Assembly: GCF_001570925.1 (NCBI RefSeq)
Contig: NZ_BCSP01000005.1
Span: 62,001 to 126,000 of the forward strand
Length of the DNA stretch: 64,000 nt
From: [Zimmermannella] bifida NBRC 103089
Lineage (GTDB): Bacteria; Actinomycetota; Actinomycetes; Actinomycetales; Microbacteriaceae
Direction of reading: 5' to 3'
Part shown: positions 1-64,000 of the stretch, one piece after another
How the letters are laid out: each line of letters starts with the position of its first letter
How positions within the stretch are numbered: the stretch's first letter is position 1
Notes under the pieces: model-generated
The model's database searches: none
Seen by the model: only the letters and a program-made list of their open reading frames with translations
Told to the model about the DNA's origin: nothing
Program-made: the position numbers and the translations under genes

Positions 1-754
1 CCGTGATCGCGACGTTGCCGAGACCGAGGCTTGCGGCACGAGGGCCGGCACCCTGGCTGTTCCACGTGTTCATGGCCATGTGGTGGTGGTAGCCGCCGGC
101 CGACACGAACAAGGCGCTCGAGATCTGGTCAAAGGTCACGTCGAACCCGATCGCGTTGACGTAGAAATCGCGAGCCCGGGCGATGTCACCAACCTGCAGG
201 TGAACGTGACCAACGACGCCCGGCTGTACTTCGGCGCGGTCAACGTCGGCCTCGACCAGGTGGCGGGTCAGGTAGGCCTTCGGGTCGAGGTAGAGCGTGT
301 CCATCTGCGTTTGCCCATTGATGATGGTCCAGGATGCGCGGGGTCGGTCGCGGTAGAGCTCGATACCGTTTCCCTCAGGGTCAGTGAAATAGAAGGCTTC
401 GCTCACGAGGTGGTCGCTGGCACCAGCAAATAGACTGCGCGGGTCGCGAGCTGCGCGGTACGCGGTTGCGGCGAGGCTCGCTTCGTTGTCAAACAGGAAA
501 GCGCTGTGAAAGAGCCCTGCTGCCCGGCGGTTGGCAAGTGGTAGATCGCGCTGTTCAATCAGGCGCACCATCGGCACATTGCCGCGTCCGAGGACGCGAC
601 GTAGCGAGCCGGATGCGGTGGATTCTTCGAGCGGCTCGAGTGCGAGTGCCTGTTCGTAGTACGAGCTCATGTTCTCGAGGTTGCCGACGAGCAGCGTGAC
701 CGTGTCCATGTGCGTGTCAGCGGCAATTCGCTCGGGTGCAGCGGCGGAAGTCAT
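1..754 (-). CDS. VOC-family (glyoxalase/dioxygenase-like) protein, partial
   Basis: Reading the minus strand from an ATG at 754, an uninterrupted frame of 251 codons runs off the left edge, so the C-terminus is missing. A Shine-Dalgarno-like AAAGG lies six bases before the start. The product has two vicinal-oxygen-chelate modules. The first begins MDTVTLLVGNLENMSSYYEQ and ends FTDPEGNGIELYRDRPR. The second begins GVVGHVHLQVGDIARARDFY and contains GGYHHHMAMNTW. This arrangement matches CatE-like metal-dependent extradiol dioxygenase/glyoxalase proteins of soil bacteria. His and Glu residues in those motifs are the expected metal ligands. It is divergent from the secretion cassette starting at 911. 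The substrate cannot be told from sequence. Confidence 0.85.
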   Translation of the reverse strand, partial: MTSAAAPERIAADTHMDTVTLLVGNLENMSSYYEQALALEPLEESTASGSLRRVLGRGNVPMVRLIEQRDLPLANRRAAGLFHSAFLFDNEASLAATAYRAARDPRSLFAGASDHLVSEAFYFTDPEGNGIELYRDRPRASWTIINGQTQMDTLYLDPKAYLTRHLVEADVDRAEVQPGVVGHVHLQVGDIARARDFYVNAIGFDVTFDQISSALFVSAGGYHHHMAMNTWNSQGAGPRAASLGLGNVAIT

Positions 755-910
755 GAGGAGCCTTTCATCGAATCGTCTGCGTGCAGCAAGGCACATTCCA
801 GGATTCGACCAGGCTTTGAGCGGGGCATTCGGGTCATTCTCTGGGTGGATTCCGCTTCGAAACTGTCGATTCGCCTCGCGGATGAAACATGCAGTTTTTA
901 CACTTCCGGG

Positions 911-1354
911 GTGACTTCTGCAGATAACCAATTGTTCAACGATCCCGAAGCAATGCGTCGCCGCGTCGCCGAGCAAATCGAACAGGCGCAGCAGCGTGCC
1001 GAGAAAATGACTGATTTCACCGACCGGCTCAAGGCGCTCGAAGCGGAAGCGACGACCCCTCACGATGATGTTTGGGTGCGCGTAAATTCCGCCGGGCTGT
1101 TGCTGGATATTGCGTTCTCTGACCGGGCCCTCGAAGGTACTGCCGATCAGCTTTCGGCAATGGTGAAGCAGGTTTACCAGGATGCACAGCGCAAGGTCGC
1201 GCAGGCAGCCGTGGAATTTGCACAGCAGGAGATGGGTGACGACATCGCTGGGCGTATGCGCGGCGATTATGAATCGCGCCTAGGCGAACTAGACGAGGAC
1301 GACGACACTGACGACTACCGTGACGGACTGCGAGGAATGCAATGGAACCGCTAA
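911..1354 (+). CDS. YbaB/EbfC-like protein of the type VII secretion cassette
   Basis: I place the start at GTG 911, giving 147 residues beginning MTSADNQLFNDPEAMRRRVA; the longer open frame upstream overlaps the divergent neighbour. The protein has an N-terminal helical coil (about 10-48), a short beta segment (VWVRVNSAGLLLDIAFS, about 54-70) and a second helix (about 74-108), the YbaB/EbfC nucleoid-associated fold. Its tail is very acidic (about 124-136). Small YbaB-like proteins are common first genes of actinobacterial ESX-target cassettes. The next gene starts 13 bases before this one ends, which implies translational coupling. DNA binding is inferred from the family only. Confidence 0.75.
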   Translation: MTSADNQLFNDPEAMRRRVAEQIEQAQQRAEKMTDFTDRLKALEAEATTPHDDVWVRVNSAGLLLDIAFSDRALEGTADQLSAMVKQVYQDAQRKVAQAAVEFAQQEMGDDIAGRMRGDYESRLGELDEDDDTDDYRDGLRGMQWNR

Positions 1355-1674
1355 ACGTAAGCCCTGACCGACTACGAACTCAAGCAACTCACGCGCGAAC
1401 CGGATCCGCTGCGATTGGTGAAGCCCAGTCAGCGATCGGCTCGATGAACCTCACCGGCGGGGCCTTCGGCATCATGTGTTCATTCCTCGTCCCACCAGCC
1501 ATGCTCGTCACCGGCGCCGCGTCGCTCATGCTTGCAAGCGCCAAGGGCATGCTCGATCGCGAAGCGACTGCACTCGACGAGACTGCAGGCGACTTCGAAT
1601 CCACCGACTCGAACCGCGAAGGTCACTTCAACTCAGCCGACACGGGTGAGAACACCTCGGGAGCGTACCGCTGA
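1342..1674 (+). CDS. EspC-like type VII secretion target protein
   Basis: This 110-residue protein starts LNVSPDRLRTQA and carries a conserved central apolar stretch (AFGIMCSFLVPPAMLVTGAA, 41-60) followed by a long helix. It ends with GDFESTD (83-89), which resembles the Y/F-x-x-x-D export signal of ESX substrates. These features fit the EspC family of type VII secretion targets, helical-hairpin proteins exported alone or with a large partner toxin. It overlaps the YbaB-like gene upstream, and its stop codon overlaps the ATG of the toxin gene by one base, so the three are almost certainly one operon. Export is inferred; no secretion machinery gene lies in this window. Confidence 0.75.
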   Translation: MEPLNVSPDRLRTQATHARTGSAAIGEAQSAIGSMNLTGGAFGIMCSFLVPPAMLVTGAASLMLASAKGMLDREATALDETAGDFESTDSNREGHFNSADTGENTSGAYR

Positions 1675-3539
1675 TGACTTCAGACCTCGTTGCTGCCCCG
1701 GTTGATGTGTCTTCGCCATTTGGCGGTCTGCTGGTAATTGAATCTGGTGCTGATCTTGCCGAAGCAATCGGCAATGGTGACTGGGCGATGGGTGTGCTTG
1801 CCGGTGCCGGTTTTGCCTTGGACGCAGTTGCGACCGTGATCGACCCACTCGGTTCGGTTATCGCGATGGGGATTGGTTGGGTGCTCGAACATGTCGAGCC
1901 ACTCAAGTCGTGGTTTAACGAACTCACCGGTGATGCCGGCGAAGTTGCCGGGTTCGCACAGACGTGGGCGAACATCGGAACCCACCTGCAGACTGCCGGT
2001 CAAGAACTCTTGAACTCGCTCAATGAGGTGCAGGACCTCACCGGCGAGACCATGAACGCGTACCGTCAGCTTCATACGGACGCGGCAAATCACGTGATCG
2101 CGGCTGGTGGCTGGTCGAACGGAATTAGTGGCGGCATGCAGGCCGCGTCGACAATTGTGCAGATTGTGCACGAAGTGACCCGTGATGCACTGTCCGAGGT
2201 TGTGGGCACCGCAATTTCAGCTGCGATTGAAACGGCTTGCACATTTGGACTGGCAACGCCGCTGGCGATTTCGCAGGTTACGACCAAAGTTGCGGCGTTG
2301 TCGGCCAAGGTTGGCCGCTATGTTGACGATCTCTTGGCCTCGATTCGCAAGCTTTCGAAGCACCTGGATGAGCTCATGGCGCTTATTGAGAAGGCTGCGG
2401 GTGCGTTCCAGTCGGCAGTTCGCGGCGGCAACGGGGGCCCAATTCCTGCGACTGCAGGTGGTCCAAACGCTCCGGGGTCGACGTCAAATCCGAATGCACC
2501 CTCGACGCCCGGCGGCTCGTCAAGTGGACCATCGACTCCGGGCGGGGCACCAAGCGGTCCAGCAACGCCAGGCGGATCAACATCCCCGAGCTCGCAAGAT
2601 TCGCCAACACCAGACCAGCCGGCGAACCCTGACGGGCCATCATCGACTGACGCAGCGGGTAGCTCGAATGCGCCAGACTCAACGCACCCCTCCGACGCGA
2701 AACCGGACGCTGCAGAGGGGGTGGAGTCGCCAAACTCATCCGAGGCGGCTTCGACGCCTCCGGAAACGACCCCTAATCGGGGAGACCGAGAACGGCTTTA
2801 CGATGACGGCAACATTCCTGAGGATTTGAAGGAGCATGCGAATGCACGTCAAGAAGCTGTCGATACCGCAACCGAGACACAACAACGGTTTGACGAAGAC
2901 CTAGGTGCGTTCAACAAGAGCCTCAACGAAGCAGGGTTGGGGGATATCGAAGCGAACCCTAAGGATTTCACCCAAAGAAACATTGATCGTACGGTAACGA
3001 AATACCAAGACCAGCTCGAAGACTATCCAGAGCTTCAAGAACAGTTCGATGACCTTCGGGACCTGCAGGCCGAAAGGCGCGAGGCGTTGGCAAATCAGCG
3101 CGACGCAGGTGAGGCGTTTGGTGAAGCAGCAGGTGAGGTAGCCGCTCGAGAGCACGGATTGGAGCCGGTCCTGACAGATCGCAATGCAGGGACTGGAACA
3201 TTTGATCAGGTTTATAAGAGCCCGGATAATAGCTCTCTGGTCATTCAAGAGGCTAAGGGGCCATCAGCAAGCCTCGGTCCTCGAGACGCTGTCATCGACG
3301 GGGTGAAGGTTGAAACTAGGCAAGGGTCTGAGGCGTATCTCTACGATGTATTACGTCACGATGAGGGGCTCCGGCAGGCGGTTCTGAACGATGAAAAGTT
3401 GGCTCAGGGTCTGCTTGACGGCTCTACGAAGCTTGAGTATCGGATGGTGAAGCCAAATGCAGATGGCGTAGTGACGATCACGAACTTCGAGATTGACACA
3501 AATAAAATGGACATTGAGGGATGGCTGACCGGTAAATAA
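1674..3539 (+). CDS. Polymorphic toxin with C-terminal PD-(D/E)XK-type nuclease domain
   Basis: This 621-residue protein has three parts. Residues 1-250 are alpha-helical with apolar segments, as in WXG100/LXG-type targeting regions, although no canonical WXG motif is present. Residues 250-370 form a low-complexity linker with repeated TPGG units rich in Pro, Ser, Gly and Asp. Residues 370-621 begin with a charged coiled coil (375-490) and end with a compact domain from about 497. That domain contains GTGTFDQVYK (D511), LVIQEAKGP (E526-x-K528) and RQGSEAYL (549-556). An Asp followed by a beta-strand E-x-K and a Q-G-x3-Y helix is typical of restriction-endonuclease-fold toxins. I infer a secreted DNase (or RNase) aimed at competing bacteria. 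GC drops to about 47% in a sampled 60-base stretch of the tip, against 60% in the N-terminal part, which fits tip exchange. Confidence 0.8.
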   Translation: MTSDLVAAPVDVSSPFGGLLVIESGADLAEAIGNGDWAMGVLAGAGFALDAVATVIDPLGSVIAMGIGWVLEHVEPLKSWFNELTGDAGEVAGFAQTWANIGTHLQTAGQELLNSLNEVQDLTGETMNAYRQLHTDAANHVIAAGGWSNGISGGMQAASTIVQIVHEVTRDALSEVVGTAISAAIETACTFGLATPLAISQVTTKVAALSAKVGRYVDDLLASIRKLSKHLDELMALIEKAAGAFQSAVRGGNGGPIPATAGGPNAPGSTSNPNAPSTPGGSSSGPSTPGGAPSGPATPGGSTSPSSQDSPTPDQPANPDGPSSTDAAGSSNAPDSTHPSDAKPDAAEGVESPNSSEAASTPPETTPNRGDRERLYDDGNIPEDLKEHANARQEAVDTATETQQRFDEDLGAFNKSLNEAGLGDIEANPKDFTQRNIDRTVTKYQDQLEDYPELQEQFDDLRDLQAERREALANQRDAGEAFGEAAGEVAAREHGLEPVLTDRNAGTGTFDQVYKSPDNSSLVIQEAKGPSASLGPRDAVIDGVKVETRQGSEAYLYDVLRHDEGLRQAVLNDEKLAQGLLDGSTKLEYRMVKPNADGVVTITNFEIDTNKMDIEGWLTGK

Positions 3540-3579
3540 GTCTGCGTGACGGATATAAATGAACATGAGGTGGTAGGAA

Positions 3580-4083
3580 ATGTCGAATATTAACGTGGTA
3601 TCTGTAACTGAGCTCAGGCCAGTCCTTGAAGCACTGGACGAATACGAATGGCCGGTACCCTTTGACTCCGCGGACGGCCTGTTTCAGCGTCTCGGGTGGG
3701 AAAGGCAGCGTAAAAAGGGTGGTAGGACAAACTTCGCGGTGTCAAAACCATTTGTTGCTATCGGTGATCTTCACGGTGAACTTTCGCGAATCGAGTTTCG
3801 TGTATCCGACACCTATCCGGAGGCGACTGCCGAGGTAAAAGCGTCAATGCTGACGAAAGTTGAAGAACTCCGAGGTGTAGTTACGGAGGTGGTCGGTTTT
3901 GGTCCAACTGGCGCTCCTTGGACAGTTCCCGGGTATGTCTGGGACTTTGCTGATGGGCGTCAGATTCAGCTGAAAGCAATTGATCGCCTCATCGAGCTTC
4001 AGTACTGGTCGAAACGGTACGCAGATATTGAGCGTGCTGAACGGCGACAGCATGTCGACCCGGATAAGAACCTTGAACCGTAA
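3580..4083 (+). CDS. Probable immunity protein to the adjacent nuclease toxin
   Basis: The product has 167 residues, no signal peptide and no membrane segment, and is charged. It follows the toxin after 40 bases and has the purine-rich GAGGTGG before its ATG. Motifs shared with the broken paralogue downstream are LGW (about 38-40), a GGRTNF turn, SRIEFRVSDT, GFGPTGAPW, WDFADGRQIQL and a final D-P-x-x-N-L. The position directly behind a polymorphic toxin and the presence of a tandem paralogue are the usual signs of an immunity gene. It may belong to a family of actinobacterial unknown-function proteins found near type VII toxins (possibly DUF6301, not verified). The protein would bind and block the nuclease in the cytoplasm. 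Confidence 0.65.
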   Translation: MSNINVVSVTELRPVLEALDEYEWPVPFDSADGLFQRLGWERQRKKGGRTNFAVSKPFVAIGDLHGELSRIEFRVSDTYPEATAEVKASMLTKVEELRGVVTEVVGFGPTGAPWTVPGYVWDFADGRQIQLKAIDRLIELQYWSKRYADIERAERRQHVDPDKNLEP

Positions 4084-4099
4084 ATAACCGAGACAGGGA

Positions 4100-4591
4100 A
4101 TGAACGAGTTCAAGCCCTATTCGAGTTGTTGCTTCGCCGACGGTTCAGGGGATTCCGCGCGAGAAGCGGTATGAGCCGTATTGGAAGCGCTCGGCTGGAC
4201 GAAAGAACGGCGACGGGGCGGAAAGACCTCTTTCCCGATCAACTTGCCGATGGTGTCGGTAGGTGAACTCCGTGGCAACGTTTCCAAGATTCGATTCCGG
4301 ATCTCGGACACGATCGCCAAACGTGGTGAGGCAACGAGCGAGGCGGTTCGGCAAGCATTTCCTGAAGCCGTCTCACGCATTGCCAGCTGTCTAGGGTTCG
4401 AGCCAACGGGTAAGCCCTGGGTGGATGAAGGTGCTGATTGGGACTTCGAGAACGGCAGCCAAGTGCGACTGTTGATCGGTGAAAACATGCTTGAGATCCA
4501 AGTTCGTTCAAAAGAAATCGCTGACAACGAGCGTTGGGAGCGCAGCCGAGGCATCGATCCTTCGGACAACCTTGCCAACCGTCCCGAGTAG
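4100..4591 (+). pseudogene. Interrupted paralogue of the immunity gene
   Basis: From ATG 4100 the frame reads MNEFKPYSSCCFADGSGDSA, then meets TGA at 4172-4174. The same frame resumes and from TTG 4181 gives 136 residues, LEALGWTKERRRGGKTSF onward. This matches the preceding gene along its length: LGW, GG-R/K-T-x-F, GEL-x-G-x-x-S-x-I-x-FR, SDT, GF-x-PTG-x-PW, WDF-x-N/D-G. The N-terminal 35-40 residues of the intact copy are missing or scrambled. Either the gene is dead, or a shortened protein is made from TTG 4181, which lacks a clear ribosome site. I read it as an orphan immunity copy left from an earlier toxin tip. Confidence 0.6.
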
Positions 4592-4703
4592 AAGCGTCCA
4601 AGTTTGCGAATAGGTAGCCGCTAGTAAACAGCGGGGATGCATCTCATATCGGAGTTTCGATAAATCTCCACACTCAAACTCAAATCCGTGCTCGACGCAC
4701 GGC

Positions 4704-5282
4704 ATGAATTTGCCCGACCAATTCCATCCGCAACTGCAGAAGAAATTACTGGAAGCTCGGATGGACTCGACAGCGCAATACAGGTTGCGGCCAGATGCCG
4801 TTGAAAGCGAGGACTCCGTGAACGCTTGGGACCCGACACACTGTCTCGAGGTTAATGGCTCATCCATTAATGAGATCTCGCCATTGCTTGGGGCCGAACG
4901 TGTAGTTCGCCGTGCACCGACGTTGCTCGATGGACGGTCGCAGTTTGCGATCTCGCTGTGGCGTTTGCCTGAAGGTAAGCGGCTTTGGGATGAACGCCCA
5001 GGCGGTTGGCCTGTTCATTTTGTGCAAGCCGCTGGTAGTGCTGAACGCATGATGATTGAGGTGGCGCTCGACGATGTCAGCGGAGATTGGCACCTGTACC
5101 GATTGGGGCATGCGGAAAGCGGTGAGGGTGAAATCGAAGTCGCCGAAATTGAATGGGGAGAGCGAACAGATCACGTAGCAGCGAACGAAATGTTTGACGC
5201 AACTGAAGCGGGCGACATCTTCTGGCACTATTACGAAAACGGCAATGTGCCTTCCAAATTTCAGCTAAACGAGATCGAGTAA
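4704..5282 (+). CDS. Acidic protein of unknown function, candidate immunity factor
   Basis: I do not recognise this 192-residue protein. It is soluble and acidic, with many aromatic residues (RLPEGKRLWDERPGGWPVHF; GDWHLYRLG; GDIFWHYYENGNVPSKF) and a beta-rich pattern. It shares no clear motif with the two immunity copies upstream. An alternative start at ATG 4761 has a better ribosome site (GGAAG six bases before) and would give 173 residues. Its place at the distal end of the toxin cassette, on the same strand and with similar composition, suggests a third immunity gene, but that is inference from context only. Confidence 0.5.
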   Translation: MNLPDQFHPQLQKKLLEARMDSTAQYRLRPDAVESEDSVNAWDPTHCLEVNGSSINEISPLLGAERVVRRAPTLLDGRSQFAISLWRLPEGKRLWDERPGGWPVHFVQAAGSAERMMIEVALDDVSGDWHLYRLGHAESGEGEIEVAEIEWGERTDHVAANEMFDATEAGDIFWHYYENGNVPSKFQLNEIE

Positions 5283-5448
5283 TCGCGTTTATCCGTAAAG
5301 GCCGCTAACCGTTTCGAGCGCATTTGGACAAGTGCAGACTTCGAAGTAATGAATTGATGTCATCCGGGCGGCCCATTTACCCGGCCGCACGTTGACGGCG
5401 AGGATACGCTGGCTGCAACGGAACCTACGCAGCAGTTGGAGTGCATCC

Positions 5449-5874
5449 ATGAACCGACGAACACTACTCGGCGCAGCGCTATTGGTGCCGCTCATCGCAT
5501 CAGGATGCGCGCCCACAGCACCTGCGCGGCCCGAGTATGAACTCGTCATCAGCGCCACGTCGTGGGGATACGGGGAAGACGGATTGCACACCACCGACCG
5601 GAAGTATGCCTTCGACGTTTCGCCAAACTCGAGTTTTTCCATCCCCGGGTTCATCGAAGACCAGCTCACCTTTACCGTTACCGAGATCCGCGACGGCGAA
5701 GTGAAATTCACGACGAGCGAACCACTGGCGCCTGGAGGGGACGCCAGTGGGCACGACTACCGAAACACGCGTACTCACTGGCGCGCGACACTGAGCACGC
5801 CGGCATCATTCGCGACGCCCAGCCTAGACGCGGGCGTGAACTACGAAGTGCACCTCGAACGAACCGGTGGCTAA
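5449..5874 (+). CDS. Small lipoprotein of unknown function
   Basis: From ATG 5449, preceded by GGAG at seven bases, the product has 141 residues. It begins with a classic lipoprotein signal: MNRR, an apolar core (TLLGAALLVPLIA) and the lipobox ASGC, so Cys20 should be lipidated and the protein anchored outside the membrane. The mature part (about 120 residues) is rich in Thr, Ser and beta-prone segments and ends EVHLERTGG. I do not recognise a domain. It stands alone between the toxin cassette and the SPFH gene. Confidence 0.75.
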   Translation: MNRRTLLGAALLVPLIASGCAPTAPARPEYELVISATSWGYGEDGLHTTDRKYAFDVSPNSSFSIPGFIEDQLTFTVTEIRDGEVKFTTSEPLAPGGDASGHDYRNTRTHWRATLSTPASFATPSLDAGVNYEVHLERTGG

Positions 5875-6083
5875 TCCCGATCGGTGCGGAATCGTGCCGT
5901 CAGCCCTGCTCCTCGTAGTTGGCGTGGATGCGAGCAGATCGTGCCGCAGTGCACGCGAACCCGCTTGGTACCGGGATTGGCCGCCGGAACGGTGAAAATC
6001 GTTCCGTCTGCTGATTGCTTGGGGCGGTCCCGTGCGCGAAAATGAACGCGATACCACCGAGAACACTGAAAGGCAGTCGAACC

Positions 6084-7061
6084 ATGGAAGACATCATCAC
6101 GCAAAGCATGGGGCTGATCGTCGCCGCCCTCGTGGTGCTGCTGCTCATCCCGCAGACGTTTGTGACCACTCGATCGGCAACGAACAAGATCATCGAACGA
6201 TTTGGAAAGTTCGTGCGTGTCACCCAGCCGGGTCTCACCGTCAAGATCCCGTTCATTGACCGCATTGCCGTGGTGATGGACCTTCGCCTGAAGCAGCTCA
6301 ACGTCATGGTCGAGAGCAAGACCAAGGACAACGTCTTCGTCAACATTCCCGTGGCCGTGCAGTACCGCCCGCTGTTCGACCGCGTGCCCGAGGCGTATTA
6401 CTCGCTGTCGGCACCCGAAGACCAGATTCGCTCGTACGTTTTCGACACCATCCGCACCACGCTCGCCGCGCTGACGCTCGACGAGGCCTACTCGAACAAG
6501 GACGCCATCGCGAACGACATTGAAAGCCGCCTGCAGCAGCAAATGGCCCAGTACGGCTACCAGATCGCGAACACGCTCGTCACTGACATTTCGCCGACCG
6601 ACCCGCGCGTGCGCGAATCCATGAACCGCATTAACGCCGCACAGCGTGAACGCGAAGCCGCAAGCGCCGAGGGTGAGGCCGTCAAGATTCGCTCGATCAA
6701 GGCTGCCGAGGCCGAGGCCGAAACGAAGCGCCTGCAGGGTGTGGGTGTTGCCAGCCAGCGCAAGGCCATCGTTGAAGGTCTGGCTGAGCAGTACGAGGTG
6801 CTCCGCAAAATCGGCATCGAAGAGTCGCCCGAGCAGCTGCTTATGATGACGCAGTACTTCGACACGCTCCGTGACATCGGTACCCAATCGCGCACCAACA
6901 CGATTTTCGTACCGTCGAACGCCGGCGGGCTGTCGAGCTCGCAGGAAGAAATTCGCAATACGCTGCTTGCGGTCGCCGCGCAGAATCAGCCGACGCCGCC
7001 GCGCCGCCGCGCCGAGTCACACACCCAGGAGTCCTTCGATGACACCGAACTCGGCGAGTAG
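6084..7061 (+). CDS. SPFH/Band 7 (stomatin-like) membrane protein
   Basis: I start this 325-residue protein at ATG 6084, which has AAGG ten bases upstream and begins MEDIITQSMGLIVAALVVLL, an N-terminal membrane anchor. The Band 7 domain follows (about 26-200) with RFGKFVRVTQPGLTVKIPFI. A long Ala/Glu/Arg coiled coil follows (RINAAQREREAASAEGEAVK, then KAAEAEAETKRLQGVGVA), as in stomatin/QmcA proteins that form membrane microdomain scaffolds. No NfeD-type partner gene sits next to it. The C-terminus is polar and Pro/Arg-rich. The exact role, such as membrane organisation or protease regulation, is not set by sequence. Confidence 0.9.
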   Translation: MEDIITQSMGLIVAALVVLLLIPQTFVTTRSATNKIIERFGKFVRVTQPGLTVKIPFIDRIAVVMDLRLKQLNVMVESKTKDNVFVNIPVAVQYRPLFDRVPEAYYSLSAPEDQIRSYVFDTIRTTLAALTLDEAYSNKDAIANDIESRLQQQMAQYGYQIANTLVTDISPTDPRVRESMNRINAAQREREAASAEGEAVKIRSIKAAEAEAETKRLQGVGVASQRKAIVEGLAEQYEVLRKIGIEESPEQLLMMTQYFDTLRDIGTQSRTNTIFVPSNAGGLSSSQEEIRNTLLAVAAQNQPTPPRRRAESHTQESFDDTELGE

Positions 7062-7091
7062 GTTTTCGCAACCGTAATTCTCGCAATCGCG

Positions 7092-7154
7092 ATGCCGCGG
7101 GCGCACACCGAATCAGTTGACATCGACTCACTGATCGGCTGGCGCTCGCGGCAT
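7092..7154. terminator. Long imperfect hairpin between convergent genes
   Basis: ATGCCGCGGGCGC (7092-7104) pairs with GCGCTCGCGGCAT (7142-7154) over 13 bp with one G-T. The interior CCGAATCAGT / ACTGATCGG extends the stem with one bulged A. It lies between the stops of the SPFH gene and the convergent DUF2200 gene, so it probably terminates both. Confidence 0.55.
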
Positions 7155-7190
7155 TTGCGTTGACGGTCGCGCCGTTGCACGCAGGCTCGG

Positions 7191-7550
7191 CTAGCTACGG
7201 GGTGCGCGCATGATCGAGGCAATCTTCTTGCCGCGCGCGAGTTCATCCACGACCTTGTCCATGTAGCGGATCTCGCGCATCAGGGTGTCGTCGATGTCTT
7301 CGACGCGCACACCACAAATCACACCGGTAATCAGTTCACGATTCGGGTTGAGCGCAGGAGCCTGCGTGAAAAATTCGCGCAGTGTCAGCGCGGCCGTTGC
7401 GTCGTCGGCCAGCTCGGATGCGGTGTACCCGGTCAGCCAGGAAAGTACCGTGTCGAGTTCGTCGCGCGTGTGCCCCTTGCGCTCAACTTTGGCGAGGTAG
7501 AGGCGGTAGATGTCGCCGAAGGGATACTCGAATACACGATCGGAATTCAT
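7191..7550 (-). CDS. DUF2200 family protein
   Basis: The 119-residue product matches DUF2200 throughout: FGDIYRLYLAKVERKGHTRD, then a WLTGY motif, FFTQAPALNPNRELITGV, CGVRVEDIDD, and RYMDKVVDELARGKKIASI near the end. The length is normal for the family. DUF2200 proteins are small cytoplasmic proteins of unknown function found widely in bacteria. The gene is divergent from the siderophore-interacting gene, with 77 bases between starts, so the iron box at 7597-7618 could touch its promoter as well. Confidence 0.9.
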   Translation of the reverse strand: MNSDRVFEYPFGDIYRLYLAKVERKGHTRDELDTVLSWLTGYTASELADDATAALTLREFFTQAPALNPNRELITGVICGVRVEDIDDTLMREIRYMDKVVDELARGKKIASIMRAPRS

Positions 7551-7596
7551 GCGCTAAGTTTGGCATAGCGGCGTATCCCGGCACCGCAAACGCTGC

Positions 7597-7618
7597 TAAG
7601 TTAGGGGAACCTAACTTA
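7597..7618. promoter_or_regulatory. Iron box (DtxR/IdeR-type operator)
   Basis: TAAGTTAGG (7597-7605), four bases, then its exact reverse complement CCTAACTTA (7610-7618). The 19-mer at 7601-7619 agrees at 14 of 19 positions with the IdeR/DtxR consensus as I recall it (TTAGGTTAGGCTAACCTAA). It lies directly before the ribosome site of the siderophore-interacting gene, where an iron-loaded repressor would block transcription. Confidence 0.75.
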
Positions 7619-7627
7619 AGGAGATTC

Positions 7628-8416
7628 ATGGTTCAGCTCACGTCACCCGCCACTGAAACCCAGCGCTTCGCACTTCGTCGCCGGTTGGTCAGTGTGGATG
7701 CGGTCGAATCGCGCGGTGCGGGAATGGTGCGCTGCTGGTTCCGTGGCGATCTTGCGGACTTTGTCTCACCGAACGCGACCGACCACGTGAAGCTGCAGGT
7801 GCCGAACGCGAGTGGAGCACTCGTGGAACCGGTCCGCGATCCGGAAACCGGCAACATCCTGAACCGTGCCGAGCTTGGCCTGCGCGACATGACGCCGCGC
7901 ATCGTCGTCGACGGCCGCGTCGCCATCGACTTCGTGCGACACGAAGGTGGCGCCATTGGTTCCTGGCTGCAGCGCGTCAATGTGGGCGATCCGTGCGCGT
8001 TCTTGGGTCCGCGGGGGAGTAAGTCAATTGTTGAGTCGCTCGATTCGTTCGTTGCCGTTGTCGACCTGAGTGCGCTTCCGGCTGCCGAGCGTCGAATTGC
8101 CGACCTCGATCTTCCTGGGGTGCTGCACCTGGTTGGCAATGGTGTGGATGCGGTCGCCGTGCCGGATGCGGTCACCGTGGTGCACCATGCCGAAGTCCAA
8201 GGTTGGGGTGAAGTCGTGGCAGCGGCAACCGCGTCCATTCCCGAAACTGGTCGGGTTCTGGTTTGGGGTGCCGGTGAAGCGGCCGGTGTATCGAACCTGC
8301 GAGCGGCAGTGCGGGAATGCAATCGCGACGGGCTGTTTGCGCAGTTCAATGGCTATTGGCAGCGCGGGGTAGATGAATACGACCACCACGCTGAGCTACC
8401 GGCGCCATCGCTCTAG
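7628..8416 (+). CDS. Siderophore-interacting protein (FAD-dependent ferric reductase)
   Basis: The ATG at 7628 follows AAGGAG by five bases and gives 262 residues. The N-terminal half (about 1-125) is the FAD-binding barrel of the SIP/ViuB family, with DHVKLQVPN and MTPRIVVDGRVAIDFVRHEG. The C-terminal half (about 130-250) is the NAD(P)H-binding SIP domain with the typical LVWGAGEAAGVSNLRAAVR. The end GYWQRGVDEYDHH is a strong family signature. Members reduce Fe(III)-siderophores in the cytoplasm to release iron. The palindromic iron box just upstream indicates repression when iron is plentiful. No siderophore transporter lies next to it here. Confidence 0.93.
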   Translation: MVQLTSPATETQRFALRRRLVSVDAVESRGAGMVRCWFRGDLADFVSPNATDHVKLQVPNASGALVEPVRDPETGNILNRAELGLRDMTPRIVVDGRVAIDFVRHEGGAIGSWLQRVNVGDPCAFLGPRGSKSIVESLDSFVAVVDLSALPAAERRIADLDLPGVLHLVGNGVDAVAVPDAVTVVHHAEVQGWGEVVAAATASIPETGRVLVWGAGEAAGVSNLRAAVRECNRDGLFAQFNGYWQRGVDEYDHHAELPAPSL

Positions 8417-8487
8417 GGATGTTTGCCGAGGGGGAGCACGCTCGTTCGTGACCCGGGTGTTGTGCTTGCTCGCGCACAAGGTATGCG

Positions 8488-8505
8488 CAAAACATTAATG
8501 TGTTG
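8488..8505. promoter_or_regulatory. 18-bp near-perfect palindrome upstream of alcohol dehydrogenase
   Basis: CAAAACATTAATGTGTTG pairs at eight of nine positions, with a perfect ACATTAATGT core at 8492-8501. It sits 83 bases before the dehydrogenase start, where a TetR/LacI-type repressor site would be expected. The regulator is unknown. Confidence 0.4.
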
Positions 8506-8587
8506 CTGTCCAGGGGTTATTTATCCAAATTGGGCAATCTGGTCGTGCCATCACTGGTCGCAGGAATGCTGAACAAAGGAGCACGAC

Positions 8588-9634
8588 ATGAAGGCGCTTG
8601 TTTACAAAGGTCCAGGCAAGAAGGCCTGGGAAGAAGTCCCAAACCCCGAGATTCTTCACCCGACCGATGCCATCGTCAAGATTGACACCACCACGATCTG
8701 CGGCACCGACCTGCACATCCTCGGCGGCGACGTTCCTGCCGTAACCGAGGGCCGCATCCTCGGACACGAAGGTGTTGGACACGTCATTGCTGTGGGCGAC
8801 AGCGTCACCAACTTCAAGGTTGGCGATCGCGTCATCGTGTCGTGCATCTCGAAGTGCGGCGTTTGCGAATTTTGCCAGAAGGGTTTCCCTGACCACTGCC
8901 AGTCAAACGAAGCCGGCGTTGGCTGGATCCTCGGCCACATGATCGACGGTACGCTCGCCGAGCAGGTTCGTGTTCCATTCGCTGACGGTTCGCTGCACCA
9001 CTTGCCTGACCACGTCACCGACGAGCAGGCCGTGTTCCTCTCGGACTCGCTGCCAACCGGTTACGAAGTTGGTGTGCTTGCCGGTCAGGTTCGGCCCGGT
9101 GACACCGTTGCCGTTGTCGGTGCGGGTGCCGTTGGTCTGTCGTCGATCCTCACCACCTCGCTCTGGGGTGCGTCGAAGGTGATCGCGATCGACACCAACG
9201 AGTTCCGTCTCGAAAAGGCACTCGAGTTCGGTGCAACCGACGCCATCCTCTCCGACGAGAACACCCGCGAAAAGGTGCTCGCCCTCACCGACGGCCTGGG
9301 CGTCGACGTGGCCATGGAAGCGGTGGGCTACCCCGAAACCCTGCAGCTGGCCGCATCCCTCGTGCGCCCACGCGGCCACATCGCGAACCTCGGCGTGCAC
9401 GGCAAGCCGGTGGAACTGCCGCTGGACACCATGTGGATCGGTAACTACACCCTCACCATGGGTCTCGTGGACGCTACCTCGACGGCGACGCTGCTGAAGA
9501 TGGTTGCCTCGGGCAAGCTGCCGAGCGAGAAGATGGGTACGCACGAGTTCAAGCTCGACGAGATCGAGAAGGCCTGGGACGTCTTCGAGAACTCGGCCAA
9601 GGAGCGTGCGCTGAAGGTCGTGCTCAAGGCCTAA
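8588..9634 (+). CDS. Zinc-dependent medium-chain alcohol dehydrogenase
   Basis: The 348-residue protein starts at ATG 8588 with AAAGGAG upstream. It has the catalytic-zinc motifs CGTDLH (about 39-44) and GHEGVGHV (about 59-66), the structural-zinc cluster CGVCEFCQKGFPDHC, and the Rossmann motif VVGAGAVGLSS (about 178-188). It ends FENSAKERALKVVLKA, as in bacterial threonine-dehydrogenase/Adh-like proteins that oxidise short alcohols or act in aldehyde and formaldehyde disposal with NAD(H). It is monocistronic, with a palindromic candidate operator upstream and a strong hairpin downstream. The substrate is not assignable from the motifs alone. Confidence 0.93.
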   Translation: MKALVYKGPGKKAWEEVPNPEILHPTDAIVKIDTTTICGTDLHILGGDVPAVTEGRILGHEGVGHVIAVGDSVTNFKVGDRVIVSCISKCGVCEFCQKGFPDHCQSNEAGVGWILGHMIDGTLAEQVRVPFADGSLHHLPDHVTDEQAVFLSDSLPTGYEVGVLAGQVRPGDTVAVVGAGAVGLSSILTTSLWGASKVIAIDTNEFRLEKALEFGATDAILSDENTREKVLALTDGLGVDVAMEAVGYPETLQLAASLVRPRGHIANLGVHGKPVELPLDTMWIGNYTLTMGLVDATSTATLLKMVASGKLPSEKMGTHEFKLDEIEKAWDVFENSAKERALKVVLKA

Positions 9635-9650
9635 CCTGCCCACGGTCAAG

Positions 9651-9687
9651 CGGGCGCGGTGTATCGAATGTGGATGCACCGCGCCCG
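9651..9687 (+). terminator. Intrinsic terminator after alcohol dehydrogenase
   Basis: CGGGCGCGGTG (9651-9661) and CACCGCGCCCG (9677-9687) form a perfect 11-bp stem with a 15-base loop, followed by TTTGCG. It begins 16 bases after the stop codon. Confidence 0.7.
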
Positions 9688-9741
9688 TTTGCGTGGCGGC
9701 GGCGAACGGTTGCAGAACGGGATGCACGTAAGCTGGGATAC

Positions 9742-10092
9742 ATGACTACGGTGCGCGTGAAATCGGTGCGTGACGAACCCGCATCGACCGACGGGTACCG
9801 CATCCTCGTCAATCGGCTTTGGCCGCGCGGTATCAGTAGAGAACGGGCCGCGATCGATACCTGGTGCAAGGACATCACGCCCAGTACCGAGTTGCGCAAG
9901 GACTACCATGCCGAACGCATTGACTTCGAGGTGTTTCGCGAGCGCTACCTCGACGAAATTACCGAGAACGCGGCAGCCGCGGCCGAGTTTCGCGCGCTCG
10001 TTGCCGAACAGGGCACGGTCACGCTTGTCTACGACTCCAAGCTCGAAAACAACCACGCCACCGTGCTGCGCGAATGGCTGGCGAACGAATGA
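9742..10092 (+). CDS. DUF488 family protein
   Basis: The ATG at 9742 gives 116 residues that match small DUF488 proteins: YRILVNRLWPRGISRERAAI, then WCKDITPSTELRKDYHAE, FRERYLDE, and GTVTLVYDSKLENNHATVL near the end. The function of DUF488 is unknown. The stop overlaps the next ATG by four bases (ATGA at 10089-10092), so it is probably translated together with the aminodeoxychorismate lyase-like gene and is the first gene of a para-aminobenzoate operon. Confidence 0.88.
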   Translation: MTTVRVKSVRDEPASTDGYRILVNRLWPRGISRERAAIDTWCKDITPSTELRKDYHAERIDFEVFRERYLDEITENAAAAAEFRALVAEQGTVTLVYDSKLENNHATVLREWLANE

Positions 10093-10835
10093 CGGCATGC
10101 AACGCGACCGGCGGTGCGATGTCGCTACCCGCACCGATTTTTGAGTCGTTTCTCGTGCTCGACGGGCGCGTGACGGCATTTGACCTGCACGTTGCGCGAT
10201 TTACCGCAGCGGTCACCGATGCGTTTGGTGCCAACGTCGCCGCGCAGATTCCCGCGGTCGTGGCCGAGCTTCGTGCCGGATGCGGTGCGGGCGCGCGGTT
10301 TCCGAAACTTGTCGCGACACCCGACGGCGTGCACTGGCAAGACCGCCCGGCACCACCCCGCACCGCGACGCTAACGGTCGCACCGCATCCGGTAACCGAC
10401 ACCAGAATGCATCCCCAATTCAAGGGACCAGAGCTTGCCTGGCTGCAGGAACAGATGGCCGCAGCAGGCAACGATGTTGTGCTCGTCCGCGACGGCGTCG
10501 TTGCCGAAACCGCGACCGCGGCCATCCTCGTTACAGAGGACTCACACGGCGGGGCGGGCACGCGCATCCTGACCCCAAACGCGCCCGCACTCGCCTCGAC
10601 CACGCTTGCCTGGTTCGCCGCGACCATTGCCAAACCCGAACGCGCCGCGATCACCTGGCACGAGCTATCTGCTGCCGCGGCGGAAGGCCGCGCCGTTGCG
10701 CTGAACGCGTTGCACGGCCCGCGCACGCTGCAGATTCGCGGCATCGAACCACCGGCATTGCTCGCGCGCGCAGCCCAGCAGCGCGCCGATGCTTGGCGTG
10801 AGCGCTGGTACTCCGACGGGCAGCCATGCACATGA
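10089..10835 (+). CDS. pabC: Aminotransferase class IV, aminodeoxychorismate lyase-like
   Basis: The chosen ATG at 10089 overlaps the previous stop (ATGA) and gives 248 residues; ATG 10119 (MSLPAPIFESFLVLDG) is an alternative. Class IV fold elements are visible: an N-terminal F-D-L-H-V-A-R-F segment, the probable PLP lysine in MHPQFKGPELAW (about 108-119), and VVAETATAAILV in place of the usual E-x-x-x-x-N-I/L cofactor loop. PabC converts 4-amino-4-deoxychorismate to para-aminobenzoate and pyruvate for folate synthesis. The next gene, which overlaps by ten bases, encodes the enzyme making that substrate, which strongly supports the assignment over a branched-chain aminotransferase. The Gly-Gly-Ala insert near residue 155 is unremarkable. 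Confidence 0.78.
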   Translation: MTACNATGGAMSLPAPIFESFLVLDGRVTAFDLHVARFTAAVTDAFGANVAAQIPAVVAELRAGCGAGARFPKLVATPDGVHWQDRPAPPRTATLTVAPHPVTDTRMHPQFKGPELAWLQEQMAAAGNDVVLVRDGVVAETATAAILVTEDSHGGAGTRILTPNAPALASTTLAWFAATIAKPERAAITWHELSAAAAEGRAVALNALHGPRTLQIRGIEPPALLARAAQQRADAWRERWYSDGQPCT

Positions 10836-12901
10836 CCCGGTTACTGTGCATCGACTTTCACGACTCGTTCACCTACAACCTGCGCGACCTCGTCGTGCAA
10901 GCCAGCGGTATCTTGCCCGAGGTCGTGCCCTTCGATGATCCGCGACTTACTGCGGCCTTCCTCGCTGAATTCGACGCGATCATCCTCTCACCTGGACCGG
11001 GCGACCCGAACAATCCTGCCGATACCGGCCGCATCCCGCAGCTCATTAGGGCCTATCAGGGGCCGGTGCTCGGAGTCTGCTTCGGCCACCAAATTCTCGC
11101 GCTCTTGAGCGGCGCTACCGTCGGCCGCATTACGCCGCAGCACGGCTACTGCTCGACCCTGCGCGTTCCCGAAGCCACGAACCCCGGTGCGGTGATCGTG
11201 CGCGACGGTCAGCAGGTCGTTCGCTACCACTCGCTCGCCATCACCGGTGGTACGCAGCGCCTCATCGTTGACGCGGTGGCCGAAGACGGCAGCATCCAGG
11301 CCATCCGGGTACCCGACCGACGCTGGTGGGGCGTGCAATTCCATCCCGAATCGGTGAAATCCCAAGACGGTATCGCGCTCATCAAGCGGTGGATGCACGC
11401 CGCCGCGCTCACCCAATCGGTCACGTCCCAAACGCCATCGGTTACGGCCACCGCACCACAGCCCGTCGCTTCCGATCAACCCGCGCCACCAGCAGGTCGC
11501 AACGTCCCGCTCCACTGGCGCGAAATCCCCAGCCCGCGCCGCACCGCGCCCGAAGCGTTCACGGCCATTGCTAACGGTGCCAGTGCCGCTTTCTGGCTCG
11601 ACAGCGCCGCACTAACGGCCGGCGCTCGGTGGTCGTTCCTCGGTCTGGCGGGCGAAGTGCTCACCGCCGACGCACACGAAGTGACGGTGCGGGATGCCGA
11701 CGGCCGCGTCACTGCCCGCGAACCGGGCGGCGCGATCGCAGCGCTACGACGCCGGGACATTACGGGAGTAGGTGGGCCCGACGGTGTGCCGCTACTCGGT
11801 GGCTGGGTCGGCGCGCTCGGCTACGAGGCCCGGCGTGAATTCGGGTTTGCAACCACCAAGACACCCAACGAGCCCGAGGCAATGTGGCTGCGTGCTTCGC
11901 GCTACCTGGCATTCGATCACGAGTGCGGGCGCGTGTGGGCGATTGCGGAGGTGCAGGGACCGGCGGCAGAAACGTGGCGACCCGCTGCGGCATGGGTTGA
12001 CGCCATTACGCAGTGGATGCAGACGCCGGAAACGGAAACCGAAGCGGCGCCGCGGCTGCCTGCGGGGCAGCTTGACCGCATCCGCCAACTGCCAGAGCAC
12101 CGCGCCGCCGATGACGCCCGCTACCGTGCACTCGTTGCGCGAGCGCAGGAATCGCTGCACGCCGGCGACTCATACGAGGTCTGCCTGACGACGACGGCCG
12201 AGCTCGACATCGACCTGACGCCCACCGAAACGCTGGCCCTGTACCTGCAGCAGCGGGCCGCGAACGCCGCACCGTACGCCGCGTACTTGCGGGCATTCGA
12301 CACGGCCATTATGTGCTCGTCACCGGAACGCTTTCTGCAGATTCGCGACGGCTTCGTCGAAACGAAACCAATCAAGGGCACCGTTGCGCGCAGCGAGGAT
12401 GCAGCAACCGACGCGCAGCTTCGCGAGTGGCTGCAGCACGACGCCAAGACCGGTGCCGAACTGCTGATGATCGTCGACCTCTTGCGCAACGACCTCTCAC
12501 GCGTGTGCGTACCGGGCAGCGTCGTGACGCCGGATGCGGCAATCGTTGAAACGTACGCCACCGTTCATCAGCTACTCGGACGCGTCTGCGGCCAACTGCC
12601 TCCGGAGGCGAACCCCTGGGATGCGATCGCCGCGGCATTCCCGGGTGGATCAATGACCGGCGCACCCAAAGAACGAACCTGCGACATCATCGACGAACTC
12701 GAATCGCGCGCTCGCGGGTTCTATGCCGGCACGCTCGGCTACGTGAGCGGCAAGACCGCCGACCTGAACATCATCATTCGTTCATTGACGTACCACGCGG
12801 GGACGCTGCGTGCCGGTGCCGGGGGAGCCGTGGTGCTCGCATCCACACCCGAAGGCGAACTCGACGAGATGCTCGTTAAGCTCCGCGCCGCGATTCCCTA
12901 A
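10826..12901 (+). CDS. pabB: Fused aminodeoxychorismate synthase (PabA-PabB)
   Basis: This 691-residue fusion (or 689 from ATG 10832) has a glutamine amidotransferase domain at about 1-195, with LSPGPGDP, the nucleophile C85 in GVCFGHQ, and VQFHPES. A linker rich in Ala, Pro and Thr (195-225) leads to a chorismate-binding domain ending at 691. In that domain KPIKGT marks PabB, because anthranilate synthase has Ala in place of this Lys. AFPGGSMTGAPK and GFYAGTLGYV are also present. The enzyme aminates chorismate with glutamine-derived ammonia, the first step to para-aminobenzoate and folate. It overlaps pabC, completing a compact operon. Confidence 0.93.
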   Translation: MHMTRLLCIDFHDSFTYNLRDLVVQASGILPEVVPFDDPRLTAAFLAEFDAIILSPGPGDPNNPADTGRIPQLIRAYQGPVLGVCFGHQILALLSGATVGRITPQHGYCSTLRVPEATNPGAVIVRDGQQVVRYHSLAITGGTQRLIVDAVAEDGSIQAIRVPDRRWWGVQFHPESVKSQDGIALIKRWMHAAALTQSVTSQTPSVTATAPQPVASDQPAPPAGRNVPLHWREIPSPRRTAPEAFTAIANGASAAFWLDSAALTAGARWSFLGLAGEVLTADAHEVTVRDADGRVTAREPGGAIAALRRRDITGVGGPDGVPLLGGWVGALGYEARREFGFATTKTPNEPEAMWLRASRYLAFDHECGRVWAIAEVQGPAAETWRPAAAWVDAITQWMQTPETETEAAPRLPAGQLDRIRQLPEHRAADDARYRALVARAQESLHAGDSYEVCLTTTAELDIDLTPTETLALYLQQRAANAAPYAAYLRAFDTAIMCSSPERFLQIRDGFVETKPIKGTVARSEDAATDAQLREWLQHDAKTGAELLMIVDLLRNDLSRVCVPGSVVTPDAAIVETYATVHQLLGRVCGQLPPEANPWDAIAAAFPGGSMTGAPKERTCDIIDELESRARGFYAGTLGYVSGKTADLNIIIRSLTYHAGTLRAGAGGAVVLASTPEGELDEMLVKLRAAIP

Positions 12902-12936
12902 TGCGGTAGTTGCCAGAACAACGGCAGCGCCAGTGC

Positions 12937-13386
12937 TTAGAAGTCGAAGATCTCGACGCCCGCGGCAGCCAGTGGTTCGCGTACCGAGGCGTCGGGCTCA
13001 TCGCAAGCACCGTAGCCGAGCTGCTGCAGGTTCGGGAAGTTGGCCACGGTGACCTCGGCCCACGACTTGACGGTAAACAGCTCGGTTTCACCATCCCACG
13101 ATGGGCACGCGATGCCGTACAACTCGTTGCCGCCGTCCCAAATGAGTTCGGTGATGGCGGCGAGCTGCTCGGGTGTGAAGTCGACGTCCTTGATCCACGC
13201 TTCGGCAGCGGGGAGCAGCTTGTCGTATAGCTCTTCGCCGTAGATCAGGTCTTCGGCGCCGTCCCAATCAACGTTGTACGCGGCCTCAACCCAGTCGTGA
13301 CCGTGGTCGTACGGGGGAGCGATCTGTTCAAGCTCCATCAGCGCATTTACCACGAGCGCTTGAACGCCAAAGTCTGCAAACTTCAC
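12937..13386 (-). CDS. DUF6892-like protein of unknown function
   Basis: I choose GTG at 13386, five bases after GGAG, over the longer open frame, giving 149 residues. It begins VKFADFGVQALVVNALME and has acidic aromatic segments: WDGAEDLIYGEELYDKL, then LAAITELIWDGGNELYGIAC, PSWDGETELFTVKS, and NFPNLQQLG. This pattern resembles the DUF6892 family as I remember it, which is found singly in diverse bacteria and sometimes near toxin or contact-dependent loci. The function is not known. It is convergent with pabAB, 35 bases away, with no hairpin between. Confidence 0.65.
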   Translation of the reverse strand: MKFADFGVQALVVNALMELEQIAPPYDHGHDWVEAAYNVDWDGAEDLIYGEELYDKLLPAAEAWIKDVDFTPEQLAAITELIWDGGNELYGIACPSWDGETELFTVKSWAEVTVANFPNLQQLGYGACDEPDASVREPLAAAGVEIFDF

Positions 13387-13458
13387 GGTTACTCCAATTG
13401 GTTCGGCACCAAGTCGGTGGCTGCAATGTTGCGAGGCCCATGGCCCGGAAACCCAGGC

Positions 13459-13504
13459 GGCCACGTTTCACCAGGAGCGTAGGTGCTCGCGGTGAAACGT
13501 GGCC
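13459..13504. terminator. Perfect 14-bp inverted repeat with nested stem
   Basis: GGCCACGTTTCACC (13459-13472) is exactly complementary to GGTGAAACGTGGCC (13491-13504). The loop holds a second stem, GAGC / GCTC, around GTAGGT. It lies downstream of the symporter gene on the minus strand and upstream of the DUF6892-like gene. No strong T-tract follows on either strand, so it may be a terminator or a protein-binding/REP-like element. Confidence 0.55.
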
Positions 13505-13553
13505 GAGAATCCCGCCGTGTCAGAGCAGATTCAGTCCAAGAGCGTGGTCGATA

Positions 13554-14984
13554 TCAGTTTCGGGTCGGATGCAGTTCGGCGCGTTCGTCATCCGTGGGTT
13601 CGATGACGTCATGGTCGCTGGTCGACGGCGCGAGGTTGCCGCTGAATGCGTCCGGAGCGTTGTACACGTCGAGGTCGAGCGTGCCGTCGCGCTTTGCGAC
13701 GATTACGGGTACCAGCGCCTGGCCCGCCACGTTCAGGGCCGTGCGGAACATGTCGACGATCGGGTCCACGGCCAGGAGCAGTCCGAGGCCTTCGAGCGGC
13801 AGCCCGAGGGTGGAGAGCATCAGTGTGGTGATGACCGTGGCGCCGGTCAGCCCGGTAGTTGCAGCAGAGCCGAGCACGGACACGGTGATGATGAGGAGGT
13901 AGTGGTAGGCCTCGAGCGGAATGCCGTAGAAGTTCGCCACAAAGATCGTGGCAATTGCCGGGTAGATTGCGGCGCAACCGTCCATCTTGGTGGTCGCTCC
14001 GAGCGGAACGGCGAACGACGCGTAGGCCTTGGGCACACCGAAGTTCTCGATGGCGACGGCGCGGGTGACGGGCATGGTGCCAAGCGAAGAGCGCGAGGCG
14101 AACGCAAGCGCCACGGCCGGCCAAACTCCCGAGAAGTAGCGGCGCACCGACAATCCGTTGAGCTTAACGATTACCGGATAGACGATGAACCCGACCGCGA
14201 AAATTCCGATAAGCAGGGCCGTGATGAAGGTGCCGAGGCTGCCGAGTGTGGTCCAACCGTAGGCAACTACGGCGTAACCGAGCAGTGCAGCCGTACCGAT
14301 CGGTGCGAGTCGAATGACCCACCACAGGGCCTTTTGCACGATTTCGAGCAGCGAATCAACGACCTTCAGGAACGGAGCCGCCGCATCCCCAACACGCAGC
14401 GCAGCCACGCCGGTGGCGATCGAGATCACCAGGATCTGCAACACATTGAATCCGACCCTGGCGCCGTCTTCAGATACGGAGACCGTCAGTCCAAGGAAAT
14501 TCTGTGGAATGAGCCCCTGCAAGAAGTCGAACCAGCCACCGGTCTTGCTCGGCGCCTGTGCTTCGCTCACGACGAGGTTCTCACCGGTACCCGGGTGGAA
14601 CAGCAACCCCAGGCCGATGCCGATCACCACGGCAATGAGCGAGGTGATTGCAAACCACAGCAGCGTGCGCCAGGCGAGGGACGCGGCGTTGGTGACGCCA
14701 CGGAGCTTCGCGATCGATGACACAACGGCCAAGAAGATGATCGGTGGCACCAGGAGCTTCAGCAGCGTAATGAAGCTCGAGCCGACGGTGTCGAGCGTGG
14801 TAGTGAGCCAGTTGGGAGCTTCGACTGCGTCAGTGCCGGCAGTTGGCCCGATCTGCGCAGCCAATAATCCGAGACATACGCCAACCACCAGGCCGATGAT
14901 GATTTGGGCACCAAACGGCACGCGGAATCGACGGATGCGGCCGGTATCGCCGCCTGCTGGATTAGTTGTAGTTGAAACAGTCAC
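13554..14984 (-). CDS. Dicarboxylate/amino acid:cation symporter (DAACS family)
   Basis: The 476-residue membrane protein has about eight apolar helices and the DAACS hairpin motifs in order: SRSSLGTMPVT, ATTKMDGCAAIYPAIATIF, TGATVITTLMLSTLGLPLEG, and DPIVDMFRTALNVAGQ. The KMDG motif is the usual cation/substrate site, and the Asp-Met-Phe-Arg-Thr-x-x-N helix binds the substrate carboxylate. The family imports glutamate, aspartate, C4-dicarboxylates or cystine with Na+ or H+; sequence does not separate these here. The last 40 residues are a polar cytoplasmic tail. Two palindromes upstream (15005-15022 and 15044-15055) could be operator sites. Confidence 0.92.
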   Translation of the reverse strand: MTVSTTTNPAGGDTGRIRRFRVPFGAQIIIGLVVGVCLGLLAAQIGPTAGTDAVEAPNWLTTTLDTVGSSFITLLKLLVPPIIFLAVVSSIAKLRGVTNAASLAWRTLLWFAITSLIAVVIGIGLGLLFHPGTGENLVVSEAQAPSKTGGWFDFLQGLIPQNFLGLTVSVSEDGARVGFNVLQILVISIATGVAALRVGDAAAPFLKVVDSLLEIVQKALWWVIRLAPIGTAALLGYAVVAYGWTTLGSLGTFITALLIGIFAVGFIVYPVIVKLNGLSVRRYFSGVWPAVALAFASRSSLGTMPVTRAVAIENFGVPKAYASFAVPLGATTKMDGCAAIYPAIATIFVANFYGIPLEAYHYLLIITVSVLGSAATTGLTGATVITTLMLSTLGLPLEGLGLLLAVDPIVDMFRTALNVAGQALVPVIVAKRDGTLDLDVYNAPDAFSGNLAPSTSDHDVIEPTDDERAELHPTRN

Positions 14985-15004
14985 CCGTGAAGCGTACGAC
15001 CAAT

Positions 15005-15022
15005 ACGTGTGCGCGCATACGT
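15005..15022. promoter_or_regulatory. 18-bp palindrome upstream of the symporter gene
   Basis: ACGTGTGCGCGCATACGT is self-complementary at eight of nine pairs, the ninth being G-T. It starts 20 bases upstream of the symporter ATG on the minus strand and so could overlap the promoter or 5' leader as a repressor site. Confidence 0.4.
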
Positions 15023-15043
15023 TTGTTACTTCAGATGACGATC

Positions 15044-15055
15044 TGTGACGTCACA
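15044..15055. promoter_or_regulatory. Perfect 12-bp palindrome TGTGACGTCACA
   Basis: TGTGACGTCACA is fully self-complementary. It resembles CRP/GlxR half-sites (TGTGA...TCACA), but the spacer is two bases rather than six, so a GntR- or bZIP-like spacing fits better. It lies 60 bases upstream of the symporter start. Confidence 0.35.
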
Positions 15056-15253
15056 TTGCAGCGGTTGCGCGAGGTTGGAATCGACAGGTTGAATGCTGTG
15101 TCGACACTGTTTATTTGTTACCTCGGGTCAATCCGGTGAATGCCGGTCGCCACTGGTGAAGGATGCGGTCTGGCTGGTGAGCTACATAGTCGGCCCGCTC
15201 GGCCTTGCTATTGGCTGAGCTAGCCCCGAAAACCATGGCGTACAGTCATAGCT

Positions 15254-16042
15254 GTGACTCGCATTGCCTCATCCACCGTCGGATCCGGCCCGCAGCGAGT
15301 GGTGTTCATCCACGGTCTGCTTGGGCGCGGAAAAAACTTCAACGCAATCGCGCGGGCGCTTGGCGATCGCTGTACCAGTCTGCTGATTGACTTGCCGAAC
15401 CACGGTGAGTCTGAGTGGACTGAGCGCTTCGATTACACCGAGCAAGTCGACATTGTGGCCGACTTTCTGCGCGCCGACTTTGCCAGCGCTGGTCCCGTTG
15501 CGGTTGTTGGGCATTCGATGGGTGGCAAAGTGTCGATGCTGCTGGCGTTGCGCTATCCAGAGCTCGTCGAACGGCTAGTCGTTGTCGACATGGCGCCGAA
15601 AGACACCGGCGAAGCCTCGGATGCCATCAAGGGCATCATCACGGCCATGCGCGACCTCGACCTCAAATCGCTGAAATCTCGCGTCGAAGCCGATGAGATC
15701 CTGCAAGCCTCGATCGAATCGCCTGCGGTCCGAGCATTCGCGTTGCAAAACCTGCGCCGCGTCGACCTCGGATTCGGCTGGCAGCCCAATCTAGAGGTGC
15801 TCTACCACTCGCTCGCGATCATTCGGGACTGGCCAGACATGTCGTCGTATACCTACGACGGCAAGGTGCTGTGGATCGCCGGCGGTCGCTCGGCGTACAC
15901 CAGCGAAGAAGACGCGCAGGCGATGCGGCGCCTGTTCCCGAACGAACGTCGATTCGTCATCAAAGATGCTGGTCACTGGGTGCACTCCGAAGAACCGGCG
16001 ATCTTCACGCAGGGGCTGCGGCGCTTCCTCGAACGCGTGTAA
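15254..16042 (+). CDS. Alpha/beta hydrolase (YbfF-like esterase)
   Basis: The start is GTG 15254, giving 262 residues. The fold markers appear in order: HGLLGRGKNF (oxyanion region, about 20-29), DLPNHGESEW (about 46-55), the nucleophile elbow GHSMGGKVS (Ser about 87), and the catalytic His in DAGHWVHSEEP near residue 240. This resembles the YbfF/ABHD11 group of cytoplasmic acyl-ester hydrolases. No membrane or export signal is present. It stands alone upstream of the MOSC gene, 93 bases away. The natural substrate is unknown. Confidence 0.88.
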   Translation: MTRIASSTVGSGPQRVVFIHGLLGRGKNFNAIARALGDRCTSLLIDLPNHGESEWTERFDYTEQVDIVADFLRADFASAGPVAVVGHSMGGKVSMLLALRYPELVERLVVVDMAPKDTGEASDAIKGIITAMRDLDLKSLKSRVEADEILQASIESPAVRAFALQNLRRVDLGFGWQPNLEVLYHSLAIIRDWPDMSSYTYDGKVLWIAGGRSAYTSEEDAQAMRRLFPNERRFVIKDAGHWVHSEEPAIFTQGLRRFLERV

Positions 16043-16135
16043 CCGCTCGCCGCGAGATTCCGGCGTATTCGGGTGCCATGCATCCGGATTCGCGTAGGCT
16101 CCCAGCAGACCATTCCCGGTAACAAAGGAGTTCCT

Positions 16136-16849
16136 ATGGACACGCAGCAACCAGTCGACCCGCAGCTTGCCGCGCTGCAGGGCAGCGTTGTTGTGGTGCG
16201 GGTTGGCAAAGTAGCACCACGGTCGTGGAGCGGGCGTTCGTTTGATTCGGCTGCCGTTAAAACGCCGCAAGCGGATGCGGTGGCGATTGGCACGCTCGGA
16301 TTGGCCGGTGACGAACAAGCCGAGAAGATTCACGGCGGCCCCGAGAAGGCCGTACTCATGTACGCGCAGCATCACTATCCGGCATGGCAGTCCGAAGGAT
16401 ATGACCTGCCCGAGGGCGCGCTGTTCGAAAACATTACGATGACCGGTCTCGACGAGACGTTGATCCACCTCGGGGACACCGTGCGTGTTGGTACTGCGTT
16501 GCTCCAGGCCACGCAGCCGCGACGCCCCTGCTACAAGATTGCCGCGCGTTGGGGCATCAAGAATCTGCCGCGATTGGTGCAGGGTAAAGGGCGAACTGGC
16601 ATCTACTTTCGGGTGCTCGAACCGGGCGAAGTGCGCGCGGGGGACCGCATCCAAGTGCTCGAACGACTCGAGAACTCGGTGCCTGCCGCAGAGGTTAATC
16701 GCATCATGAACGTCGACCGCGACGATGTCGCCGGCATCCAGGCGCTGCTCGCAAGCCCCGAGCTGCCGCCGCGGTGGCGCCAGCAGCTCGAGCGCAGGCT
16801 CGAGGGGCACTTCGAAAGCGACGCAGCGCGCCTGGGCGAAGACGACTAG
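16136..16849 (+). CDS. MOSC domain protein (YiiM-like)
   Basis: The ATG at 16136 follows AAAGGAG by five bases and gives 237 residues. The MOSC core has GLAGDEQAEKIHGGPEKAVL (about 57-76), the family Lys/His/Gly pattern. It then has GALFENITMTGLDE and RRPCYKIAARWG, whose Cys is the expected molybdenum-ligand residue. A C-terminal helical 3-alpha segment (about 180-235) matches YiiM, which reduces N-hydroxylated bases such as 6-hydroxylaminopurine. It would be a cytoplasmic molybdoenzyme of base detoxification. It is convergent with arsC across a perfect hairpin. Confidence 0.88.
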   Translation: MDTQQPVDPQLAALQGSVVVVRVGKVAPRSWSGRSFDSAAVKTPQADAVAIGTLGLAGDEQAEKIHGGPEKAVLMYAQHHYPAWQSEGYDLPEGALFENITMTGLDETLIHLGDTVRVGTALLQATQPRRPCYKIAARWGIKNLPRLVQGKGRTGIYFRVLEPGEVRAGDRIQVLERLENSVPAAEVNRIMNVDRDDVAGIQALLASPELPPRWRQQLERRLEGHFESDAARLGEDD

Positions 16850-16892
16850 TTCGGTTGCCTATTGCGTGGGATTTGCGCAGCAGGCAACCGAA
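16850..16892. terminator. Bidirectional terminator between MOSC gene and arsC
   Basis: TTCGGTTGCC (16850-16859) is exactly complementary to GGCAACCGAA (16883-16892). An inner TGCG...CGCA pair shortens the loop. It starts immediately after the MOSC stop codon and ends 12 bases before the convergent arsC stop. Confidence 0.65.
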
Positions 16893-16904
16893 GTCAGCAG
16901 CTCG

Positions 16905-17342
16905 TTAGTGCTGCGTGAGCTCTTCAATCAGCGCGAGCACACGACGGTCAATGTCGTCGCGCACCAGTCGCATCCGTTCTTCGCCATCGATACCGCGTAG
17001 CGACGGCTCGTCGATCTCCCAAACCACGGCTGGGTGGCGCAGCTCGAGCGCCGGGTCGAGCTGCGCTTCAGTACCAACGAGCACGATGCGATCCATGCGT
17101 GCCGTCAGCGCCGGGTCCATGGGCTTCGGGATTTCGCCGGCCATGGATGCACCGAGTTCAGCAACGCTTTCGGCCGACAGCGCGTTGATGGTGCCGCCAG
17201 GTGTTGGCGCAGTACCGGCCGAGTGAATCTCTAAGGTATCGCCCGCGTGCAGCCGTGCCAGGGCGGCGGCCATCTGCGATTTGCCACCGTTCTTGACGCA
17301 GACAAACATGACTGCGGGTTTCGCGGCTGGGGTGTTGTTCAT
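16905..17342 (-). CDS. arsC: Arsenate reductase (arsenate-mycothiol transferase type)
   Basis: This 145-residue low-molecular-weight phosphatase-like protein has the active loop FVCVKNGGKSQMA, with C15 as nucleophile and Lys21 in the usual Arg position. That variant is typical of actinobacterial ArsC enzymes, which attach mycothiol to arsenate and rely on mycoredoxin. It continues with HSAGTAPTPGGTIN and ends with an acidic helical segment. It lies 60 bases downstream of the arsenite pump gene on the same strand, an arsenic resistance operon in which ArsC feeds arsenite to the exporter. Confidence 0.9.
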   Translation of the reverse strand: MNNTPAAKPAVMFVCVKNGGKSQMAAALARLHAGDTLEIHSAGTAPTPGGTINALSAESVAELGASMAGEIPKPMDPALTARMDRIVLVGTEAQLDPALELRHPAVVWEIDEPSLRGIDGEERMRLVRDDIDRRVLALIEELTQH

Positions 17343-17402
17343 GGTGAAGTCCTTTGATCGTGAGTGCTGGGCTGATGGTGAATTTTGGATACGTGGTCGG
17401 CG

Positions 17403-18554
17403 TTAACCACGCGGGGCACGGTCGGGGAGCGCGGCCTTGGCATCAGCTGGTTGCGGATGCGGGAAGTTGCGTCGCAGTGCAAGCGATACGTAGACGAGCG
17501 CCACGAGAATCGGCACTTCGATGAGCGGACCGACAACGCCGGCAAGCGCTTCACCCGAAGTGACACCGAACGTGCCGATAGCGACGGCTATGGCGAGCTC
17601 AAAGTTATTGCCCGCCGCGGTGAATGCGAGGGTGGTCGTGCGCGCGTACGACATGTGCAGCAGGCGTCCAGTCAAGTAGCCGGCTCCCCACATGATGGCG
17701 AAGTAGCACAGCAGCGGCAGCGCAATTCGCACCACGTCGAGTGGGCGACTGGTGATCTCGCCACCTTGCAGCGCGAACAGAATCACAATCGTGAACAGCA
17801 AACCGATCAGCGCGAACGGCGAAATCACCGGCAAGAAGCGCGACTCATACGCTTCGCGGCCAGCGCGGGCCTCGCCGATTCGGCGCGAGAGGTAACCAGC
17901 CAACAGCGGAATGCCTAAAAAGATCAGCACCGACTTGGCAATTTGCAAGGGCGAGGCGTCAAGGCCCTGAGTTGGCAAGCCCAGCCACGAGGGCAGGACA
18001 TCGAGATAGAACCAGCCGAGCACAGCAAACATCAGCACCTGGAATACCGAGTTGATCGCGACGAGCACCGCGGCAGCTTCGCGATCACCGCAGGCCAGGT
18101 CATTCCAGATAATCACCATGGCGATGCAGCGGGCGAGGCCAACGATGATGACGCCGGTGCGGAACTCGGGAAGATCCGGCAGGAACAGCCATGCCAGCGC
18201 AAACATGATCGCGGGGCCGAGTACCCAGTTGAGCACGAGCGAGGATGCGAGCAGCTTGCGGTCGTGCGTGACGGTGTCGAGTTCGTTGTATCGCACCTTC
18301 GCAAGCACCGGGTACATCATCACGAGCAACCCGATCGCGATTGGCAATGAGACGCCGTCGATCTCGATTGCGGCGAGCGCGTCATTGAGCCCCGGAATAA
18401 ACCGGCCCAGTGCGAGCCCAGCGAGCATGGCCAGCAAGATCCAGACCGGTAGGAATCGGTCAAGTGCCGAGAGTTTTGGGGTTTCGCTGGATGCGGTGCT
18501 CGAGGCAGCCGCGGACGTCGCGCAGCTTGTGGCCGACGATGGCGATTCAGGCAT
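17403..18554 (-). CDS. acr3: ACR3-family arsenite efflux transporter
   Basis: From ATG 18554 the protein has 383 residues; an earlier ATG at 18587 would add 11. After a Ser/Ala-rich N-terminus it shows ten apolar segments. Family motifs are MMYPVLAKVRYNEL, LNWVLGPAIMFALAWLFLPD, the Cys-containing LARCIAMVIIWNDLACGD (the thiol thought to bind arsenite), and FTAAGNNFELAIAVAIGTFG. ACR3 exports As(III) using the proton gradient. Oddly, no ArsR repressor gene lies in the operon or beside it. It is upstream of arsC on the same strand. Confidence 0.93.
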   Translation of the reverse strand: MPESPSSATSCATSAAASSTASSETPKLSALDRFLPVWILLAMLAGLALGRFIPGLNDALAAIEIDGVSLPIAIGLLVMMYPVLAKVRYNELDTVTHDRKLLASSLVLNWVLGPAIMFALAWLFLPDLPEFRTGVIIVGLARCIAMVIIWNDLACGDREAAAVLVAINSVFQVLMFAVLGWFYLDVLPSWLGLPTQGLDASPLQIAKSVLIFLGIPLLAGYLSRRIGEARAGREAYESRFLPVISPFALIGLLFTIVILFALQGGEITSRPLDVVRIALPLLCYFAIMWGAGYLTGRLLHMSYARTTTLAFTAAGNNFELAIAVAIGTFGVTSGEALAGVVGPLIEVPILVALVYVSLALRRNFPHPQPADAKAALPDRAPRG

Positions 18555-18647
18555 AGGGCAATTCTCGCGTTCGGCATCCGGCATCACAATGGCGAATCGC
18601 CGCCATTATTCCGCTATTGGCGTTTGCTCGGGCAGCACGTCAAGTTA

Positions 18648-18662
18648 GTGAGAATGATTCAC
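18648..18662. promoter_or_regulatory. Dyad GTGA-N7-TCAC in the acr3/methyltransferase divergent region
   Basis: GTGAGAATGATTCAC has exact four-base outer arms and an AATGAT core. It is loosely like actinobacterial Zur boxes (11 of 15 positions by my memory of TGAAAATCATTTTCA). It lies 93 bases before acr3 and 106 before the methyltransferase, and it could equally be an ArsR-type site. Confidence 0.3.
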
Positions 18663-18768
18663 AACAGGTACCCTGACGGCACCGTCGTGTCACACCGTGC
18701 TCGTGCAGCGTGTCGATGCGGCAAACCCCGAATCACGGAGCCACATCAACAACACGCGAGGAGCTTGC

Positions 18769-19545
18769 ATGAACGAGATGCTGTCAACGATCTGGTGCGC
18801 GAGTGACTACACCCCGACCGCACACCGGCTCGAACGGGTGGTGCCGCAACTTGCCGACCGCATCCGCAGCTTGGTGCCCGCAAGCGGCACGCCACACCTC
18901 GTTGACATTGGTGCGGGACATGGCGAGCTCGCACAGCTACTCTGCGACAGCGGATATCAGGTCACCGCCATCGAGCCGGCGTTCCGGATGCGCGAAACCG
19001 CAGCCGCACGAGGTATCGCCCGGCAGGCAACGTGGTCGGATGCAGTTGGCGAGGCGACCGGCTTGGAAACCGGCAGCGTCGAAGGGATCGTCAGTAATTT
19101 CGGGGCATTCATGTGCCGAGTGCCGGAAGGCCCCGCCGAATGGGCTCGCATCCTGAAACCTGGCGCGCCACTCGTATTTTCTGCCTGGGACAACACCGGA
19201 TTTCTGTCGGACATGACCGACCGCATGCTCGCGGTGTCTGGTGGCGAGGCACCCCACCTGCACTGGCGTGAACACGTGCACGAACGATTGGGCGAGGCCT
19301 TCACCCAAGTCCAGGTCGACCGATACGAAATGCCGTGGGAATTCGATTCGGTCGAGGCGGCCATCGAAGAAAACGAAACCGGTAGCCCCGTGCACGCATT
19401 CATGATGTTGGCGCTGGGGGAGCGTGCCGGTGAACTGCGCGAAGCGCTGCGCACCTGCTTTAGCGAATACGTTGACCCGTCAACCGGCCGAGTACGTGGC
19501 ACTGCCGCCTACCTGATCGTGCAGGCACTGCGCGCGGCTGCCTAA
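18769..19545 (+). CDS. Class I SAM-dependent methyltransferase
   Basis: The ATG at 18769 follows GAGGAG by five to six bases and gives 258 residues. SAM-binding motif I is LVDIGAGHGELAQLL (about 44-58), followed by TAIEPAFRMRE (about 66-76). The Asn-Phe-Gly-Ala segment (SVEGIVSNFGAFMCRVPEG) and RILKPGAPLVFSAWDN are the usual motifs II-III of the UbiE/COQ5-like methyltransferase 11 group. The methyl acceptor cannot be told. It is divergent from the arsenic operon; arsenite methyltransferases are possible neighbours, but the Cys set of ArsM is missing, so I do not assign that role. Confidence 0.85.
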   Translation: MNEMLSTIWCASDYTPTAHRLERVVPQLADRIRSLVPASGTPHLVDIGAGHGELAQLLCDSGYQVTAIEPAFRMRETAAARGIARQATWSDAVGEATGLETGSVEGIVSNFGAFMCRVPEGPAEWARILKPGAPLVFSAWDNTGFLSDMTDRMLAVSGGEAPHLHWREHVHERLGEAFTQVQVDRYEMPWEFDSVEAAIEENETGSPVHAFMMLALGERAGELREALRTCFSEYVDPSTGRVRGTAAYLIVQALRAAA

Positions 19546-19559
19546 CCACACGCAAAACA

Positions 19560-19601
19560 AACGGTGGGCTGGATGCGAATACCTGCATCCAGCCCACCGT
19601 T
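19560..19601. terminator. Perfect 17-bp bidirectional terminator
   Basis: AACGGTGGGCTGGATGC (19560-19576) pairs without mismatch with GCATCCAGCCCACCGTT (19585-19601) around an eight-base loop. TATCTT follows on the plus strand and a T-rich tract (complement of AAAACAA) on the minus strand. It separates the convergent methyltransferase and ddh genes. Confidence 0.8.
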
Positions 19602-19620
19602 ATCTTGGGTGCGCCCCGCG

Positions 19621-20580
19621 TTACAGCGTTGACGCTACGAGGTCATCAAGCGACTTCGGCGAGAGGAGGTATGGTGCCACCTCAAATGGCGTGATTGCAC
19701 CGACGGTGCCCTGCGCCCGCAGACGAGCTGCGGCACGGCCGTAGGCGACCATGACGGCACCGGTGAAGTCAGGGTTGCGGCCGAGCTCGAGCTCGAACGA
19801 AACAGCGTTGTGCGAGTCAACGAGCTGACCGGCGGTAATAACCTGGCCACCGTGCGGCATGCCGGTGTGGTTGGCTTCGAACTCTGCTTCGCTCACGAAT
19901 TCAACCGTGGTGTCGTAACCGACGAAGTAGTCGGGCATGGTCACGATGGTTTCGCGGATGCGGTCGTGGTCGGCGGCGTCGGCCACGATGACACACTGAC
20001 GCTTGTGCGCCGCCTTCGGGTCAACCGGCTGGCCGGCCTTAGCGGCTGCGACGGCGTCTTCGCTCGGCACGGTGTACTGCACGCCGCGCTTGACGCCTTC
20101 AATGCGGCGGATGGCATCGGAGTGGCCCTGCGATACGCCAAGGCCCCAGAACGTCGCCTGCTGCGGCTGTGGGAACAGCGATGCGGCGAGCACGCGGTTG
20201 AGCGAGAACAGGCCCGGGTCCCAACCGGTGGAGATCAGCGCGAGGTTGTCGCCTTCCCGTGCAGCCGCATCCATCTTGGCGCGGTGCTCAGGAATGAGGT
20301 TGTGGTTGTCGTAGGTGTCGACGGTGGTGAACTGCTTCGCAAACGAAGCGGCCTGTGCTGGCATGTCCGTGGCGCTACCGAGGCAGAGGAAGAGCACATC
20401 GACTTGGTCGCGATGTGCGGCAATGTCATCTACCGAAAACACCGGGGTCTGGGTGTCGAGCGAGTCGCGGCGCGAGAAAATACCGTGCAGGTCCATGTCG
20501 GGCTGCTGGGCGATCAGTGCTTCGACACTGCGGCCGAGGTTGCCGTAGCCGACAATGCCGGCGCGGATATTGGTGGTCAT
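19621..20580 (-). CDS. ddh: meso-Diaminopimelate D-dehydrogenase
   Basis: The 319-residue protein starts at ATG 20580 with AAGGAC upstream. It begins IRAGIVGYGNLGRSVEALI (NADP-binding Rossmann fold), then has LCLGSATDMPAQA, TVDTYDNH, and ISTGWDPGLFSLNRVLA, all signatures of Ddh. The enzyme reductively aminates tetrahydrodipicolinate to meso-diaminopimelate in one step, bypassing the succinylase route for lysine and cell-wall precursor. It lies 35 bases behind trpB on the same strand with no hairpin between, so it is probably co-transcribed and may be subject to the trp attenuator upstream of trpB. A strong terminator follows it. Confidence 0.94.
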   Translation of the reverse strand: MTTNIRAGIVGYGNLGRSVEALIAQQPDMDLHGIFSRRDSLDTQTPVFSVDDIAAHRDQVDVLFLCLGSATDMPAQAASFAKQFTTVDTYDNHNLIPEHRAKMDAAAREGDNLALISTGWDPGLFSLNRVLAASLFPQPQQATFWGLGVSQGHSDAIRRIEGVKRGVQYTVPSEDAVAAAKAGQPVDPKAAHKRQCVIVADAADHDRIRETIVTMPDYFVGYDTTVEFVSEAEFEANHTGMPHGGQVITAGQLVDSHNAVSFELELGRNPDFTGAVMVAYGRAAARLRAQGTVGAITPFEVAPYLLSPKSLDDLVASTL

Positions 20581-20615
20581 GGAAGTCCTTAGGTAATTCG
20601 AGTTAGACCCGGCCG

Positions 20616-21872
20616 TTAACTGCGGCGGGCTGCGAGTCGTTCGGCAACAAAGTCAACGTCTTTGTCGCCGCGGCCCGAGAGGTTGGCGATGACGATGTCA
20701 TCGCTCGAGAGCGTCGGCGCAAGCTTGCAGGTGTAAGCAATGGCGTGCGACGACTCGAGGGCAGGAATAATGCCTTCGGTGCGCGAGAGCGTGCTGAACG
20801 CATCGAGGGTTTCGTTGTCATCAACCGAGACGTAGGTGACTCGGCCGAGGGTCTTGAGGTGCGAGTGCTGCGGGCCAACACCCGGGTAGTCGAGGCCAGA
20901 CGCGATCGAGTGCACTGGCGAAGGCTCACCCTGTTCGTCTTGCAGCACGATGGTCTTCATGCCGTGCAGGGTGCCGGGGGTACCAAGGGTCATGGTTGCG
21001 GCGTGACGGGTGCCTTCGAGGCCTTCGCCGGCTGGCTCGACACCGAAGATTTCGACCTCGCGGTCATTGAGGAAAGCGTCGAACAGTCCCATGGCGTTTG
21101 AGCCACCGCCAACGGCAGCGACCAGGGCATTCGGCAGTCGACCTTCTGCTTCGAGAATCTGCGCACGGGCTTCGCGACCGATGATTGACTGGAAATCCCG
21201 AACCATCGACGGGTAGGGGTGTGGGCCCACAACGGAGCCGATCGCAAAGAAATACTCGTGGTACTTGGCGGCATAGGTTGCAAACGCCGAGTCAACGGCC
21301 TCCTTGAGCGAACGGCCGCCTTCTTCCACGGCGACGACCTTCGCGCCGAGCAGCTCCATGCGCACAACATTGGGGTGCTGCTTGGCAACGTCAATGGCGC
21401 CCATGTGAATTTCACATTCGAGGCCGGTCAGCGCGGCCGCGGTGGCGAGCGCAACACCGTGCTGACCCGCGCCAGTTTCGGCAATGAGCTTCGTCTTGCC
21501 CATGCGCTTGGCGAGGAGTGCTTCACCGAGGCAGTGGTTGATCTTGTGCGCACCGGTGTGGTTCAGGTCTTCGCGCTTGAGGTACACCTTGGCACCGCCG
21601 AGCTTGGCGGTGAGGTTCTCGGCAAAGTACAGCAGCGATGGGCGGCCAACGTACGTGCGCAGCAATCGCTCGTACTCGCCCATGAACGTCGGATCCTGGC
21701 GGGCTTCCGCATACGCATCCCGAACCTCAGCAATCGGCTCGACCAAGAACGGCGGCAGCTCGGCGCCACCGAATTCGCCGAAGTATCCGTCGTCGTTGGC
21801 GCGATACTGCGGGTTCGGCACGTGCTGCGTTGCGGCGGCGTCGGCGGATGCGTCGTGTTGGGTATCAGTCAA
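20616..21872 (-). CDS. trpB: Tryptophan synthase beta chain
   Basis: The TTG at 21872 is preceded by AAGGAG and gives 418 residues, typical for TrpB with a 30-residue polar N-terminal extension. Motifs in order are the PLP lysine K110 in [19 protein letters not shown], the phosphate-binding [17 protein letters not shown], and ESSHAIAY. It joins indole to serine. Unusually, neither trpA nor any other trp gene is adjacent, so it must either pair with a distant TrpA or salvage free indole. Transcription appears controlled by a tandem-Trp leader peptide and attenuator between 21910 and 22007. The next gene, ddh, lies 35 bases downstream. Confidence 0.95.
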
Positions 21873-21909
21873 TTTGGGCTCCTTGCCTCGTCACGGTGCC
21901 ACCTCCCGG

Positions 21910-21982
21910 AAACCAAACGAATCGCCTCCGAAAAGGGGCGATTCGAACAGATTGCAATGTTGAAGAACCGCCTCTCAGGCGG
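21910..21982 (-). promoter_or_regulatory. trp attenuator: alternative hairpins before trpB
   Basis: On the minus strand four arms are visible. Arm 1 is CCGCCT (21982-21977), overlapping the leader stop. Arm 2 is AGGCGG, extended to GGCGGTTC (21972-21965). Arm 3 is CGAATCGCC (21945-21937). Arm 4 is GGCGATTCG (21926-21918), followed by a T-rich tract to 21910. Arms 1-2 form a 6-bp pause hairpin with a GAG loop. Arms 2-3 pair over eight positions with one G-U (antiterminator). Arms 3-4 form a perfect 9-bp terminator. The mutually exclusive pairing matches classical trp attenuation: stalling at the Trp codons frees arm 2 to pair with arm 3. Confidence 0.85.
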
Positions 21983-22007
21983 CCCACCAATTCCGTGCAA
22001 TTTGCAT
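21975..22007 (-). CDS. trpL: trp leader peptide with tandem Trp codons
   Basis: ATG at 22007 opens a ten-codon frame, MQIARNWWAA, ending at TGA (21977-21975). The two adjacent TGG codons lie five codons before the first arm of the attenuator is complete, which is the geometry needed for a ribosome starved of charged tRNA-Trp to mask arm 1. The stop codon lies inside the 1-2 hairpin loop region. No strong Shine-Dalgarno is visible, so expression may be modest. It is too short for ordinary gene finding and is supported by the hairpin set behind it and by trpB. Confidence 0.85.
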   Translation of the reverse strand: MQIARNWWAA

Positions 22008-22086
22008 GCTGAAAAGCGTAGCACCAGACACCCCGAAAACCGCGGCATATCGCGATTCACGCACACGAACGTGATTGCCGGTGCAC

Positions 22087-22124
22087 TGTTCGAGCGCCGC
22101 AACTGTGGGTGCAGCGCTCGAACA
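22087..22124 (-). terminator. Hairpin downstream of the DUF808 gene
   Basis: TGTTCGAGCGC (22087-22097) pairs perfectly with GCGCTCGAACA (22114-22124). It lies seven bases past the DUF808 stop on the minus strand and upstream of the trp leader, so it should separate the two units. A T-tract is lacking. Confidence 0.55.
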
Positions 22125-22131
22125 CTGTCGC

Positions 22132-23157
22132 TTAGGACTCTTGGTCGGAGGCAGGCGTACCTGCCGCCGAAGTGGTTGCCTCGGGCGTTTCCGCGTCGGC
22201 TGCGGCGTGCCCCTCGTGCTTGCCGTGGTGGTTACCAAACGGCAACACGTGCAGCACACCGACGATGATCGAACCGAGAATGAGGCCGAATACGAGCGAG
22301 CAGCCGGTGTTAATCAGCCAGCCGAGCAGTCCGCCGATGGTGGGTACTGCCGCGCCCATCAACTCCAATTGGTGCACGAGCGAATACGGTGCCGAAACAC
22401 CCAGCGAGTCGAGCCCGACCAAGAACAGGTGGCCACCGACCCAGAGCATGGCCACGGTGCCAACGATGGAGATGACGTCGAAGACCCGCGGCATGATTTG
22501 TACGAGCCACAGACCAAACTTGCGCTTGCCTGCACGGCCGCTTTCGGCCATCCGCAGACCGATGTCGTCAACCTTCACCAAGAACGCGACCGCACCGTAG
22601 ACGGCAGCGGTGATCACGATGGCAACGACCACCAAGATTGCCAAACGCTGCCAGAACGGCTGGTTCGACACCTCGTTGAGCGCGATCACCATGATTTCGG
22701 CGCTCAGGATCAGGTCGGTGCGAATGGCGCCCGAGGTAATCGCCTTTTCGTCTTGCGGATTGTTGTCGGCAACCGCGGGCGTTTCTTGTTCGGCGTGGTG
22801 TCCCGAGAACTTTTCGATGACCTTTTCGGCGCCTTCGAAACACAGGAACGCGCCACCGAGCATGAGCAGCGGCTGCAACAGCCACGGGATGAACTGGCTC
22901 AGCAGTAGCGCCACCGGCAGGATGATGAAGAGCTTGTTGATGATCGAACCGCGGGCGATCTTCCAAATGATCGGCAACTCGCGGCTCGGTTCGATTCCCT
23001 GCACGTACTGCGGCGTCACCGCCGCATCGTCGACGACGACACCGGCAGCCTTGGCCGAGGCCTTGACCGCGGCGGCGGCAACATCGTCGATGCTGGCCGC
23101 GGCAGCGCGTGCCAGGGCCGCAATATCGTCAAGGAGCGCAACAAGACCCACAGACAT
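22132..23157 (-). CDS. DUF808 family membrane protein (YedI-like)
   Basis: The ATG at 23157, with AAAGGA nine bases before, gives 341 residues. It begins SVGLVALLDDIAALARAAAA with IDDVAAAAVKASAKAAGVVV and VTPQYVQGIEPSRELPIIWK, the unmistakable N-terminus of the YedI/DUF808 family. Several membrane helices follow (FIILPVALLLSQFIPWLL; GGAFLCFEGAEKVIEKF; LAILVVVAIVITAAVYGAVA; CSLVFGLILGSIIVGVLHVL). The C-terminus ends in a His- and Ala-rich polar tail. The family is an inner-membrane protein of unknown function. It is monocistronic. Confidence 0.93.
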   Translation of the reverse strand: MSVGLVALLDDIAALARAAAASIDDVAAAAVKASAKAAGVVVDDAAVTPQYVQGIEPSRELPIIWKIARGSIINKLFIILPVALLLSQFIPWLLQPLLMLGGAFLCFEGAEKVIEKFSGHHAEQETPAVADNNPQDEKAITSGAIRTDLILSAEIMVIALNEVSNQPFWQRLAILVVVAIVITAAVYGAVAFLVKVDDIGLRMAESGRAGKRKFGLWLVQIMPRVFDVISIVGTVAMLWVGGHLFLVGLDSLGVSAPYSLVHQLELMGAAVPTIGGLLGWLINTGCSLVFGLILGSIIVGVLHVLPFGNHHGKHEGHAAADAETPEATTSAAGTPASDQES

Positions 23158-23288
23158 CTGCGTGGTTCCTTTCGTATGTCTCGAATACTGTGTGCAGTGA
23201 CCGAGACGGTGCGAGAAATGAACCACTTACTTTACGCGGTAATGGTGTCGTTACGACGATGAATTTCGAGTGGCGGCGCCGGTCTGCG

Positions 23289-24464
23289 CTAGGGAAGCCG
23301 ACCGAGTGAGCGCGCTAATTGCCGGAGCCGTTCGCCGGCTTCGCGCAGCACCTGCGGCTGCTTACTAAACGCAAATCGCACCAGTGTGGGTGCAGCGGCC
23401 GCATCACGGTAGAAGGGCGACATCGGAATGGCCGCCACACCGATCTGTCGGGGCAATTCCTCGCAGAATGCGCGGCTATCGGTGAATCCGAGCGACGCAA
23501 TATCGGCAACGACGAAATAGCCGCCCTCGGGAACGAACGGCTGCAGGCCCGCGCGAGTCAACGCATCCAACAGCAGGTCTCGCTGCGCTTGCAGACCATC
23601 GCGAATTGCGGCGATGCGGTCGGCGGGCAGGGCTAACCCAGCGGCAATGCCGCGTTGCATTGGGGCGGGGCTCACAAAGGTCAGGTGTTGCTTCACCGTG
23701 GCGATCGCGGCAATCAGGTTCGCGGGGGCCGTGATCCAACCGACCTTCCAGCCGGTGGTCGCAAACGTCTTGCCGCCAGAGCCGACCGAAACGGTGCGTT
23801 CGCGCATCCCGGGCAGGGATGCGATCGGCAGGTGCTGCCGCCCGTCAAACGTCAGGTGCTCGTACACCTCGTCGGTGAGCACAACCAGGTCGTGCGCGCG
23901 GGCAAGCTCCGCAATGTGTTCGAGCTCCTCGCGGCGGAACACGCGTCCGGTCGGGTTATGCGGTGAATTGCACAAGATCATGCGCGTGCGCGGGGTCACG
24001 GCTGCCGCGAGTTCATCGGCATCGAACCGAAACTCTGGGGCGTGCAAGCGAACTGGCACGAGCGTCGCACCGGCGAGTGTGGCGCCCGCGTCGTATGAGT
24101 CATAGAACGGCTCGAAGGCAATGACCTCATCACCCGGTTCTAATAGCGCCAATTGTGTTGCCGCCAGGGCTTCGGTGGCGCCGACGGTCACCAGGATTTC
24201 GGAATCGGGGTCATAGCGCAGCCCGAAGAAGCGGGATCGGTGCTCGGCGATCGCCTCGCGCAGCGCGGGAATACCTCGTGCGGGGGGATACTGATTTTCA
24301 CCGGCAAGGATGCTGCGGCTTGCGGCTTCGAGTACCTCACGCGGGCCATCGCCGTCGGGAAAGCCCTGGCCGAGGTTGATGGCACCGTACTCGGCCGCCA
24401 ATGCCGACATCTCGGCAAAGATCGTGGTCGTAAAGCGTTGCATGCGTTCGTTCAAGCCAGCCAT
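23289..24464 (-). CDS. PLP-dependent aminotransferase (DapC/kynurenine aminotransferase type)
   Basis: The 391-residue fold-type I enzyme begins FTTTIFAEMSALAAEYGAIN, then has LGQGFPDGDGPREV and ENQYPPARGIPALREAIAEH. It has NSPHNPTGR in the cofactor pocket, DEVYEHLTFDG, and the PLP lysine in SVGSGGKTFATTGWKVGW (about 236-253). This start matches mycobacterial DapC (N-succinyldiaminopimelate aminotransferase) and the closely related kynurenine/methionine aminotransferases. Because Ddh in this genome bypasses the succinylase route, a role in methionine, glutamine or aromatic transamination is at least as likely. It is a single gene with a cytoplasmic product. Confidence 0.87.
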   Translation of the reverse strand: MAGLNERMQRFTTTIFAEMSALAAEYGAINLGQGFPDGDGPREVLEAASRSILAGENQYPPARGIPALREAIAEHRSRFFGLRYDPDSEILVTVGATEALAATQLALLEPGDEVIAFEPFYDSYDAGATLAGATLVPVRLHAPEFRFDADELAAAVTPRTRMILCNSPHNPTGRVFRREELEHIAELARAHDLVVLTDEVYEHLTFDGRQHLPIASLPGMRERTVSVGSGGKTFATTGWKVGWITAPANLIAAIATVKQHLTFVSPAPMQRGIAAGLALPADRIAAIRDGLQAQRDLLLDALTRAGLQPFVPEGGYFVVADIASLGFTDSRAFCEELPRQIGVAAIPMSPFYRDAAAAPTLVRFAFSKQPQVLREAGERLRQLARSLGRLP

Positions 24465-24551
24465 TGCGACAGCCTAGCGAGGCGCACCTTGGTCGATCCG
24501 CGGCGCACGTAACCCAAGGTCATGTTCAGCCTGGCTTGCCAAACTCTGCGC

Positions 24552-25049
24552 ATGGCTACTACTGCATATCAAGGAACCACCATCAATCTCGTCGGCATGC
24601 TCCCGAACGTGGGTGATGCCGCCCCCGACTTCACCCTCACTGGCGAAGAGCTCAACGACGTCACGCTGCAGGACTTCGCGGGTAAGCGCGTCGTGCTCAA
24701 CGTGTTCCCTTCGATCGACACCCCGACCTGTGCTGCATCGGTTCGCCGCTTCAACGAAGAAGCCGCATCGCTCGATAACACCGTCGTCATCACCGCTTCT
24801 AAAGACCTGCCGTTCGCGCTCTCGCGTTTCTGCGGTGCCGAAGGCATCGAGAATGTTGTCGCCACCAGCGCTTTCCGTTCGACGTTTGGTGTGGACTACG
24901 GCGTCGAACAGGGCGACGGCGACATGCACGGGTTGTTCGCGCGCGCGGTGATCGTGGTGGATGAGTCGGGCAAGGTCGCGTACACCCAGATCGTTCCCGA
25001 GATCGCCGATGAACCGGACTACGAACCGGTACTCGCAGCACTCAAGTAG
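24552..25049 (+). CDS. tpx: Thiol peroxidase (atypical 2-Cys peroxiredoxin)
   Basis: The 165-residue protein from ATG 24552 has the peroxidatic Cys60 in [17 protein letters not shown] and the resolving Cys94 in [13 protein letters not shown], the Tpx pattern with 33 residues between. [18 protein letters not shown] and [21 protein letters not shown] are also family signatures. Tpx reduces hydrogen and alkyl peroxides with thioredoxin in the cytoplasm. It is monocistronic with a strong terminator. The upstream region to 24464 is short, so its promoter overlaps the divergent aminotransferase's. Confidence 0.95.
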
Positions 25050-25058
25050 AACAACGAG

Positions 25059-25092
25059 ACGACGACCCAGCACGGTGGTGCTGGGTCGTCGT
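25059..25092 (+). terminator. Intrinsic terminator after tpx
   Basis: ACGACGACCCAGCAC (25059-25073) and GTGCTGGGTCGTCGT (25078-25092) form a perfect 15-bp stem with the GGTG loop, followed by TGTCT, nine bases after the tpx stop. Confidence 0.85.
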
Positions 25093-25141
25093 TGTCTAGA
25101 GCTCGGTGGCGAAATGCTGCGAGGCGAGTGGTCAGCCGTTG

Positions 25142-26092
25142 TTACTCACCCGCGTGGATGAAGTCGAGCATGGCCGCCTGCTCGCGCGCGGTTTGGATCT
25201 CGCCGAGTCGGTACTGGTGCTCAAGCTTGGCGACATTGGTTTCGCTATTTGAGATCGTCAGGTTCTCGGGGCAGAAGAGATAGGCGCGGCCTTCCTTCTC
25301 CAAATCAAAGAGTTCCGCCCGCGTGTGGTTGTAGCGTGCCGGACGCTGCAAGATGCCGTTAATGACAGCGGGATGCTTGCGGAACACCTGGCGAATCAGG
25401 GTCGATACGCGTGCCGGTGGTTTGTAGTAGTCGCGCGACCGAGTCATCACCACCAGGAACCGTTCGTACCCAGCCCGCTTTGCCGCATCCAGCGCAAACC
25501 CGCCGGTCGGACCGAGCGCACCGTCGACGAACACATTGTCGCCAATTGTGACCGGCGGCATCAGAATCGGCAGCGATGACGAAGCTCGCACCCGAACCAA
25601 CAAGTCTCGCATCACCGATACATCGCTGCGTGACCAGTAGTGCATCTTGCCCGTGCGCATTTCAAACGCACCGATGCCGAAGTCGGTCTGGTTCGCCTGA
25701 TACGTCGCCCAGTCATAGGGGAATGCCTGGTGCGGTTCGGCTGTTTGCTCGTAAATGTATTCCGCCGAGAACCGGCCCTTGCCTTCGAGCCAGGTGCGCC
25801 ACGACCCGAAGTTTGGGTCGGCCGCGAAATCAACAAACGATTCTTTGGCACGCTTCGCGTCACGCGCCAGGTAGCTCGCCGAAAGGCTCGAGCCAGCTGA
25901 GATGCCACCGACCCAGTCAAACCAGACGCCCTCGTTGATGAGCATGGCGCAAACTGCCGAGGTGTACGCCGCACGCATGCCACCGCCTTCAAAAATCAGT
26001 GCGGTGTTGTGCACATTCGTGGGCAATACGGTTGCCGGCACGATCGACTCGGATGCGGGCGACTGCGGGTTCGGTGAATCGTTCACGTGCAC
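25142..26092 (-). CDS. Patatin-like phospholipase family protein
   Basis: The 316-residue protein has the patatin Ser/Asp dyad: oxyanion loop FEGGGMRAAY (about 34-43), nucleophile GISAGSS (Ser65), and the Asp motif VDGALG at about 190. The spacing matches YjjU/RssA-type bacterial patatins, lipid acyl hydrolases. The first 27 residues are polar and disordered with no signal peptide, so it is cytoplasmic or membrane-peripheral. It stands alone and is divergent from the hypothetical gene at 26151. Confidence 0.9.
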   Translation of the reverse strand: MHVNDSPNPQSPASESIVPATVLPTNVHNTALIFEGGGMRAAYTSAVCAMLINEGVWFDWVGGISAGSSLSASYLARDAKRAKESFVDFAADPNFGSWRTWLEGKGRFSAEYIYEQTAEPHQAFPYDWATYQANQTDFGIGAFEMRTGKMHYWSRSDVSVMRDLLVRVRASSSLPILMPPVTIGDNVFVDGALGPTGGFALDAAKRAGYERFLVVMTRSRDYYKPPARVSTLIRQVFRKHPAVINGILQRPARYNHTRAELFDLEKEGRAYLFCPENLTISNSETNVAKLEHQYRLGEIQTAREQAAMLDFIHAGE

Positions 26093-26150
26093 CAGTGTGA
26101 CAGCACCACATGACCACCGCCGCCGACCGACATGCTGTTACCGTGCATCC

Positions 26151-26717
26151 ATGCCCGCAAATGCTTTGCCACGCAACGACGACGCCAACGCGCTCGACGA
26201 CCTATTACAGCGCGTCGCACGTGATGCGCGCGACCGCTGCGTCGCAGCCGGTATTCCGCTCGAGCATTTGGCCGAGTACGTGCCACCAACCAGACGGTTG
26301 TTCGGGATGCGCCCGGCACGGTTCGCGTCGATCGGTCGCGGCTGGCGATTGGGCGTCGTGGTCATCGATGAACACGGACAGCTCTGGCGCGCCGGTGCGA
26401 CGCTTCGCGCTCACGAGCCACCACCGCACAAGGGGTACACCGCAGAAAGCGCTCGCGCCCGAGACGAGATGCGCCACGCAGCGATTCGCGGCGGATATGC
26501 CGAGGGAACGGTCGTGCATTACGACTGCCGCGAGATCACGGCGGCGTCACTGCAACAAGCTAGCGCAGCCGGTGACGCGTCGCCCGCCGACGGAGACCAG
26601 CCCGTAGTGCTGCGCGGCCAGGCAATCTACGTTCGTTGGTCGGCACACTGCGCCATCGAGAATGCTGTTCCGCTGGAGCAGTACCTCGCTGAACGGCTCG
26701 AACTCATCGGTGCTTAG
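26151..26717 (+). CDS. Conserved-looking hypothetical protein
   Basis: I do not recognise this 188-residue soluble protein. It starts at ATG 26151, has an N-terminal Ala/Arg/Asp-rich helical part (NALDDLLQRVARDARDRCVA), and then a beta-rich part with WRLGVVVIDEHGQLWRAGAT and PPPHKGYTAESARARDEMRH. The C-terminus is IYVRWSAHCAIENAVPLEQY followed by LAERLELIGA. It has no membrane segment or signal. It precedes another hypothetical gene by 80 bases on the same strand; the two may form a pair. Good codon usage and a clean alternative-frame shadow pattern argue that it is real. Confidence 0.6.
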   Translation: MPANALPRNDDANALDDLLQRVARDARDRCVAAGIPLEHLAEYVPPTRRLFGMRPARFASIGRGWRLGVVVIDEHGQLWRAGATLRAHEPPPHKGYTAESARARDEMRHAAIRGGYAEGTVVHYDCREITAASLQQASAAGDASPADGDQPVVLRGQAIYVRWSAHCAIENAVPLEQYLAERLELIGA

Positions 26718-26797
26718 CACGCGCCTGATGGTTTGTGCTTGTGCCGAGCCACCAAGAAACTGGCTAATCACACGGAAAGGTGCCACCATAGGGCACC

Positions 26798-27349
26798 GTG
26801 CCTAACGGAACCGCGCAATTGACGAACCTAGTCGGTAGTGTCCTGAAGCCCGGGGAGACCCCTCTGGTGATGCAACCGGCTCGCTTTGTCGAATGCGAAT
26901 TTGAGCTCACCGACCACCGCTTTGCTGACGAAGACGAACACGCTGGTGAAGACACGGCAACCGACCGCGCCGCCGCATTGCAGCAGCCCGGCGAATCGGA
27001 TGCACAGTGGCAGAAGCGCGTCGTGGCACTGCTTGAGGATGGCTCGTACTACGGCTGGTCGGGATGCGAAGCCCTCGCGTTGCGCAAGGCGCTCGACGCA
27101 CCAACCACCAACATCCTGGTCACCGATGACCGCGTGCTCGTCATCGACGTCAACAATGTGGACGAACCAGAAATTGAGTGGGAGCAGTCCCGGACCGCAA
27201 TGCACCGCGTGTGGAAGCACTCGCGGTTCATGGAACCCGGCCGCGTCATTATGGTCTTGAGTGATGGGTCGGTGCTGGTTGTGCACGTCGGCGTTCTTGG
27301 CGGCAAGCGGGCTGAGAGCTTGGTCACGGCCTGCACCGAAGCTCGCTAG
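26798..27349 (+). CDS. Hypothetical protein, PH-domain-like pattern
   Basis: From GTG 26798 this product has 183 residues. The N-terminal segment LTNLVGSVLKPGETPLVMQP and the later ILVTDDRVLVIDVN, EPEIEWEQSRTAMHRVWKHS and VIMVLSDGSVLVVHVGV alternate strands in the way bacterial PH-like domains do, closing with a short helix. An acidic insertion lies between (DEDEHAGEDTATDRAA). No signal or membrane helix is seen. The domain assignment is my inference from the strand pattern; the function is unknown. Confidence 0.6.
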   Translation: MPNGTAQLTNLVGSVLKPGETPLVMQPARFVECEFELTDHRFADEDEHAGEDTATDRAAALQQPGESDAQWQKRVVALLEDGSYYGWSGCEALALRKALDAPTTNILVTDDRVLVIDVNNVDEPEIEWEQSRTAMHRVWKHSRFMEPGRVIMVLSDGSVLVVHVGVLGGKRAESLVTACTEAR

Positions 27350-27420
27350 CGAGACGGATCCAGCGAGGACGGTACCTATGCGCCGTCAACGACTGCGCGG
27401 TTTCGGCCTAGCATTGATGC

Positions 27421-28839
27421 ATGGCTGACCCCGCAACACCGGTCACCGCAAGTGACCTCACCCGTAATGAACGTCTAGACCGACTGCCCTACGGCAAGCG
27501 TCACAACCGCATGCTCTTCGGGTCGGGAATTGGCTGGGCGCTCGACGCCATGGACGTCGGGCTGATTTCGTTTGTCATCGCCTCGCTCATCAGTCAGGGC
27601 CTCATTACCAAGGGCGAGGGTGCGCTGCTGGCGTCGATCGGTTTCGCGGGCATGGCCGTTGGCGCCACTCTCGGTGGGCTGTTCGCTGACCGAATAGGTC
27701 GCCGCCAGGTATTCGCGCTGACGCTGGTTATCTACGGTGTCGCAACTGGTATCTCGGCGCTTGCCGCCGGCGCCTGGATGCTGACGCTGCTACTCGTGCT
27801 GCGGTTCTTTGTAGGGCTCGGACTCGGTGCGGAACTTCCCGTTGCGGCAACGCTGGTCTCGGAGTTCGCACCTGCTCGCATTCGCGGTCGCGTGGTCGTG
27901 TGGCTCGAATCGTTTTGGGCGGTCGGATGGATTCTGGCGGCAGTTATCGGCACGTACGTGATCGCCCCGCACGCCGACGGCTGGCGCTGGGCACTCCTGC
28001 TCGGCGCGGTTCCGGCTGCCTACGCACTCGTCGTGCGCATGGGATTGCCTGAATCGGTTCGATTCCTCGAGTCCAAATCACGCCACGACGAAGCCGAGCG
28101 CATCGTACGCGACTGGGAACGCGCCAGCAGGATCACCGCGACGATCGAGCAGGCCGAGCTCGATCGCATCCGCAGCCAGCGTGAGCGCGAGCAACGCGAA
28201 CTCGAGCAGCTCGGTCGTGACGTTAACGACGCCTCACGCACCACGATCTGGTCGCCCAGGTATCGACGCCGCACGCTCGGGCTTTGGATCATCTGGTTCT
28301 GCATCAACCTCAGCTACTACGGTGCGTTCATCTGGATTCCAAACCTGCTGGCTGGCGCTGGGATGTCGCTGGTGAAGTCGTTCACCTTCACCCTCATCAT
28401 GACGCTCGCGCAGCTTCCCGGCTATGCGGTGTCCGCAGGGCTCGTGGAACGCTGGTGCCGCCGTAGCACGCTGGCGACGTTCCTCGCCGGTTCGGCGCTT
28501 GCCGCGGCATTCTTCGGTTGGTCCGGGCTCGAAGGCAACACCGGTTTCGTGATCGCGGCCGGATGCTTGCTTTCATTCTTTAACCTCGGTGCCTGGGGTG
28601 CGCTCTACGCCATTGGGCCGGAGCTCTACCCGACGGCGATTCGTGGCACCGGCTCGGGCGCGGCCGCTGGCTTCGGGCGCATTGCCTCGATCATCGCGCC
28701 GTTGCTGGTGCCGTTCGTGTTGGATAAGACCGGCGGCGCGACGATCGTCGTGTTCATCGTGTTTGCGATCGCCTTTGGCATTGCCGCGGGTGCGGCATTC
28801 CTGCTGCCCGAGCAGCGCGGCAAGCAGCTTGCCGACTAG
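27421..28839 (+). CDS. MFS transporter (AAHS/NiaP-like)
   Basis: The 472-residue protein has twelve apolar helices and MFS motifs: GWALDAMDVGLISFVIASLI in helix 1, GGLFADRIGRRQ (loop 2-3), LRFFVGLGLGAELPVAATLV, and PESVRFLESK before a 70-residue charged cytoplasmic loop rich in Arg and Glu. The set resembles niacin/aromatic-acid:H+ symporters such as NiaP. Helix-1 Asp residues (DAMD) are the usual carboxylate/proton site of that group. It is monocistronic; the substrate is not certain. Confidence 0.88.
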   Translation: MADPATPVTASDLTRNERLDRLPYGKRHNRMLFGSGIGWALDAMDVGLISFVIASLISQGLITKGEGALLASIGFAGMAVGATLGGLFADRIGRRQVFALTLVIYGVATGISALAAGAWMLTLLLVLRFFVGLGLGAELPVAATLVSEFAPARIRGRVVVWLESFWAVGWILAAVIGTYVIAPHADGWRWALLLGAVPAAYALVVRMGLPESVRFLESKSRHDEAERIVRDWERASRITATIEQAELDRIRSQREREQRELEQLGRDVNDASRTTIWSPRYRRRTLGLWIIWFCINLSYYGAFIWIPNLLAGAGMSLVKSFTFTLIMTLAQLPGYAVSAGLVERWCRRSTLATFLAGSALAAAFFGWSGLEGNTGFVIAAGCLLSFFNLGAWGALYAIGPELYPTAIRGTGSGAAAGFGRIASIIAPLLVPFVLDKTGGATIVVFIVFAIAFGIAAGAAFLLPEQRGKQLAD

Positions 28840-28886
28840 CGCGGCGCCTGCTGGCAGACGCAACGTGCGCTGGCTAGTCTCGAAGC

Positions 28887-29348
28887 ATGACTGATTCAGC
28901 TGCTGCCGCATCCTCGCAACCGACTCCGCGCATCCCGAACGTGCCGCTCACGCGCCGCGCGCTCGTGCGCAACACCGCACTCGTCGGTGGCGGTACCGCC
29001 GCAGCCATGCTGCTCAGCGGCTGCAGCGAACAGGGTGGCGGTAGCCAGAAGGCCGCCGAACCGTTCGAAATTGCTGCAAGTGAGGTGCCGGTTGGTGCCG
29101 GCATCGTGCTGGCGCAGTACCGCGCCGTGGTGACGCAGCCACAGGAAGGCACGTTTAAGGCGTTCAACGCCGAGTGCACCCACAAAGGCTGCCTCGTTTC
29201 GGAGATTCGCGAAAAGGGTGCGTTCTGCGGCTGCCACTCGAGCTACTTCGACATCAACACCGGTGAGGCCGTGTCGGGCCCGGCCCAGCTGCCGCTGCCA
29301 GAACTCACCGTGACGAAGAACGGCGACATGCTCTCGGTAACGCCGTAA
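28887..29348 (+). CDS. Rieske [2Fe-2S] protein, predicted Tat lipoprotein
   Basis: The 153-residue protein has a twin-arginine signal (LTRRALVRNT, R23-R24), an apolar core and the lipobox LLSGC (Cys46), so export folded through Tat and lipid anchoring are predicted. The Rieske boxes are CTHKGC (97-102) and CGCHSS (114-119). C97, H99, C114 and H117 bind the cluster, and C102-C116 form the disulfide. This resembles QcrA-like or arsenite-oxidase small-subunit-like soluble Rieske proteins of actinobacteria. No redox partner gene lies beside it. The function is probably extracytoplasmic electron transfer. Confidence 0.9.
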   Translation: MTDSAAAASSQPTPRIPNVPLTRRALVRNTALVGGGTAAAMLLSGCSEQGGGSQKAAEPFEIAASEVPVGAGIVLAQYRAVVTQPQEGTFKAFNAECTHKGCLVSEIREKGAFCGCHSSYFDINTGEAVSGPAQLPLPELTVTKNGDMLSVTP

Positions 29349-29409
29349 TCACGGGCGTCGCAACCGCACCAGCCAATAGCAGCGTCGTCACCTGGCGACC
29401 CATGACGTC

Positions 29410-29442
29410 CTGACCGTCGAGCGATACGTGCTCGGCGGTCAG
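29410..29442 (+). terminator. Hairpin between the Rieske gene and malQ
   Basis: CTGACCG (29410-29416) pairs with CGGTCAG (29436-29442), and an inner CGAGC / GCTCG stem closes a seven-base loop. ATTTCGTT follows. It lies 62 bases after the Rieske stop codon. Confidence 0.6.
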
Positions 29443-29476
29443 ATTTCGTTCGAGCACGCTGCCTACACTCGCGAGT

Positions 29477-31648
29477 GTGACTGAAACGGTAACGCAACAG
29501 GTCTTGGTCGAACTCGCTCAGCAGTACGGCATTGCCACTCGCTATTTCGATTGGCGCGGCAATGAAGTCACGGTGAGCGATGCCACGCTCAGCGCCGTGC
29601 TCCGCGCGCTGGATATCGATACGTCATCGCAGGCGGCGGCCGAACAGGCGCTCGACTTCGCTCGCTCCCGTCACTGGCGACAGGTACTGCCACCAACTGT
29701 GGTTATGCGAGCCGGATGCGACCACGACGTACTCGTACACGTTCCGGCAGGTGCCCCGGTCACCGTCGAGGCCGTGTGCGAAACCGGTGACCGCATCCAG
29801 CTCGAACAGCTCGAGCACCTGGTCGCCAACGGCAATGTTGAAGGCGTCGAGATCGGTGAAGCCAAGTTCCGGCTGCCGGGGCAGATCGCCGCTGGCTGGC
29901 ACGAACTCGAAGCCCGCATCCCGGCCGCTGCCGTGAACGACCACACCGCTGGTGTCATGCTGCTGGCCGAACAAGACGGCGAAGAGGTGATTGCGCGCAG
30001 CACACTGATTTGTGCGCCGCAGCGCAGCTCGTTTGCCGTTGACGAACCGGCCTGGGGCATCATGGCGCAGCTATACCAGGCGCGCAGCGAATCATCGTGG
30101 GGGATGGGCGACCTCAGCGACCTGCGAACCCTCGGTACCTGGGGCGCCGAGCGCGGCGCGGATTTCGTGCTCGTCAACCCATTCCACGCGCCATCGCCGG
30201 TGACACCGCTGGAGCCGTCGCCCTATCTGCCGACTTCGCGGCGGTTCGTCGACCCATCACTCATTAACGTCGATGATGTGACCGGCCAGATCGACCTTCG
30301 CGACACCGCGGCCACGCGCATTGCAGAACTCGCTGAGATCGCGCGTGCCACCGCATCCCGCGACGAAATCGACCGCGACACCGTATGGACCGCCAAGCGC
30401 GAAGCGCTCGGCCTGTGCTTTGCGGCAGCGCACGAAAACGCGGATCATTGGCACGACTTCGGCGCGTTCTGCGAAACCGAGGGGCAGGGACTCATTGACT
30501 TTGCGACCTGGTGCGCGCTATGCGAAACCCACGGCTGGAACTGGCGCGACTGGCCCGAGCCGATGCACTCGCCGCGCACCCACGCCGTTGACGAGTTCCG
30601 ACAGGCCAATGCCGACCGCATCCAGTTCTACTGCTGGTTGCAATTCGTTGTTCGCGAGCAGGCGCTCGCGACACAGCAGGCGGTGCGCGACGCCGGCATG
30701 CGCATTGGCGTGATGCATGACCTCGCCGTGGGTGTTCACCCGTCGGGCGCCGATGCTTGGTCGCTCGATGATTCGCTCGCGCGCGGAGTTTCGGTGGGCG
30801 CACCGCCAGACGCATTCAACCAGCTGGGCCAGGACTGGTCGCAGCCACCGCTTCGCCCGGACGCCCTCGAACGTACCGGCTATGCGCCGCTTCGAGACAT
30901 GCTTCGCGCGGCATTCACCGGTTCGGGAGCGCTGCGTATCGACCATATCCTCGGCATGTTCCGGCTGTGGTGGGTACCGACCGGGATGCACGCCGGTGCC
31001 GGTACCTATGTCACCTACAACCACGAAGCCATGATTGGTGTGCTGCTGCTCGAAGCTGACCGCGCCGGTGCGCTGGTGATCGGTGAAGACCTTGGCGTCG
31101 TGAGTGATCTGACGCGATCGGTCATGACGGAACGTCACGTGTTTGGCACACAGATCATGTGGTTTGAGCGCGACGAACACGATGCACCGATCGCGCCGAG
31201 CGAGTACCGCACCGAATGCCTCGCCACGGTCACGACGCACGACCTGCCGCCAACGGCGGGATACCTCGAACTCGCACATGTGCGCATCCGACACGAACTC
31301 GGGCTGCTCTCTCGAACGCTCGATGACGAACTTGCCGCCGAGCGCGACGTGGTCGCCGCGTTTGTGCAGCAGGTAGTGGATGCGGGGCTTGTGGCTCCGA
31401 ATGCTTCGACCGATGACCAGGTGGTCGCGTTGCACGAATACTTGGCCAAGGGTGCGTCGAAGCTGTTCGGTGTGTCACTCGCTGACCTTGCGGGAGACCG
31501 CCGGCCGATTAATCAGCCGGGAACGTTCCGCGAATACCCAAACTGGACGCTGCCTTTGGCCGGAGCTGACGGCACACCGCTCATGCTGGAAGCCGTGCTG
31601 GCTACGCCCCAGGCAGAGCGGATCGCTGCCGCATCCCGTCGTCGATGA
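29477..31648 (+). CDS. malQ: 4-alpha-glucanotransferase (amylomaltase, MalQ)
   Basis: From GTG 29477 the enzyme has 723 residues, the size of long actinobacterial MalQ with an extra N-terminal domain (about 1-170). The GH77 catalytic part has LPTSRRFVDPSLINVD, the nucleophile region LRIDHILGMFRLWWVP, the acid/base GEDLGVVSD, and THDLPPTAGYL for the third carboxylate. It disproportionates maltodextrins in the cytoplasm. The stop overlaps the next ATG by four bases (ATGA at 31645), so it is coupled to the CPBP protease gene. Confidence 0.94.
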   Translation: MTETVTQQVLVELAQQYGIATRYFDWRGNEVTVSDATLSAVLRALDIDTSSQAAAEQALDFARSRHWRQVLPPTVVMRAGCDHDVLVHVPAGAPVTVEAVCETGDRIQLEQLEHLVANGNVEGVEIGEAKFRLPGQIAAGWHELEARIPAAAVNDHTAGVMLLAEQDGEEVIARSTLICAPQRSSFAVDEPAWGIMAQLYQARSESSWGMGDLSDLRTLGTWGAERGADFVLVNPFHAPSPVTPLEPSPYLPTSRRFVDPSLINVDDVTGQIDLRDTAATRIAELAEIARATASRDEIDRDTVWTAKREALGLCFAAAHENADHWHDFGAFCETEGQGLIDFATWCALCETHGWNWRDWPEPMHSPRTHAVDEFRQANADRIQFYCWLQFVVREQALATQQAVRDAGMRIGVMHDLAVGVHPSGADAWSLDDSLARGVSVGAPPDAFNQLGQDWSQPPLRPDALERTGYAPLRDMLRAAFTGSGALRIDHILGMFRLWWVPTGMHAGAGTYVTYNHEAMIGVLLLEADRAGALVIGEDLGVVSDLTRSVMTERHVFGTQIMWFERDEHDAPIAPSEYRTECLATVTTHDLPPTAGYLELAHVRIRHELGLLSRTLDDELAAERDVVAAFVQQVVDAGLVAPNASTDDQVVALHEYLAKGASKLFGVSLADLAGDRRPINQPGTFREYPNWTLPLAGADGTPLMLEAVLATPQAERIAAASRRR

Positions 31649-32571
31649 GCGCCGGCCCCGAGTCGCCGACGCCTGCACCACACGCGGCACCCGCATCCGT
31701 CGACGCGACACCCGTTGTATCGACGGTGCATCGAGGGGTGCGGCCGTGGCTGCGGGCCACCCGTCAGCGTGTTCGTGCCGAGATTTGGATCGTGCTCGCG
31801 TGTTCGCTGATTCCCTCGGCATTGCTGGCCGTACTGCGGCTTGTCGAGTACCTGCTCGCACCGGAACCAATTGGCCAGCAGCAGGTGGCGCTGAACGACC
31901 CGACGTCGCAGGCGATCGTGTTCGACCTCATCCGTCGCACCATTTACGTTGCCGCGAGTCTTGCTCCCGTAGCGTTGGCAATGCTGCTGCTGAGCAATCG
32001 GTTTCAACACGGGTTCACCCGGCTCGGTATGAACCTTGGTGCCGGGGTTCGCGTCGACGCTAGTGATCGTGCGCAGGTTCGGCGGATGCGCGTGTTCGGT
32101 CGCGATTTCGGTCGCGGTGCGCTTCTGGCCGCTGCGATTGGGATCCCTGGCCTTGCGCTCTATGTGATCTCGCGTGCTGCCGGGCTCACGGTGCAAGTTG
32201 CGGCGGGTGATGTGACGTTCCGATGGTCGACGCTCATCGCGTTGGTGCTGGCGGCACTTGAAGCCGCGCTGCTCGAAGAAATCATCGTTGTCGGGTACCT
32301 CTCGCTGCGGCTACGCACGCTGGGGTGGTCGGTGTGGGCGATCATTCTCGTGTCATCGTTGCTGCGCGGAAGCTACCACCTGTACCAGGGCGTGCCGATG
32401 GCGTTGGGCAACGTCGTCATGGGGCTGGTGTTTGCGAGTGCGTATTGGTTCTGGCGTGCTTCGGACGGTCAGCGGCGCGTGCTTCCGCTGATCATCGCGC
32501 ACGCGATTTTGGATGCGGTGGCCTTTATTGGCTACCCGTTCGCGAAGCAGATTTGGCCCGGCGTCTTCTAG
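31645..32571 (+). CDS. CPBP-family intramembrane metalloprotease
   Basis: This 308-residue membrane protein begins with an Ala/Pro-rich cytoplasmic segment and has about seven helices. The Abi/CPBP core is ALLEEIIVVGYLSLRLRTLG (glutamate pair about 206-212, metal and catalytic residues), SSLLRGSYHLYQG (His), and PLIIAHAILDAVAF (His). The Arg of the EE-x3-R motif is replaced here by Val/Gly, as is common in actinobacterial CPBP proteins. The family includes bacteriocin-immunity and prenyl-protease-like members. Coupling to malQ is positional only; no shared function is evident. Confidence 0.88.
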   Translation: MSAGPESPTPAPHAAPASVDATPVVSTVHRGVRPWLRATRQRVRAEIWIVLACSLIPSALLAVLRLVEYLLAPEPIGQQQVALNDPTSQAIVFDLIRRTIYVAASLAPVALAMLLLSNRFQHGFTRLGMNLGAGVRVDASDRAQVRRMRVFGRDFGRGALLAAAIGIPGLALYVISRAAGLTVQVAAGDVTFRWSTLIALVLAALEAALLEEIIVVGYLSLRLRTLGWSVWAIILVSSLLRGSYHLYQGVPMALGNVVMGLVFASAYWFWRASDGQRRVLPLIIAHAILDAVAFIGYPFAKQIWPGVF

Positions 32572-32677
32572 ATTCAGCAAAAATGCACACAAGTTTGCCC
32601 GAATACATATCGCTAACCCGGGGTACTCACCTAGACTTGACGGTCTAACCGCATATAAGAAAGCACAAGAAACGCGT

Positions 32678-34591
32678 ATGACTTCATCGCTTACCCACCG
32701 TAACGACCTCCGAAACGTGGCCATCGTCGCCCACGTTGACCACGGCAAGACCACCCTGGTGGATGCGATGCTCAAGCAGACGCACACATTCGGTGACCAC
32801 TCCGTTCACACCGACGAAGACCGCGTCATGGACTCGAACGACCTCGAGCGCGAAAAGGGCATTACGATCCTCGCGAAGAACACGGCCATTCGCTACGAAG
32901 GCGAACACGCGAGCGATGGTCCGATCACCATCAACGTGGTCGACACCCCGGGTCACGCCGACTTCGGTGGCGAGGTTGAGCGTGCGCTCTCGATGGTTGA
33001 CGGTGTGGTTCTGCTCGTTGACTCTTCGGAGGGCCCGCTGCCGCAGACTCGCTTCGTGCTTCGCAAGGCACTCGAAGCGCTGCTGCCGGTCATCCTGCTT
33101 GTAAACAAGACCGACCGCCCTGACGCTCGCATCGACGAGGTCGTTGGTGAAGCCCACGACCTGCTGCTCGGCCTGGCAAGTGACCTGTCGGATGACGTTC
33201 CTGACCTCGACGTCGACTCGATCCTCGACCTGCCGGTGCTGTACGCATCCGGTCGTGCCGGTGCCGCGTCGACCAACAAGCCTGCCAACGGCGAGCTGCC
33301 CGACAATGACAACCTCGAGCCGCTGTTCCAGGCCATCCTCGAGAACATCCCGGCGCCCAAGTACGAGGCCGACGCTCCGCTGCAGGCGCACGTCACCAAC
33401 CTTGACTCGTCGCCGTTCCTCGGTCGTCTCGCGCTGCTGCGCGTCCACAACGGCGTTCTGAAGAAGGGTGAAACGGTTGCTTGGGTACACGAAGGTGAAA
33501 CCCGCACCGTGCGTATTACCGAGCTGCTCGAAACGAAGGGTCTCGAACGCGTACCGACCGACTCGGCCGGCCCCGGTGACATCGTGGCAATTGCCGGTAT
33601 CGAAGACATCACCATTGGTGACACGATTGCCGACCTTAACGACGTGCGCCCACTGCCACAGATCAAGATTGATGACCCGGCCATCTCGATGACCATCGGT
33701 ACCAACACTTCGCCGCTCGTGGGCAAGGTCAAGGGCCACAAGCTCACCGCACGCATGCTGAAGGATCGTCTCGACCGCGAACTGGTCGGTAACGTGTCGA
33801 TTCGCGTACTCGACATCGGCCGCCCAGACGCCTGGGAAGTACAAGGCCGTGGTGAGCTGCAGCTCGCAATTCTGATTGAGAACATGCGCCGCGAGGGCTT
33901 CGAGCTCACCGCCGGTAAGCCGCAGGTGGTTACCAAGGAAATCGACGGCAAGAAGCACGAGCCGTTCGAGCACGCCACGATTGACGTGCCCGAGGAATTC
34001 CTTGGCGCGATTACGCAGCTGATGGCGAACCGCAAGGGACGCATGGACAGCATGGAAAACCACGGCTCCGGCTGGGTTCGCATGGAGTTCACTATTCCGG
34101 CCCGAGGCCTGATTGGTTTCCGCAGCGAGTTCATGACCCTCACCCGCGGTACCGGTATCGTCAACTCGATTGCGGCTGGCTACCAGCCGTGGGCCGGCAT
34201 GATCACGACTCGTACGAACGGCTCGATTGTGGCCGACCGTGCCGGTGTGGCAACGCCGTACGCCATGATGGCGCTGCAGGAACGCATGACGTTCTTCGTC
34301 GACCCAACCGATGAGGTCTACGAGGGCATGGTCGTTGGCGAGAACTCGCGTGCCGATGACATGGACGTGAACATCACCAAGGAAAAGAAGCTCACCAACA
34401 TGCGTTCGGCAAGTGCCGACGAGCTTGAGCGACTTACGCCACCGCGTCAGCTCACGCTGGAAGAATCACTCGAATTTGCCCGCGACGACGAGTGCGTTGA
34501 GGTTACGCCCGAGAAGATCCGCATCCGCAAGATCGAACTCGACTCGAACCTGCGCGCCCGCGCAACCGCTCGCGCAAAGCGTGGCGAATAG
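32678..34591 (+). CDS. typA: Translational GTPase TypA/BipA
   Basis: The 637-residue protein starts at ATG 32678. The G domain has AHVDHGKTTLVDAML (G1, 18-32), LEREKGITI (G2), DTPGHADFGGEVERALSM (G3), and NKTDRPDAR (G4). Domains II and III follow, with the TypA-specific C-terminus containing GRMDSMENHGSGWVRMEFTI and SRADDMDVNITKEKKLTNMR. It binds ribosomes and helps 50S assembly under stress. The length is slightly greater than in E. coli because of an insert near residues 205-225. The next gene follows within nine bases. Confidence 0.96.
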   Translation: MTSSLTHRNDLRNVAIVAHVDHGKTTLVDAMLKQTHTFGDHSVHTDEDRVMDSNDLEREKGITILAKNTAIRYEGEHASDGPITINVVDTPGHADFGGEVERALSMVDGVVLLVDSSEGPLPQTRFVLRKALEALLPVILLVNKTDRPDARIDEVVGEAHDLLLGLASDLSDDVPDLDVDSILDLPVLYASGRAGAASTNKPANGELPDNDNLEPLFQAILENIPAPKYEADAPLQAHVTNLDSSPFLGRLALLRVHNGVLKKGETVAWVHEGETRTVRITELLETKGLERVPTDSAGPGDIVAIAGIEDITIGDTIADLNDVRPLPQIKIDDPAISMTIGTNTSPLVGKVKGHKLTARMLKDRLDRELVGNVSIRVLDIGRPDAWEVQGRGELQLAILIENMRREGFELTAGKPQVVTKEIDGKKHEPFEHATIDVPEEFLGAITQLMANRKGRMDSMENHGSGWVRMEFTIPARGLIGFRSEFMTLTRGTGIVNSIAAGYQPWAGMITTRTNGSIVADRAGVATPYAMMALQERMTFFVDPTDEVYEGMVVGENSRADDMDVNITKEKKLTNMRSASADELERLTPPRQLTLEESLEFARDDECVEVTPEKIRIRKIELDSNLRARATARAKRGE

Positions 34592-34635
34592 GCGGTTTCT
34601 TGCGAACGCAACACCACAACAGCGATGGTCAGGTA

Positions 34636-35184
34636 GTGAACCGGATGCGGATGCATCGGTTCGGTGAACGCCTGGCCGTCGCCGTGTCGTACGGTGCCTT
34701 CGGTGTGCTCGCCGGTTCGTTGGGAACGGCGATGCACCGAGCACGCGTGCTTGCGGGGGAGACGTACCTCTGGTTTGGCGTCATTGCGGCGCTGCTTGCC
34801 GTGACGCTCACGGCTTTTGGCCTGCGCTGGTACCTGCGCGATCGCCTGACGAACGTGGCATTTGCTGCCGGTGTGTTGATTGCGGTGCAGCTTCTGGCGA
34901 TGCCAGGAATCGGCGCATCGATCGTGATTCCCGCCGACCCAGCCGGTGGCCTTGGTGTCGGTGAAGTCTGGAGTTTCGCCGCCCCGGTTATCGCCTTCCT
35001 GCCAGCAATTTGGCCGGATTTGCGTGCGGCTCGCGCGGAGGGCGAAGCAAGAGCGGCACGTGCGCGGTACGCTATCCATCAGCAGGAGGCACAGACCTCT
35101 ACTGGTGCTGCCGCTGCATCCCCGCAGCCGCAGACGGCACCAGACCCCGTTTTGTCAACGATCCCTGAGGAGGACCGCTCATGA
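34636..35184 (+). CDS. Small integral membrane protein (DUF6113-like)
   Basis: I favour GTG 34636 as start (182 residues); TTG 34600 and ATG 34645 are alternatives. Four or so apolar helices cover residues 15-130: [20 protein letters not shown] with H-R just after, [40 protein letters not shown], and [16 protein letters not shown] short charged helix and a Ser/Ala/Pro tail follow. The G-x-x-x-H-R pattern and the place between typA and fdxA match the conserved actinobacterial DUF6113 gene. The stop overlaps fdxA (ATGA at 35181), so the two are translationally coupled. Confidence 0.7.
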
Positions 35185-35501
35185 CCTACGTCATCGCTCT
35201 GCCTTGCGTCGACCTTAAGGACCGCGCGTGCGTAGACGAGTGCCCCGTGGACTGCATCTACGAGGGTGAGCGGATGCTCTACATCCACCCCGACGAGTGC
35301 GTCGACTGCGGTGCGTGTGAACCGGTTTGCCCCGTCGAAGCGATCTACTACGAAGACGACCTGCCCGAAGAGTGGGCCGACTATTACCAGGCCAACGTCG
35401 ATTTCTTCGAAGAAATTGGTTCACCTGGCGGTGCCGCAAAGCTCGGTGTGCAGCCATTCGACCACCCGCTTATTAGCGCACTTCCGCCACAGGGCGAATA
35501 G
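35181..35501 (+). CDS. fdxA: Seven-iron ferredoxin FdxA
   Basis: The 106-residue acidic protein has C9-x7-C17-x3-C21-P for the [3Fe-4S] site and C40-x2-C43-x2-C46-x3-C50-P for the [4Fe-4S] site. Then comes the family tail [20 protein letters not shown]. It is a soluble low-potential electron carrier of actinobacteria. Overlap with the gene upstream suggests coupled translation. A perfect-stem terminator follows, and the next gene is citrate synthase; I recall dapC following fdxA in many relatives, and it is absent here. Confidence 0.96.
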
Positions 35502-35513
35502 GCAGAGAAATGC

Positions 35514-35549
35514 AATAAACGGCTGCAGCGAATTCTGCGGCCGTTTATT
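35514..35549 (+). terminator. Intrinsic terminator after fdxA
   Basis: AATAAACGGCTGCAG (35514-35528) pairs with CTGCGGCCGTTTATT (35535-35549), 15 bp with one wobble, six-base loop, then GGTTGTG. The start is 12 bases after the fdxA stop. Confidence 0.8.
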
Positions 35550-35717
35550 GGTTGTGCGGTAATGAACGCGTTGCCGCGATTGTAGTGAACGTCAATCACT
35601 CGGTGAATGCATTGTGGTTCACCGGTACACCAGGAATCAGGGGTTAGGCTTGGTGAGGTTGTTCGGGCATTGAGGCCCGTCCAAACTCGAGTCCATGGCT
35701 TGCCAAAAGGAGGATCA

Positions 35718-37067
35718 GTGAGCGAATCAACTCACTCACACAAGGACGCACCGCCAGTTGCGACGCTGACCTACCCGGAGATGGATGGACATGCAGGCGG
35801 CTCCGTAGATCTGCCGATCTTGTCGTCGACCGAAGGCAAGCGTGCCATTGACACCTCTGGCCTGCTCAAGCAGACCGGCCTGACCGCGCTCGACTACGGC
35901 TACGTCAACACGTCATCGACCCAATCGTGGATTACCTACATCAACGGTGATGAGGGCATTCTGCGGTACCGCGGTTACCCGATCGAAGAACTCGCCGCAC
36001 GCTCGACGTTCCTTGAAGTAGCGTTCTTGCTCATTTACGGTGAGCTGCCAACAAAGGAACAGTACGAAGCATTTGAGCAGCGCGTCACCCGGCACACGCT
36101 GCTGCACGAAGACATTAAGCTGCTGTTTGAGGCGCTGCCGTTCACGGCGCACCCAATGTCGGTGCTGTCGAGTGCCGTCGCGGCGCTGGCAACGTACTAT
36201 GAAGACTCGCTTGATGTCCACGATCCCGAATCGGTAGAAATCAACACGATTCGCCTGCTCGCGAAGATTCCGGTCATCGCCGCCTATGCGCACAAGAAGT
36301 CGATTGGCCAGGCCTTCCTATACCCCGACAACTCGCTGAGCTTCGTCGACAACTTCCTTAAGCTCAACTTCGGCAACTACGCCGAGCCGTACGAGGTTAA
36401 CCCGGTGCTCTCGCGCGCCCTGGACCGCCTGCTGATTCTGCACGCTGACCACGAACAGAACGCATCCACCTCAACGGTGCGTTTGGTTGGTTCGACCGAA
36501 GCGAACATTTACGCATCGATCTCGGCCGGTATCTCGGCGCTCTACGGTCCGCTGCACGGTGGTGCTAACGAGGCCGTGCTCACGATGCTTGCCGACATCC
36601 GTGACTCTGGTGACGGTGTGGCCCGCTTTGTTGAGCGTGTCAAGAACAAGGAAGACGGCGTACGCCTGATGGGCTTCGGCCACCGCGTGTACAAGAGCTA
36701 CGACCCACGCGCGAAAATCGTCAAGCAGTCGGCAGATGAGGTACTCGGCGCCCTCGGCGTGCACGACCCGCTGCTCGAGATCGCCCTCGAACTCGAACAG
36801 ACGGCGCTGAACGACGAATACTTCCAATCGCGTCGCCTGTACCCGAACGTCGATTTCTACACCGGCATCATCTATAAGGCCATGGGCTTCCCAACCCGCA
36901 TGTTCACCCCGCTCTTTGCAATTGGGCGACTGCCGGGCTGGATTGCGCAGTGGCGGGAACAGAACATCGACCCTCGCTCGAAGCTCGGACGTCCGCAGCA
37001 ACTGTACCGGGGTAGTGGGGAACGTCACTATCCGGACGGCCGCGAGTTCATTACGAACGTCCGCTAG
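35718..37067 (+). CDS. gltA: Citrate synthase
   Basis: GTG 35718 follows AAAGGAGG by six bases and gives 449 residues, type II size. It has GILRYRGYPIEELAARSTFL, the active-site histidines in the NASTSTVR context and in GPLHGGANEAV, and GFGHRVYKSYDPRA with the citrate-binding His and Arg. The catalytic Asp lies in PNVDFYTGIIYKAMG. It condenses acetyl-CoA with oxaloacetate at the entry of the TCA cycle. It is monocistronic, with a strong terminator. The long upstream region (35550-35717) carries the promoter. Confidence 0.96.
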   Translation: MSESTHSHKDAPPVATLTYPEMDGHAGGSVDLPILSSTEGKRAIDTSGLLKQTGLTALDYGYVNTSSTQSWITYINGDEGILRYRGYPIEELAARSTFLEVAFLLIYGELPTKEQYEAFEQRVTRHTLLHEDIKLLFEALPFTAHPMSVLSSAVAALATYYEDSLDVHDPESVEINTIRLLAKIPVIAAYAHKKSIGQAFLYPDNSLSFVDNFLKLNFGNYAEPYEVNPVLSRALDRLLILHADHEQNASTSTVRLVGSTEANIYASISAGISALYGPLHGGANEAVLTMLADIRDSGDGVARFVERVKNKEDGVRLMGFGHRVYKSYDPRAKIVKQSADEVLGALGVHDPLLEIALELEQTALNDEYFQSRRLYPNVDFYTGIIYKAMGFPTRMFTPLFAIGRLPGWIAQWREQNIDPRSKLGRPQQLYRGSGERHYPDGREFITNVR

Positions 37068-37078
37068 TCAGTGGTGCC

Positions 37079-37110
37079 AAGGGATGCAGCGTTACGTCGC
37101 TGCATCCCTT
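37079..37110 (+). terminator. Intrinsic terminator after gltA
   Basis: AAGGGATGCAGCG (37079-37091) and CGCTGCATCCCTT (37098-37110) form a perfect 13-bp stem with a six-base loop, followed by TAGACTT. Confidence 0.85.
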
Positions 37111-37257
37111 TAGACTTGCACCCATGTGCCAATTCTTGTTCAGCGGATTGACGACATCCATCGACCGCGGCAATCGCGTTACGGGATTGTTCGGGTCCAC
37201 GCGTACCCAGCCTGGCGAACGGCGGAACGCACCGTTGCCGAACGAGGGGACGGTCGC

Positions 37258-38559
37258 GTGATCAGCAAACTGATCAAGAAGCCCATGCCGCAGGGACTGC
37301 CGGAGCGCTACGAGCATCCATCGGTCAACCGCGGCGAGGTACACATCACGCGCAACGTCGCATCCAATTGGTTCTCGCAACGCTGGCTGCGATTGCACCC
37401 AATGGTGCAGGTGTTCCTGATCTACCTGATCAGCCGCGTTGTCACCTCGTTGATCATGCTGACGTACGCGTCGAAGCAAGAAGTCACGTGGCAGACGCCG
37501 ACGGCGCAGCCCGGATTCTTCGAGTTCGCCAACCTGTGGGATGCTGCCTGGTATCGGCACATTGCTAATGACCTGTATCCGACGCAGTTGCCGGAACAAC
37601 AGGGACTCGTCACCGAGAATGCTTGGGCCTTTATGCCGCTGTTCCCGCTCATGGTGCGCGGGATCATGGCGATTTCCGGCCTGCCATTTGAAGTCATCAC
37701 CGTTTGCATTTCGCTCATCGCCGGATTCGGCTGTGCATACGGGCTGTACCAACTGCTGATCAAGTTCACCAACCACAACACGGCGATGTTCTCGGTCGTG
37801 CTGCTGTGTGTTGGGCCCATCTCTCCGATCTTCCAAGTTGGCTACGCCGAAGCGCTGCACTTCTGGATGCTGACGGCACTGCTGCGGCTCATGGTCGCCC
37901 GTCAGTGGTACACGATGCTGCCGTTGATTTTCATCGCCTCGTTCACCAGACCTACGGGCCTCGCGTGGGCATTCACGCTGGCGCTCTATATCGGCTACCG
38001 GTACTGGAACTGCTACTGGAAGGAACGCGAAGCGTTCCACATGCGTGAGCAACGGGCCGTGTGGGTGGCGGCGATCTTCTCCGGCATCATGGGGCTCGCC
38101 TGGCTCATCATCGCGGGAATCGTCACTGGACACCCGCGCGCGTACCTCGAGACCGAGTATGCGTGGCGTCGCCATTACACCGGTGACAAAGAGACGCTGC
38201 CCTTTACCCCGTGGTTCCACGGCGCAGACTTTTGGTTTGGGCAACCGGTCGGCACCATCGTGGTGCTGGTTATCCTGGTTGGCGTCGCGCTCTGGTTGAG
38301 CTCGCGCGTGCTGCACCGGTTCGGCATTGAAATTCGGCTGTGGGCCATCGCCTATTTCTCCTACATCTTCGCGGTGTTCTTCCCGCAATCGTCTACCTTC
38401 CGCATGATCATGCCCATGTTCCCGGCCATTGTGGCGCCGCTCGCGCTACCACGGTCGCCCGTCTATCGCGTCTGCGCAATAATCTGTTCAGTGCTCGCGC
38501 AGGTCGTTTGGATTCACTGGATGTGGTTCGTGATCGGCCGCGACTGGACCCCGCCGTAA
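37258..38559 (+). CDS. PIG-V-like membrane mannosyltransferase
   Basis: I begin at GTG 37258, seven to nine bases after GAGGGG, giving 433 residues with about ten transmembrane helices. The family markers are ANLWDAAWYRHIANDLYP (the catalytic Asp of GT-C enzymes, about 102-119), ENAWAFMPLFPLMVR, and VGYAEALHFWMLTALLR. FTRPTGLAWAFTLALYI follows, with a conserved Arg-Pro-Thr-Gly. This matches GPI mannosyltransferase II/PIG-V-like proteins used by actinobacteria for lipid-linked mannose transfer in the cell envelope. The acceptor is not evident. No other envelope gene is adjacent. Confidence 0.85.
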   Translation: MISKLIKKPMPQGLPERYEHPSVNRGEVHITRNVASNWFSQRWLRLHPMVQVFLIYLISRVVTSLIMLTYASKQEVTWQTPTAQPGFFEFANLWDAAWYRHIANDLYPTQLPEQQGLVTENAWAFMPLFPLMVRGIMAISGLPFEVITVCISLIAGFGCAYGLYQLLIKFTNHNTAMFSVVLLCVGPISPIFQVGYAEALHFWMLTALLRLMVARQWYTMLPLIFIASFTRPTGLAWAFTLALYIGYRYWNCYWKEREAFHMREQRAVWVAAIFSGIMGLAWLIIAGIVTGHPRAYLETEYAWRRHYTGDKETLPFTPWFHGADFWFGQPVGTIVVLVILVGVALWLSSRVLHRFGIEIRLWAIAYFSYIFAVFFPQSSTFRMIMPMFPAIVAPLALPRSPVYRVCAIICSVLAQVVWIHWMWFVIGRDWTPP

Positions 38560-38723
38560 ACCGAACCCAGTTCACCTGGCAGCACCACTGCATCCGAGCC
38601 TCGTACTCAGGCGGTTGTCTGACGCAACCGTCACGACGCAATTGTCGAAATTGCACAAGAAACCTCGGAAACACGCAGCGGTGCTGCGTCTTTTTCCAAC
38701 GGACCGCGAACTACGCTTGCAGA

Positions 38724-40562
38724 ATGAATGACGACAATGCGGTAGGCACTGACGGTCAGCTGGCCGGTAACGGTGTTGAGCAGGATGCAGCAGGTTCGGA
38801 TACGGCGCGCTATCGACAGGCGCGTGATCTGCTTCAGGCATGTTCGCACGACACCGAAACCGCGCATCGCACGTTCACCTGGCCCGTGGTGAGTGACCAG
38901 TTCAACTGGGCACACGACTGGTTTGACGCGATTGCCGAAGGCAATGACCGCACGGCGCTGTGGATCGTCGAAGATGACGGTAGCGAGGCGAAGTACAGCT
39001 TTGATGCGCTTCGTCGACGCTCGAACCAGGTGGGCCGCTGGCTGCAAGAACTCGGGGTGAAACCCGGGGATGGCGTCATGCTGATGCTCGCAAACCGCGT
39101 CGAGCTCTGGGAGAGCATGCTCGCGGTGATGAAAATCGGTGCGGTGATGCTGCCAACAGCCGTGGTGCTCGGCGCTGCTGAGCTTGAAGATCGAATCGAG
39201 CGCGGTGGCGTCAACTGGGTCATTACCGACGAAGCCGATGCCGAAAAATTTGACTGGTTCCCGGGCGACTTTCGCGTCATTTCGGTCAGCGGTGCTCGCG
39301 GCGCCGAGCGCGTCGCCATCGGTATCGCCAACGACTACGACCTGAACCGGCCGCGCATCGATTACCGCGACGCACGTGAACAGAGCGATGCCCCAGTTGC
39401 ACGTAGCCGGGGTGGAGACGATCCCGCAATTGCGTACTTCACCTCGGGTACGACTTCGAAACCAAAGATTGTCATCCACTCCCACCGTTCGTACCCGGTC
39501 GGACACCTCTCGACCATGTACTGGATTGGGGTCAAACCGGGGGACACGCACATGGTGATCTCATCGCCCGGATGGGGAAAGCACGCCTGGAGCGCGTTCT
39601 TTGCGCCCTGGATCGCCGAAGCGACCGTATTCGTCGACAACTACGCCAAGTTTGATCCAGAGCGCCTGGTCGACCGTCTCACAACGGCCGGAGTAACAAC
39701 GTTCTGCGCGCCGCCGACTGTTTGGCGCATGCTCATCAAGCACCGGCCAACAGCGCGTCCGAGCAAGCTGCGCGAGATTCTATCGGCAGGTGAGCCGCTG
39801 AATCCCGAAGTTATTGCGCGCATCCGCGAATGGTGGGGACTGGAAATTCGCGACGGTTACGGCCAGACCGAACTCACCGCCAGCATCGCGAATGCCCCCG
39901 GTGACCGGGTCGTACCGGGTTCGATGGGGCGAGCCCTGCCGGGTATTCGGGTGGTGCTGGTCGATCAGCACTCCGGCGAGCGGATTGGCGATGATGTACC
40001 GCGTGCCGAAGGCGAAGTGTGTATCGACCTCAGTGATGGTGGGCCGGTCTCGATCATGTCCGGCTATGCCGACAACGAGGCCGCAACTGCCGAACGTATG
40101 GCCGGGGGAGTCTTCCATACTGGCGACGTGGCACAGCGTGATCCGTCTGGTCGCCTGACCTTTGTGGGTCGCGTTGATGACGTGTTCAAAGCCAGTGACT
40201 ACAAAGTGTCGCCCTTCGAGGTCGAATCGGCGTTGGTCGAACATCCGGCCGTGGCCGAAGCTGCGGTCGTGGGTGCGCCGGATGCGACGCGACTCAACAT
40301 CACGAAGGCCTACGTGCAACTGGCTAGTGGGTACGAGCCAACCGAAGAAGTTGCCTTTGACATTCTGCTGCACGCGCGAACAGCACTGCCACCCTATATG
40401 CGGGTGCGTCGACTCGAATTCCGAGAGCTGCCAAAGACGATCTCGGGCAAGATTCGACGCGTTGAATTGCGTGACCGCGAGCAGCAATTCGCGCGCCGTG
40501 GCGAGCGTCTCCCGCTGGAATTCCGCGAAGAGGACTTCCCTGACTTGAAGAAGCGCCGTTAG
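38724..40562 (+). CDS. AMP-forming acyl-CoA synthetase
   Basis: The 612-residue enzyme starts at ATG 38724. It has the adenylation P-loop YFTSGTTSKPKIVIHSH (about 238-254), YGQTELTA (the adenine-binding motif), TGDVAQRDPSGRLTFVGRVDD (hinge), YKVSPFEVE, and PKTISGKIRRVELR, where Lys is the catalytic acylating residue. The sequence lies closest to medium-chain/acetyl-CoA synthetase-like members (MACS). It activates a carboxylate to its CoA ester for catabolism. A perfect 17-bp hairpin follows. The first 30 residues are polar and poorly conserved in style, so the start could lie downstream. Confidence 0.9.
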   Translation: MNDDNAVGTDGQLAGNGVEQDAAGSDTARYRQARDLLQACSHDTETAHRTFTWPVVSDQFNWAHDWFDAIAEGNDRTALWIVEDDGSEAKYSFDALRRRSNQVGRWLQELGVKPGDGVMLMLANRVELWESMLAVMKIGAVMLPTAVVLGAAELEDRIERGGVNWVITDEADAEKFDWFPGDFRVISVSGARGAERVAIGIANDYDLNRPRIDYRDAREQSDAPVARSRGGDDPAIAYFTSGTTSKPKIVIHSHRSYPVGHLSTMYWIGVKPGDTHMVISSPGWGKHAWSAFFAPWIAEATVFVDNYAKFDPERLVDRLTTAGVTTFCAPPTVWRMLIKHRPTARPSKLREILSAGEPLNPEVIARIREWWGLEIRDGYGQTELTASIANAPGDRVVPGSMGRALPGIRVVLVDQHSGERIGDDVPRAEGEVCIDLSDGGPVSIMSGYADNEAATAERMAGGVFHTGDVAQRDPSGRLTFVGRVDDVFKASDYKVSPFEVESALVEHPAVAEAAVVGAPDATRLNITKAYVQLASGYEPTEEVAFDILLHARTALPPYMRVRRLEFRELPKTISGKIRRVELRDREQQFARRGERLPLEFREEDFPDLKKRR

Positions 40563-40584
40563 CGATCTGGCGTTCGTGAACGCA

Positions 40585-40623
40585 CATTGGGGCCGTACCA
40601 AGAAGTTTGGTACGGCCCCAATG
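40585..40623 (+). terminator. Perfect 17-bp terminator after the acyl-CoA synthetase
   Basis: CATTGGGGCCGTACCAA (40585-40601) is exactly complementary to TTGGTACGGCCCCAATG (40607-40623), with a five-base loop. The start is 22 bases beyond the stop codon. Confidence 0.75.
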
Positions 40624-40857
40624 CAATAGTTCGGAGGCATTAATGCGGCGCGGTTCGTTGCCGACCTACCTGCAGCGAATGCAATTCCGAGAGCCGGTTG
40701 ATTCGAATTCGTGCTATTGAGCATTGCACCAAGAACAGTTCAATCTGGCATCGCAGAGGCGGTTGGAACAATGTTCAACCAAATGGTCGGGAAATTTTGC
40801 AGTGCGGTCGGTAATTAGGTAGTCCGGTGTCAGGGGCTGGCGGGCACGGAAACGAAA
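40624..40857. other. Non-coding stretch between two terminators
   Basis: No gene is convincing here. A 25-codon frame at 40643-40720 has a GGAGG before its ATG but no recognisable product. A bulged palindrome, GGTTG, GAAC, AAT, GTTC, AACC, occupies 40761-40780. GC is lower than in flanking genes. Confidence 0.5.
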
Positions 40858-40891
40858 CGTGCGGACGACCGAAACCCCGGCCATCCGCACG
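40858..40891 (-). terminator. Terminator downstream of sodA
   Basis: CGTGCGGA (40858-40865) pairs with TCCGCACG (40884-40891). Reading on the minus strand it ends in TTTCGTTTCC. It lies 18 bases after the sodA stop. Confidence 0.7.
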
Positions 40892-40909
40892 AAACGGTAC
40901 TGCGCGCGA

Positions 40910-41512
40910 CTACTTGGCAGCTACCGCTGCGTCGAGACGCTCGCCAACATTCTTCCAGTTGACGATGTTCCAGAAGGCCTTGACGTAGTCAGGCTTGACG
41001 TTCTGGTAGTCGAGGTAGAAGGCGTGCTCCCACATGTCGAGCATGAGTAGCGGGGTGACGCCGAACGGCACGTTGCCCTGCTGGTCGAAGAGCTGGAAAG
41101 TCGAAACGTTGCCGGTCACGTTGTCGCGACCGAGCACTGCCCAGCCCGAGCCCTGGATGCCCAGAGCCGCTGCGGTGAACTGTGCCTGGAACTTGTCGAG
41201 GCCACCGAACTCGTTGTCGAGCAGGTCCTTGATCGAACCGGTTGGCTCCTCGAAGTCAGGGGTGAGGTTGGTCCAGAAGATCGAGTGGTTGTTGACACCA
41301 CCGGCGTTGAACGCGAGGTCCTTCTCGAGGCGGTTGATGTTGCTGAAGTCGCCGGCCTCGCGAGCTGCAGCGAGCTGCTCAAGGGCAGCGTTTGCGCCCT
41401 TAACGTAGGTTGCGTGGTGCTTCGAGTGGTGAAGCTCCATGATCTTGGCCGAAATGTGCGGCTCAAGAGCGCTGTAGTCGTAGGGAAGATCAGGAAGGCT
41501 GAACTCTGCCAT
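40910..41512 (-). CDS. sodA: Superoxide dismutase, Mn/Fe type
   Basis: The ATG at 41512 gives 200 residues; an earlier ATG adds six. The Fe/Mn-SOD motifs appear in order: MELHHSKHHATYV, NAGGVNNHSIFW, GIQGSGWAVLGRD, and DMWEHAFYLDYQNVKPDYVK with the Asp and His metal ligands. A Gln in the GIQGSGW loop favours the manganese or cambialistic type. It disproportionates superoxide in the cytoplasm. It is monocistronic with its own hairpin. The gene is divergent from the DUF3117 gene. Confidence 0.95.
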   Translation of the reverse strand: MAEFSLPDLPYDYSALEPHISAKIMELHHSKHHATYVKGANAALEQLAAAREAGDFSNINRLEKDLAFNAGGVNNHSIFWTNLTPDFEEPTGSIKDLLDNEFGGLDKFQAQFTAAALGIQGSGWAVLGRDNVTGNVSTFQLFDQQGNVPFGVTPLLMLDMWEHAFYLDYQNVKPDYVKAFWNIVNWKNVGERLDAAVAAK

Positions 41513-41873
41513 GAGTGTTGGTCCTTTCATCGTGCGCGGTGACGGGGAGTGTCACAAACTGCAAACGCAGCCGAGGTCGAGCCTAACCAACCCGGTTGAG
41601 CGTTTGGGCAATGTTGTGCTGACAGTGAACCGCTGCGCGTGCTAGTCGAACGGCATACGCCTGCTGCACCGTTCACCAGACAATACGCCTGCTGCACCAT
41701 TCACCAGACAATCTGTATTGCCCGGGGTGCGGTAGGTGTCGGCCAACCCGCAGATGCCGTAACCCGGCATGAAAACATGCGCAAAATGCAATGCAACTTC
41801 CGGGGCATTGGCAGCGCATTGTCGCAAGTGCGATAATGGTTTGCAAGTATTGACCACAGGAAGGCAGAAACTC
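41513..41873. other. Intergenic region between sodA and the DUF3117 gene
   Basis: It holds the divergent promoters, a tandem 28-bp repeat (41656-41711) and an in-frame upstream extension of the DUF3117 frame with two CxxC motifs (41769-41873). I see no other gene. Confidence 0.5.
41656..41711. repeat. Tandem 28-bp direct repeat
   Basis: Two adjacent 28-bp copies (41656-41683 and 41684-41711) differ at one base, G versus A, in CACCGTTCACC / CACCATTCACC. They lie upstream of the DUF3117 gene and could be a recent slippage duplication or a protein-binding repeat. Confidence 0.9.
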
Positions 41874-42044
41874 ATGGCTGCAATGAAGCCACGCACCGGT
41901 GACGGTCCGATGGAAGCAGTTCGCGAAGGACGACTCATCATCGTTCGTGTACCGCTTGAAGGTGGTGGACGCCTGGTCGTGTCGGTTAACGACGCCGAGG
42001 CTAAGGAGCTTGCCGATGCACTGAACGGTGCCGTAGCTAGCTAG
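41874..42044 (+). CDS. DUF3117 family small protein
   Basis: This 56-residue protein from ATG 41874 (AGGAAGG before it) is the near-invariant actinobacterial DUF3117 protein: MAAMKPRTGDGPMEAVREGR, then LIIVRVPLEGGGRLVVSVND and AEAKELADALNGAVAS. The function is unknown, and the conservation suggests a core role. The open frame continues upstream to 41769 and would add an N-terminal C-x2-C...C-x2-C segment. The normal start is far better supported. A T-rich terminator follows. Confidence 0.93.
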   Translation: MAAMKPRTGDGPMEAVREGRLIIVRVPLEGGGRLVVSVNDAEAKELADALNGAVAS

Positions 42045-42082
42045 ACAAATGACGATCCGCCGAGAAGGTTGTGGCGGATGCA

Positions 42083-42109
42083 GTGAGCGGGTGTGTTACA
42101 CCCGCTCAC
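42083..42109 (+). terminator. Strong intrinsic terminator after DUF3117
   Basis: GTGAGCGGGTGT (42083-42094) and ACACCCGCTCAC (42098-42109) form a perfect 12-bp stem with a three-base loop, followed by GTTGTTTTT. The start is 38 bases beyond the DUF3117 stop. Confidence 0.9.
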
Positions 42110-42154
42110 GTTGTTTTTCCGGTTCGCGGGTGTGTCGTGGCTCGAGCCACCTAG

Positions 42155-42787
42155 CTACCGGCTCGGCAACGAGATCTGCAGCAGGCCACCGTCGATCGGT
42201 AGCGTCGCCACAATGAAGTCCGGGTGACGTGAGAATTCGCGGATCAGCGACCGCAAGGACTGTGTCACCGGATCACGACGAGCGGGATCGGCAACTCGTC
42301 CGTGGTTCAACGCGTTGCAGACGAGGATGGTGCCGCCGGGGCGAACCAGTCGCAGCGCGTGCTGAATGTGCGCGGCGACGTGGTCGAGCGTTGCGGAGAT
42401 GAGCACAAGGTCATAGGACGACTCGCTCATTCGGGGGAGTACCTGCAGCGGATCGCCGCTGATATTGCGGATCCAAGCCGGTGCGTGTCCCATGCGGAGC
42501 AAGCTGCGACGTTCACGGTCGAGCGCTTCACTGTCGTGATCAATGGTGGTGATGATTGCCTTGGGTGCACCCCGGTGTATGGCGGCACCGGCGACGCCGG
42601 CAGTGGCACCGATCTGGATGATCTGGTCGGGAGCTGACACGCTGGCAACGAACGCCAGGTGCGCAGCCAGTGCGGTGCTGACCACCGGAAGCGAATTGGC
42701 AAGGGCTTCGACACGAATTCCGTGCTGCAGCGACGTTTCGACGGCTTGTTCGTCGACGTAGCGTCTGCTCAATTCGTATTCGGCCAT
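42155..42787 (-). CDS. O-methyltransferase family protein
   Basis: The 210-residue protein resembles the catechol O-methyltransferase-like family, including mycobacterial Rv1220c. After a helical N-terminus there is the motif I region IIQIGATAGVAGAAIHR (less canonical than the usual D/E-x-G-x-G), ITTIDHDSEALDRE, SSYDLVLISATLDHVAAHIQ, and RPGGTILVCNALNHGRV. In many relatives a sigma-E gene sits between this gene and tatB; only 104 bases separate them here. The substrate is unknown. Confidence 0.87.
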   Translation of the reverse strand: MAEYELSRRYVDEQAVETSLQHGIRVEALANSLPVVSTALAAHLAFVASVSAPDQIIQIGATAGVAGAAIHRGAPKAIITTIDHDSEALDRERRSLLRMGHAPAWIRNISGDPLQVLPRMSESSYDLVLISATLDHVAAHIQHALRLVRPGGTILVCNALNHGRVADPARRDPVTQSLRSLIREFSRHPDFIVATLPIDGGLLQISLPSR

Positions 42788-42890
42788 TGCACTAGGTTAG
42801 CGTGTGCCTCTCTTGAGTAAGAATTGGATGCGTTCGGTTTCGGCGCGCTGGCAACGTCGCAATTCCCGGCGTCGGCGGTAAACTGGCGCA

Positions 42891-43319
42891 ATGGCCGGAT
42901 TGACGTTTGAGAAGCTGCTGCTGATCGGTGTCATTGCCATGTTCATTTTCGGGCCTGAACGACTGCCCGAACTCGCCTCCCAATTCGCGGGGTGGATCAA
43001 GCGCGCTCGGTCCTGGGCCGATGGTGCCAAGGACCGTGCTCAGGCTGAGCTCGGCGACGAATTCGATATCGACGAATGGCGCAAGCTTGACCCCCGCCAA
43101 TACGATCCGCGTCGAATTATTCGCGACGCGTGGAACGAAGCGGGTAACGAAACGGCTGCTGCCGCGGTAGCTGGAGCGACCGCATCCGCCGCCGTTGCCG
43201 CAACGCCTGCGGCAAGGCAAGTCGACGGCATGAGCTCGGCACCTGCCTGGGCGCTGGGCGCTCGTGGCGCCGACACGCTCGTGCCGGGCAGGGCGCCATT
43301 CGATAGCGAGGCTACCTAG
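42891..43319 (+). CDS. tatB: Sec-independent protein translocase TatB
   Basis: The 142-residue protein has one N-terminal membrane helix (FEKLLLIGVIAMFIFGPERL, with the conserved Glu near the membrane start and the hinge G-P-E-R-L-P). An amphipathic helix follows (ELASQFAGWIKRARSWADGA), then an acidic/Arg domain and an Ala-rich tail. TatB works with TatC to receive twin-arginine substrates, such as the Rieske protein in this window. It is divergent from the O-methyltransferase gene and convergent with mrp. Confidence 0.9.
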   Translation: MAGLTFEKLLLIGVIAMFIFGPERLPELASQFAGWIKRARSWADGAKDRAQAELGDEFDIDEWRKLDPRQYDPRRIIRDAWNEAGNETAAAAVAGATASAAVAATPAARQVDGMSSAPAWALGARGADTLVPGRAPFDSEAT

Positions 43320-43346
43320 GTCGAATCGCGTCGCTGATGGCCATGA

Positions 43347-43391
43347 GCTAGCGGGCCTTCAGCCGGCCTCGTGAAGCGGCCCCTTGCTAGC
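43347..43391. terminator. Imperfect dyad between tatB and mrp
   Basis: GCTAGCGGGCC (43347-43357) can pair with GGCCC and GCTAGC (43378-43391) with a bulge, and an inner CTTCA / TGAAG stem closes the loop. The right arm overlaps the mrp stop. It is a candidate bidirectional terminator. Confidence 0.4.
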
Positions 43392-44499
43392 GCGTCGAAA
43401 TGCCGAGCGATCGTCCGCTCAGGCCTCGCGGTTTGTGCATGATCGCGCGTGCGGCTTCGGTGAGGGAAACGGCCGCAGGGTCATCGGGATGGGACGTCAC
43501 GATCGGGGTGCCCGCATCGCCGGCGGCGCGCAGCGTCTCGCTCACCGGTACTTGCGCGAGCAGCGGCACCCCCAAACGGTTGGCAACCTGCGCGCCGCCG
43601 CCAGCGCCAAAGAGTGCGAATTCGGTGCCGTCGGGCAGACGCGTGGGCGAAAGCGTTTCAACGACGCCAATAAGCCGCTGCCCAGTCTTCGCTGCCAATG
43701 CGCCGGAACGCCACGCCACATCGGCCGCCGCGGGCTGCGGTGTGGTGACGACGAGCACCTCGCTGTGCGGCAGCAATTGCGCCAGGGAGATGGCGATGTC
43801 GCCAGTTCCCGGCGGTAAATCAAGCAGCAGGATGTCGAGGTCGCCGAAAAATACGTCGCGCAAGAACTGCTCCAGGGTGCGGTGTAGCATCGGGCCGCGC
43901 CAGGCCACTACCTCTTCGGCATCGCGCAGGAACATGCCGATCGATACGGCTTTAACGTCGTGCGCCACCGGCGGCAGCATGAGCTCGCCCACCTGTGTGG
44001 GCTGGGCGCCCGGGGGCATGCCGAGTAAGCCCGGTACCGAGAAGCCATAGACGTCCGCATCCACGATGCCTACGCGAAGCCCCTGACTGGCCAGCGCGAC
44101 CGCCAGGTTCACGGTCACCGTCGACTTACCGACACCGCCCTTGCCGCTGGTTACCGCAATAACCCGCGTGAGTGAGTCTGGGGTAAACGGATGCGCATCG
44201 CGGCGACCACCGCGCAGGCGTTCGGTGAGTGCGGTGCGCTGGGCGGCGGTCATGACGCCAACCTGCAGGGTGTAGGCGCGGTCGCCGATTGCGCGTTCGA
44301 TGGCGGCGCGCACTTCGGTTTCAATCTGCGAGGCGGCCGGGCACCCAACGATGGTCAGCCGCATCGACACGGTGATCGGCCCGGATTCGGGTACGTCGAT
44401 GTCACCGATCATGTCGAGTTCGGTGAGCGGTCGGCGAAGCTCCGGGTCGAGAACGGTCGCGAGTTCGCGGTGGATGCGGTCAGCCAGCGGTTGGGTCAT
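43387..44499 (-). CDS. mrp: Mrp/NBP35-family P-loop ATPase
   Basis: The 370-residue protein has a DUF59-like N-terminal domain (about 1-90), then the deviant Walker A TSGKGGVGKSTVTVNLA (about 116-132). It has DADVYGFSVPGLLGM (switch I), LDLPPGTGD (switch II), and VTTPQPAAADV. Mrp proteins carry Fe-S clusters in many bacteria. The C-x-x-C motif expected after VVETLS, in the CPHCG position, is absent here (TRLPDGT stands there), as in many actinobacterial Mrp proteins, so Fe-S transfer is uncertain. It lies 17 bases behind the DUF1003 gene on the same strand. Confidence 0.9.
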   Translation of the reverse strand: MTQPLADRIHRELATVLDPELRRPLTELDMIGDIDVPESGPITVSMRLTIVGCPAASQIETEVRAAIERAIGDRAYTLQVGVMTAAQRTALTERLRGGRRDAHPFTPDSLTRVIAVTSGKGGVGKSTVTVNLAVALASQGLRVGIVDADVYGFSVPGLLGMPPGAQPTQVGELMLPPVAHDVKAVSIGMFLRDAEEVVAWRGPMLHRTLEQFLRDVFFGDLDILLLDLPPGTGDIAISLAQLLPHSEVLVVTTPQPAAADVAWRSGALAAKTGQRLIGVVETLSPTRLPDGTEFALFGAGGGAQVANRLGVPLLAQVPVSETLRAAGDAGTPIVTSHPDDPAAVSLTEAARAIMHKPRGLSGRSLGISTR

Positions 44500-44516
44500 C
44501 GGGGAGCGGGGCAGCG

Positions 44517-45218
44517 TTAGCGTGTTGGTGGGGTTTGATCGTTGTTCGGTGCGCCATGGGGCGAGTCGAGGCGAGCCGCTTCCTGCGCGGCGATCTGTTC
44601 TCGCTCGATCTGCCGCTGCTCAAGTTCTTCGGCAATGGAACGCACCTCGGCACGAACGAAATCCTTCGAGGCCAGCTCGCTGGCGAGCATCCGCAGCGCC
44701 ACCATTTCGCGCGTCAGGTATTCGAGATCGGCGACTTGGCGTTCGGCGCGCTGACGGTCCTGTTCGATCTGCACGCGGTCACGGTCGTCCTGACGATTCT
44801 GCGCGAGCAGCAGCATTGGTGCGGCGTACGAAGCCTGCAACGAAAGCGCGAGGGTGAGTGCAATGAACCCGAGGTCGGCCGAGTCGAAACGCCATTCCTT
44901 CGGTGCCATCGAGTTCCACATCATCCATGCGGCGACAAACACCGAAAGGATAATGAGGAACGCTGGCGTACCCATGCCGCGGGCAATGGCCTCCATGGAA
45001 CGGCCAAGTAGATCACCGCTAGTGCGTTCCTTGCGTTCCTTGCGCTCGCCGCGTTCGTTCCGGTCGCTACGGTCTCCTCGCTCGTTGCGGTCGCTCGAGG
45101 CGTTACGCGAGGTGCTACGGTCACGCGATGAGGTGCGTTCGCGAGGTGGGCGAGCCTTGGCTTTTGTTGCTGACTTTGGAACAGACAGCAGCTCGTCGTT
45201 CTGATCGATTTCAGCCAT
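44517..45218 (-). CDS. DUF1003 membrane protein with repetitive charged N-terminus
   Basis: ATG 45218 follows GGAGG by seven bases and overlaps the upstream gene's stop. The 233-residue product has a low-complexity region of Arg, Asp, Asn, Glu, Ser (about 25-68) built on R-N-E-R and R-S-D-R units. The DUF1003 core follows: MGTPAFLIILSVFVAAWMMW, two helices with FIALTLALSLQASYAAPMLL, the family motif AQNRQDDRDRVQ, and a coiled-coil tail. The family is of unknown function. It sits between the MgtE-CBS gene and mrp, the conserved actinobacterial order. Confidence 0.9.
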   Translation of the reverse strand: MAEIDQNDELLSVPKSATKAKARPPRERTSSRDRSTSRNASSDRNERGDRSDRNERGERKERKERTSGDLLGRSMEAIARGMGTPAFLIILSVFVAAWMMWNSMAPKEWRFDSADLGFIALTLALSLQASYAAPMLLLAQNRQDDRDRVQIEQDRQRAERQVADLEYLTREMVALRMLASELASKDFVRAEVRSIAEELEQRQIEREQIAAQEAARLDSPHGAPNNDQTPPTR

Positions 45219-46584
45219 GAACACCTCCACGGTTTTGCTGGGCACCCGACTGCGAGGCCGAGTCGCCCGTGGCGACCGACTGTGTCAGCGGGGGCAGATC
45301 GATCGCAGCCGTAAACGTGCCAGGTTCGCTACGGTCGTCGGCCGCGGCCTTGGCACGCCAGTCATCGGGCAGGATGTGGTCGAGCACGTCGTCAACGGTG
45401 ATGACGCCGACAAGGCAGTCATCGTCGTCGACAACGGGGAGGACGACCAAGTCATATCGTGCCAGGGCTCGCACGACGTCAATGTCGGGGCTCGACGTGT
45501 GTACCGGCTCGACACGCTTGTCGAGGATCGTGCCAACGCGTTCGTGGGGCGGGTAGCGCAACAGGCGCTGGAAGTGCACGAGACCGAGGTAGCGGCCCGT
45601 TGGCGGTTCGTAGGGGGATGCGGTGACGAACACGGCCGTGGCGAGTGCAGGCGCGATTTCGCCGCGGCGAATAAGCACGAGGGCTTCGGCAACGGACGTA
45701 TCGGCCGAGACGATGATCGGGTCGGTGGTCATCAAACCACCGGCGGTGTTCGGCTCGAATTCGAGCAGCATACGCACGTCTTCGGCCTCTTCGGGCTCCA
45801 TGAGCTCGAGGAGTGCGTGCGACTTTGCTTCATCGAGGCGGCCGATGAGATCGGCAGCATCGTCGGGCTGCATCTGGTCGAGGACGTCAGCGGCGCGTTC
45901 TTGATCGAAGTGCTCGATGATGACCAGCTGGTCGTTTTCGTGCATCTCTTCGAGCACGTCGGCCAGACGCTCGTCTTCCATTTCTTCGACGACCTCAAGC
46001 CGACGGCTTACCGGCAGCTCGAGCAGCGCATCCGCGAGGTCGCTCGGTTCCATTTCGGAGTGCGCGGTGAGGAACTGCGTGGCGGGTGTGTCGACTTCGG
46101 GGTTGAGATCGAGTTCGATCTGTTCCCATTCGATATAGCGGGTCGGTGCTTTACCGAACAGTGTCTTGGTGGTGCGGGGGAGCCGCACGTAGAGCTGCCC
46201 GACCGACCAGTCGCCGGCGTCGTCTTCTTCGATCGACAGGTCTTCGATGGTGCCGCGCACCTGTTGCTTCTCGCGCAGCGTGCCGGAGTGGTCGAGGATG
46301 TCGGTGAACACGCGAACTTCTTCGCCGCGCTGTTCGAACGGACGATCGTCGACCTCATCCCAGTCAACGATGAGCTGCGAGGAACCGATAGCGAGCACGT
46401 GTCGCATCGGCACGAACATGCCGCGGCGGAAGCCTTGCGGTTCGACGAGGATGCCGTTGACCGATGGCGCGCCTTCAGAGCGGTAGGTGACGATGACGTC
46501 GCGGAACTTGCCAACGCGGTCTCCGCCGGGGTCAAACACGGCGGTGTTGGCAAGACGGGCTACAAATACCTTGGCTGCGGACAC
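45211..46584 (-). CDS. PRC-barrel/MgtE N-domain/CBS protein without transporter domain
   Basis: I start at GTG 46584 (457 residues). The product begins AKVFVARLANTAVFDPGGDR with a PRC-barrel-like domain, then the MgtE N domain of helical repeats rich in Glu and Asp: EPSDLADALLELP, EEMEDERLADVLEEMHENDQ, DVLDQMQPDDAADLIGRLDE. Two CBS domains follow (LMTTDPIIVSADTSVAEALV; VGVITVDDVLDHILP). The MgtE membrane domain is absent, as in Rv1232c-like actinobacterial proteins. It may be a cytosolic Mg2+/nucleotide sensor. It overlaps the DUF1003 gene by eight bases. Confidence 0.87.
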   Translation of the reverse strand: MSAAKVFVARLANTAVFDPGGDRVGKFRDVIVTYRSEGAPSVNGILVEPQGFRRGMFVPMRHVLAIGSSQLIVDWDEVDDRPFEQRGEEVRVFTDILDHSGTLREKQQVRGTIEDLSIEEDDAGDWSVGQLYVRLPRTTKTLFGKAPTRYIEWEQIELDLNPEVDTPATQFLTAHSEMEPSDLADALLELPVSRRLEVVEEMEDERLADVLEEMHENDQLVIIEHFDQERAADVLDQMQPDDAADLIGRLDEAKSHALLELMEPEEAEDVRMLLEFEPNTAGGLMTTDPIIVSADTSVAEALVLIRRGEIAPALATAVFVTASPYEPPTGRYLGLVHFQRLLRYPPHERVGTILDKRVEPVHTSSPDIDVVRALARYDLVVLPVVDDDDCLVGVITVDDVLDHILPDDWRAKAAADDRSEPGTFTAAIDLPPLTQSVATGDSASQSGAQQNRGGVHG

Positions 46585-46738
46585 GCCCCCAATGCTACTT
46601 GCGGGTGGATGCGTTGGGGCTGTGCCAAGCCGAGCGGCGCGGTGGTCGCCCGGGTCGCGGCGTGATGTTCGCTGCCAGCATGTGCGCCATTCGAGCGGAA
46701 TCCAGCACTCGGGCAGCGATGGCGGCAACAATGGGAAC

Positions 46739-47515
46739 ATGAGTACTCCGCGCGCCAACTTTGGTAACCAGCTCCCCAAACTTCCTGAGGGAGTTGTTGT
46801 CGCGTCGTATCAGAGCTACGACGAAGCCAGGGCTGCGGTCGATACCCTCGCACGCCGCGACGGTTTCTCGCTGCAACAGATCTCCATTGTCGGTAGTGAC
46901 CTCAAGTCGGTTGAGCGGGTCATGGGTCGGATGAGTGCGGGTCGAGCTGCTGCCAGCGGTGCCGTGACCGGTGTAATGATGGGGCTGTTCGTCTCGCTGA
47001 TGTGGCTGCTGATTTACCCGCAAGCGCAATTCAGCTCGATCATCGGCGTGTTCTTGCTGGCGATTGCCTTTGGCGTGATTTGGAGCCTGCTGGCATACCT
47101 CGTATCGCCGCGAAAGCGGGAGTTCACCTCGATGATGCAGCTCACTGCCGCGAAGTTCGACTTGCTCGTGCCCGCATCGCTCGCAGCTGAAGCGGGGCAG
47201 GTGCTCGGTGTCGGGCGCAATGCGGGTGCTGGGCGTTTGGCATCGGCACCGGATGCGCACGGTCAGTCGCAGGCAGTGCCCGGTTTGCCGTCGTGGCCCG
47301 ACGTAAACCGAACGCTGCAGCAAGAACCGGTGCCGGGCGCATCCACGCAGCCGCCGAGTATGGCCGACCAATCGAACGCTTCGTCATCGAGCGCCGATAC
47401 TGACGCCAACACCCCACCACAGCGGCCGCGTACCTACGGCGAGATGCAGGATGAACTGCGCCGGCAGGCGGCAGCTGAAGCCGCTCGAAACGCGGAAAGA
47501 AACGAGGGTAGCTAG
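46739..47515 (+). CDS. General stress protein 17M-like membrane protein
   Basis: ATG 46739 gives 258 residues. The N-terminal domain (about 15-90) reads GVVVASYQSYDEARAAVDTL, then ISIVGSDLKSVERVMGRMSA, the YflT/GSP17M fold. Two helices follow (AASGAVTGVMMGLFVSLMWL; IIGVFLLAIAFGVIWSLLAY), then a disordered Pro/Gln/Ser tail ending in an Ala/Glu/Arg helix. The family is a stress protein of unknown mechanism. It is divergent from the CBS gene and ends with a T-rich terminator. Confidence 0.88.
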   Translation: MSTPRANFGNQLPKLPEGVVVASYQSYDEARAAVDTLARRDGFSLQQISIVGSDLKSVERVMGRMSAGRAAASGAVTGVMMGLFVSLMWLLIYPQAQFSSIIGVFLLAIAFGVIWSLLAYLVSPRKREFTSMMQLTAAKFDLLVPASLAAEAGQVLGVGRNAGAGRLASAPDAHGQSQAVPGLPSWPDVNRTLQQEPVPGASTQPPSMADQSNASSSSADTDANTPPQRPRTYGEMQDELRRQAAAEAARNAERNEGS

Positions 47516-47539
47516 TTGCAGTTGTGCCGCTGAGTACGC

Positions 47540-47572
47540 ACGCCGGTCATGACGGGGAGTCATGGCCGGCGT
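47540..47572 (+). terminator. Intrinsic terminator after the GSP17M-like gene
   Basis: ACGCCGGTCATGA (47540-47552) and TCATGGCCGGCGT (47560-47572) pair over 13 bp with one wobble, followed by TTTTGCATTTG. Confidence 0.85.
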
Positions 47573-47668
47573 TTTGCATTTGTGAAGATTGCGTCTGCTG
47601 GTGTTGCTGGTGTGTCGAGCGGTAGTACGTTGCGGTGTGCCGCGAATACTCGGTGACACGTACTGCGC

Positions 47669-47712
47669 GTTGCACACTGTGTGTTGCATACTGTGCGTGA
47701 CGTAGTTATGGT
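47669..47712 (+). promoter_or_regulatory. Promoter with tandem 14-bp repeats, candidate PadR operator
   Basis: GTTGCACACTGTGT (47669-47682) is followed directly by GTTGCATACTGTGC (47683-47696), with an eight-base partial copy before. A -35-like TTGCAT (47684-47689) and -10-like TATGGT (47707-47712) are spaced by 17 bases, so the repeats overlap the promoter of the padR gene at 47746, which would fit autoregulation. Confidence 0.55.
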
Positions 47713-47745
47713 GGACGTGTTCAAACGCAATGAAAGGCAGCAGCG

Positions 47746-48111
47746 ATGATCAGCCCTGAGGTGATTCGCGGATACATCGACCTGATCGTGCTCGAGTCGT
47801 TGCTTGACGAACCCTCGTACGGCTACGCGATTTCTCGACGCGTTGAGTCGCTTACCGCAGGGGAGTACGAAATCAAAGAGACCACCCTGTATTCGGCGCT
47901 CCGTCGCCTCGAAAAATCAGATTTCGTCAGCTCGTACAAGGCCAAAGCCGAAACCGGCCGCATCCGCACCTACTACGAACTCACGGCTACCGGGCGCGAA
48001 CACTATGCCAACCGCGTCGCCGAATGGGTGAGCACCGGAGCACTCGTGCGCCGATTCATCCGCGATGAGCACCTTGCCAGCGTCGGCACCACACCCAAGT
48101 CCACCCAATAG
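47746..48111 (+). CDS. PadR-family transcriptional regulator
   Basis: The 121-residue protein has the PadR winged helix: GYIDLIVLESLLDEPSYGYA, ISRRVESLTAGEYEIKETTL with YSALRRLEKSDFV, the recognition helix and wing (RTYYELTATGREHYANRVAE), and a short C-terminal dimer helix. PadR proteins bind palindromic or repeated promoter sites and release on envelope or drug stress. It is upstream of a HAAS-domain membrane protein gene by 14 bases, the usual regulator/target pair. The repeats in its promoter suggest autorepression. Confidence 0.92.
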   Translation: MISPEVIRGYIDLIVLESLLDEPSYGYAISRRVESLTAGEYEIKETTLYSALRRLEKSDFVSSYKAKAETGRIRTYYELTATGREHYANRVAEWVSTGALVRRFIRDEHLASVGTTPKSTQ

Positions 48112-48125
48112 TGCTAGGACCCATC

Positions 48126-49112
48126 ATGGAAACCCTCACCAGCTATGTAGATCACATGTTTCGTGCGCTGCCAGCCAATGACGAAGTTCGTCGGGCCCGC
48201 GCGGAACTCGAGCAAATGGCACTCGACCGCTACCACGAACTGCGCGATGAAGGCTGCAGCGAAAACGAAGCCGTAGGTCGCGTAATTACCCAGTTCGGTA
48301 ACCTCGACGAACTTGCCGATGATTTGGGCATCCGCAGCGAATACGATCGTTCGCAGCAAGACCGGCCGGTATTTATCCAGCGTGCTGAAGCCGATGGATT
48401 CCTCAAGGCCAACGGACTGGTTTCGCGGTTGATTGCGAGTGGTGTTGCGACGGTGCTCACCGGTGTAGCGGCGTTCATGCTGATCGGTGGCACGACTGAC
48501 CCAACTATGACCGGGGGCGACAAGCTCATACCGCGCGAAATTCTCGCACTTACCGTGATGTTCCTCATGATCGGGCTTGGCGTCATGCAGTTCATCTTCG
48601 CTGGTGTCAAAAACGAGAAGTTTGAACGACTCGGCGAAACGGGTGCGGAACTCGACCCAGCATCTCGGGCGCACTTCAGCAGCCTGCGAGAACGCGAAGG
48701 AACGCCATTCGCGCTGGGCATCGGAGCCGGCGTCCTTGCAATCATGCTCGGTATCAGCACGATGCTCATGCTGCTCTCGATCCGTGGCGAAAACGACATC
48801 CTCGGCCCGGCAGTGTTCCTGCTGTTCGTCGCCGCTGGTGTGGCGCTGCTCGTAATCTGCGGTATGCGACGCTCTGCCATTAGCCTGCTCGCAGGCGAGG
48901 GCGACTACACCCCTGAGAAGCGCAACACCAACGAACTGCTCGACAGCATCGCAGGCATCTACTGGCTCCTCGTTGTCGGGATCTTCCTTGTGTGGGGACT
49001 CGCCTTTGACGGTTGGGAGCGCAGCTGGGTCATCTGGCCGATCGCCGGTGTGCTCTTCGGCGTGATCGCGATTGTCTCGGAGATGGTTGCCAAGAACCGC
49101 GAACGCAAGTAG
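48126..49112 (+). CDS. HAAS-domain (permease-prefix) membrane protein
   Basis: From ATG 48126 the product has 328 residues; GTG 48111 is the alternative. The N-terminal helix-rich HAAS domain (about 1-75) reads METLTSYVDHMFRALPANDE, then ARAELEQMALDRYHELRDEG with E-N-E-A and VITQFGNLDELADDLG. Six or so membrane helices follow. PadR-HAAS pairs are known in Gram-positive stress loci, where the HAAS protein is the regulated membrane partner. An uncharacterised function in membrane stress is inferred. A hairpin follows. Confidence 0.85.
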   Translation: METLTSYVDHMFRALPANDEVRRARAELEQMALDRYHELRDEGCSENEAVGRVITQFGNLDELADDLGIRSEYDRSQQDRPVFIQRAEADGFLKANGLVSRLIASGVATVLTGVAAFMLIGGTTDPTMTGGDKLIPREILALTVMFLMIGLGVMQFIFAGVKNEKFERLGETGAELDPASRAHFSSLREREGTPFALGIGAGVLAIMLGISTMLMLLSIRGENDILGPAVFLLFVAAGVALLVICGMRRSAISLLAGEGDYTPEKRNTNELLDSIAGIYWLLVVGIFLVWGLAFDGWERSWVIWPIAGVLFGVIAIVSEMVAKNRERK

Positions 49113-49133
49113 TGCATCGCGACGTGTAACTAT

Positions 49134-49173
49134 CGAGGGGCCTGCCGAACTGTGACGTTCAGGAGGCCCCTCG
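49134..49173. terminator. Bidirectional terminator between HAAS gene and pepP
   Basis: CGAGGGGCCT (49134-49143) and AGGCCCCTCG (49164-49173) are exactly complementary. An inner GAAC / GTTC stem (49147-49150 with 49157-49160) narrows the loop. TCTTTGC follows on the plus strand. Confidence 0.8.
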
Positions 49174-49190
49174 TCTTTGCTGCTGCGCGA

Positions 49191-50630
49191 CTAACGCTGG
49201 CCGGACTCGGTTCGTACGGTATGCATCCACGCCTCAACATCGTCGGCGGTACGCGGGATGTGGCGCGACAGGTTTTCGGCACCCGTTTCGGTGACGAGAA
49301 TGTCGTCTTCGATGCGCACACCGATGCCGCGATACTCGGCAGGGACGGTCAGATCATCGGGCTGGAAGTACAAACCCGGCTCGATGGTGAAGACCATGCC
49401 CGCCTCCACCGTGCCGTCCATGTACATTTCGCGACGCGCCTGGGCGCAGTCGTGCACATCAATGCCAAGGTGGTGGCTGGTGCCATGCACCATGTATCGA
49501 CGGTGCGGCACCTGATCCGGCTTCAGCGCGTCTTCGAGTGGCATCGGCAGTAGTCCGAACTCGTCGAGCGATTCAGCGATCGAACGCATTGCCGTGTCAT
49601 GCACATCGCGGAAAGTGATACCCGGACGAACGATCGCGAACGCGGCGTCGGCGGCTTTACGAACTGCTTCGTAGACGCGGCGTTGCACCTCGGTGAACGT
49701 GCCATTCACAGGCAGCGTGCGCGTGATGTCGGCGGTGTAGTACGCGTCGCCCTCGACACCGGCATCAATCAGAATCAGATCACCATCGCGAACCGCACCG
49801 TCGTTGTCGGTCCAGTGCAGGATGCACGCATGCGCACCGGATGCCGCGATAGTGCCGTAACCGACGTCATTGCCCTCGAGGCGTGCGCGCGAAAAGAACG
49901 AGGTCTCGACGATGCGCTCGCCGCGTTCGTGGCCGATCGCGCTGTCGAGGTTCCGAATGATGTCGTCAAAACCGCGAGCCGTCGCATCAACGACCGATCG
50001 CATCTGCGCGATTTCCCACGCATCCTTAACCAGCCGCTGCTCGCTGATGACCTGGGCGAGTTGCGGGTTCGTGCCGGTGCGGTCGCCGCGATGCGGGGCG
50101 AAGTCGGCAATCGGCGCCGTTGCGATTCCGAGCATGGTCGCAACTTCGTCGAGCGAGGGGCGAGGACCCGTCCAGAATTCGCCAATGGCCGCATTGGCAT
50201 AGAACTCGTCGGTGTCGCGGCCAGCTGCCTCACGGAAGTACAGCGTGGCTTCGTGCCCATCGGCGGACGGATCGAGCACAAGTACAGCTCCCGGTACCGT
50301 GGCCGAGCCCCAGCCGGTGAGGTAGGTGAAGGCGGTGTCCGCGCGGTACGGGTAGTCGGTGTCGTTCGAGCGAACCTTCGGGTCGCCAGCTTCGATGACG
50401 AGCCGTTCGCCACGGAATGCCTGCGAGACTCGCTCGCGGCGTGCCGCAGCGAAGTCGGCGACTTCGGCACGTACCGGCATCGGGCGCTCGCGGTCGGCCC
50501 AACCCGACATGATGAAGTTGCGGAAGGAATCGGAATCGGGCGTCGAGCTGCGATTCTCGTCCTGACCTTCAGGGACCGATTTCGTCGATTCGACGTTGTC
50601 AGTGAGGTTGATCTTGTCGGAATCTGTCAT
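49191..50630 (-). CDS. pepP: Xaa-Pro aminopeptidase (M24B)
   Basis: The 479-residue enzyme has the aminopeptidase P N-terminal domain (about 45-200) and the pita-bread M24 catalytic fold. Metal ligands are visible in ILIDAGVEGDAYYTADITRT (Asp pair), YMVHGTSHHLGIDVHD (His), TIEPGLYF (Glu), and GVRIEDDILVT (Glu). It removes N-terminal residues preceding proline in cytoplasmic peptides. A 40-residue polar extension precedes the domain. It is convergent with the HAAS gene across a strong hairpin. Confidence 0.94.
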   Translation of the reverse strand: MTDSDKINLTDNVESTKSVPEGQDENRSSTPDSDSFRNFIMSGWADRERPMPVRAEVADFAAARRERVSQAFRGERLVIEAGDPKVRSNDTDYPYRADTAFTYLTGWGSATVPGAVLVLDPSADGHEATLYFREAAGRDTDEFYANAAIGEFWTGPRPSLDEVATMLGIATAPIADFAPHRGDRTGTNPQLAQVISEQRLVKDAWEIAQMRSVVDATARGFDDIIRNLDSAIGHERGERIVETSFFSRARLEGNDVGYGTIAASGAHACILHWTDNDGAVRDGDLILIDAGVEGDAYYTADITRTLPVNGTFTEVQRRVYEAVRKAADAAFAIVRPGITFRDVHDTAMRSIAESLDEFGLLPMPLEDALKPDQVPHRRYMVHGTSHHLGIDVHDCAQARREMYMDGTVEAGMVFTIEPGLYFQPDDLTVPAEYRGIGVRIEDDILVTETGAENLSRHIPRTADDVEAWMHTVRTESGQR

Positions 50631-50738
50631 ATGCCAAGTGTTTCATATTGCCGGCTTTGCGGCGGCAAATGGATTAGGGGTCGATCCCGTGCAATGACAG
50701 TCGACAGTGCAGCAACCGGTACCGAGTTTGGTAGCTGT

Positions 50739-51776
50739 CTAGCCTGCTGGCGAGAGCTCGGCAAACACCGGACGGTGGTCAGAACCCGAACGGTCTTCGC
50801 GGGTGATCACCTCAAAGCCGGTGACGTCCCACTGATCGGTCGTCATCACGTGGTCAATTGCCGCGACAAGTAGCGGGGGCTTGCCGCTGGTCCAGGTGCC
50901 CGCAGCACCGGCACCTGCCGCAACTGCCGCATCCCGGCAGTCACCAAGGTGTGCGCCCGAACCGTTACCGAGCCCCGACAGGTGATCGATCGTGGCGTTC
51001 ATGTCACCGGCGAGGATCGTGTTGCCGGTACAGATTGACGCCACCCACTCGAGGTCAGATTTCCAGGTGTCCATGCGCTCGGGCACGGGCGCGAGTGGAT
51101 GCGCGGCCACGAGACGGGGTCCGTCACCGTCTGCAGGCTCCGCGATTACCGTCGCTAGCGCGCTGGTGTCGCCGAGATCATCGATCTTCACGTAGGTACC
51201 GAGCTCCTCCGACACCAACAGCGTCGTCTCGGCCGCACGGAAACCGGGGGCACCGGTGCCAGAAATCACCTGCATCGGCTTGCCGAGGTCTGCAAGCTGC
51301 GCGGCGATCTCGATGCCCATATCTTCGGTGGTTTCGGGCAACATGAGGACGTCGACGTCGTAGTCGGCTGCCAATTGGGCGATCTTGGGGGAGCCCGGTT
51401 CGTTGCCGAGCGTGTTCCAGGCGAGCACGCGAATCGCATCATCGGCACCGGTAGGGGGCTTCACGAGTGCTACACCACGACCGAATAGGTCGAGCGTGCC
51501 GAAAGCCAGGACTACGGCAACGGCAAGTGAAACCACGCTGAACACGGCGCGCCCGCCGTGCCGGAGCGCGAACGCCAGCGCGACACAGATGAGCAGCACA
51601 CCGGCACCGACCAACAGGTGAATCAACCTAAACGGCACCGCCTGCGCAAACGGCACCGTGTGGTGGAGGCCAAGCAGCTGCGGCCACATAGCCAACACAC
51701 CTACGCCCACCGCGATGGCGGTGAGCACACTGGCGACCAAAGTCACCAGAACGGGTGAGGTGCGGCGTTGATTCAT
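50739..51776 (-). CDS. Endonuclease/exonuclease/phosphatase-family membrane protein
   Basis: The 345-residue protein has three N-terminal helices (VLVTLVASVLTAIAVGVGVL; LIHLLVGAGVLLICVALAFA; AVFSVVSLAVAVVLAFGTLD). An extracytoplasmic EEP domain follows with RVLAWNTLGN, DVLMLPETTED, GDMNATIDH, IDHVMTT, and GSDHRPVFAEL. The acidic and His residues match the DNase I-like catalytic set, with Asp-Met-Asn and Ser-Asp-His as core. The family includes phosphodiesterases of uncertain substrate in actinobacteria. It is unlinked to its neighbours. Confidence 0.88.
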   Translation of the reverse strand: MNQRRTSPVLVTLVASVLTAIAVGVGVLAMWPQLLGLHHTVPFAQAVPFRLIHLLVGAGVLLICVALAFALRHGGRAVFSVVSLAVAVVLAFGTLDLFGRGVALVKPPTGADDAIRVLAWNTLGNEPGSPKIAQLAADYDVDVLMLPETTEDMGIEIAAQLADLGKPMQVISGTGAPGFRAAETTLLVSEELGTYVKIDDLGDTSALATVIAEPADGDGPRLVAAHPLAPVPERMDTWKSDLEWVASICTGNTILAGDMNATIDHLSGLGNGSGAHLGDCRDAAVAAGAGAAGTWTSGKPPLLVAAIDHVMTTDQWDVTGFEVITREDRSGSDHRPVFAELSPAG

Positions 51777-51925
51777 AACCGCCTGAGCTTAGCGCGGTTG
51801 GCTGTCGGCACTATCAGCAAACAAGATGACCTTGCCATGACACAACGCATCACTGCGCTGGCATCGACGCCAACGCGTTCGGGTCGGTAACGTGAATGTA
51901 CCCGCATCAACGGAAGGCGCACGTT

Positions 51926-52783
51926 TTGCACAACGAACACGGCATCGACCTGCACACGCATTCGAATGCCTCAGACGGCACCGAATCGCCTGCCGATGTG
52001 GTGCGTGCTGCTGCAGCAAGCGGTCTACACACGATTGCTCTCACCGATCACGACACGGTTTCGGGGTGGGATGCGGCCAGTCGCGCGGCGCTGGAATGCG
52101 ACATCACGCTCCTGCCCGGTATCGAAGTGTCTAGCAAGTTCGGTGGCGCCTCGGTACACGTGCTGGCCTACCTGCCCGACCCATCGCATCCCGCGCTCAA
52201 CGAATCGATGGCGCGCGTACGCTACGACCGCATCCACCGAGCCGAACGCATCGTGGCCGCGATCGGTGCCGATTACGAACTGACCTGGGCCGACGTTCAG
52301 GCAGTTAGCGAACCGGGGGCGACCATCGGCCGCCCCCACATTGCCGATGCCCTCATTTCGCTGGGAATCGTTGGCGACCGAGGCGAAGCATTTGCGGGAA
52401 TCCTGCATCACCGCAGCAAGTATTACGTGCCGCACGAATCGCCGTCGCCGGCCGACGTTGTGTCGCAGATCGTCGCTGCCGGGGGAGTCCCCGTACTCGC
52501 GCATGGTGGCAGCCGAGGCGCGGCGTTGCTCACCGAAGCGCCCTTTGCCGCGCTCGTCGAGGCCGGGCTTGCCGGTGTTGAGGTTGGACACCGTGAGAAT
52601 GATGCGGCGGCCCAGCAGACGCTCCTTGGCTACGCTGAGCGGTACGACCTCATCGTCACCGGCTCGAGCGACTATCACGGCGATGGCAAGCCAAATCGTC
52701 TGGGCGAACACACAACGGCGCCGGACCAGCTGGCTCGAATTATCGAGCAGGCAGCTGGCACGGCGCCGGTGAATTTGCGCTAA
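51926..52783 (+). CDS. PHP-domain phosphoesterase
   Basis: I favour TTG 51926, eight bases after GGAAGG, giving 285 residues; ATG 51896 would add ten. The PHP metal motifs appear in order: IDLHTHSNASDGTESP, LTDHDTVSGWD, PGIEVSS, PVLAHGG, and GSSDYHGD. This matches RNase AM/YciV-type phosphoesterases, which degrade 3',5'-bisphosphate nucleotides and 5'-ends of RNA. It is convergent with the DEAD-box helicase gene. Confidence 0.9.
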   Translation: MHNEHGIDLHTHSNASDGTESPADVVRAAAASGLHTIALTDHDTVSGWDAASRAALECDITLLPGIEVSSKFGGASVHVLAYLPDPSHPALNESMARVRYDRIHRAERIVAAIGADYELTWADVQAVSEPGATIGRPHIADALISLGIVGDRGEAFAGILHHRSKYYVPHESPSPADVVSQIVAAGGVPVLAHGGSRGAALLTEAPFAALVEAGLAGVEVGHRENDAAAQQTLLGYAERYDLIVTGSSDYHGDGKPNRLGEHTTAPDQLARIIEQAAGTAPVNLR

Positions 52784-52826
52784 TACCTACCGTTTGGGGC
52801 ACGGTACGCGTCCGTCCCGAACGCAA

Positions 52827-54317
52827 CTACTCCGTAGCGGCGTCGGATGCGGTCGGTGCCGATCCGCCATCTGTACCGTTGGCGCCGCTCGGCTTGCGGC
52901 GACGGCGGCGACGTGGCTTGCGCGGGGATTCGCCATTCGCATCGCCAGCAGTCGGAGCCGGCGAGGATTCGGCGTTGTCGCTGGCCTGGGTCGAAGCATC
53001 TGCCGGGGTCGAACCATCAGCCTCAACCTTGCGGCGAGTGCGGCGACGTGGGCGCGACGACTTGCGTGCCGAGCTGCCGCCCGACTTGCCGTCGGAATTG
53101 CGCGACGACTTGCGTGCATTCACTGCGGGAGCGGCCGAAGCCAGACGACCCTTGGTGCCCTCAGGAATATTGAGTTCTTCGTAGAAGTGCGGGCTCGACG
53201 AGTACGTCTCCAGCGGCTCATCGTCACCGAGCTCCAGCGCCTTCGCAATCAGGCCCCAGCGGCGCAGGTCATCCCAATCGATAAGCGTGACGGCAATACC
53301 GGTGCGGCCAGCGCGGCCGGTGCGGCCAACGCGGTGCAGGTACGTTTCTTCGTCGTCGGGAATCGTGTAGTTAATGACGTGGGTGACATCATCGACGTCG
53401 ATACCGCGAGCAGCGACGTCGGTAGCGATCAAGACGTCTTTCTTGCCAGCCTTGAACGCCGCCATGGAACGCTCACGCTGTTCCTGGTTCATGTCGCCGT
53501 GAACCGCAGCCACCTGGAAACCACGATCGCGCAGCTCATCGAGCAGCTTCGACGCGGAACGCTTCGTGCGCATGAAGATTACGGCCTTTTCGCGTCCTTC
53601 AGCCTGCAGCATGCGGGCAATCATCTCGTCCTTGTCGAGCGGGTGCGCGCGGTAGACCAGGTGGCGAATGTTCTTCTGCGTAATGCCCTCATCTGGGTCA
53701 GTAACGCGGATGTGCACCGGGTTCGACATGAATCGACGGGCGAGATTCAGGATGGGGCCCGGCATCGTTGCCGAGAACAGCATCGTGTGGCGCACGGCAG
53801 GGAGGCGGTCGAAGATGCGCTCAATGTCGGGTAGGAACCCGAGGTCGAGCATCTTGTCGGCCTCGTCGAGCACGATTTCGGTGACGTTGCTCAGCGAAAT
53901 GATGCGCTGGTTCATCAGGTCGATCAGTCGGCCCGGCGTCGCAACCAGAACCTGTGCGCCGTCCTTAATTTGCTTGATCTGTTCCTCGTACCCCTTGCCA
54001 CCGTAGATCGGCACAACAACCGTTTCACGATCGCGTACGGCCAGCTCGAGATCTTCATATACCTGGGTCGCAAGTTCGCGGGTCGGCGTCACCACCAAAG
54101 CCTTGACACCCGGGGTCGGTGCGGTACCGATGCGCTGCAGCAGCGGCAAACCAAAACCGAGCGTCTTACCGGTTCCGGTCTTAGCCTGGCCAATGATGTC
54201 CTGGCCACTCAGTGCCAGCGGAATGGTCTGTTCTTGAATGGGGAAGGCATCAATAATGCCCTTTTCGGCGAGTACGCCGGTGATGTCGGAATCAATTCCG
54301 AGTTCAGTGAAATTCAC
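52827..54317 (-). CDS. DEAD-box RNA helicase
   Basis: The 496-residue protein has the Q motif (FPIQEQTIP), Walker A AKTGTGKT, PTRELATQV, VLDEADKMLDLGF (motif II), FSATMP (motif III, SAT), and HRVGRTGRAG (motif VI). The C-terminal 110 residues are very basic with clusters of Arg/Lys/Ser (SSRNSDGKSGGSSARKS; GESPRKPRRRRRRKP), an RNA-binding tail typical of actinobacterial DEAD proteins. It acts on structured RNA in ribosome or mRNA metabolism. It is divergent from the ferritin-like gene. Confidence 0.95.
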   Translation of the reverse strand: MNFTELGIDSDITGVLAEKGIIDAFPIQEQTIPLALSGQDIIGQAKTGTGKTLGFGLPLLQRIGTAPTPGVKALVVTPTRELATQVYEDLELAVRDRETVVVPIYGGKGYEEQIKQIKDGAQVLVATPGRLIDLMNQRIISLSNVTEIVLDEADKMLDLGFLPDIERIFDRLPAVRHTMLFSATMPGPILNLARRFMSNPVHIRVTDPDEGITQKNIRHLVYRAHPLDKDEMIARMLQAEGREKAVIFMRTKRSASKLLDELRDRGFQVAAVHGDMNQEQRERSMAAFKAGKKDVLIATDVAARGIDVDDVTHVINYTIPDDEETYLHRVGRTGRAGRTGIAVTLIDWDDLRRWGLIAKALELGDDEPLETYSSSPHFYEELNIPEGTKGRLASAAPAVNARKSSRNSDGKSGGSSARKSSRPRRRTRRKVEADGSTPADASTQASDNAESSPAPTAGDANGESPRKPRRRRRRKPSGANGTDGGSAPTASDAATE

Positions 54318-54522
54318 GAATTATTGCCCTTACACAGGTTGCGGTGCGAGCGCCCACTTACCCAGGGCGCGCAGGTGCGGTCGACAGCACCGTTCTTTAG
54401 CCTAGTCGCCCGACATCGGATGCCGCCGGATTCACAGATTGTGCGCAATTCGCTCGGCCCTAATTGGTGGCCTTGAAACCAACCTTTATGTCGGGCGTCA
54501 TTTGGGTCGATAGGATGGCGAA

Positions 54523-55158
54523 GTGACCGACGCAACTGCCGAAACGAATCCGCAAACCGCACCCTTCGCATCCCTCGTACTTGACGAACAGCGATTGCAC
54601 GCACTTGCTGATGCGCTCGTTGCGCGGCAGCGACGAGAACTCACCGCCGTCGCAGAATCGACCGAGTTCAGTGACGACGCCCGTGCATCGCTTGCCGATG
54701 CGATTGCCGCGCTGCCTGCAGCTACCGGTGCTCAGGACGAAGCTGCCGTGGCACTGCTCGAAGTGCTCTGGGCCCGAGTCACCGGCCGCGACACGGCGGA
54801 ACACGTCTGCTCGCTCGTTATCGCCAGCGGCATCGCGATGGACGCAATTGCCGAACTCGCGAAGCTGTCGGGCACATCGATCGAAGCACACGAAGCCTTC
54901 ACCGCCAGCACTGCGGCCATCATTTCGGCGTTGGAAATCTGCTTTGCCGCTGACACCAAACTCGATGACCGCCTGGCCATGTGGGGACGCCGCGTAGCTG
55001 GTGACACCGTGGTCTGGTCGCGAGAAATCGTTGGTATTGAACCGGGAATGAGCGCCGACGAGCTCACAGCCGGTGCCGAGGCCGGTGCCGAACGCTTTGC
55101 CAAGGCGCTGTTCGCGGAGCACTCGCGTCGCATGAACCTACTGAAGCTCGCAGCGTAA
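54523..55158 (+). CDS. Ferritin-like fold protein
   Basis: The 211-residue protein begins at GTG 54523 and is almost entirely helical, with long Ala/Glu/Asp-rich helices: DEQRLHALADALVARQRREL, RASLADAIAALPAATGAQDE, TSIEAHEAFTASTAAIISAL, ELTAGAEAGAERFAKALFAE. It matches the actinobacterial ferritin-like-fold protein commonly encoded beside a DEAD-box helicase. The Glu/His pairs of a di-iron site are not obvious, so catalytic iron is doubtful. The function is unknown. Confidence 0.7.
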   Translation: MTDATAETNPQTAPFASLVLDEQRLHALADALVARQRRELTAVAESTEFSDDARASLADAIAALPAATGAQDEAAVALLEVLWARVTGRDTAEHVCSLVIASGIAMDAIAELAKLSGTSIEAHEAFTASTAAIISALEICFAADTKLDDRLAMWGRRVAGDTVVWSREIVGIEPGMSADELTAGAEAGAERFAKALFAEHSRRMNLLKLAA

Positions 55159-55168
55159 ACCTGCGCTA

Positions 55169-55212
55169 ACGATTCGAGGCCCGTCGCACCAGGTGCGCGG
55201 GCCTCGAATCGT
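55169..55212. terminator. Bidirectional terminator after the ferritin-like gene
   Basis: ACGATTCGAGGCCCG (55169-55183) is exactly complementary to CGGGCCTCGAATCGT (55198-55212). The loop contains CGCACC / GGTGCG, so the hairpin is nearly continuous. Confidence 0.75.
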
Positions 55213-55228
55213 CTGGTCGACAGCGGGC

Positions 55229-55262
55229 GAGTATCCCCTGCCGCTGAGTATCCCCTGCCGCC
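55229..55262. repeat. Tandem 17-bp repeat
   Basis: GAGTATCCCCTGCCGCT (55229-55245) is followed directly by GAGTATCCCCTGCCGCC (55246-55262). The copies differ only in the last base. It lies in the gap before the HerA-like gene's stop, probably slippage. Confidence 0.9.
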
Positions 55263-55267
55263 GTGAC

Positions 55268-57076
55268 CTAACGGCGCTTGAGCAGGCTGCCGAACACCGT
55301 GCGAACAACCTCACGAATCACGGTCTTGCCGGTGCGTGACGAAGCAATCTCTTCGATGATTGACTTTTCCCGGCGCACGGACGTGCGGCTGCGCGTCGAA
55401 CGTGACGTGTCGCGTTCGCGGATTTCGCGTTCGATGCGCGCAGCTTCGTTTTCGGCAGCCTTGGCTTGAGCTTCGGCTTCGGCTGCGGCGGTTTCCTCGG
55501 CGCGTGCCGCGGCGGCGGCATTGTTGATCTTCTTGGCCAGAATCTCGGCGGCCGACTCAGGGTCGACCGGCGTGCCATACTTCGCCAACAGCGGGGATGC
55601 TTGTACCGCGGCCTGAATCTGTGCCATCGGTGTCGGGTCCATCGACCCCTGCGGTGCCCGCATGCGCGTCCAGGCCACCGGTGACGGTGCACCCTTTTCG
55701 TTCATGACCGTGACGATTGCCTCACCCGTGGCGAGCTGCGTCAGCACCTGTTCGAGGTCGTAGCCCGAATTCGGGTAGGTGCGGACAGTGGCGCGCAGGG
55801 CTTTTGCGTCGTTCGGGGTATGGGCACGCAATTGGTGCTGGACTCGCGAACCGAGCTGCGCTAAGACATCCTCTGGCACGTCCTTCGGCGTTTGCGTGAC
55901 GAAGAAAATACCGACACCCTTCGAACGGATCAGCCGCACCGTCTGCACGATCTGCGCAACGAAGTCCTTCGAGGCGTCCTTGAACAGCAGGTGGGCTTCA
56001 TCAAAGAAGAACACCAGCTTGGGTTTGTCGAGGTCACCGACCTCGGGTAGCGAACCGAATAGATCCGCCAACAACCACATCAAGAATGTCGAGAACACCT
56101 GCGGCTGCTGCGCGACACCGGGGATCTCGAGCAGCGACACGATGCCGCGGCCATCGGCAGCCGTACGCATGAACTCGGTCGTATCGATCTCGGGTTCGCC
56201 GAAGAACACATCGGCGCCTGCGGCCGCAAAATTCGTGAGTTCTCGCAAAATCACCCCGGCGGTCTGCTTGGATACTCCGCCGATGCCGTCGAGTTCTGGC
56301 TTGCCCGCATCACTTGTCAGGTACTGCAGCACCGCACGCAAATCTTCGAGGTCAACGAGTGCCAAACCGTTCGCATCCGCGTAGTGGAAGACAAGGCCGA
56401 GGCACGATTCTTGCGTTTCGTTCAGACCGAGTACCTTTGCGAGCAAGAGCGGGCCGAAGCTCGAGACCGTTGCACGAATGGGGACGCCTTCGCCGCGGCC
56501 GCCGAGCGAGAAGTACTCGACCGGAGCGGCAACCGGCTGCCAGTCTTGACCGATGCTCTTGGTGCGGGCCAGCAGCTTTTCGCTGCCAACGCCGGCCGTG
56601 GCGACGCCCGAGAGGTCACCCTTGATGTCGGCGGCAAAAACGGGGACGCCTGCGGCCGAGAGCTGTTCGAGCATGACCTGCAGGGTCTTCGTCTTACCGG
56701 TACCCGTCGCTCCGGCGACCAAGCCGTGACGGTTGGTCATCGCGATCGGGATGCGTACTGGTACGTCGGCGAGCGGGGCACCGTTGACGAGCGCGCCGAG
56801 TTCGAGAGCTGGTGCGTCGAAACCGTAACCGTCGCGGATCGCGGTTACTGCATCCGGATCGAGCGGGCCATTGGTTTCAGGTGTCGTCGCGGTGGATGTG
56901 GCGGCGGGGGTTTCCGATGCAGGTACCGCGGCTGCGTCCGCCGCAGTCTCGGCTGATGTCGACGCTGATGCCTGCGCGGCTGCCTGCTCTGCCGCGGCAA
57001 GATCGGCCTGCGCCTTGGCGAGGGCCTCGCGGGCCGCCTCGAGATCGGGAGTTGCTTGCGTTGCGTCTTCAGCCAT
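55268..57076 (-). CDS. HerA-like ATPase (DUF853 family)
   Basis: The 602-residue protein has a disordered Ala/Thr/Pro N-terminus (about 1-75), Walker A AGATGTGKTKTL (about 136-147), VFAADIKGDLSGVA, and Walker B LVFFFDEAHLLFKDASKDF. Sensor motifs IRSKGVGIFFVTQTPKDVPE and QLGSRVQHQLRAHTPNDAKA follow. The C-terminus is a coiled coil with Arg/Glu repeats (about 505-570) and a basic end. DUF853 ATPases are relatives of HerA/FtsK helicases, with DNA translocation or export roles that are not settled. No NurA nuclease is next to it. Confidence 0.9.
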   Translation of the reverse strand: MAEDATQATPDLEAAREALAKAQADLAAAEQAAAQASASTSAETAADAAAVPASETPAATSTATTPETNGPLDPDAVTAIRDGYGFDAPALELGALVNGAPLADVPVRIPIAMTNRHGLVAGATGTGKTKTLQVMLEQLSAAGVPVFAADIKGDLSGVATAGVGSEKLLARTKSIGQDWQPVAAPVEYFSLGGRGEGVPIRATVSSFGPLLLAKVLGLNETQESCLGLVFHYADANGLALVDLEDLRAVLQYLTSDAGKPELDGIGGVSKQTAGVILRELTNFAAAGADVFFGEPEIDTTEFMRTAADGRGIVSLLEIPGVAQQPQVFSTFLMWLLADLFGSLPEVGDLDKPKLVFFFDEAHLLFKDASKDFVAQIVQTVRLIRSKGVGIFFVTQTPKDVPEDVLAQLGSRVQHQLRAHTPNDAKALRATVRTYPNSGYDLEQVLTQLATGEAIVTVMNEKGAPSPVAWTRMRAPQGSMDPTPMAQIQAAVQASPLLAKYGTPVDPESAAEILAKKINNAAAAARAEETAAAEAEAQAKAAENEAARIEREIRERDTSRSTRSRTSVRREKSIIEEIASSRTGKTVIREVVRTVFGSLLKRR

Positions 57077-57122
57077 AGGTTCAGCCTACGCAATCTCGAC
57101 CAACGGGCGCCTGCGAAAACCG

Positions 57123-57159
57123 ATTCGGGGCGAACCGGAAGTACCGATTCGCCCCGAAT
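57123..57159 (-). terminator. Terminator after the DUF3107/membrane gene pair
   Basis: ATTCGGGGCGAA (57123-57134) and TTCGCCCCGAAT (57148-57159) form a perfect 12-bp stem. A smaller TGGCG / CGCCA hairpin lies at 57168-57182, just after the minus-strand stop at 57190. Confidence 0.7.
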
Positions 57160-57189
57160 GCGCCGTCTGGCGATGAACGCCAGAACGAC

Positions 57190-57519
57190 CTACGAAATTG
57201 AGCTGCGGTGGCTCAAACGCTCGAGCAGGTCTTCGTCTGCTTCGGCGCGGCGCTTGGGCAGCATCAGCGCGATGCTGAAGCAGACGGCAGCCACGATGAC
57301 CACGAGGTACAGCCAGATGTTGCCGGCGTCGTAGCGCAAGAACGTCAGATTAAACAGGCGCATCGCCCAGCTGGCGGCAACCCAGTAGATCAGTGCGGTT
57401 GCGCCACCGATTCCGGGGAGCAACGCCAGACCGATCGTGGAAAGTGGCTTGGCAAACGGAATTGCTGCGGCTCCGATCAGGATGCCGAACAGACCGGCAA
57501 AAATGAGTTCAAGATCCAT
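57190..57519 (-). CDS. Small membrane protein of unknown function
   Basis: The 109-residue protein has three apolar helices (LIFAGLFGILIGAAAIPFAK; STIGLALLPGIGGATALIYWV; IWLYLVVIVAAVCFSIALML) and a charged C-terminal helix with RRAEADEDLLERLSHR. It begins two bases after the DUF3107 stop on the same strand, so it is translationally linked to that gene. I recognise no domain. Confidence 0.75.
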   Translation of the reverse strand: MDLELIFAGLFGILIGAAAIPFAKPLSTIGLALLPGIGGATALIYWVAASWAMRLFNLTFLRYDAGNIWLYLVVIVAAVCFSIALMLPKRRAEADEDLLERLSHRSSIS

Positions 57520-57521
57520 GA

Positions 57522-57746
57522 CTATGCGGTGAATCCGACGCGACGAACGGTTTCTTCACCGATTTCGACGAACGCGATCTGCGCTGCGTTGACGAGGATG
57601 ACGCGGTCACGTTCGTCAGTGAAACGGGCAACGCCAGCGTCGGCGGCAATCGCCTCGGCGACGAGCTTCTCAATTTCGGCAGCCGATTGATTGGTCTCAA
57701 AAGCGAGTTCACGCGGCGAGTGGAGGATGCCAATGCGCAGTTCCAT
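57522..57746 (-). CDS. DUF3107 family protein (TB9.4-like)
   Basis: The ATG at 57746 follows AAAGGAC and gives 74 residues: MELRIGILHSPRELAFETNQ, SAAEIEKLVAEAIA, and RVILVNAAQIAFVEIGEETV, closing R-R-V-G-F. This is the actinobacterial DUF3107 protein, of unknown function, often found beside the adnAB helicase genes as here (divergent, 210 bases). The first frame from 57824 is longer but poorly composed, so the shorter start is right. Confidence 0.9.
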   Translation of the reverse strand: MELRIGILHSPRELAFETNQSAAEIEKLVAEAIAADAGVARFTDERDRVILVNAAQIAFVEIGEETVRRVGFTA

Positions 57747-57956
57747 GAGCTTGTCCTTTCTAAGGGAAGACAACGCGACCACAATACCCGCAGCTCGCCG
57801 CATCCTTTGGGAATACCGCGTCAAGCGAACTGATTCCCGTCTCGAGGTGGATGCGGCTGGTCACGGCCACATCTGTGCGTCAGTCGGATGTCGGAGGGTG
57901 TGGATACAGTGTCGATATCGGGAACTTCCGCATGGATTCGCACGAAGGGCAGCACG

Positions 57957-60900
57957 ATGGCACCGGACTCAACAACATCAGGCGCAGCCGCGTCGCAGGC
58001 GACGTCGCACGCAACGCCAGCGACTCATTCACTGCCTGGCGCGATCGTTCTGGATGCATCACAGCAGGCAGTTGTCGATGCTTCGGCGACCTCGTCGCTC
58101 GCGGTGCTCGGCGCGCCGGGTAGTGGCCGCACCACGACGCTGATCGAGCTGGTCGCTGCCGAAGTTGAGCAGCGGGGGACTGACCCCGAACGCATCCTTG
58201 CTATTGGTGCAAACCGTCGCACGGCCGCGATGCTTCGCGACCGCTTGCAAGCACGACTCAATCGTGCGGTGCGCGGTCAACGACTCGGGCGCACGCTGCC
58301 GTCGATTGCCATGGAAATCCTTGCCGAAGACAGCATCCGTACGGGGGCACGCGAACCCCGCTTGCTGACCGGTGCGCAACAAGACGCCATCTTGCGGGAC
58401 CTGCTCGAAGGCGATGTTGTTGATTATGAAACGCACGGTGTTTGGCGTTGGGGCGCAATTGATCCCGAAACCCTGCGATTGAACGGGTTCCGAGACGAGG
58501 TGCGCGCGCTCCTGGCCGCAATGGTTGAACAGGGAGTTACCCCGAGGCAGCTACGGGAGCTCGGTACCGCCGACGACACGGATCCTGATTGGCTCGCGAA
58601 GAACCGTTTCCGCATTCACTGGCCGGAAGCCGCGGACTTTGCCGATCGGTACTTTGATGTGCTCGAGTCCGGTTACGAGGGCGTCCTCGACACGCCGATG
58701 GCGGCTCGCGATGCCGCGCGAGTGCTGGCCAGCCGTGTACCGGGCACAGAACGGCTCTATGACGATCTCGCACTCATCGTGGTTGATGACGCGCAAGAAC
58801 TCACGGCTTCGGCACGTGCGCTCATGCTGGCACTCCACGCACGGGGAGCGCGATTGGTCACATTCGGTGACCCCGATGCGGCGACCGGAGCCTTCCACGG
58901 TGGCGAAGCCACGTTCGCGTCGGGATGGACCGACGCGGCAACCGGACGAGTGGTATCGCAGCACGTCTTGCACACCGTGTACCGGCACCCGCAGTCGATT
59001 CGAGACGTTGTTCGTGCGCTAACGAATGGACTTGGTGCGGCCGGTGCTGGTGAACAGCGTCAGGCAAATGCCGCGTCGGCCCCGTCACCAACCGCAGCAG
59101 CCACGACCGCTGATGTCGCCGGCGCGTTCACGGTTTTGGGCGACTCAGACGTCGACGAAGCAGCCCAAATCGTGCAGTACCTGCGTTGGAACCACTTGAT
59201 GAACGGCATCGCGTGGCGCGACATGGCCGTGATTGCCCGTAGCGGCGGGGCACTGCCTGCACTCGCGCGAGTGCTCGAACGCGACGGAGTTCCGGTGACA
59301 CAGTCGACACCGAACGATCCGGCGAACGACGCTACGGTACGGGCGATTCTCAATATGGGCACGATGATCGCCAGCAATGAGATTGCTGCGCCGATGCTCG
59401 AATCCGTCTTGCAATCGCCACTTGTTGGCATTGATCCCCTGCAGATGCGCGCGCTTCGACGCCTGGCCTACTTCGCGCACGACGAATTGCGCCTTCGCAC
59501 GACGGACGCAACGCAGACTCCGCAATCGCAAAGCGGAACCGACGCGGAATCGCTTCGAGACGTTGCCGATGCTGCAGGCGCTCGATCACATTCGTCTGGA
59601 GCCGCCGTGCTTGCCCGAGCAATTGCAACGGAAATCGGCCAGCGCACTCCGCAAACCAGCACACTGACACTGCAAGCGATCATTGACGCGAATCGTCGCG
59701 GATCTGTCTGGCCCGACACGATCGCCAAGCTGCGTTCGCTCGTGGACGCACTATCACGGATGCAGACCCGCTTCGTGCGGCAGGAACCGATTGATTCCGT
59801 GCTCTTTGAAGCTTGGGCCGACGAAAAACGCGCCGAACGCTGGCAGGAGATCGCGCTCTCGAATGAGCCGGGTGCATCCGAGTTGAACCGTCGACTCGAT
59901 GCAGTTGTCACGCTTTTTGAACGTGCAAAACGCCTTGTCGAACGTGAACCTGGCACGGCACTGGAGTCGTTTATTGCACGATGGCAGGCCGGAGGCGTGC
60001 AAGAAGACACGCTGATCGCGCGCAGTTGTCCCGACGCGGTCACCCTGACCACACCCGCGGGCAGTGCCGGGCAGCAGTGGCCGGTCGTCGTCGTGGCCGG
60101 GGTCACCGACGGTGTCTGGCCAAATCTGCGCCTGCGTGACTCGCTCTTGGGCGCGACCCGCTTGGCTGAGGCACGGGACAATTCGACGGCCATCTCGTTA
60201 GTTGACCGACGCAAGGCCGTCTTGTTCGATGAGACAAGAATGTTGGTCTCGGCCGTGTCTCGAGCCCAACAGCAACTGCTCGTCACGGCAGTTGCGAGCG
60301 CCGACCAACAACCCTCGTCGCTCTGGCAACGGATGCCGCTGGCATCGGTGCCGGATGACATTGCTGCGCCTTTCGCGGCGCTAGCAACGATCGATGCTGT
60401 TCGAACGGAACACGAATCTGCGGTAGACGATGAGCAAGGCGCAACGCAGCGACAGCGAGCTCGACGACTCGACCTCGATGGCCTTGCTGCCTACCTGCGT
60501 CGAGTACTGATTCACGAGCGCTTACTTGCGTCCAAACAACTCATTAATCACGAAGAGGCCATTCAAGCGCTGGCGCAGCTCGCTCACGCCGACGTTCCAG
60601 CTGCCGACCCAAAGACCTGGTTTGGCATTCGGGAGATGAGTACGACGGCTCCGCTGGTCGAGGTGCGTGACGGTCAGGCGACACTTTCGCTATCGCCGTC
60701 GGCAATTGGCAAGCTTCGAGACTGCCCGGTCGAAGCATTCCTCGACCAACACGCATCCAGCATGGCGACAGAAGCACAGTGGCTCGGGACCATGATTCAC
60801 GACTTGGCCGAGCACGAAGACGACTATCCGAGTCACGAGTCGATGCTTAATGAAGCCCTCGCTCGAGTTGATGCGTATCCGGTCCAGGCGGAGTGGATGC

Positions 60901-61583
60901 GCGAGGTTAACCGAACGACCGTGCGCACACTGGTCACCGGTTTATGGGACTACCTGAAGGAGGCGGGCGACGCCATTGGGCACGAGCAGTCGTTTGTGTC
61001 GCCGCACACGGTGTCTGCCATCGACAAGTCAGGCGAACTTGTTGACGTCGAGGTTCGAATGCGAGGCAAGATCGACCGCACCGAATTGACCCAAGACGGC
61101 GTGCGCATCGTTGACTTCAAGACGAGCAAGCAGGCCGACACGAAAGCGAATGACAACGCACAGTTGCAGTCCTATCAACTCGCCTGTGTGCGTGGCGACA
61201 TTGCCGATGTACCGGCCAACACCGCATTTGCCTCAGCCGCATTGGTGTACCCGCGAATCACTAACGGAAAGGGCGCAAAACAGAAGTCCTGGAAAGAAAC
61301 GGTGCAGAAGAAATTTGATGATTCGCAGCTGGCCGAGATTGTGACGGAGTTCACCCGGTTAGCGTTCGCCCGAGTGGGCATCAACCTGCAGGACGTGCCA
61401 CCACCGCAAGAACACGGCGAATTTGAATCGCCGCACCAGGCAGCAAAATCCACCGGTGAGCTGCCAAACCTTGCAAATCCGCCTGCCTTTCAACGAGACG
61501 TCGAACATCACTGTGCCAAGGAATCACACGGTGGTTTCACCCACAGCTGCCGACTCCACACGATTGCCGAGGTTTGCGACTAA
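57957..61583 (+). CDS. adnA: ATP-dependent helicase-nuclease subunit AdnA
   Basis: From ATG 57957 (GAAGGGC nine bases before) the product has 1208 residues, larger than mycobacterial AdnA. It has a UvrD/PcrA-type motor (about 30-830) and a RecB-like nuclease at the C-terminus. The nuclease centre is GKIDRTELTQDGVRIVDFKTSK split as GKIDRTE and VDFKTSK (D1053, K1055). C-terminal Cys residues may be the Fe-S ligands. Walker A is GAPGSGRTTT, with Arg57 for the canonical Lys, and motif II is VVDDAQE (276-280) in place of DExx. Both suggest a weakened ATPase, in line with AdnB being the lead motor in mycobacteria. It resects double-strand breaks with AdnB, which overlaps its stop. Confidence 0.9.
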   Translation: MAPDSTTSGAAASQATSHATPATHSLPGAIVLDASQQAVVDASATSSLAVLGAPGSGRTTTLIELVAAEVEQRGTDPERILAIGANRRTAAMLRDRLQARLNRAVRGQRLGRTLPSIAMEILAEDSIRTGAREPRLLTGAQQDAILRDLLEGDVVDYETHGVWRWGAIDPETLRLNGFRDEVRALLAAMVEQGVTPRQLRELGTADDTDPDWLAKNRFRIHWPEAADFADRYFDVLESGYEGVLDTPMAARDAARVLASRVPGTERLYDDLALIVVDDAQELTASARALMLALHARGARLVTFGDPDAATGAFHGGEATFASGWTDAATGRVVSQHVLHTVYRHPQSIRDVVRALTNGLGAAGAGEQRQANAASAPSPTAAATTADVAGAFTVLGDSDVDEAAQIVQYLRWNHLMNGIAWRDMAVIARSGGALPALARVLERDGVPVTQSTPNDPANDATVRAILNMGTMIASNEIAAPMLESVLQSPLVGIDPLQMRALRRLAYFAHDELRLRTTDATQTPQSQSGTDAESLRDVADAAGARSHSSGAAVLARAIATEIGQRTPQTSTLTLQAIIDANRRGSVWPDTIAKLRSLVDALSRMQTRFVRQEPIDSVLFEAWADEKRAERWQEIALSNEPGASELNRRLDAVVTLFERAKRLVEREPGTALESFIARWQAGGVQEDTLIARSCPDAVTLTTPAGSAGQQWPVVVVAGVTDGVWPNLRLRDSLLGATRLAEARDNSTAISLVDRRKAVLFDETRMLVSAVSRAQQQLLVTAVASADQQPSSLWQRMPLASVPDDIAAPFAALATIDAVRTEHESAVDDEQGATQRQRARRLDLDGLAAYLRRVLIHERLLASKQLINHEEAIQALAQLAHADVPAADPKTWFGIREMSTTAPLVEVRDGQATLSLSPSAIGKLRDCPVEAFLDQHASSMATEAQWLGTMIHDLAEHEDDYPSHESMLNEALARVDAYPVQAEWMREVNRTTVRTLVTGLWDYLKEAGDAIGHEQSFVSPHTVSAIDKSGELVDVEVRMRGKIDRTELTQDGVRIVDFKTSKQADTKANDNAQLQSYQLACVRGDIADVPANTAFASAALVYPRITNGKGAKQKSWKETVQKKFDDSQLAEIVTEFTRLAFARVGINLQDVPPPQEHGEFESPHQAAKSTGELPNLANPPAFQRDVEHHCAKESHGGFTHSCRLHTIAEVCD

Positions 61584-64000
61584 TGACCAACGTCACCGTC
61601 ACCCACGAACAGATTGCACAGGCGCTCGCCGGTCCCGGCAACAAGTTCTACCCACCCACAGCCGAACAAGAAGCCATCATTGAAGCTCCGCTAACACCAT
61701 TGTTGGTAACCGCTGGTGCGGGTAGCGGTAAGACCCAGACCATGATGAATCGAGTGCTTTGGCAGGTCGCTAACGGTCGCGTCGCGCCGAGCGAGATCAT
61801 CGGACTCACGTTTACCCGAAAGGCCACGGGGGAATTGCGGGAGCGCCTGTATGCCGGATTGGACCGGTTGCGTAAGGCCGGTCTCGCCGACATCGACGAA
61901 TTCGACCTACCCGAGGTCAGCACCTACAACTCGTTTGCCGACACGCTGTATCGACAGAATGCGTTGCTCATTGGCTATGAGCCCGACGCGCAATTGCTTG
62001 ATGCACCCGCGGCAATTTCGCTGATGCGTGAGGTCGTCCTTGACTCGAGGATTCCTGAACTCGAGATGCTTGAAAGCCCGAGCGTGGCAACGCTGGTCAA
62101 GGACTCGCTCAAGTTGGCGAACGAGATGCGTGACAACCAAGTCAGCGCTGCAGATATCCGTGCCTATGGTGAGCAGCTGCGGCAACAGCTTGCAACCGCA
62201 ACCGGCGGGGACAAACTCGATCAGAACTCCGAAGACAATCTCATTTGGCAACTTGACGAGTTGAACATCCATGCGCAGCTTGCTGAGTCATACCAGCGCG
62301 TTAAACGCGAACGCGGTCTGATCGAGTTTGCCGACCAAGTGGTGCTCGCTCGCCAAGTCATTGCCAATGAACCGGCGGTCGCACAAGAACTCTGCGATCG
62401 ATTCAAGCTCATTATTTTTGACGAGTACCAGGACACCTCGGTATCGCAGGTCAAAATGCTCTCCGAGATTTTCCGAGGTCGAGGGGTCGTCGCCGTTGGT
62501 GACCCGAAGCAATCGATCTACGGCTGGCGTGGGGCCAGCAGCGAGAACATGTCGAAGTTCTATCGAGATTTCGGCAACAGCGCCCAAACTCCACTGAGTC
62601 TGTCGACATCATTCCGAAACGACCGACAAGTGCTCGAAGCCGCGAACATCATCGCTGGAAAACTGCCGGAATCTGCGGATCTGTACGCCAAGCCGCTCGA
62701 GGCGAAGCCGGGCGCAGGCCAAGGATCTGTTGAGTTGCAGTTCTTCGCGCGCGACGAAGACGAAGCCGAGTCGGTGGCGAATTGGATGCGGTCACAGCTG
62801 AATTGCGATCCGAACCGCACCGCGGCCGTTCTCGTGCGCAGCCACCGGCAGATCACGCCCATTGCCGAAGCGCTCGCCGCTAAGGGGATCCCGTTCAACC
62901 GAGTCGGACGCGGCGGGCTGCTCGAAACTCCAGAAATCACCCACATCACCTGCTTGATCCGTGCGGCCGCAAATCCGTACGCGGGCAACGAACTCATCCG
63001 CATCCTTACCGGCGCTCAGTATGCAATCGGCTTGGCAGATGTTGTCGGTCTGAACCGACTGGCAACACAGCTTCACCGACAAGACCCGCGTGGCTATTCG
63101 GTCCTTGATGATGACGCTCGCTCACGCGAAGAACTCGACCCGGGCGCCATCGATAGCAACGCTTCGCTCGCGGAAGCGCTTGAGTACTTGCGCACGCATC
63201 CGAACGCGAACGTGCAGGTAAGCGAGACCGGACGCGAACGCATGGTCGCCGCAGCGGAACTCCTGCACCAGATCCGGCAGCGGCTGCAACTGCCGCTGCC
63301 GCAGGTGGTCGACTTCTGCATCACGGCATCCGGAGTGCGCTTGGAAGCGATTGCGAACCCCAGCCTGGCCATGGCCGATGCCAACCTCGACGCATTCGTT
63401 GACGCGGTCAGTCAGTTCACGATGTCGGCGCCAGGCGCTGACTTCAATGAGTTTCTTGACTGGCTCGATGTTGCCGAACAGCAGAACGAGCTAGAAGAAG
63501 TCGTTGAAGTGACTCCGGAACACGGCGTCGTACAGCTCATGACCATTCACGCGGCGAAGGGACTCGAATGGGATGCGGTCGCGATCCCCGGGTTCCTCCA
63601 AGGAACGCTGCCGAATTACAACGGTGCTCGGCGGTGGCTGTCAAAGTCGGCGTTGCCGTACCCGCTACGGGCCGACCACGAAAGTCTGCCGTCCTTAGAC
63701 CTGACCGAATGTGCAACGAAGAAGGACGTCCAGCAGCAGGTACACGGCGGTAAAGCACTCGATATCTTGGATGATGTCGAATTGTCGGACACATTCATTG
63801 TTCAGAACCTGCAGCACAAGCTTCATGAAGCCCGACGGCTAACGTACGTCGCGATGACTCGTGCTCGCGAAGACCTGCTCATCACCGCTGCGGCAACTCG
63901 TCGCCAAACTACGACCGTCAGTCTTCCCTCGGAGTTCTGGTTTGAACTGCAGCCGAAGGTGCCGGTCCTCGCTGGCACCGACATGACAGCCGTGCAACAA
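61583..64000 (+). CDS. adnB: ATP-dependent helicase-nuclease subunit AdnB, partial
   Basis: The ATG at 61583 shares its A with the adnA stop codon (TAATG), and 806 codons are seen before the right edge. Motor motifs are intact: Walker A TAGAGSGKTQTM (about 44-55), IIFDEYQDT (motif II), GDPKQSIYGWRGA (motif III), LSTSFRN (motif IV), LMTIHAAKGLEWD (motif V), and YVAMTRARED (motif VI). This is the UvrD-like lead motor of the AdnAB complex. The C-terminal nuclease domain lies beyond the window. In actinobacteria AdnAB replaces RecBCD for end resection before RecA loading. Confidence 0.93.
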   Translation, partial: MTNVTVTHEQIAQALAGPGNKFYPPTAEQEAIIEAPLTPLLVTAGAGSGKTQTMMNRVLWQVANGRVAPSEIIGLTFTRKATGELRERLYAGLDRLRKAGLADIDEFDLPEVSTYNSFADTLYRQNALLIGYEPDAQLLDAPAAISLMREVVLDSRIPELEMLESPSVATLVKDSLKLANEMRDNQVSAADIRAYGEQLRQQLATATGGDKLDQNSEDNLIWQLDELNIHAQLAESYQRVKRERGLIEFADQVVLARQVIANEPAVAQELCDRFKLIIFDEYQDTSVSQVKMLSEIFRGRGVVAVGDPKQSIYGWRGASSENMSKFYRDFGNSAQTPLSLSTSFRNDRQVLEAANIIAGKLPESADLYAKPLEAKPGAGQGSVELQFFARDEDEAESVANWMRSQLNCDPNRTAAVLVRSHRQITPIAEALAAKGIPFNRVGRGGLLETPEITHITCLIRAAANPYAGNELIRILTGAQYAIGLADVVGLNRLATQLHRQDPRGYSVLDDDARSREELDPGAIDSNASLAEALEYLRTHPNANVQVSETGRERMVAAAELLHQIRQRLQLPLPQVVDFCITASGVRLEAIANPSLAMADANLDAFVDAVSQFTMSAPGADFNEFLDWLDVAEQQNELEEVVEVTPEHGVVQLMTIHAAKGLEWDAVAIPGFLQGTLPNYNGARRWLSKSALPYPLRADHESLPSLDLTECATKKDVQQQVHGGKALDILDDVELSDTFIVQNLQHKLHEARRLTYVAMTRAREDLLITAAATRRQTTTVSLPSEFWFELQPKVPVLAGTDMTAVQQ

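Follow-up and report, generated by a model that had tools for sequence, protein, structure and literature searches.

The window, as we call the whole 64,000-nucleotide stretch of [Zimmermannella] bifida DNA that was analysed, carries on its minus strand a ten-codon open reading frame, followed by four pairing arms and the T-rich tract TTTGGTTT, and then by trpB and ddh (Table 1). The first-pass annotation had read the first part of this arrangement as a classical trp attenuator with a tandem TGG leader and arms pairing 1-2, 2-3 and 3-4. This leader is indeed present, and the seven-base cores in the window form 7/7 standard pairs in each of the three helices, which are mutually exclusive. Both a short leader rich in Trp codons and such competing helices are expected of a ribosome-mediated trp attenuator. 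The spacing fits as well: with the Trp codons at leader nt 19–24, arm 1 at nt 23–31 and arm 2 at nt 35–43, a ribosome on the Trp codons could mask arm 1 while arm 2 stays accessible.

Table 1. Features of the leader region and the downstream genes (window positions)
Feature	Position	Strand	Remarks
-10-like hexamer TACGCT	22020..22015	minus	7 nt before leader ATG; candidate promoter for leaderless transcription of the leader
Leader ORF MQIARNWWAA, ATGCAAATTGCACGGAATTGGTGGGCCGCCTGA	22007..21975	minus	ten codons, tandem TGG, stop TGA
Arm 1 GGGCCGCCT	21985..21977	minus	overlaps second Trp codon and two Ala codons
Arm 2 AGGCGGTTC	21973..21965	minus	pairs with arm 1 or arm 3
TGCAAT, 3' side of outer stem	21956..21951	minus	partner is leader codons ATTGCA (22001..21996); extends 1-2 hairpin
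Arm 3 CGAATCGCC	21945..21937	minus	pairs with arm 2 or arm 4
Arm 4 GGCGATTCG	21926..21918	minus	with arm 3, predicted terminator hairpin, -17.4 kcal/mol
T-rich tract TTTGGTTT	21917..21910	minus	directly 3' of arm 4; same tract in congener G161
trpB, TrpB1-type, stand-alone	21872..20616	minus	TTG start, AAGGAG upstream; TIGR00263 565 bits, cut-off 392
ddh, meso-diaminopimelate dehydrogenase	20580..19621	minus	TIGR01921 411 bits; 35 nt after trpB
Candidate terminator after ddh	19601..19560	minus	17-pair stem; terminator scan

The T-rich tract that had been noted after arm 4 is there, but it is interrupted, and the candidate terminator of the leader, a strong 3-4 hairpin followed by this tract, is absent from the terminator-scan output. 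At least five consecutive T follow arm 4 in 16 of 23 Actinomycetota relatives. None of the Rfam covariance models (T-box, Trp leader and others) matched at its gathering score (best 17.7 bits vs 60), and at E ≤ 5 only chance-level matches appeared. A riboswitch or T-box reading of the leader was dropped because no model matched. A whole-genome search for the pattern ATG..TGGTGG returned 501 matches versus 403 for a reversed-pattern control and is uninformative alone; the attenuator model R1 has a single match in the window's genome, at this locus.

The attenuator region folds at -62.8 versus a shuffle mean of -49.6 (z -3.75), better than 200/200 dinucleotide shuffles; the opposite strand also folds well, because inverted repeats must. 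In the window, duplex energies are -17.4 kcal/mol for 3-4 and -12.5 kcal/mol for 2-3. When the RNA not covered by a stalled ribosome is folded with arm 4 included, the minimum-energy structure is 3-4 and not 2-3, and with arm 4 left out, 2-3 forms. Since the minimum-energy fold of the stalled state with arm 4 is 3-4, antitermination has to be kinetic, with 2-3 forming first, and in textbook attenuation antitermination rests on just this order. The outer stem is part of the computed fold of the region; its mean z over 25 loci is -1.81, with p ≤ 0.05 in 13 of them; in the window alone it is not significant (p 0.187).

A chance test was made for the start of the leader, counting ATG reading frames of 5–40 codons with adjacent Trp codons (WW) within 330 bases upstream, and TANNNT hexamers ending 6–7 nt before the ATG. 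A WW frame was found upstream of 33 of 83 stand-alone trpB genes, compared to 0.66% of 3320 dinucleotide shuffles. Frame and hexamer together occur in 30/83 loci, 1/3320 shuffles (0.03%) and 0/27 canonical trpB loci; the WW leaders of L064, L075 and L110 have no hexamer at 6–7 nt. This spacing is the distance a leaderless transcript would need. Because of its frequency at stand-alone loci against shuffles and canonical genes, the leader is probably leaderless, with a start predicted at its ATG. A consensus promoter scan at the window locus gave 0 promoters and no -35 partner.

The window trpB passes TIGR00263 and has the motif GLDYPGVGP plus a second, 12-residue motif, as in TrpB1; the TrpB2 model TIGR01415 reaches 157 bits versus a cut-off of 519. 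Congener G161 has ATG where the window gene has its TTG start. No trpA lies beside the gene at the locus. As ddh follows after 35 bases and no terminator-like match lies in this gap, trpB is probably not transcribed by itself but as a trpB-ddh unit; one weak five-pair terminator-like match falls inside the 3' end of trpB. The gene order of G161 is the same: upstream gene, attenuator, trpB, ddh. With trpB and ddh probably co-transcribed in this genus, Trp attenuation may also reach a cell-wall/lysine enzyme.

The genome (2.13 Mb, 37 contigs) also has a second, canonical trpB, 51% identical to the window gene, which adjoins trpA and has trpC beside it (named by eye). A trpEG fusion (TIGR01815 884 bits, cut-off 739) and a trpD over its family cut-off are found as well. 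The window trpB is therefore an extra copy, with trpEG, trpD and trpCBA elsewhere. The description of the target as a lone trpB has to be qualified, the gene being an extra copy beside a full trp set and likely sharing one transcript with ddh. Trp auxotrophy, raised by a TIGR00564 match below cut-off, was ruled out because the trpEG fusion passes TIGR01815. Elsewhere in the window lie an aminodeoxychorismate-synthase-like fusion of the PabAB type (10074-12901, plus strand) beside an aminotransferase-IV-lyase-like gene (pabC, by eye), and an ACR3 arsenite efflux gene (16908-18587, minus strand; TIGR00832, 437 bits), which adjoins a weak arsenate-reductase-like gene.

The nearest relatives of the window TrpB are found in Leucobacter, Microbacteriaceae. 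In a sample of 150 genomes of this family, identity of 72% or more to the window TrpB is seen in the window's genome and in three others, and the rest, among the matches listed, reach at most 56%. Among four genomes of the same genus, R1 matches G000 and G161, and not G020 and G100. The leader of G161 reads MHFTQAWWTA: arms 2-4 and the tail are kept, and the leader codons and the outer stem have changed together, both stem sides differing from the window and still pairing. The wider set of relatives consists of the best 80 of 568 matches from one scan of named genomes (loci L042-L121). Stand-alone trpB genes occur here in the actinobacterial Leucobacter, Boudabousia, Gleimia, Timonella, Tessaracoccus, Micrococcus lylae, Brachybacterium and [Zimmermannella] alba, and also in Paceibacterota, Nomurabacteria and many Gammaproteobacteria. 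A search with the TrpA of the window's genome detected trpA at 0/80 of these loci within the flanks (mostly 5 kb on each side), and at 27/27 canonical trpB loci. The first-pass annotation had let its reading depend on conserved arms in relatives, and leader and arms do recur upstream of related stand-alone trpB genes.

Covariation in relatives, another check proposed at the outset, gave a clear answer for two of the three helices. Across 24 Actinomycetota loci whose arms were placed by hand, 160/168 pairs are standard in 1-2, 140/168 in 2-3 and 164/168 in 3-4. The own pairs of 1-2 and 3-4 are better than 20000/20000 permutations, these permutations and the shuffle controls ignoring relatedness. 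In helix 1-2, 4/7 pairs have changed on both sides, with 94.8% of cells paired and 0/500 shuffles as good; in helix 3-4, 4/7 pairs and 19 cells have changed on both sides, with 97.4% paired. Helix 2-3 has one pair changed on both sides and no excess within the Actinomycetota (159/500 shuffles reach its paired fraction). Nor is there an own-pair excess for 2-3 in the 24 loci (6843/20000 permutations as good), because its core hardly varies. Across phyla, however, 2-3 does stand out: over 13 divergent, hand-picked loci (8 Patescibacteria-like and 5 from Actinomycetota) the energies of the own duplexes add up to -178.6, compared to a permuted mean of -120.9, with 0/20000 as low. In this hand-picked set, 2-3 pairing is locus-specific. 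The attenuator reading stands up to every comparative test that was run, except for the neutral 2-3 result within the 24 Actinomycetota loci.

In a quick, unrooted TrpB tree of 110 rows, with canonical rows from one family only, a branch with full support sets the 83 stand-alone rows apart. Ser occupies the bracketed position of the motif G(S)..GP[HN]P in 75/75 matching stand-alone rows (8 rows do not match), and Thr stands at the same position in 26/27 canonical rows. Within the stand-alone rows, a clade of 41 (support 84; Actinomycetota and Patescibacteria) holds 31 Trp-Trp leaders and one single-Trp leader; no such leader was found in its remaining 9 rows, among them L059, where the available upstream sequence amounts to 135 bases. 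One further Trp-Trp leader, in a Delongbacteria bin, occurs among the other 42 rows. Because a minimum of four changes on the starred branches of this tree is required to explain the distribution of the leader label, the leader has been lost or regained among stand-alone trpB lineages. In Austwickia (L065), the single-Trp leader MFADLSWRAT lies upstream of trpB with the arms kept, as in a weakened attenuator.

The position of the cassette in the chromosome varies. In seven Leucobacter-type loci it lies between fmt/rsmB and priA, on the other strand (names by eye); in the window genome fmt and priA are adjacent and the cassette lies elsewhere, and in the Gleimia loci it occupies yet another place. 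The predicted attenuator and its stand-alone trpB thus recur together at unrelated chromosomal places. Two Leucobacter-type loci have a LysE-family exporter gene after trpB on the same strand (L047:6182-6817 and L049:6240-6872; LysE was matched for L047 only).

Among 379 Patescibacteria genomes, 25 have a TrpB at E ≤ 1e-50. In 11 of these 25 loci trpA is absent within a flank of ~1.5 kb, and seven of the 11 have a Trp-Trp leader, compared to a WW frame in 1/14 loci with trpA (Fisher p 0.007); this single case looks like chance. Of the seven leader-bearing loci, L165 has a stop inside trpB and two are without the hexamer. Hairpins of this leader type were re-searched with a T-tail rule in 13 loci; a hairpin followed by a T-rich stretch was recovered in 12, and none in L160; by reading, arm 2 pairs clearly with arm 3 in 8/13. 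These loci share the layout of the window and have T-runs, with arm sequences unlike those of Actinomycetota.

When 20 genomes with a stand-alone trpB were searched, trpA and trpD were both over the family cut-off in the same 8, and neither was in the other 12, namely eight Patescibacteria-like bins, one Delongbacteria bin (with one trpA-like match of 21.7 bits) and three Gleimia/Actinomycetaceae. A Trp-Trp leader precedes trpB in 11 of these 12; in the twelfth, L059, the available upstream sequence is too short. The absence of trpA and trpD is provisional, since many of the genomes are bins whose completeness is not given. In the Actinomycetaceae it is difficult to ascribe to assembly, both genes being absent from all three genomes, of which two are named strains. 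In Patescibacteria, the stand-alone trpB likely serves indole salvage: in a cell that lacks another indole source, this TrpB would use external indole. In the Patescibacteria-like bin of L059, a beta-eliminating lyase gene (1702-3189; PF01212) follows the stand-alone trpB. It is possibly a tryptophanase, an enzyme that belongs to the PF01212 group.

The same type of attenuator is also found before other genes. R1 matches 21 of 199 genomes of the family, five times before a stand-alone trpB, 15 times before a PhzE-like gene and once before another gene, and 30 of 297 genomes of the order, with 2 stand-alone trpB, 21 PhzE-like and 7 genes not identified. PhzE-like is our own label; the best NCBIfam matches of this gene are anthranilate synthase models, far below cut-off. 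Based on these matches before trpB, PhzE-like and other genes, leaderless Trp-codon attenuators appear to be a general tool of these bacteria, of which the trpB case is one use; the matches before genes other than trpB were treated as context. The PhzE-like fusion gene is preceded by a predicted leaderless WW attenuator in many Micrococcales (L135-L147, L149, L150 and loci from the order-level set), with leaders such as MHTRLTQNWWPAS. At L148 (G089), the WW leader MHMTTAWWPTFSVG and a hairpin precede a 234-aa protein without NCBIfam match, methyltransferase-like by eye, and at L205 (G804) the WWW leader MTYMNRQWWWLA precedes a protein that resembles, by eye, an ABC-transporter substrate-binding lipoprotein.

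Taken as a sequence-based reading, the element is very probably a ribosome-mediated transcription attenuator which senses charged tRNA-Trp and controls the stand-alone trpB, probably together with ddh. Transcription would begin at or next to the leader ATG, so that the ribosome loads on a leaderless mRNA. If Trp is sufficient, the ribosome would pass TGG-TGG, reach the stop codon and cover arm 2, and the 3-4 terminator would form. If Trp is short, it would stall on the Trp codons and hide arm 1; arm 2 could then pair with arm 3 ahead of the synthesis of arm 4, and RNA polymerase would proceed into trpB. If the leader is not translated, the long 1-2 hairpin, outer stem included, would form and 3-4 would again terminate.

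The weak T tract TTTGGTTT of this genus could also point to a switch at the level of translation, where the leader ribosome governs the exposure of the trpB ribosome site instead of termination; that actinobacterial terminators are often without perfect T tracts was counted on the same side. However, the AAGGAG of trpB lies outside arms 1-4, and a hairpin with a T-rich tail is found in 16/23 Actinomycetota relatives and 12/13 Patescibacteria loci, which makes such a switch improbable. The weak tract would equally suit a relic, a non-functional attenuator left from a trp operon before a redundant trpB, as would the presence of trpEG, trpD, trpA and a second trpB elsewhere in the genome. Yet arms 2-4 and the tail are unchanged in G161 while the leader codons have changed, stand-alone trpB genes at unrelated sites carry the element too and the trpB frame is intact, so a relic hardly deserves belief.

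A short leader RNA or peptide acting mainly in trans, with attenuation as its source, would resemble rnTrpL/peTrpL of Sinorhizobium meliloti, and the window leader does look leaderless, like trpL of S. meliloti (PMC7298713). The residues other than WW vary widely, though, and an activity in trans would add to attenuation rather than replace it; as the main function it is very unlikely. Ribosome-mediated transcription attenuation remains the preferred reading, in agreement with the first-pass annotation.

The textbook role of trp attenuation is to switch an entire biosynthetic operon. Here, it appears coupled to just one enzyme, which joins indole and serine, at unrelated places and, in 12/20 genomes, where trpA and trpD were not found. 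The recurrent pair of switch and gene in pathway-poor genomes suggests a controlled indole rescue. We lean slightly towards a travelling indole-salvage module of Actinomycetota and Patescibacteria, in which a leaderless attenuator and a TrpA-free TrpB outlive the trp pathway. If true, Patescibacteria would gain their first described trp attenuator, and attenuation would govern the scavenging of a neighbour's indole rather than biosynthesis. The regulation of indole scavenging by Trp charging, and ribosome-coupled control of transcription in the ultra-small Patescibacteria, would become testable once the module is confirmed. The set of stand-alone TrpB enzymes is also of practical interest for making Trp analogues. 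It is the comparative picture, and not the single locus, from which the interest rises.

According to Seliverstov et al. (2005; PMC1262725), trp attenuators are predicted in Actinomycetota (Corynebacterium, Streptomyces) before trp operons and trpS. The window element is like these, whose leaders have two or three UGG codons, in its Trp codons, alternative arms and complementary triples of the GGCC/GCC type; their terminator with a U tract would correspond to the 3-4 hairpin and the interrupted T-rich tract of the window. The nearest precedent is the pair of predicted Corynebacterium diphtheriae attenuators before trpB1EDGC and trpB2A (PMC1262725). The remark of the first-pass annotation that control of a lone trpB is unusual thus needs amendment, attenuators before a trpB-first operon having been predicted already. 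Unlike in those operons, no trp gene follows here, and the trpB belongs to the stand-alone group. In C. diphtheriae, the trp leader MTNMNAHNWWWRA stands directly before trpB1, like the window leader before its trpB; it precedes a trp operon, in contrast to the window, and within the part available no start site was found for it, while the ilvB leader is leaderless (PMC5784534). The trpL of S. meliloti is also leaderless, its mRNA beginning with ATG, and controls trpE(G) (PMC7298713); the window leader, of a predicted leaderless type too, differs in its target, and no kinship in sequence is claimed.

On the enzyme side, the window TrpB is TrpB1-type like plTrpB and the reconstructed LBCA TrpB (PMC11917138), with PDB 5ey5 as its best PDB sequence match. 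By motif reading, the Ser of G(S)..GP[HN]P would be LBCA residue S187. Six residues define stand-alone activity of the LBCA type (PMC11917138), and by motif reading only S187 and M280 are clear in the window protein. The indole salvage by TrpB1/TrpB2 of Thermococcus kodakarensis (cited in PMC11085991) likewise involves an extra TrpA-free TrpB, able there to take up indole; that enzyme is of the TrpB2 family, whereas here TIGR01415 falls far below cut-off. The trpB motif, a riboswitch candidate of Firmicutes and Fusobacteria, is a terminator-bearing leader sometimes placed before trpB as well, but occurs in other phyla and is described, in the part available, without a leader ORF (PMC11109978). 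In searches of open-licence literature, no attenuator on a stand-alone trpB and no trp attenuator of Patescibacteria was found. The recurrent pairing of a putatively leaderless attenuator with a stand-alone trpB, including that in Patescibacteria, looks new.
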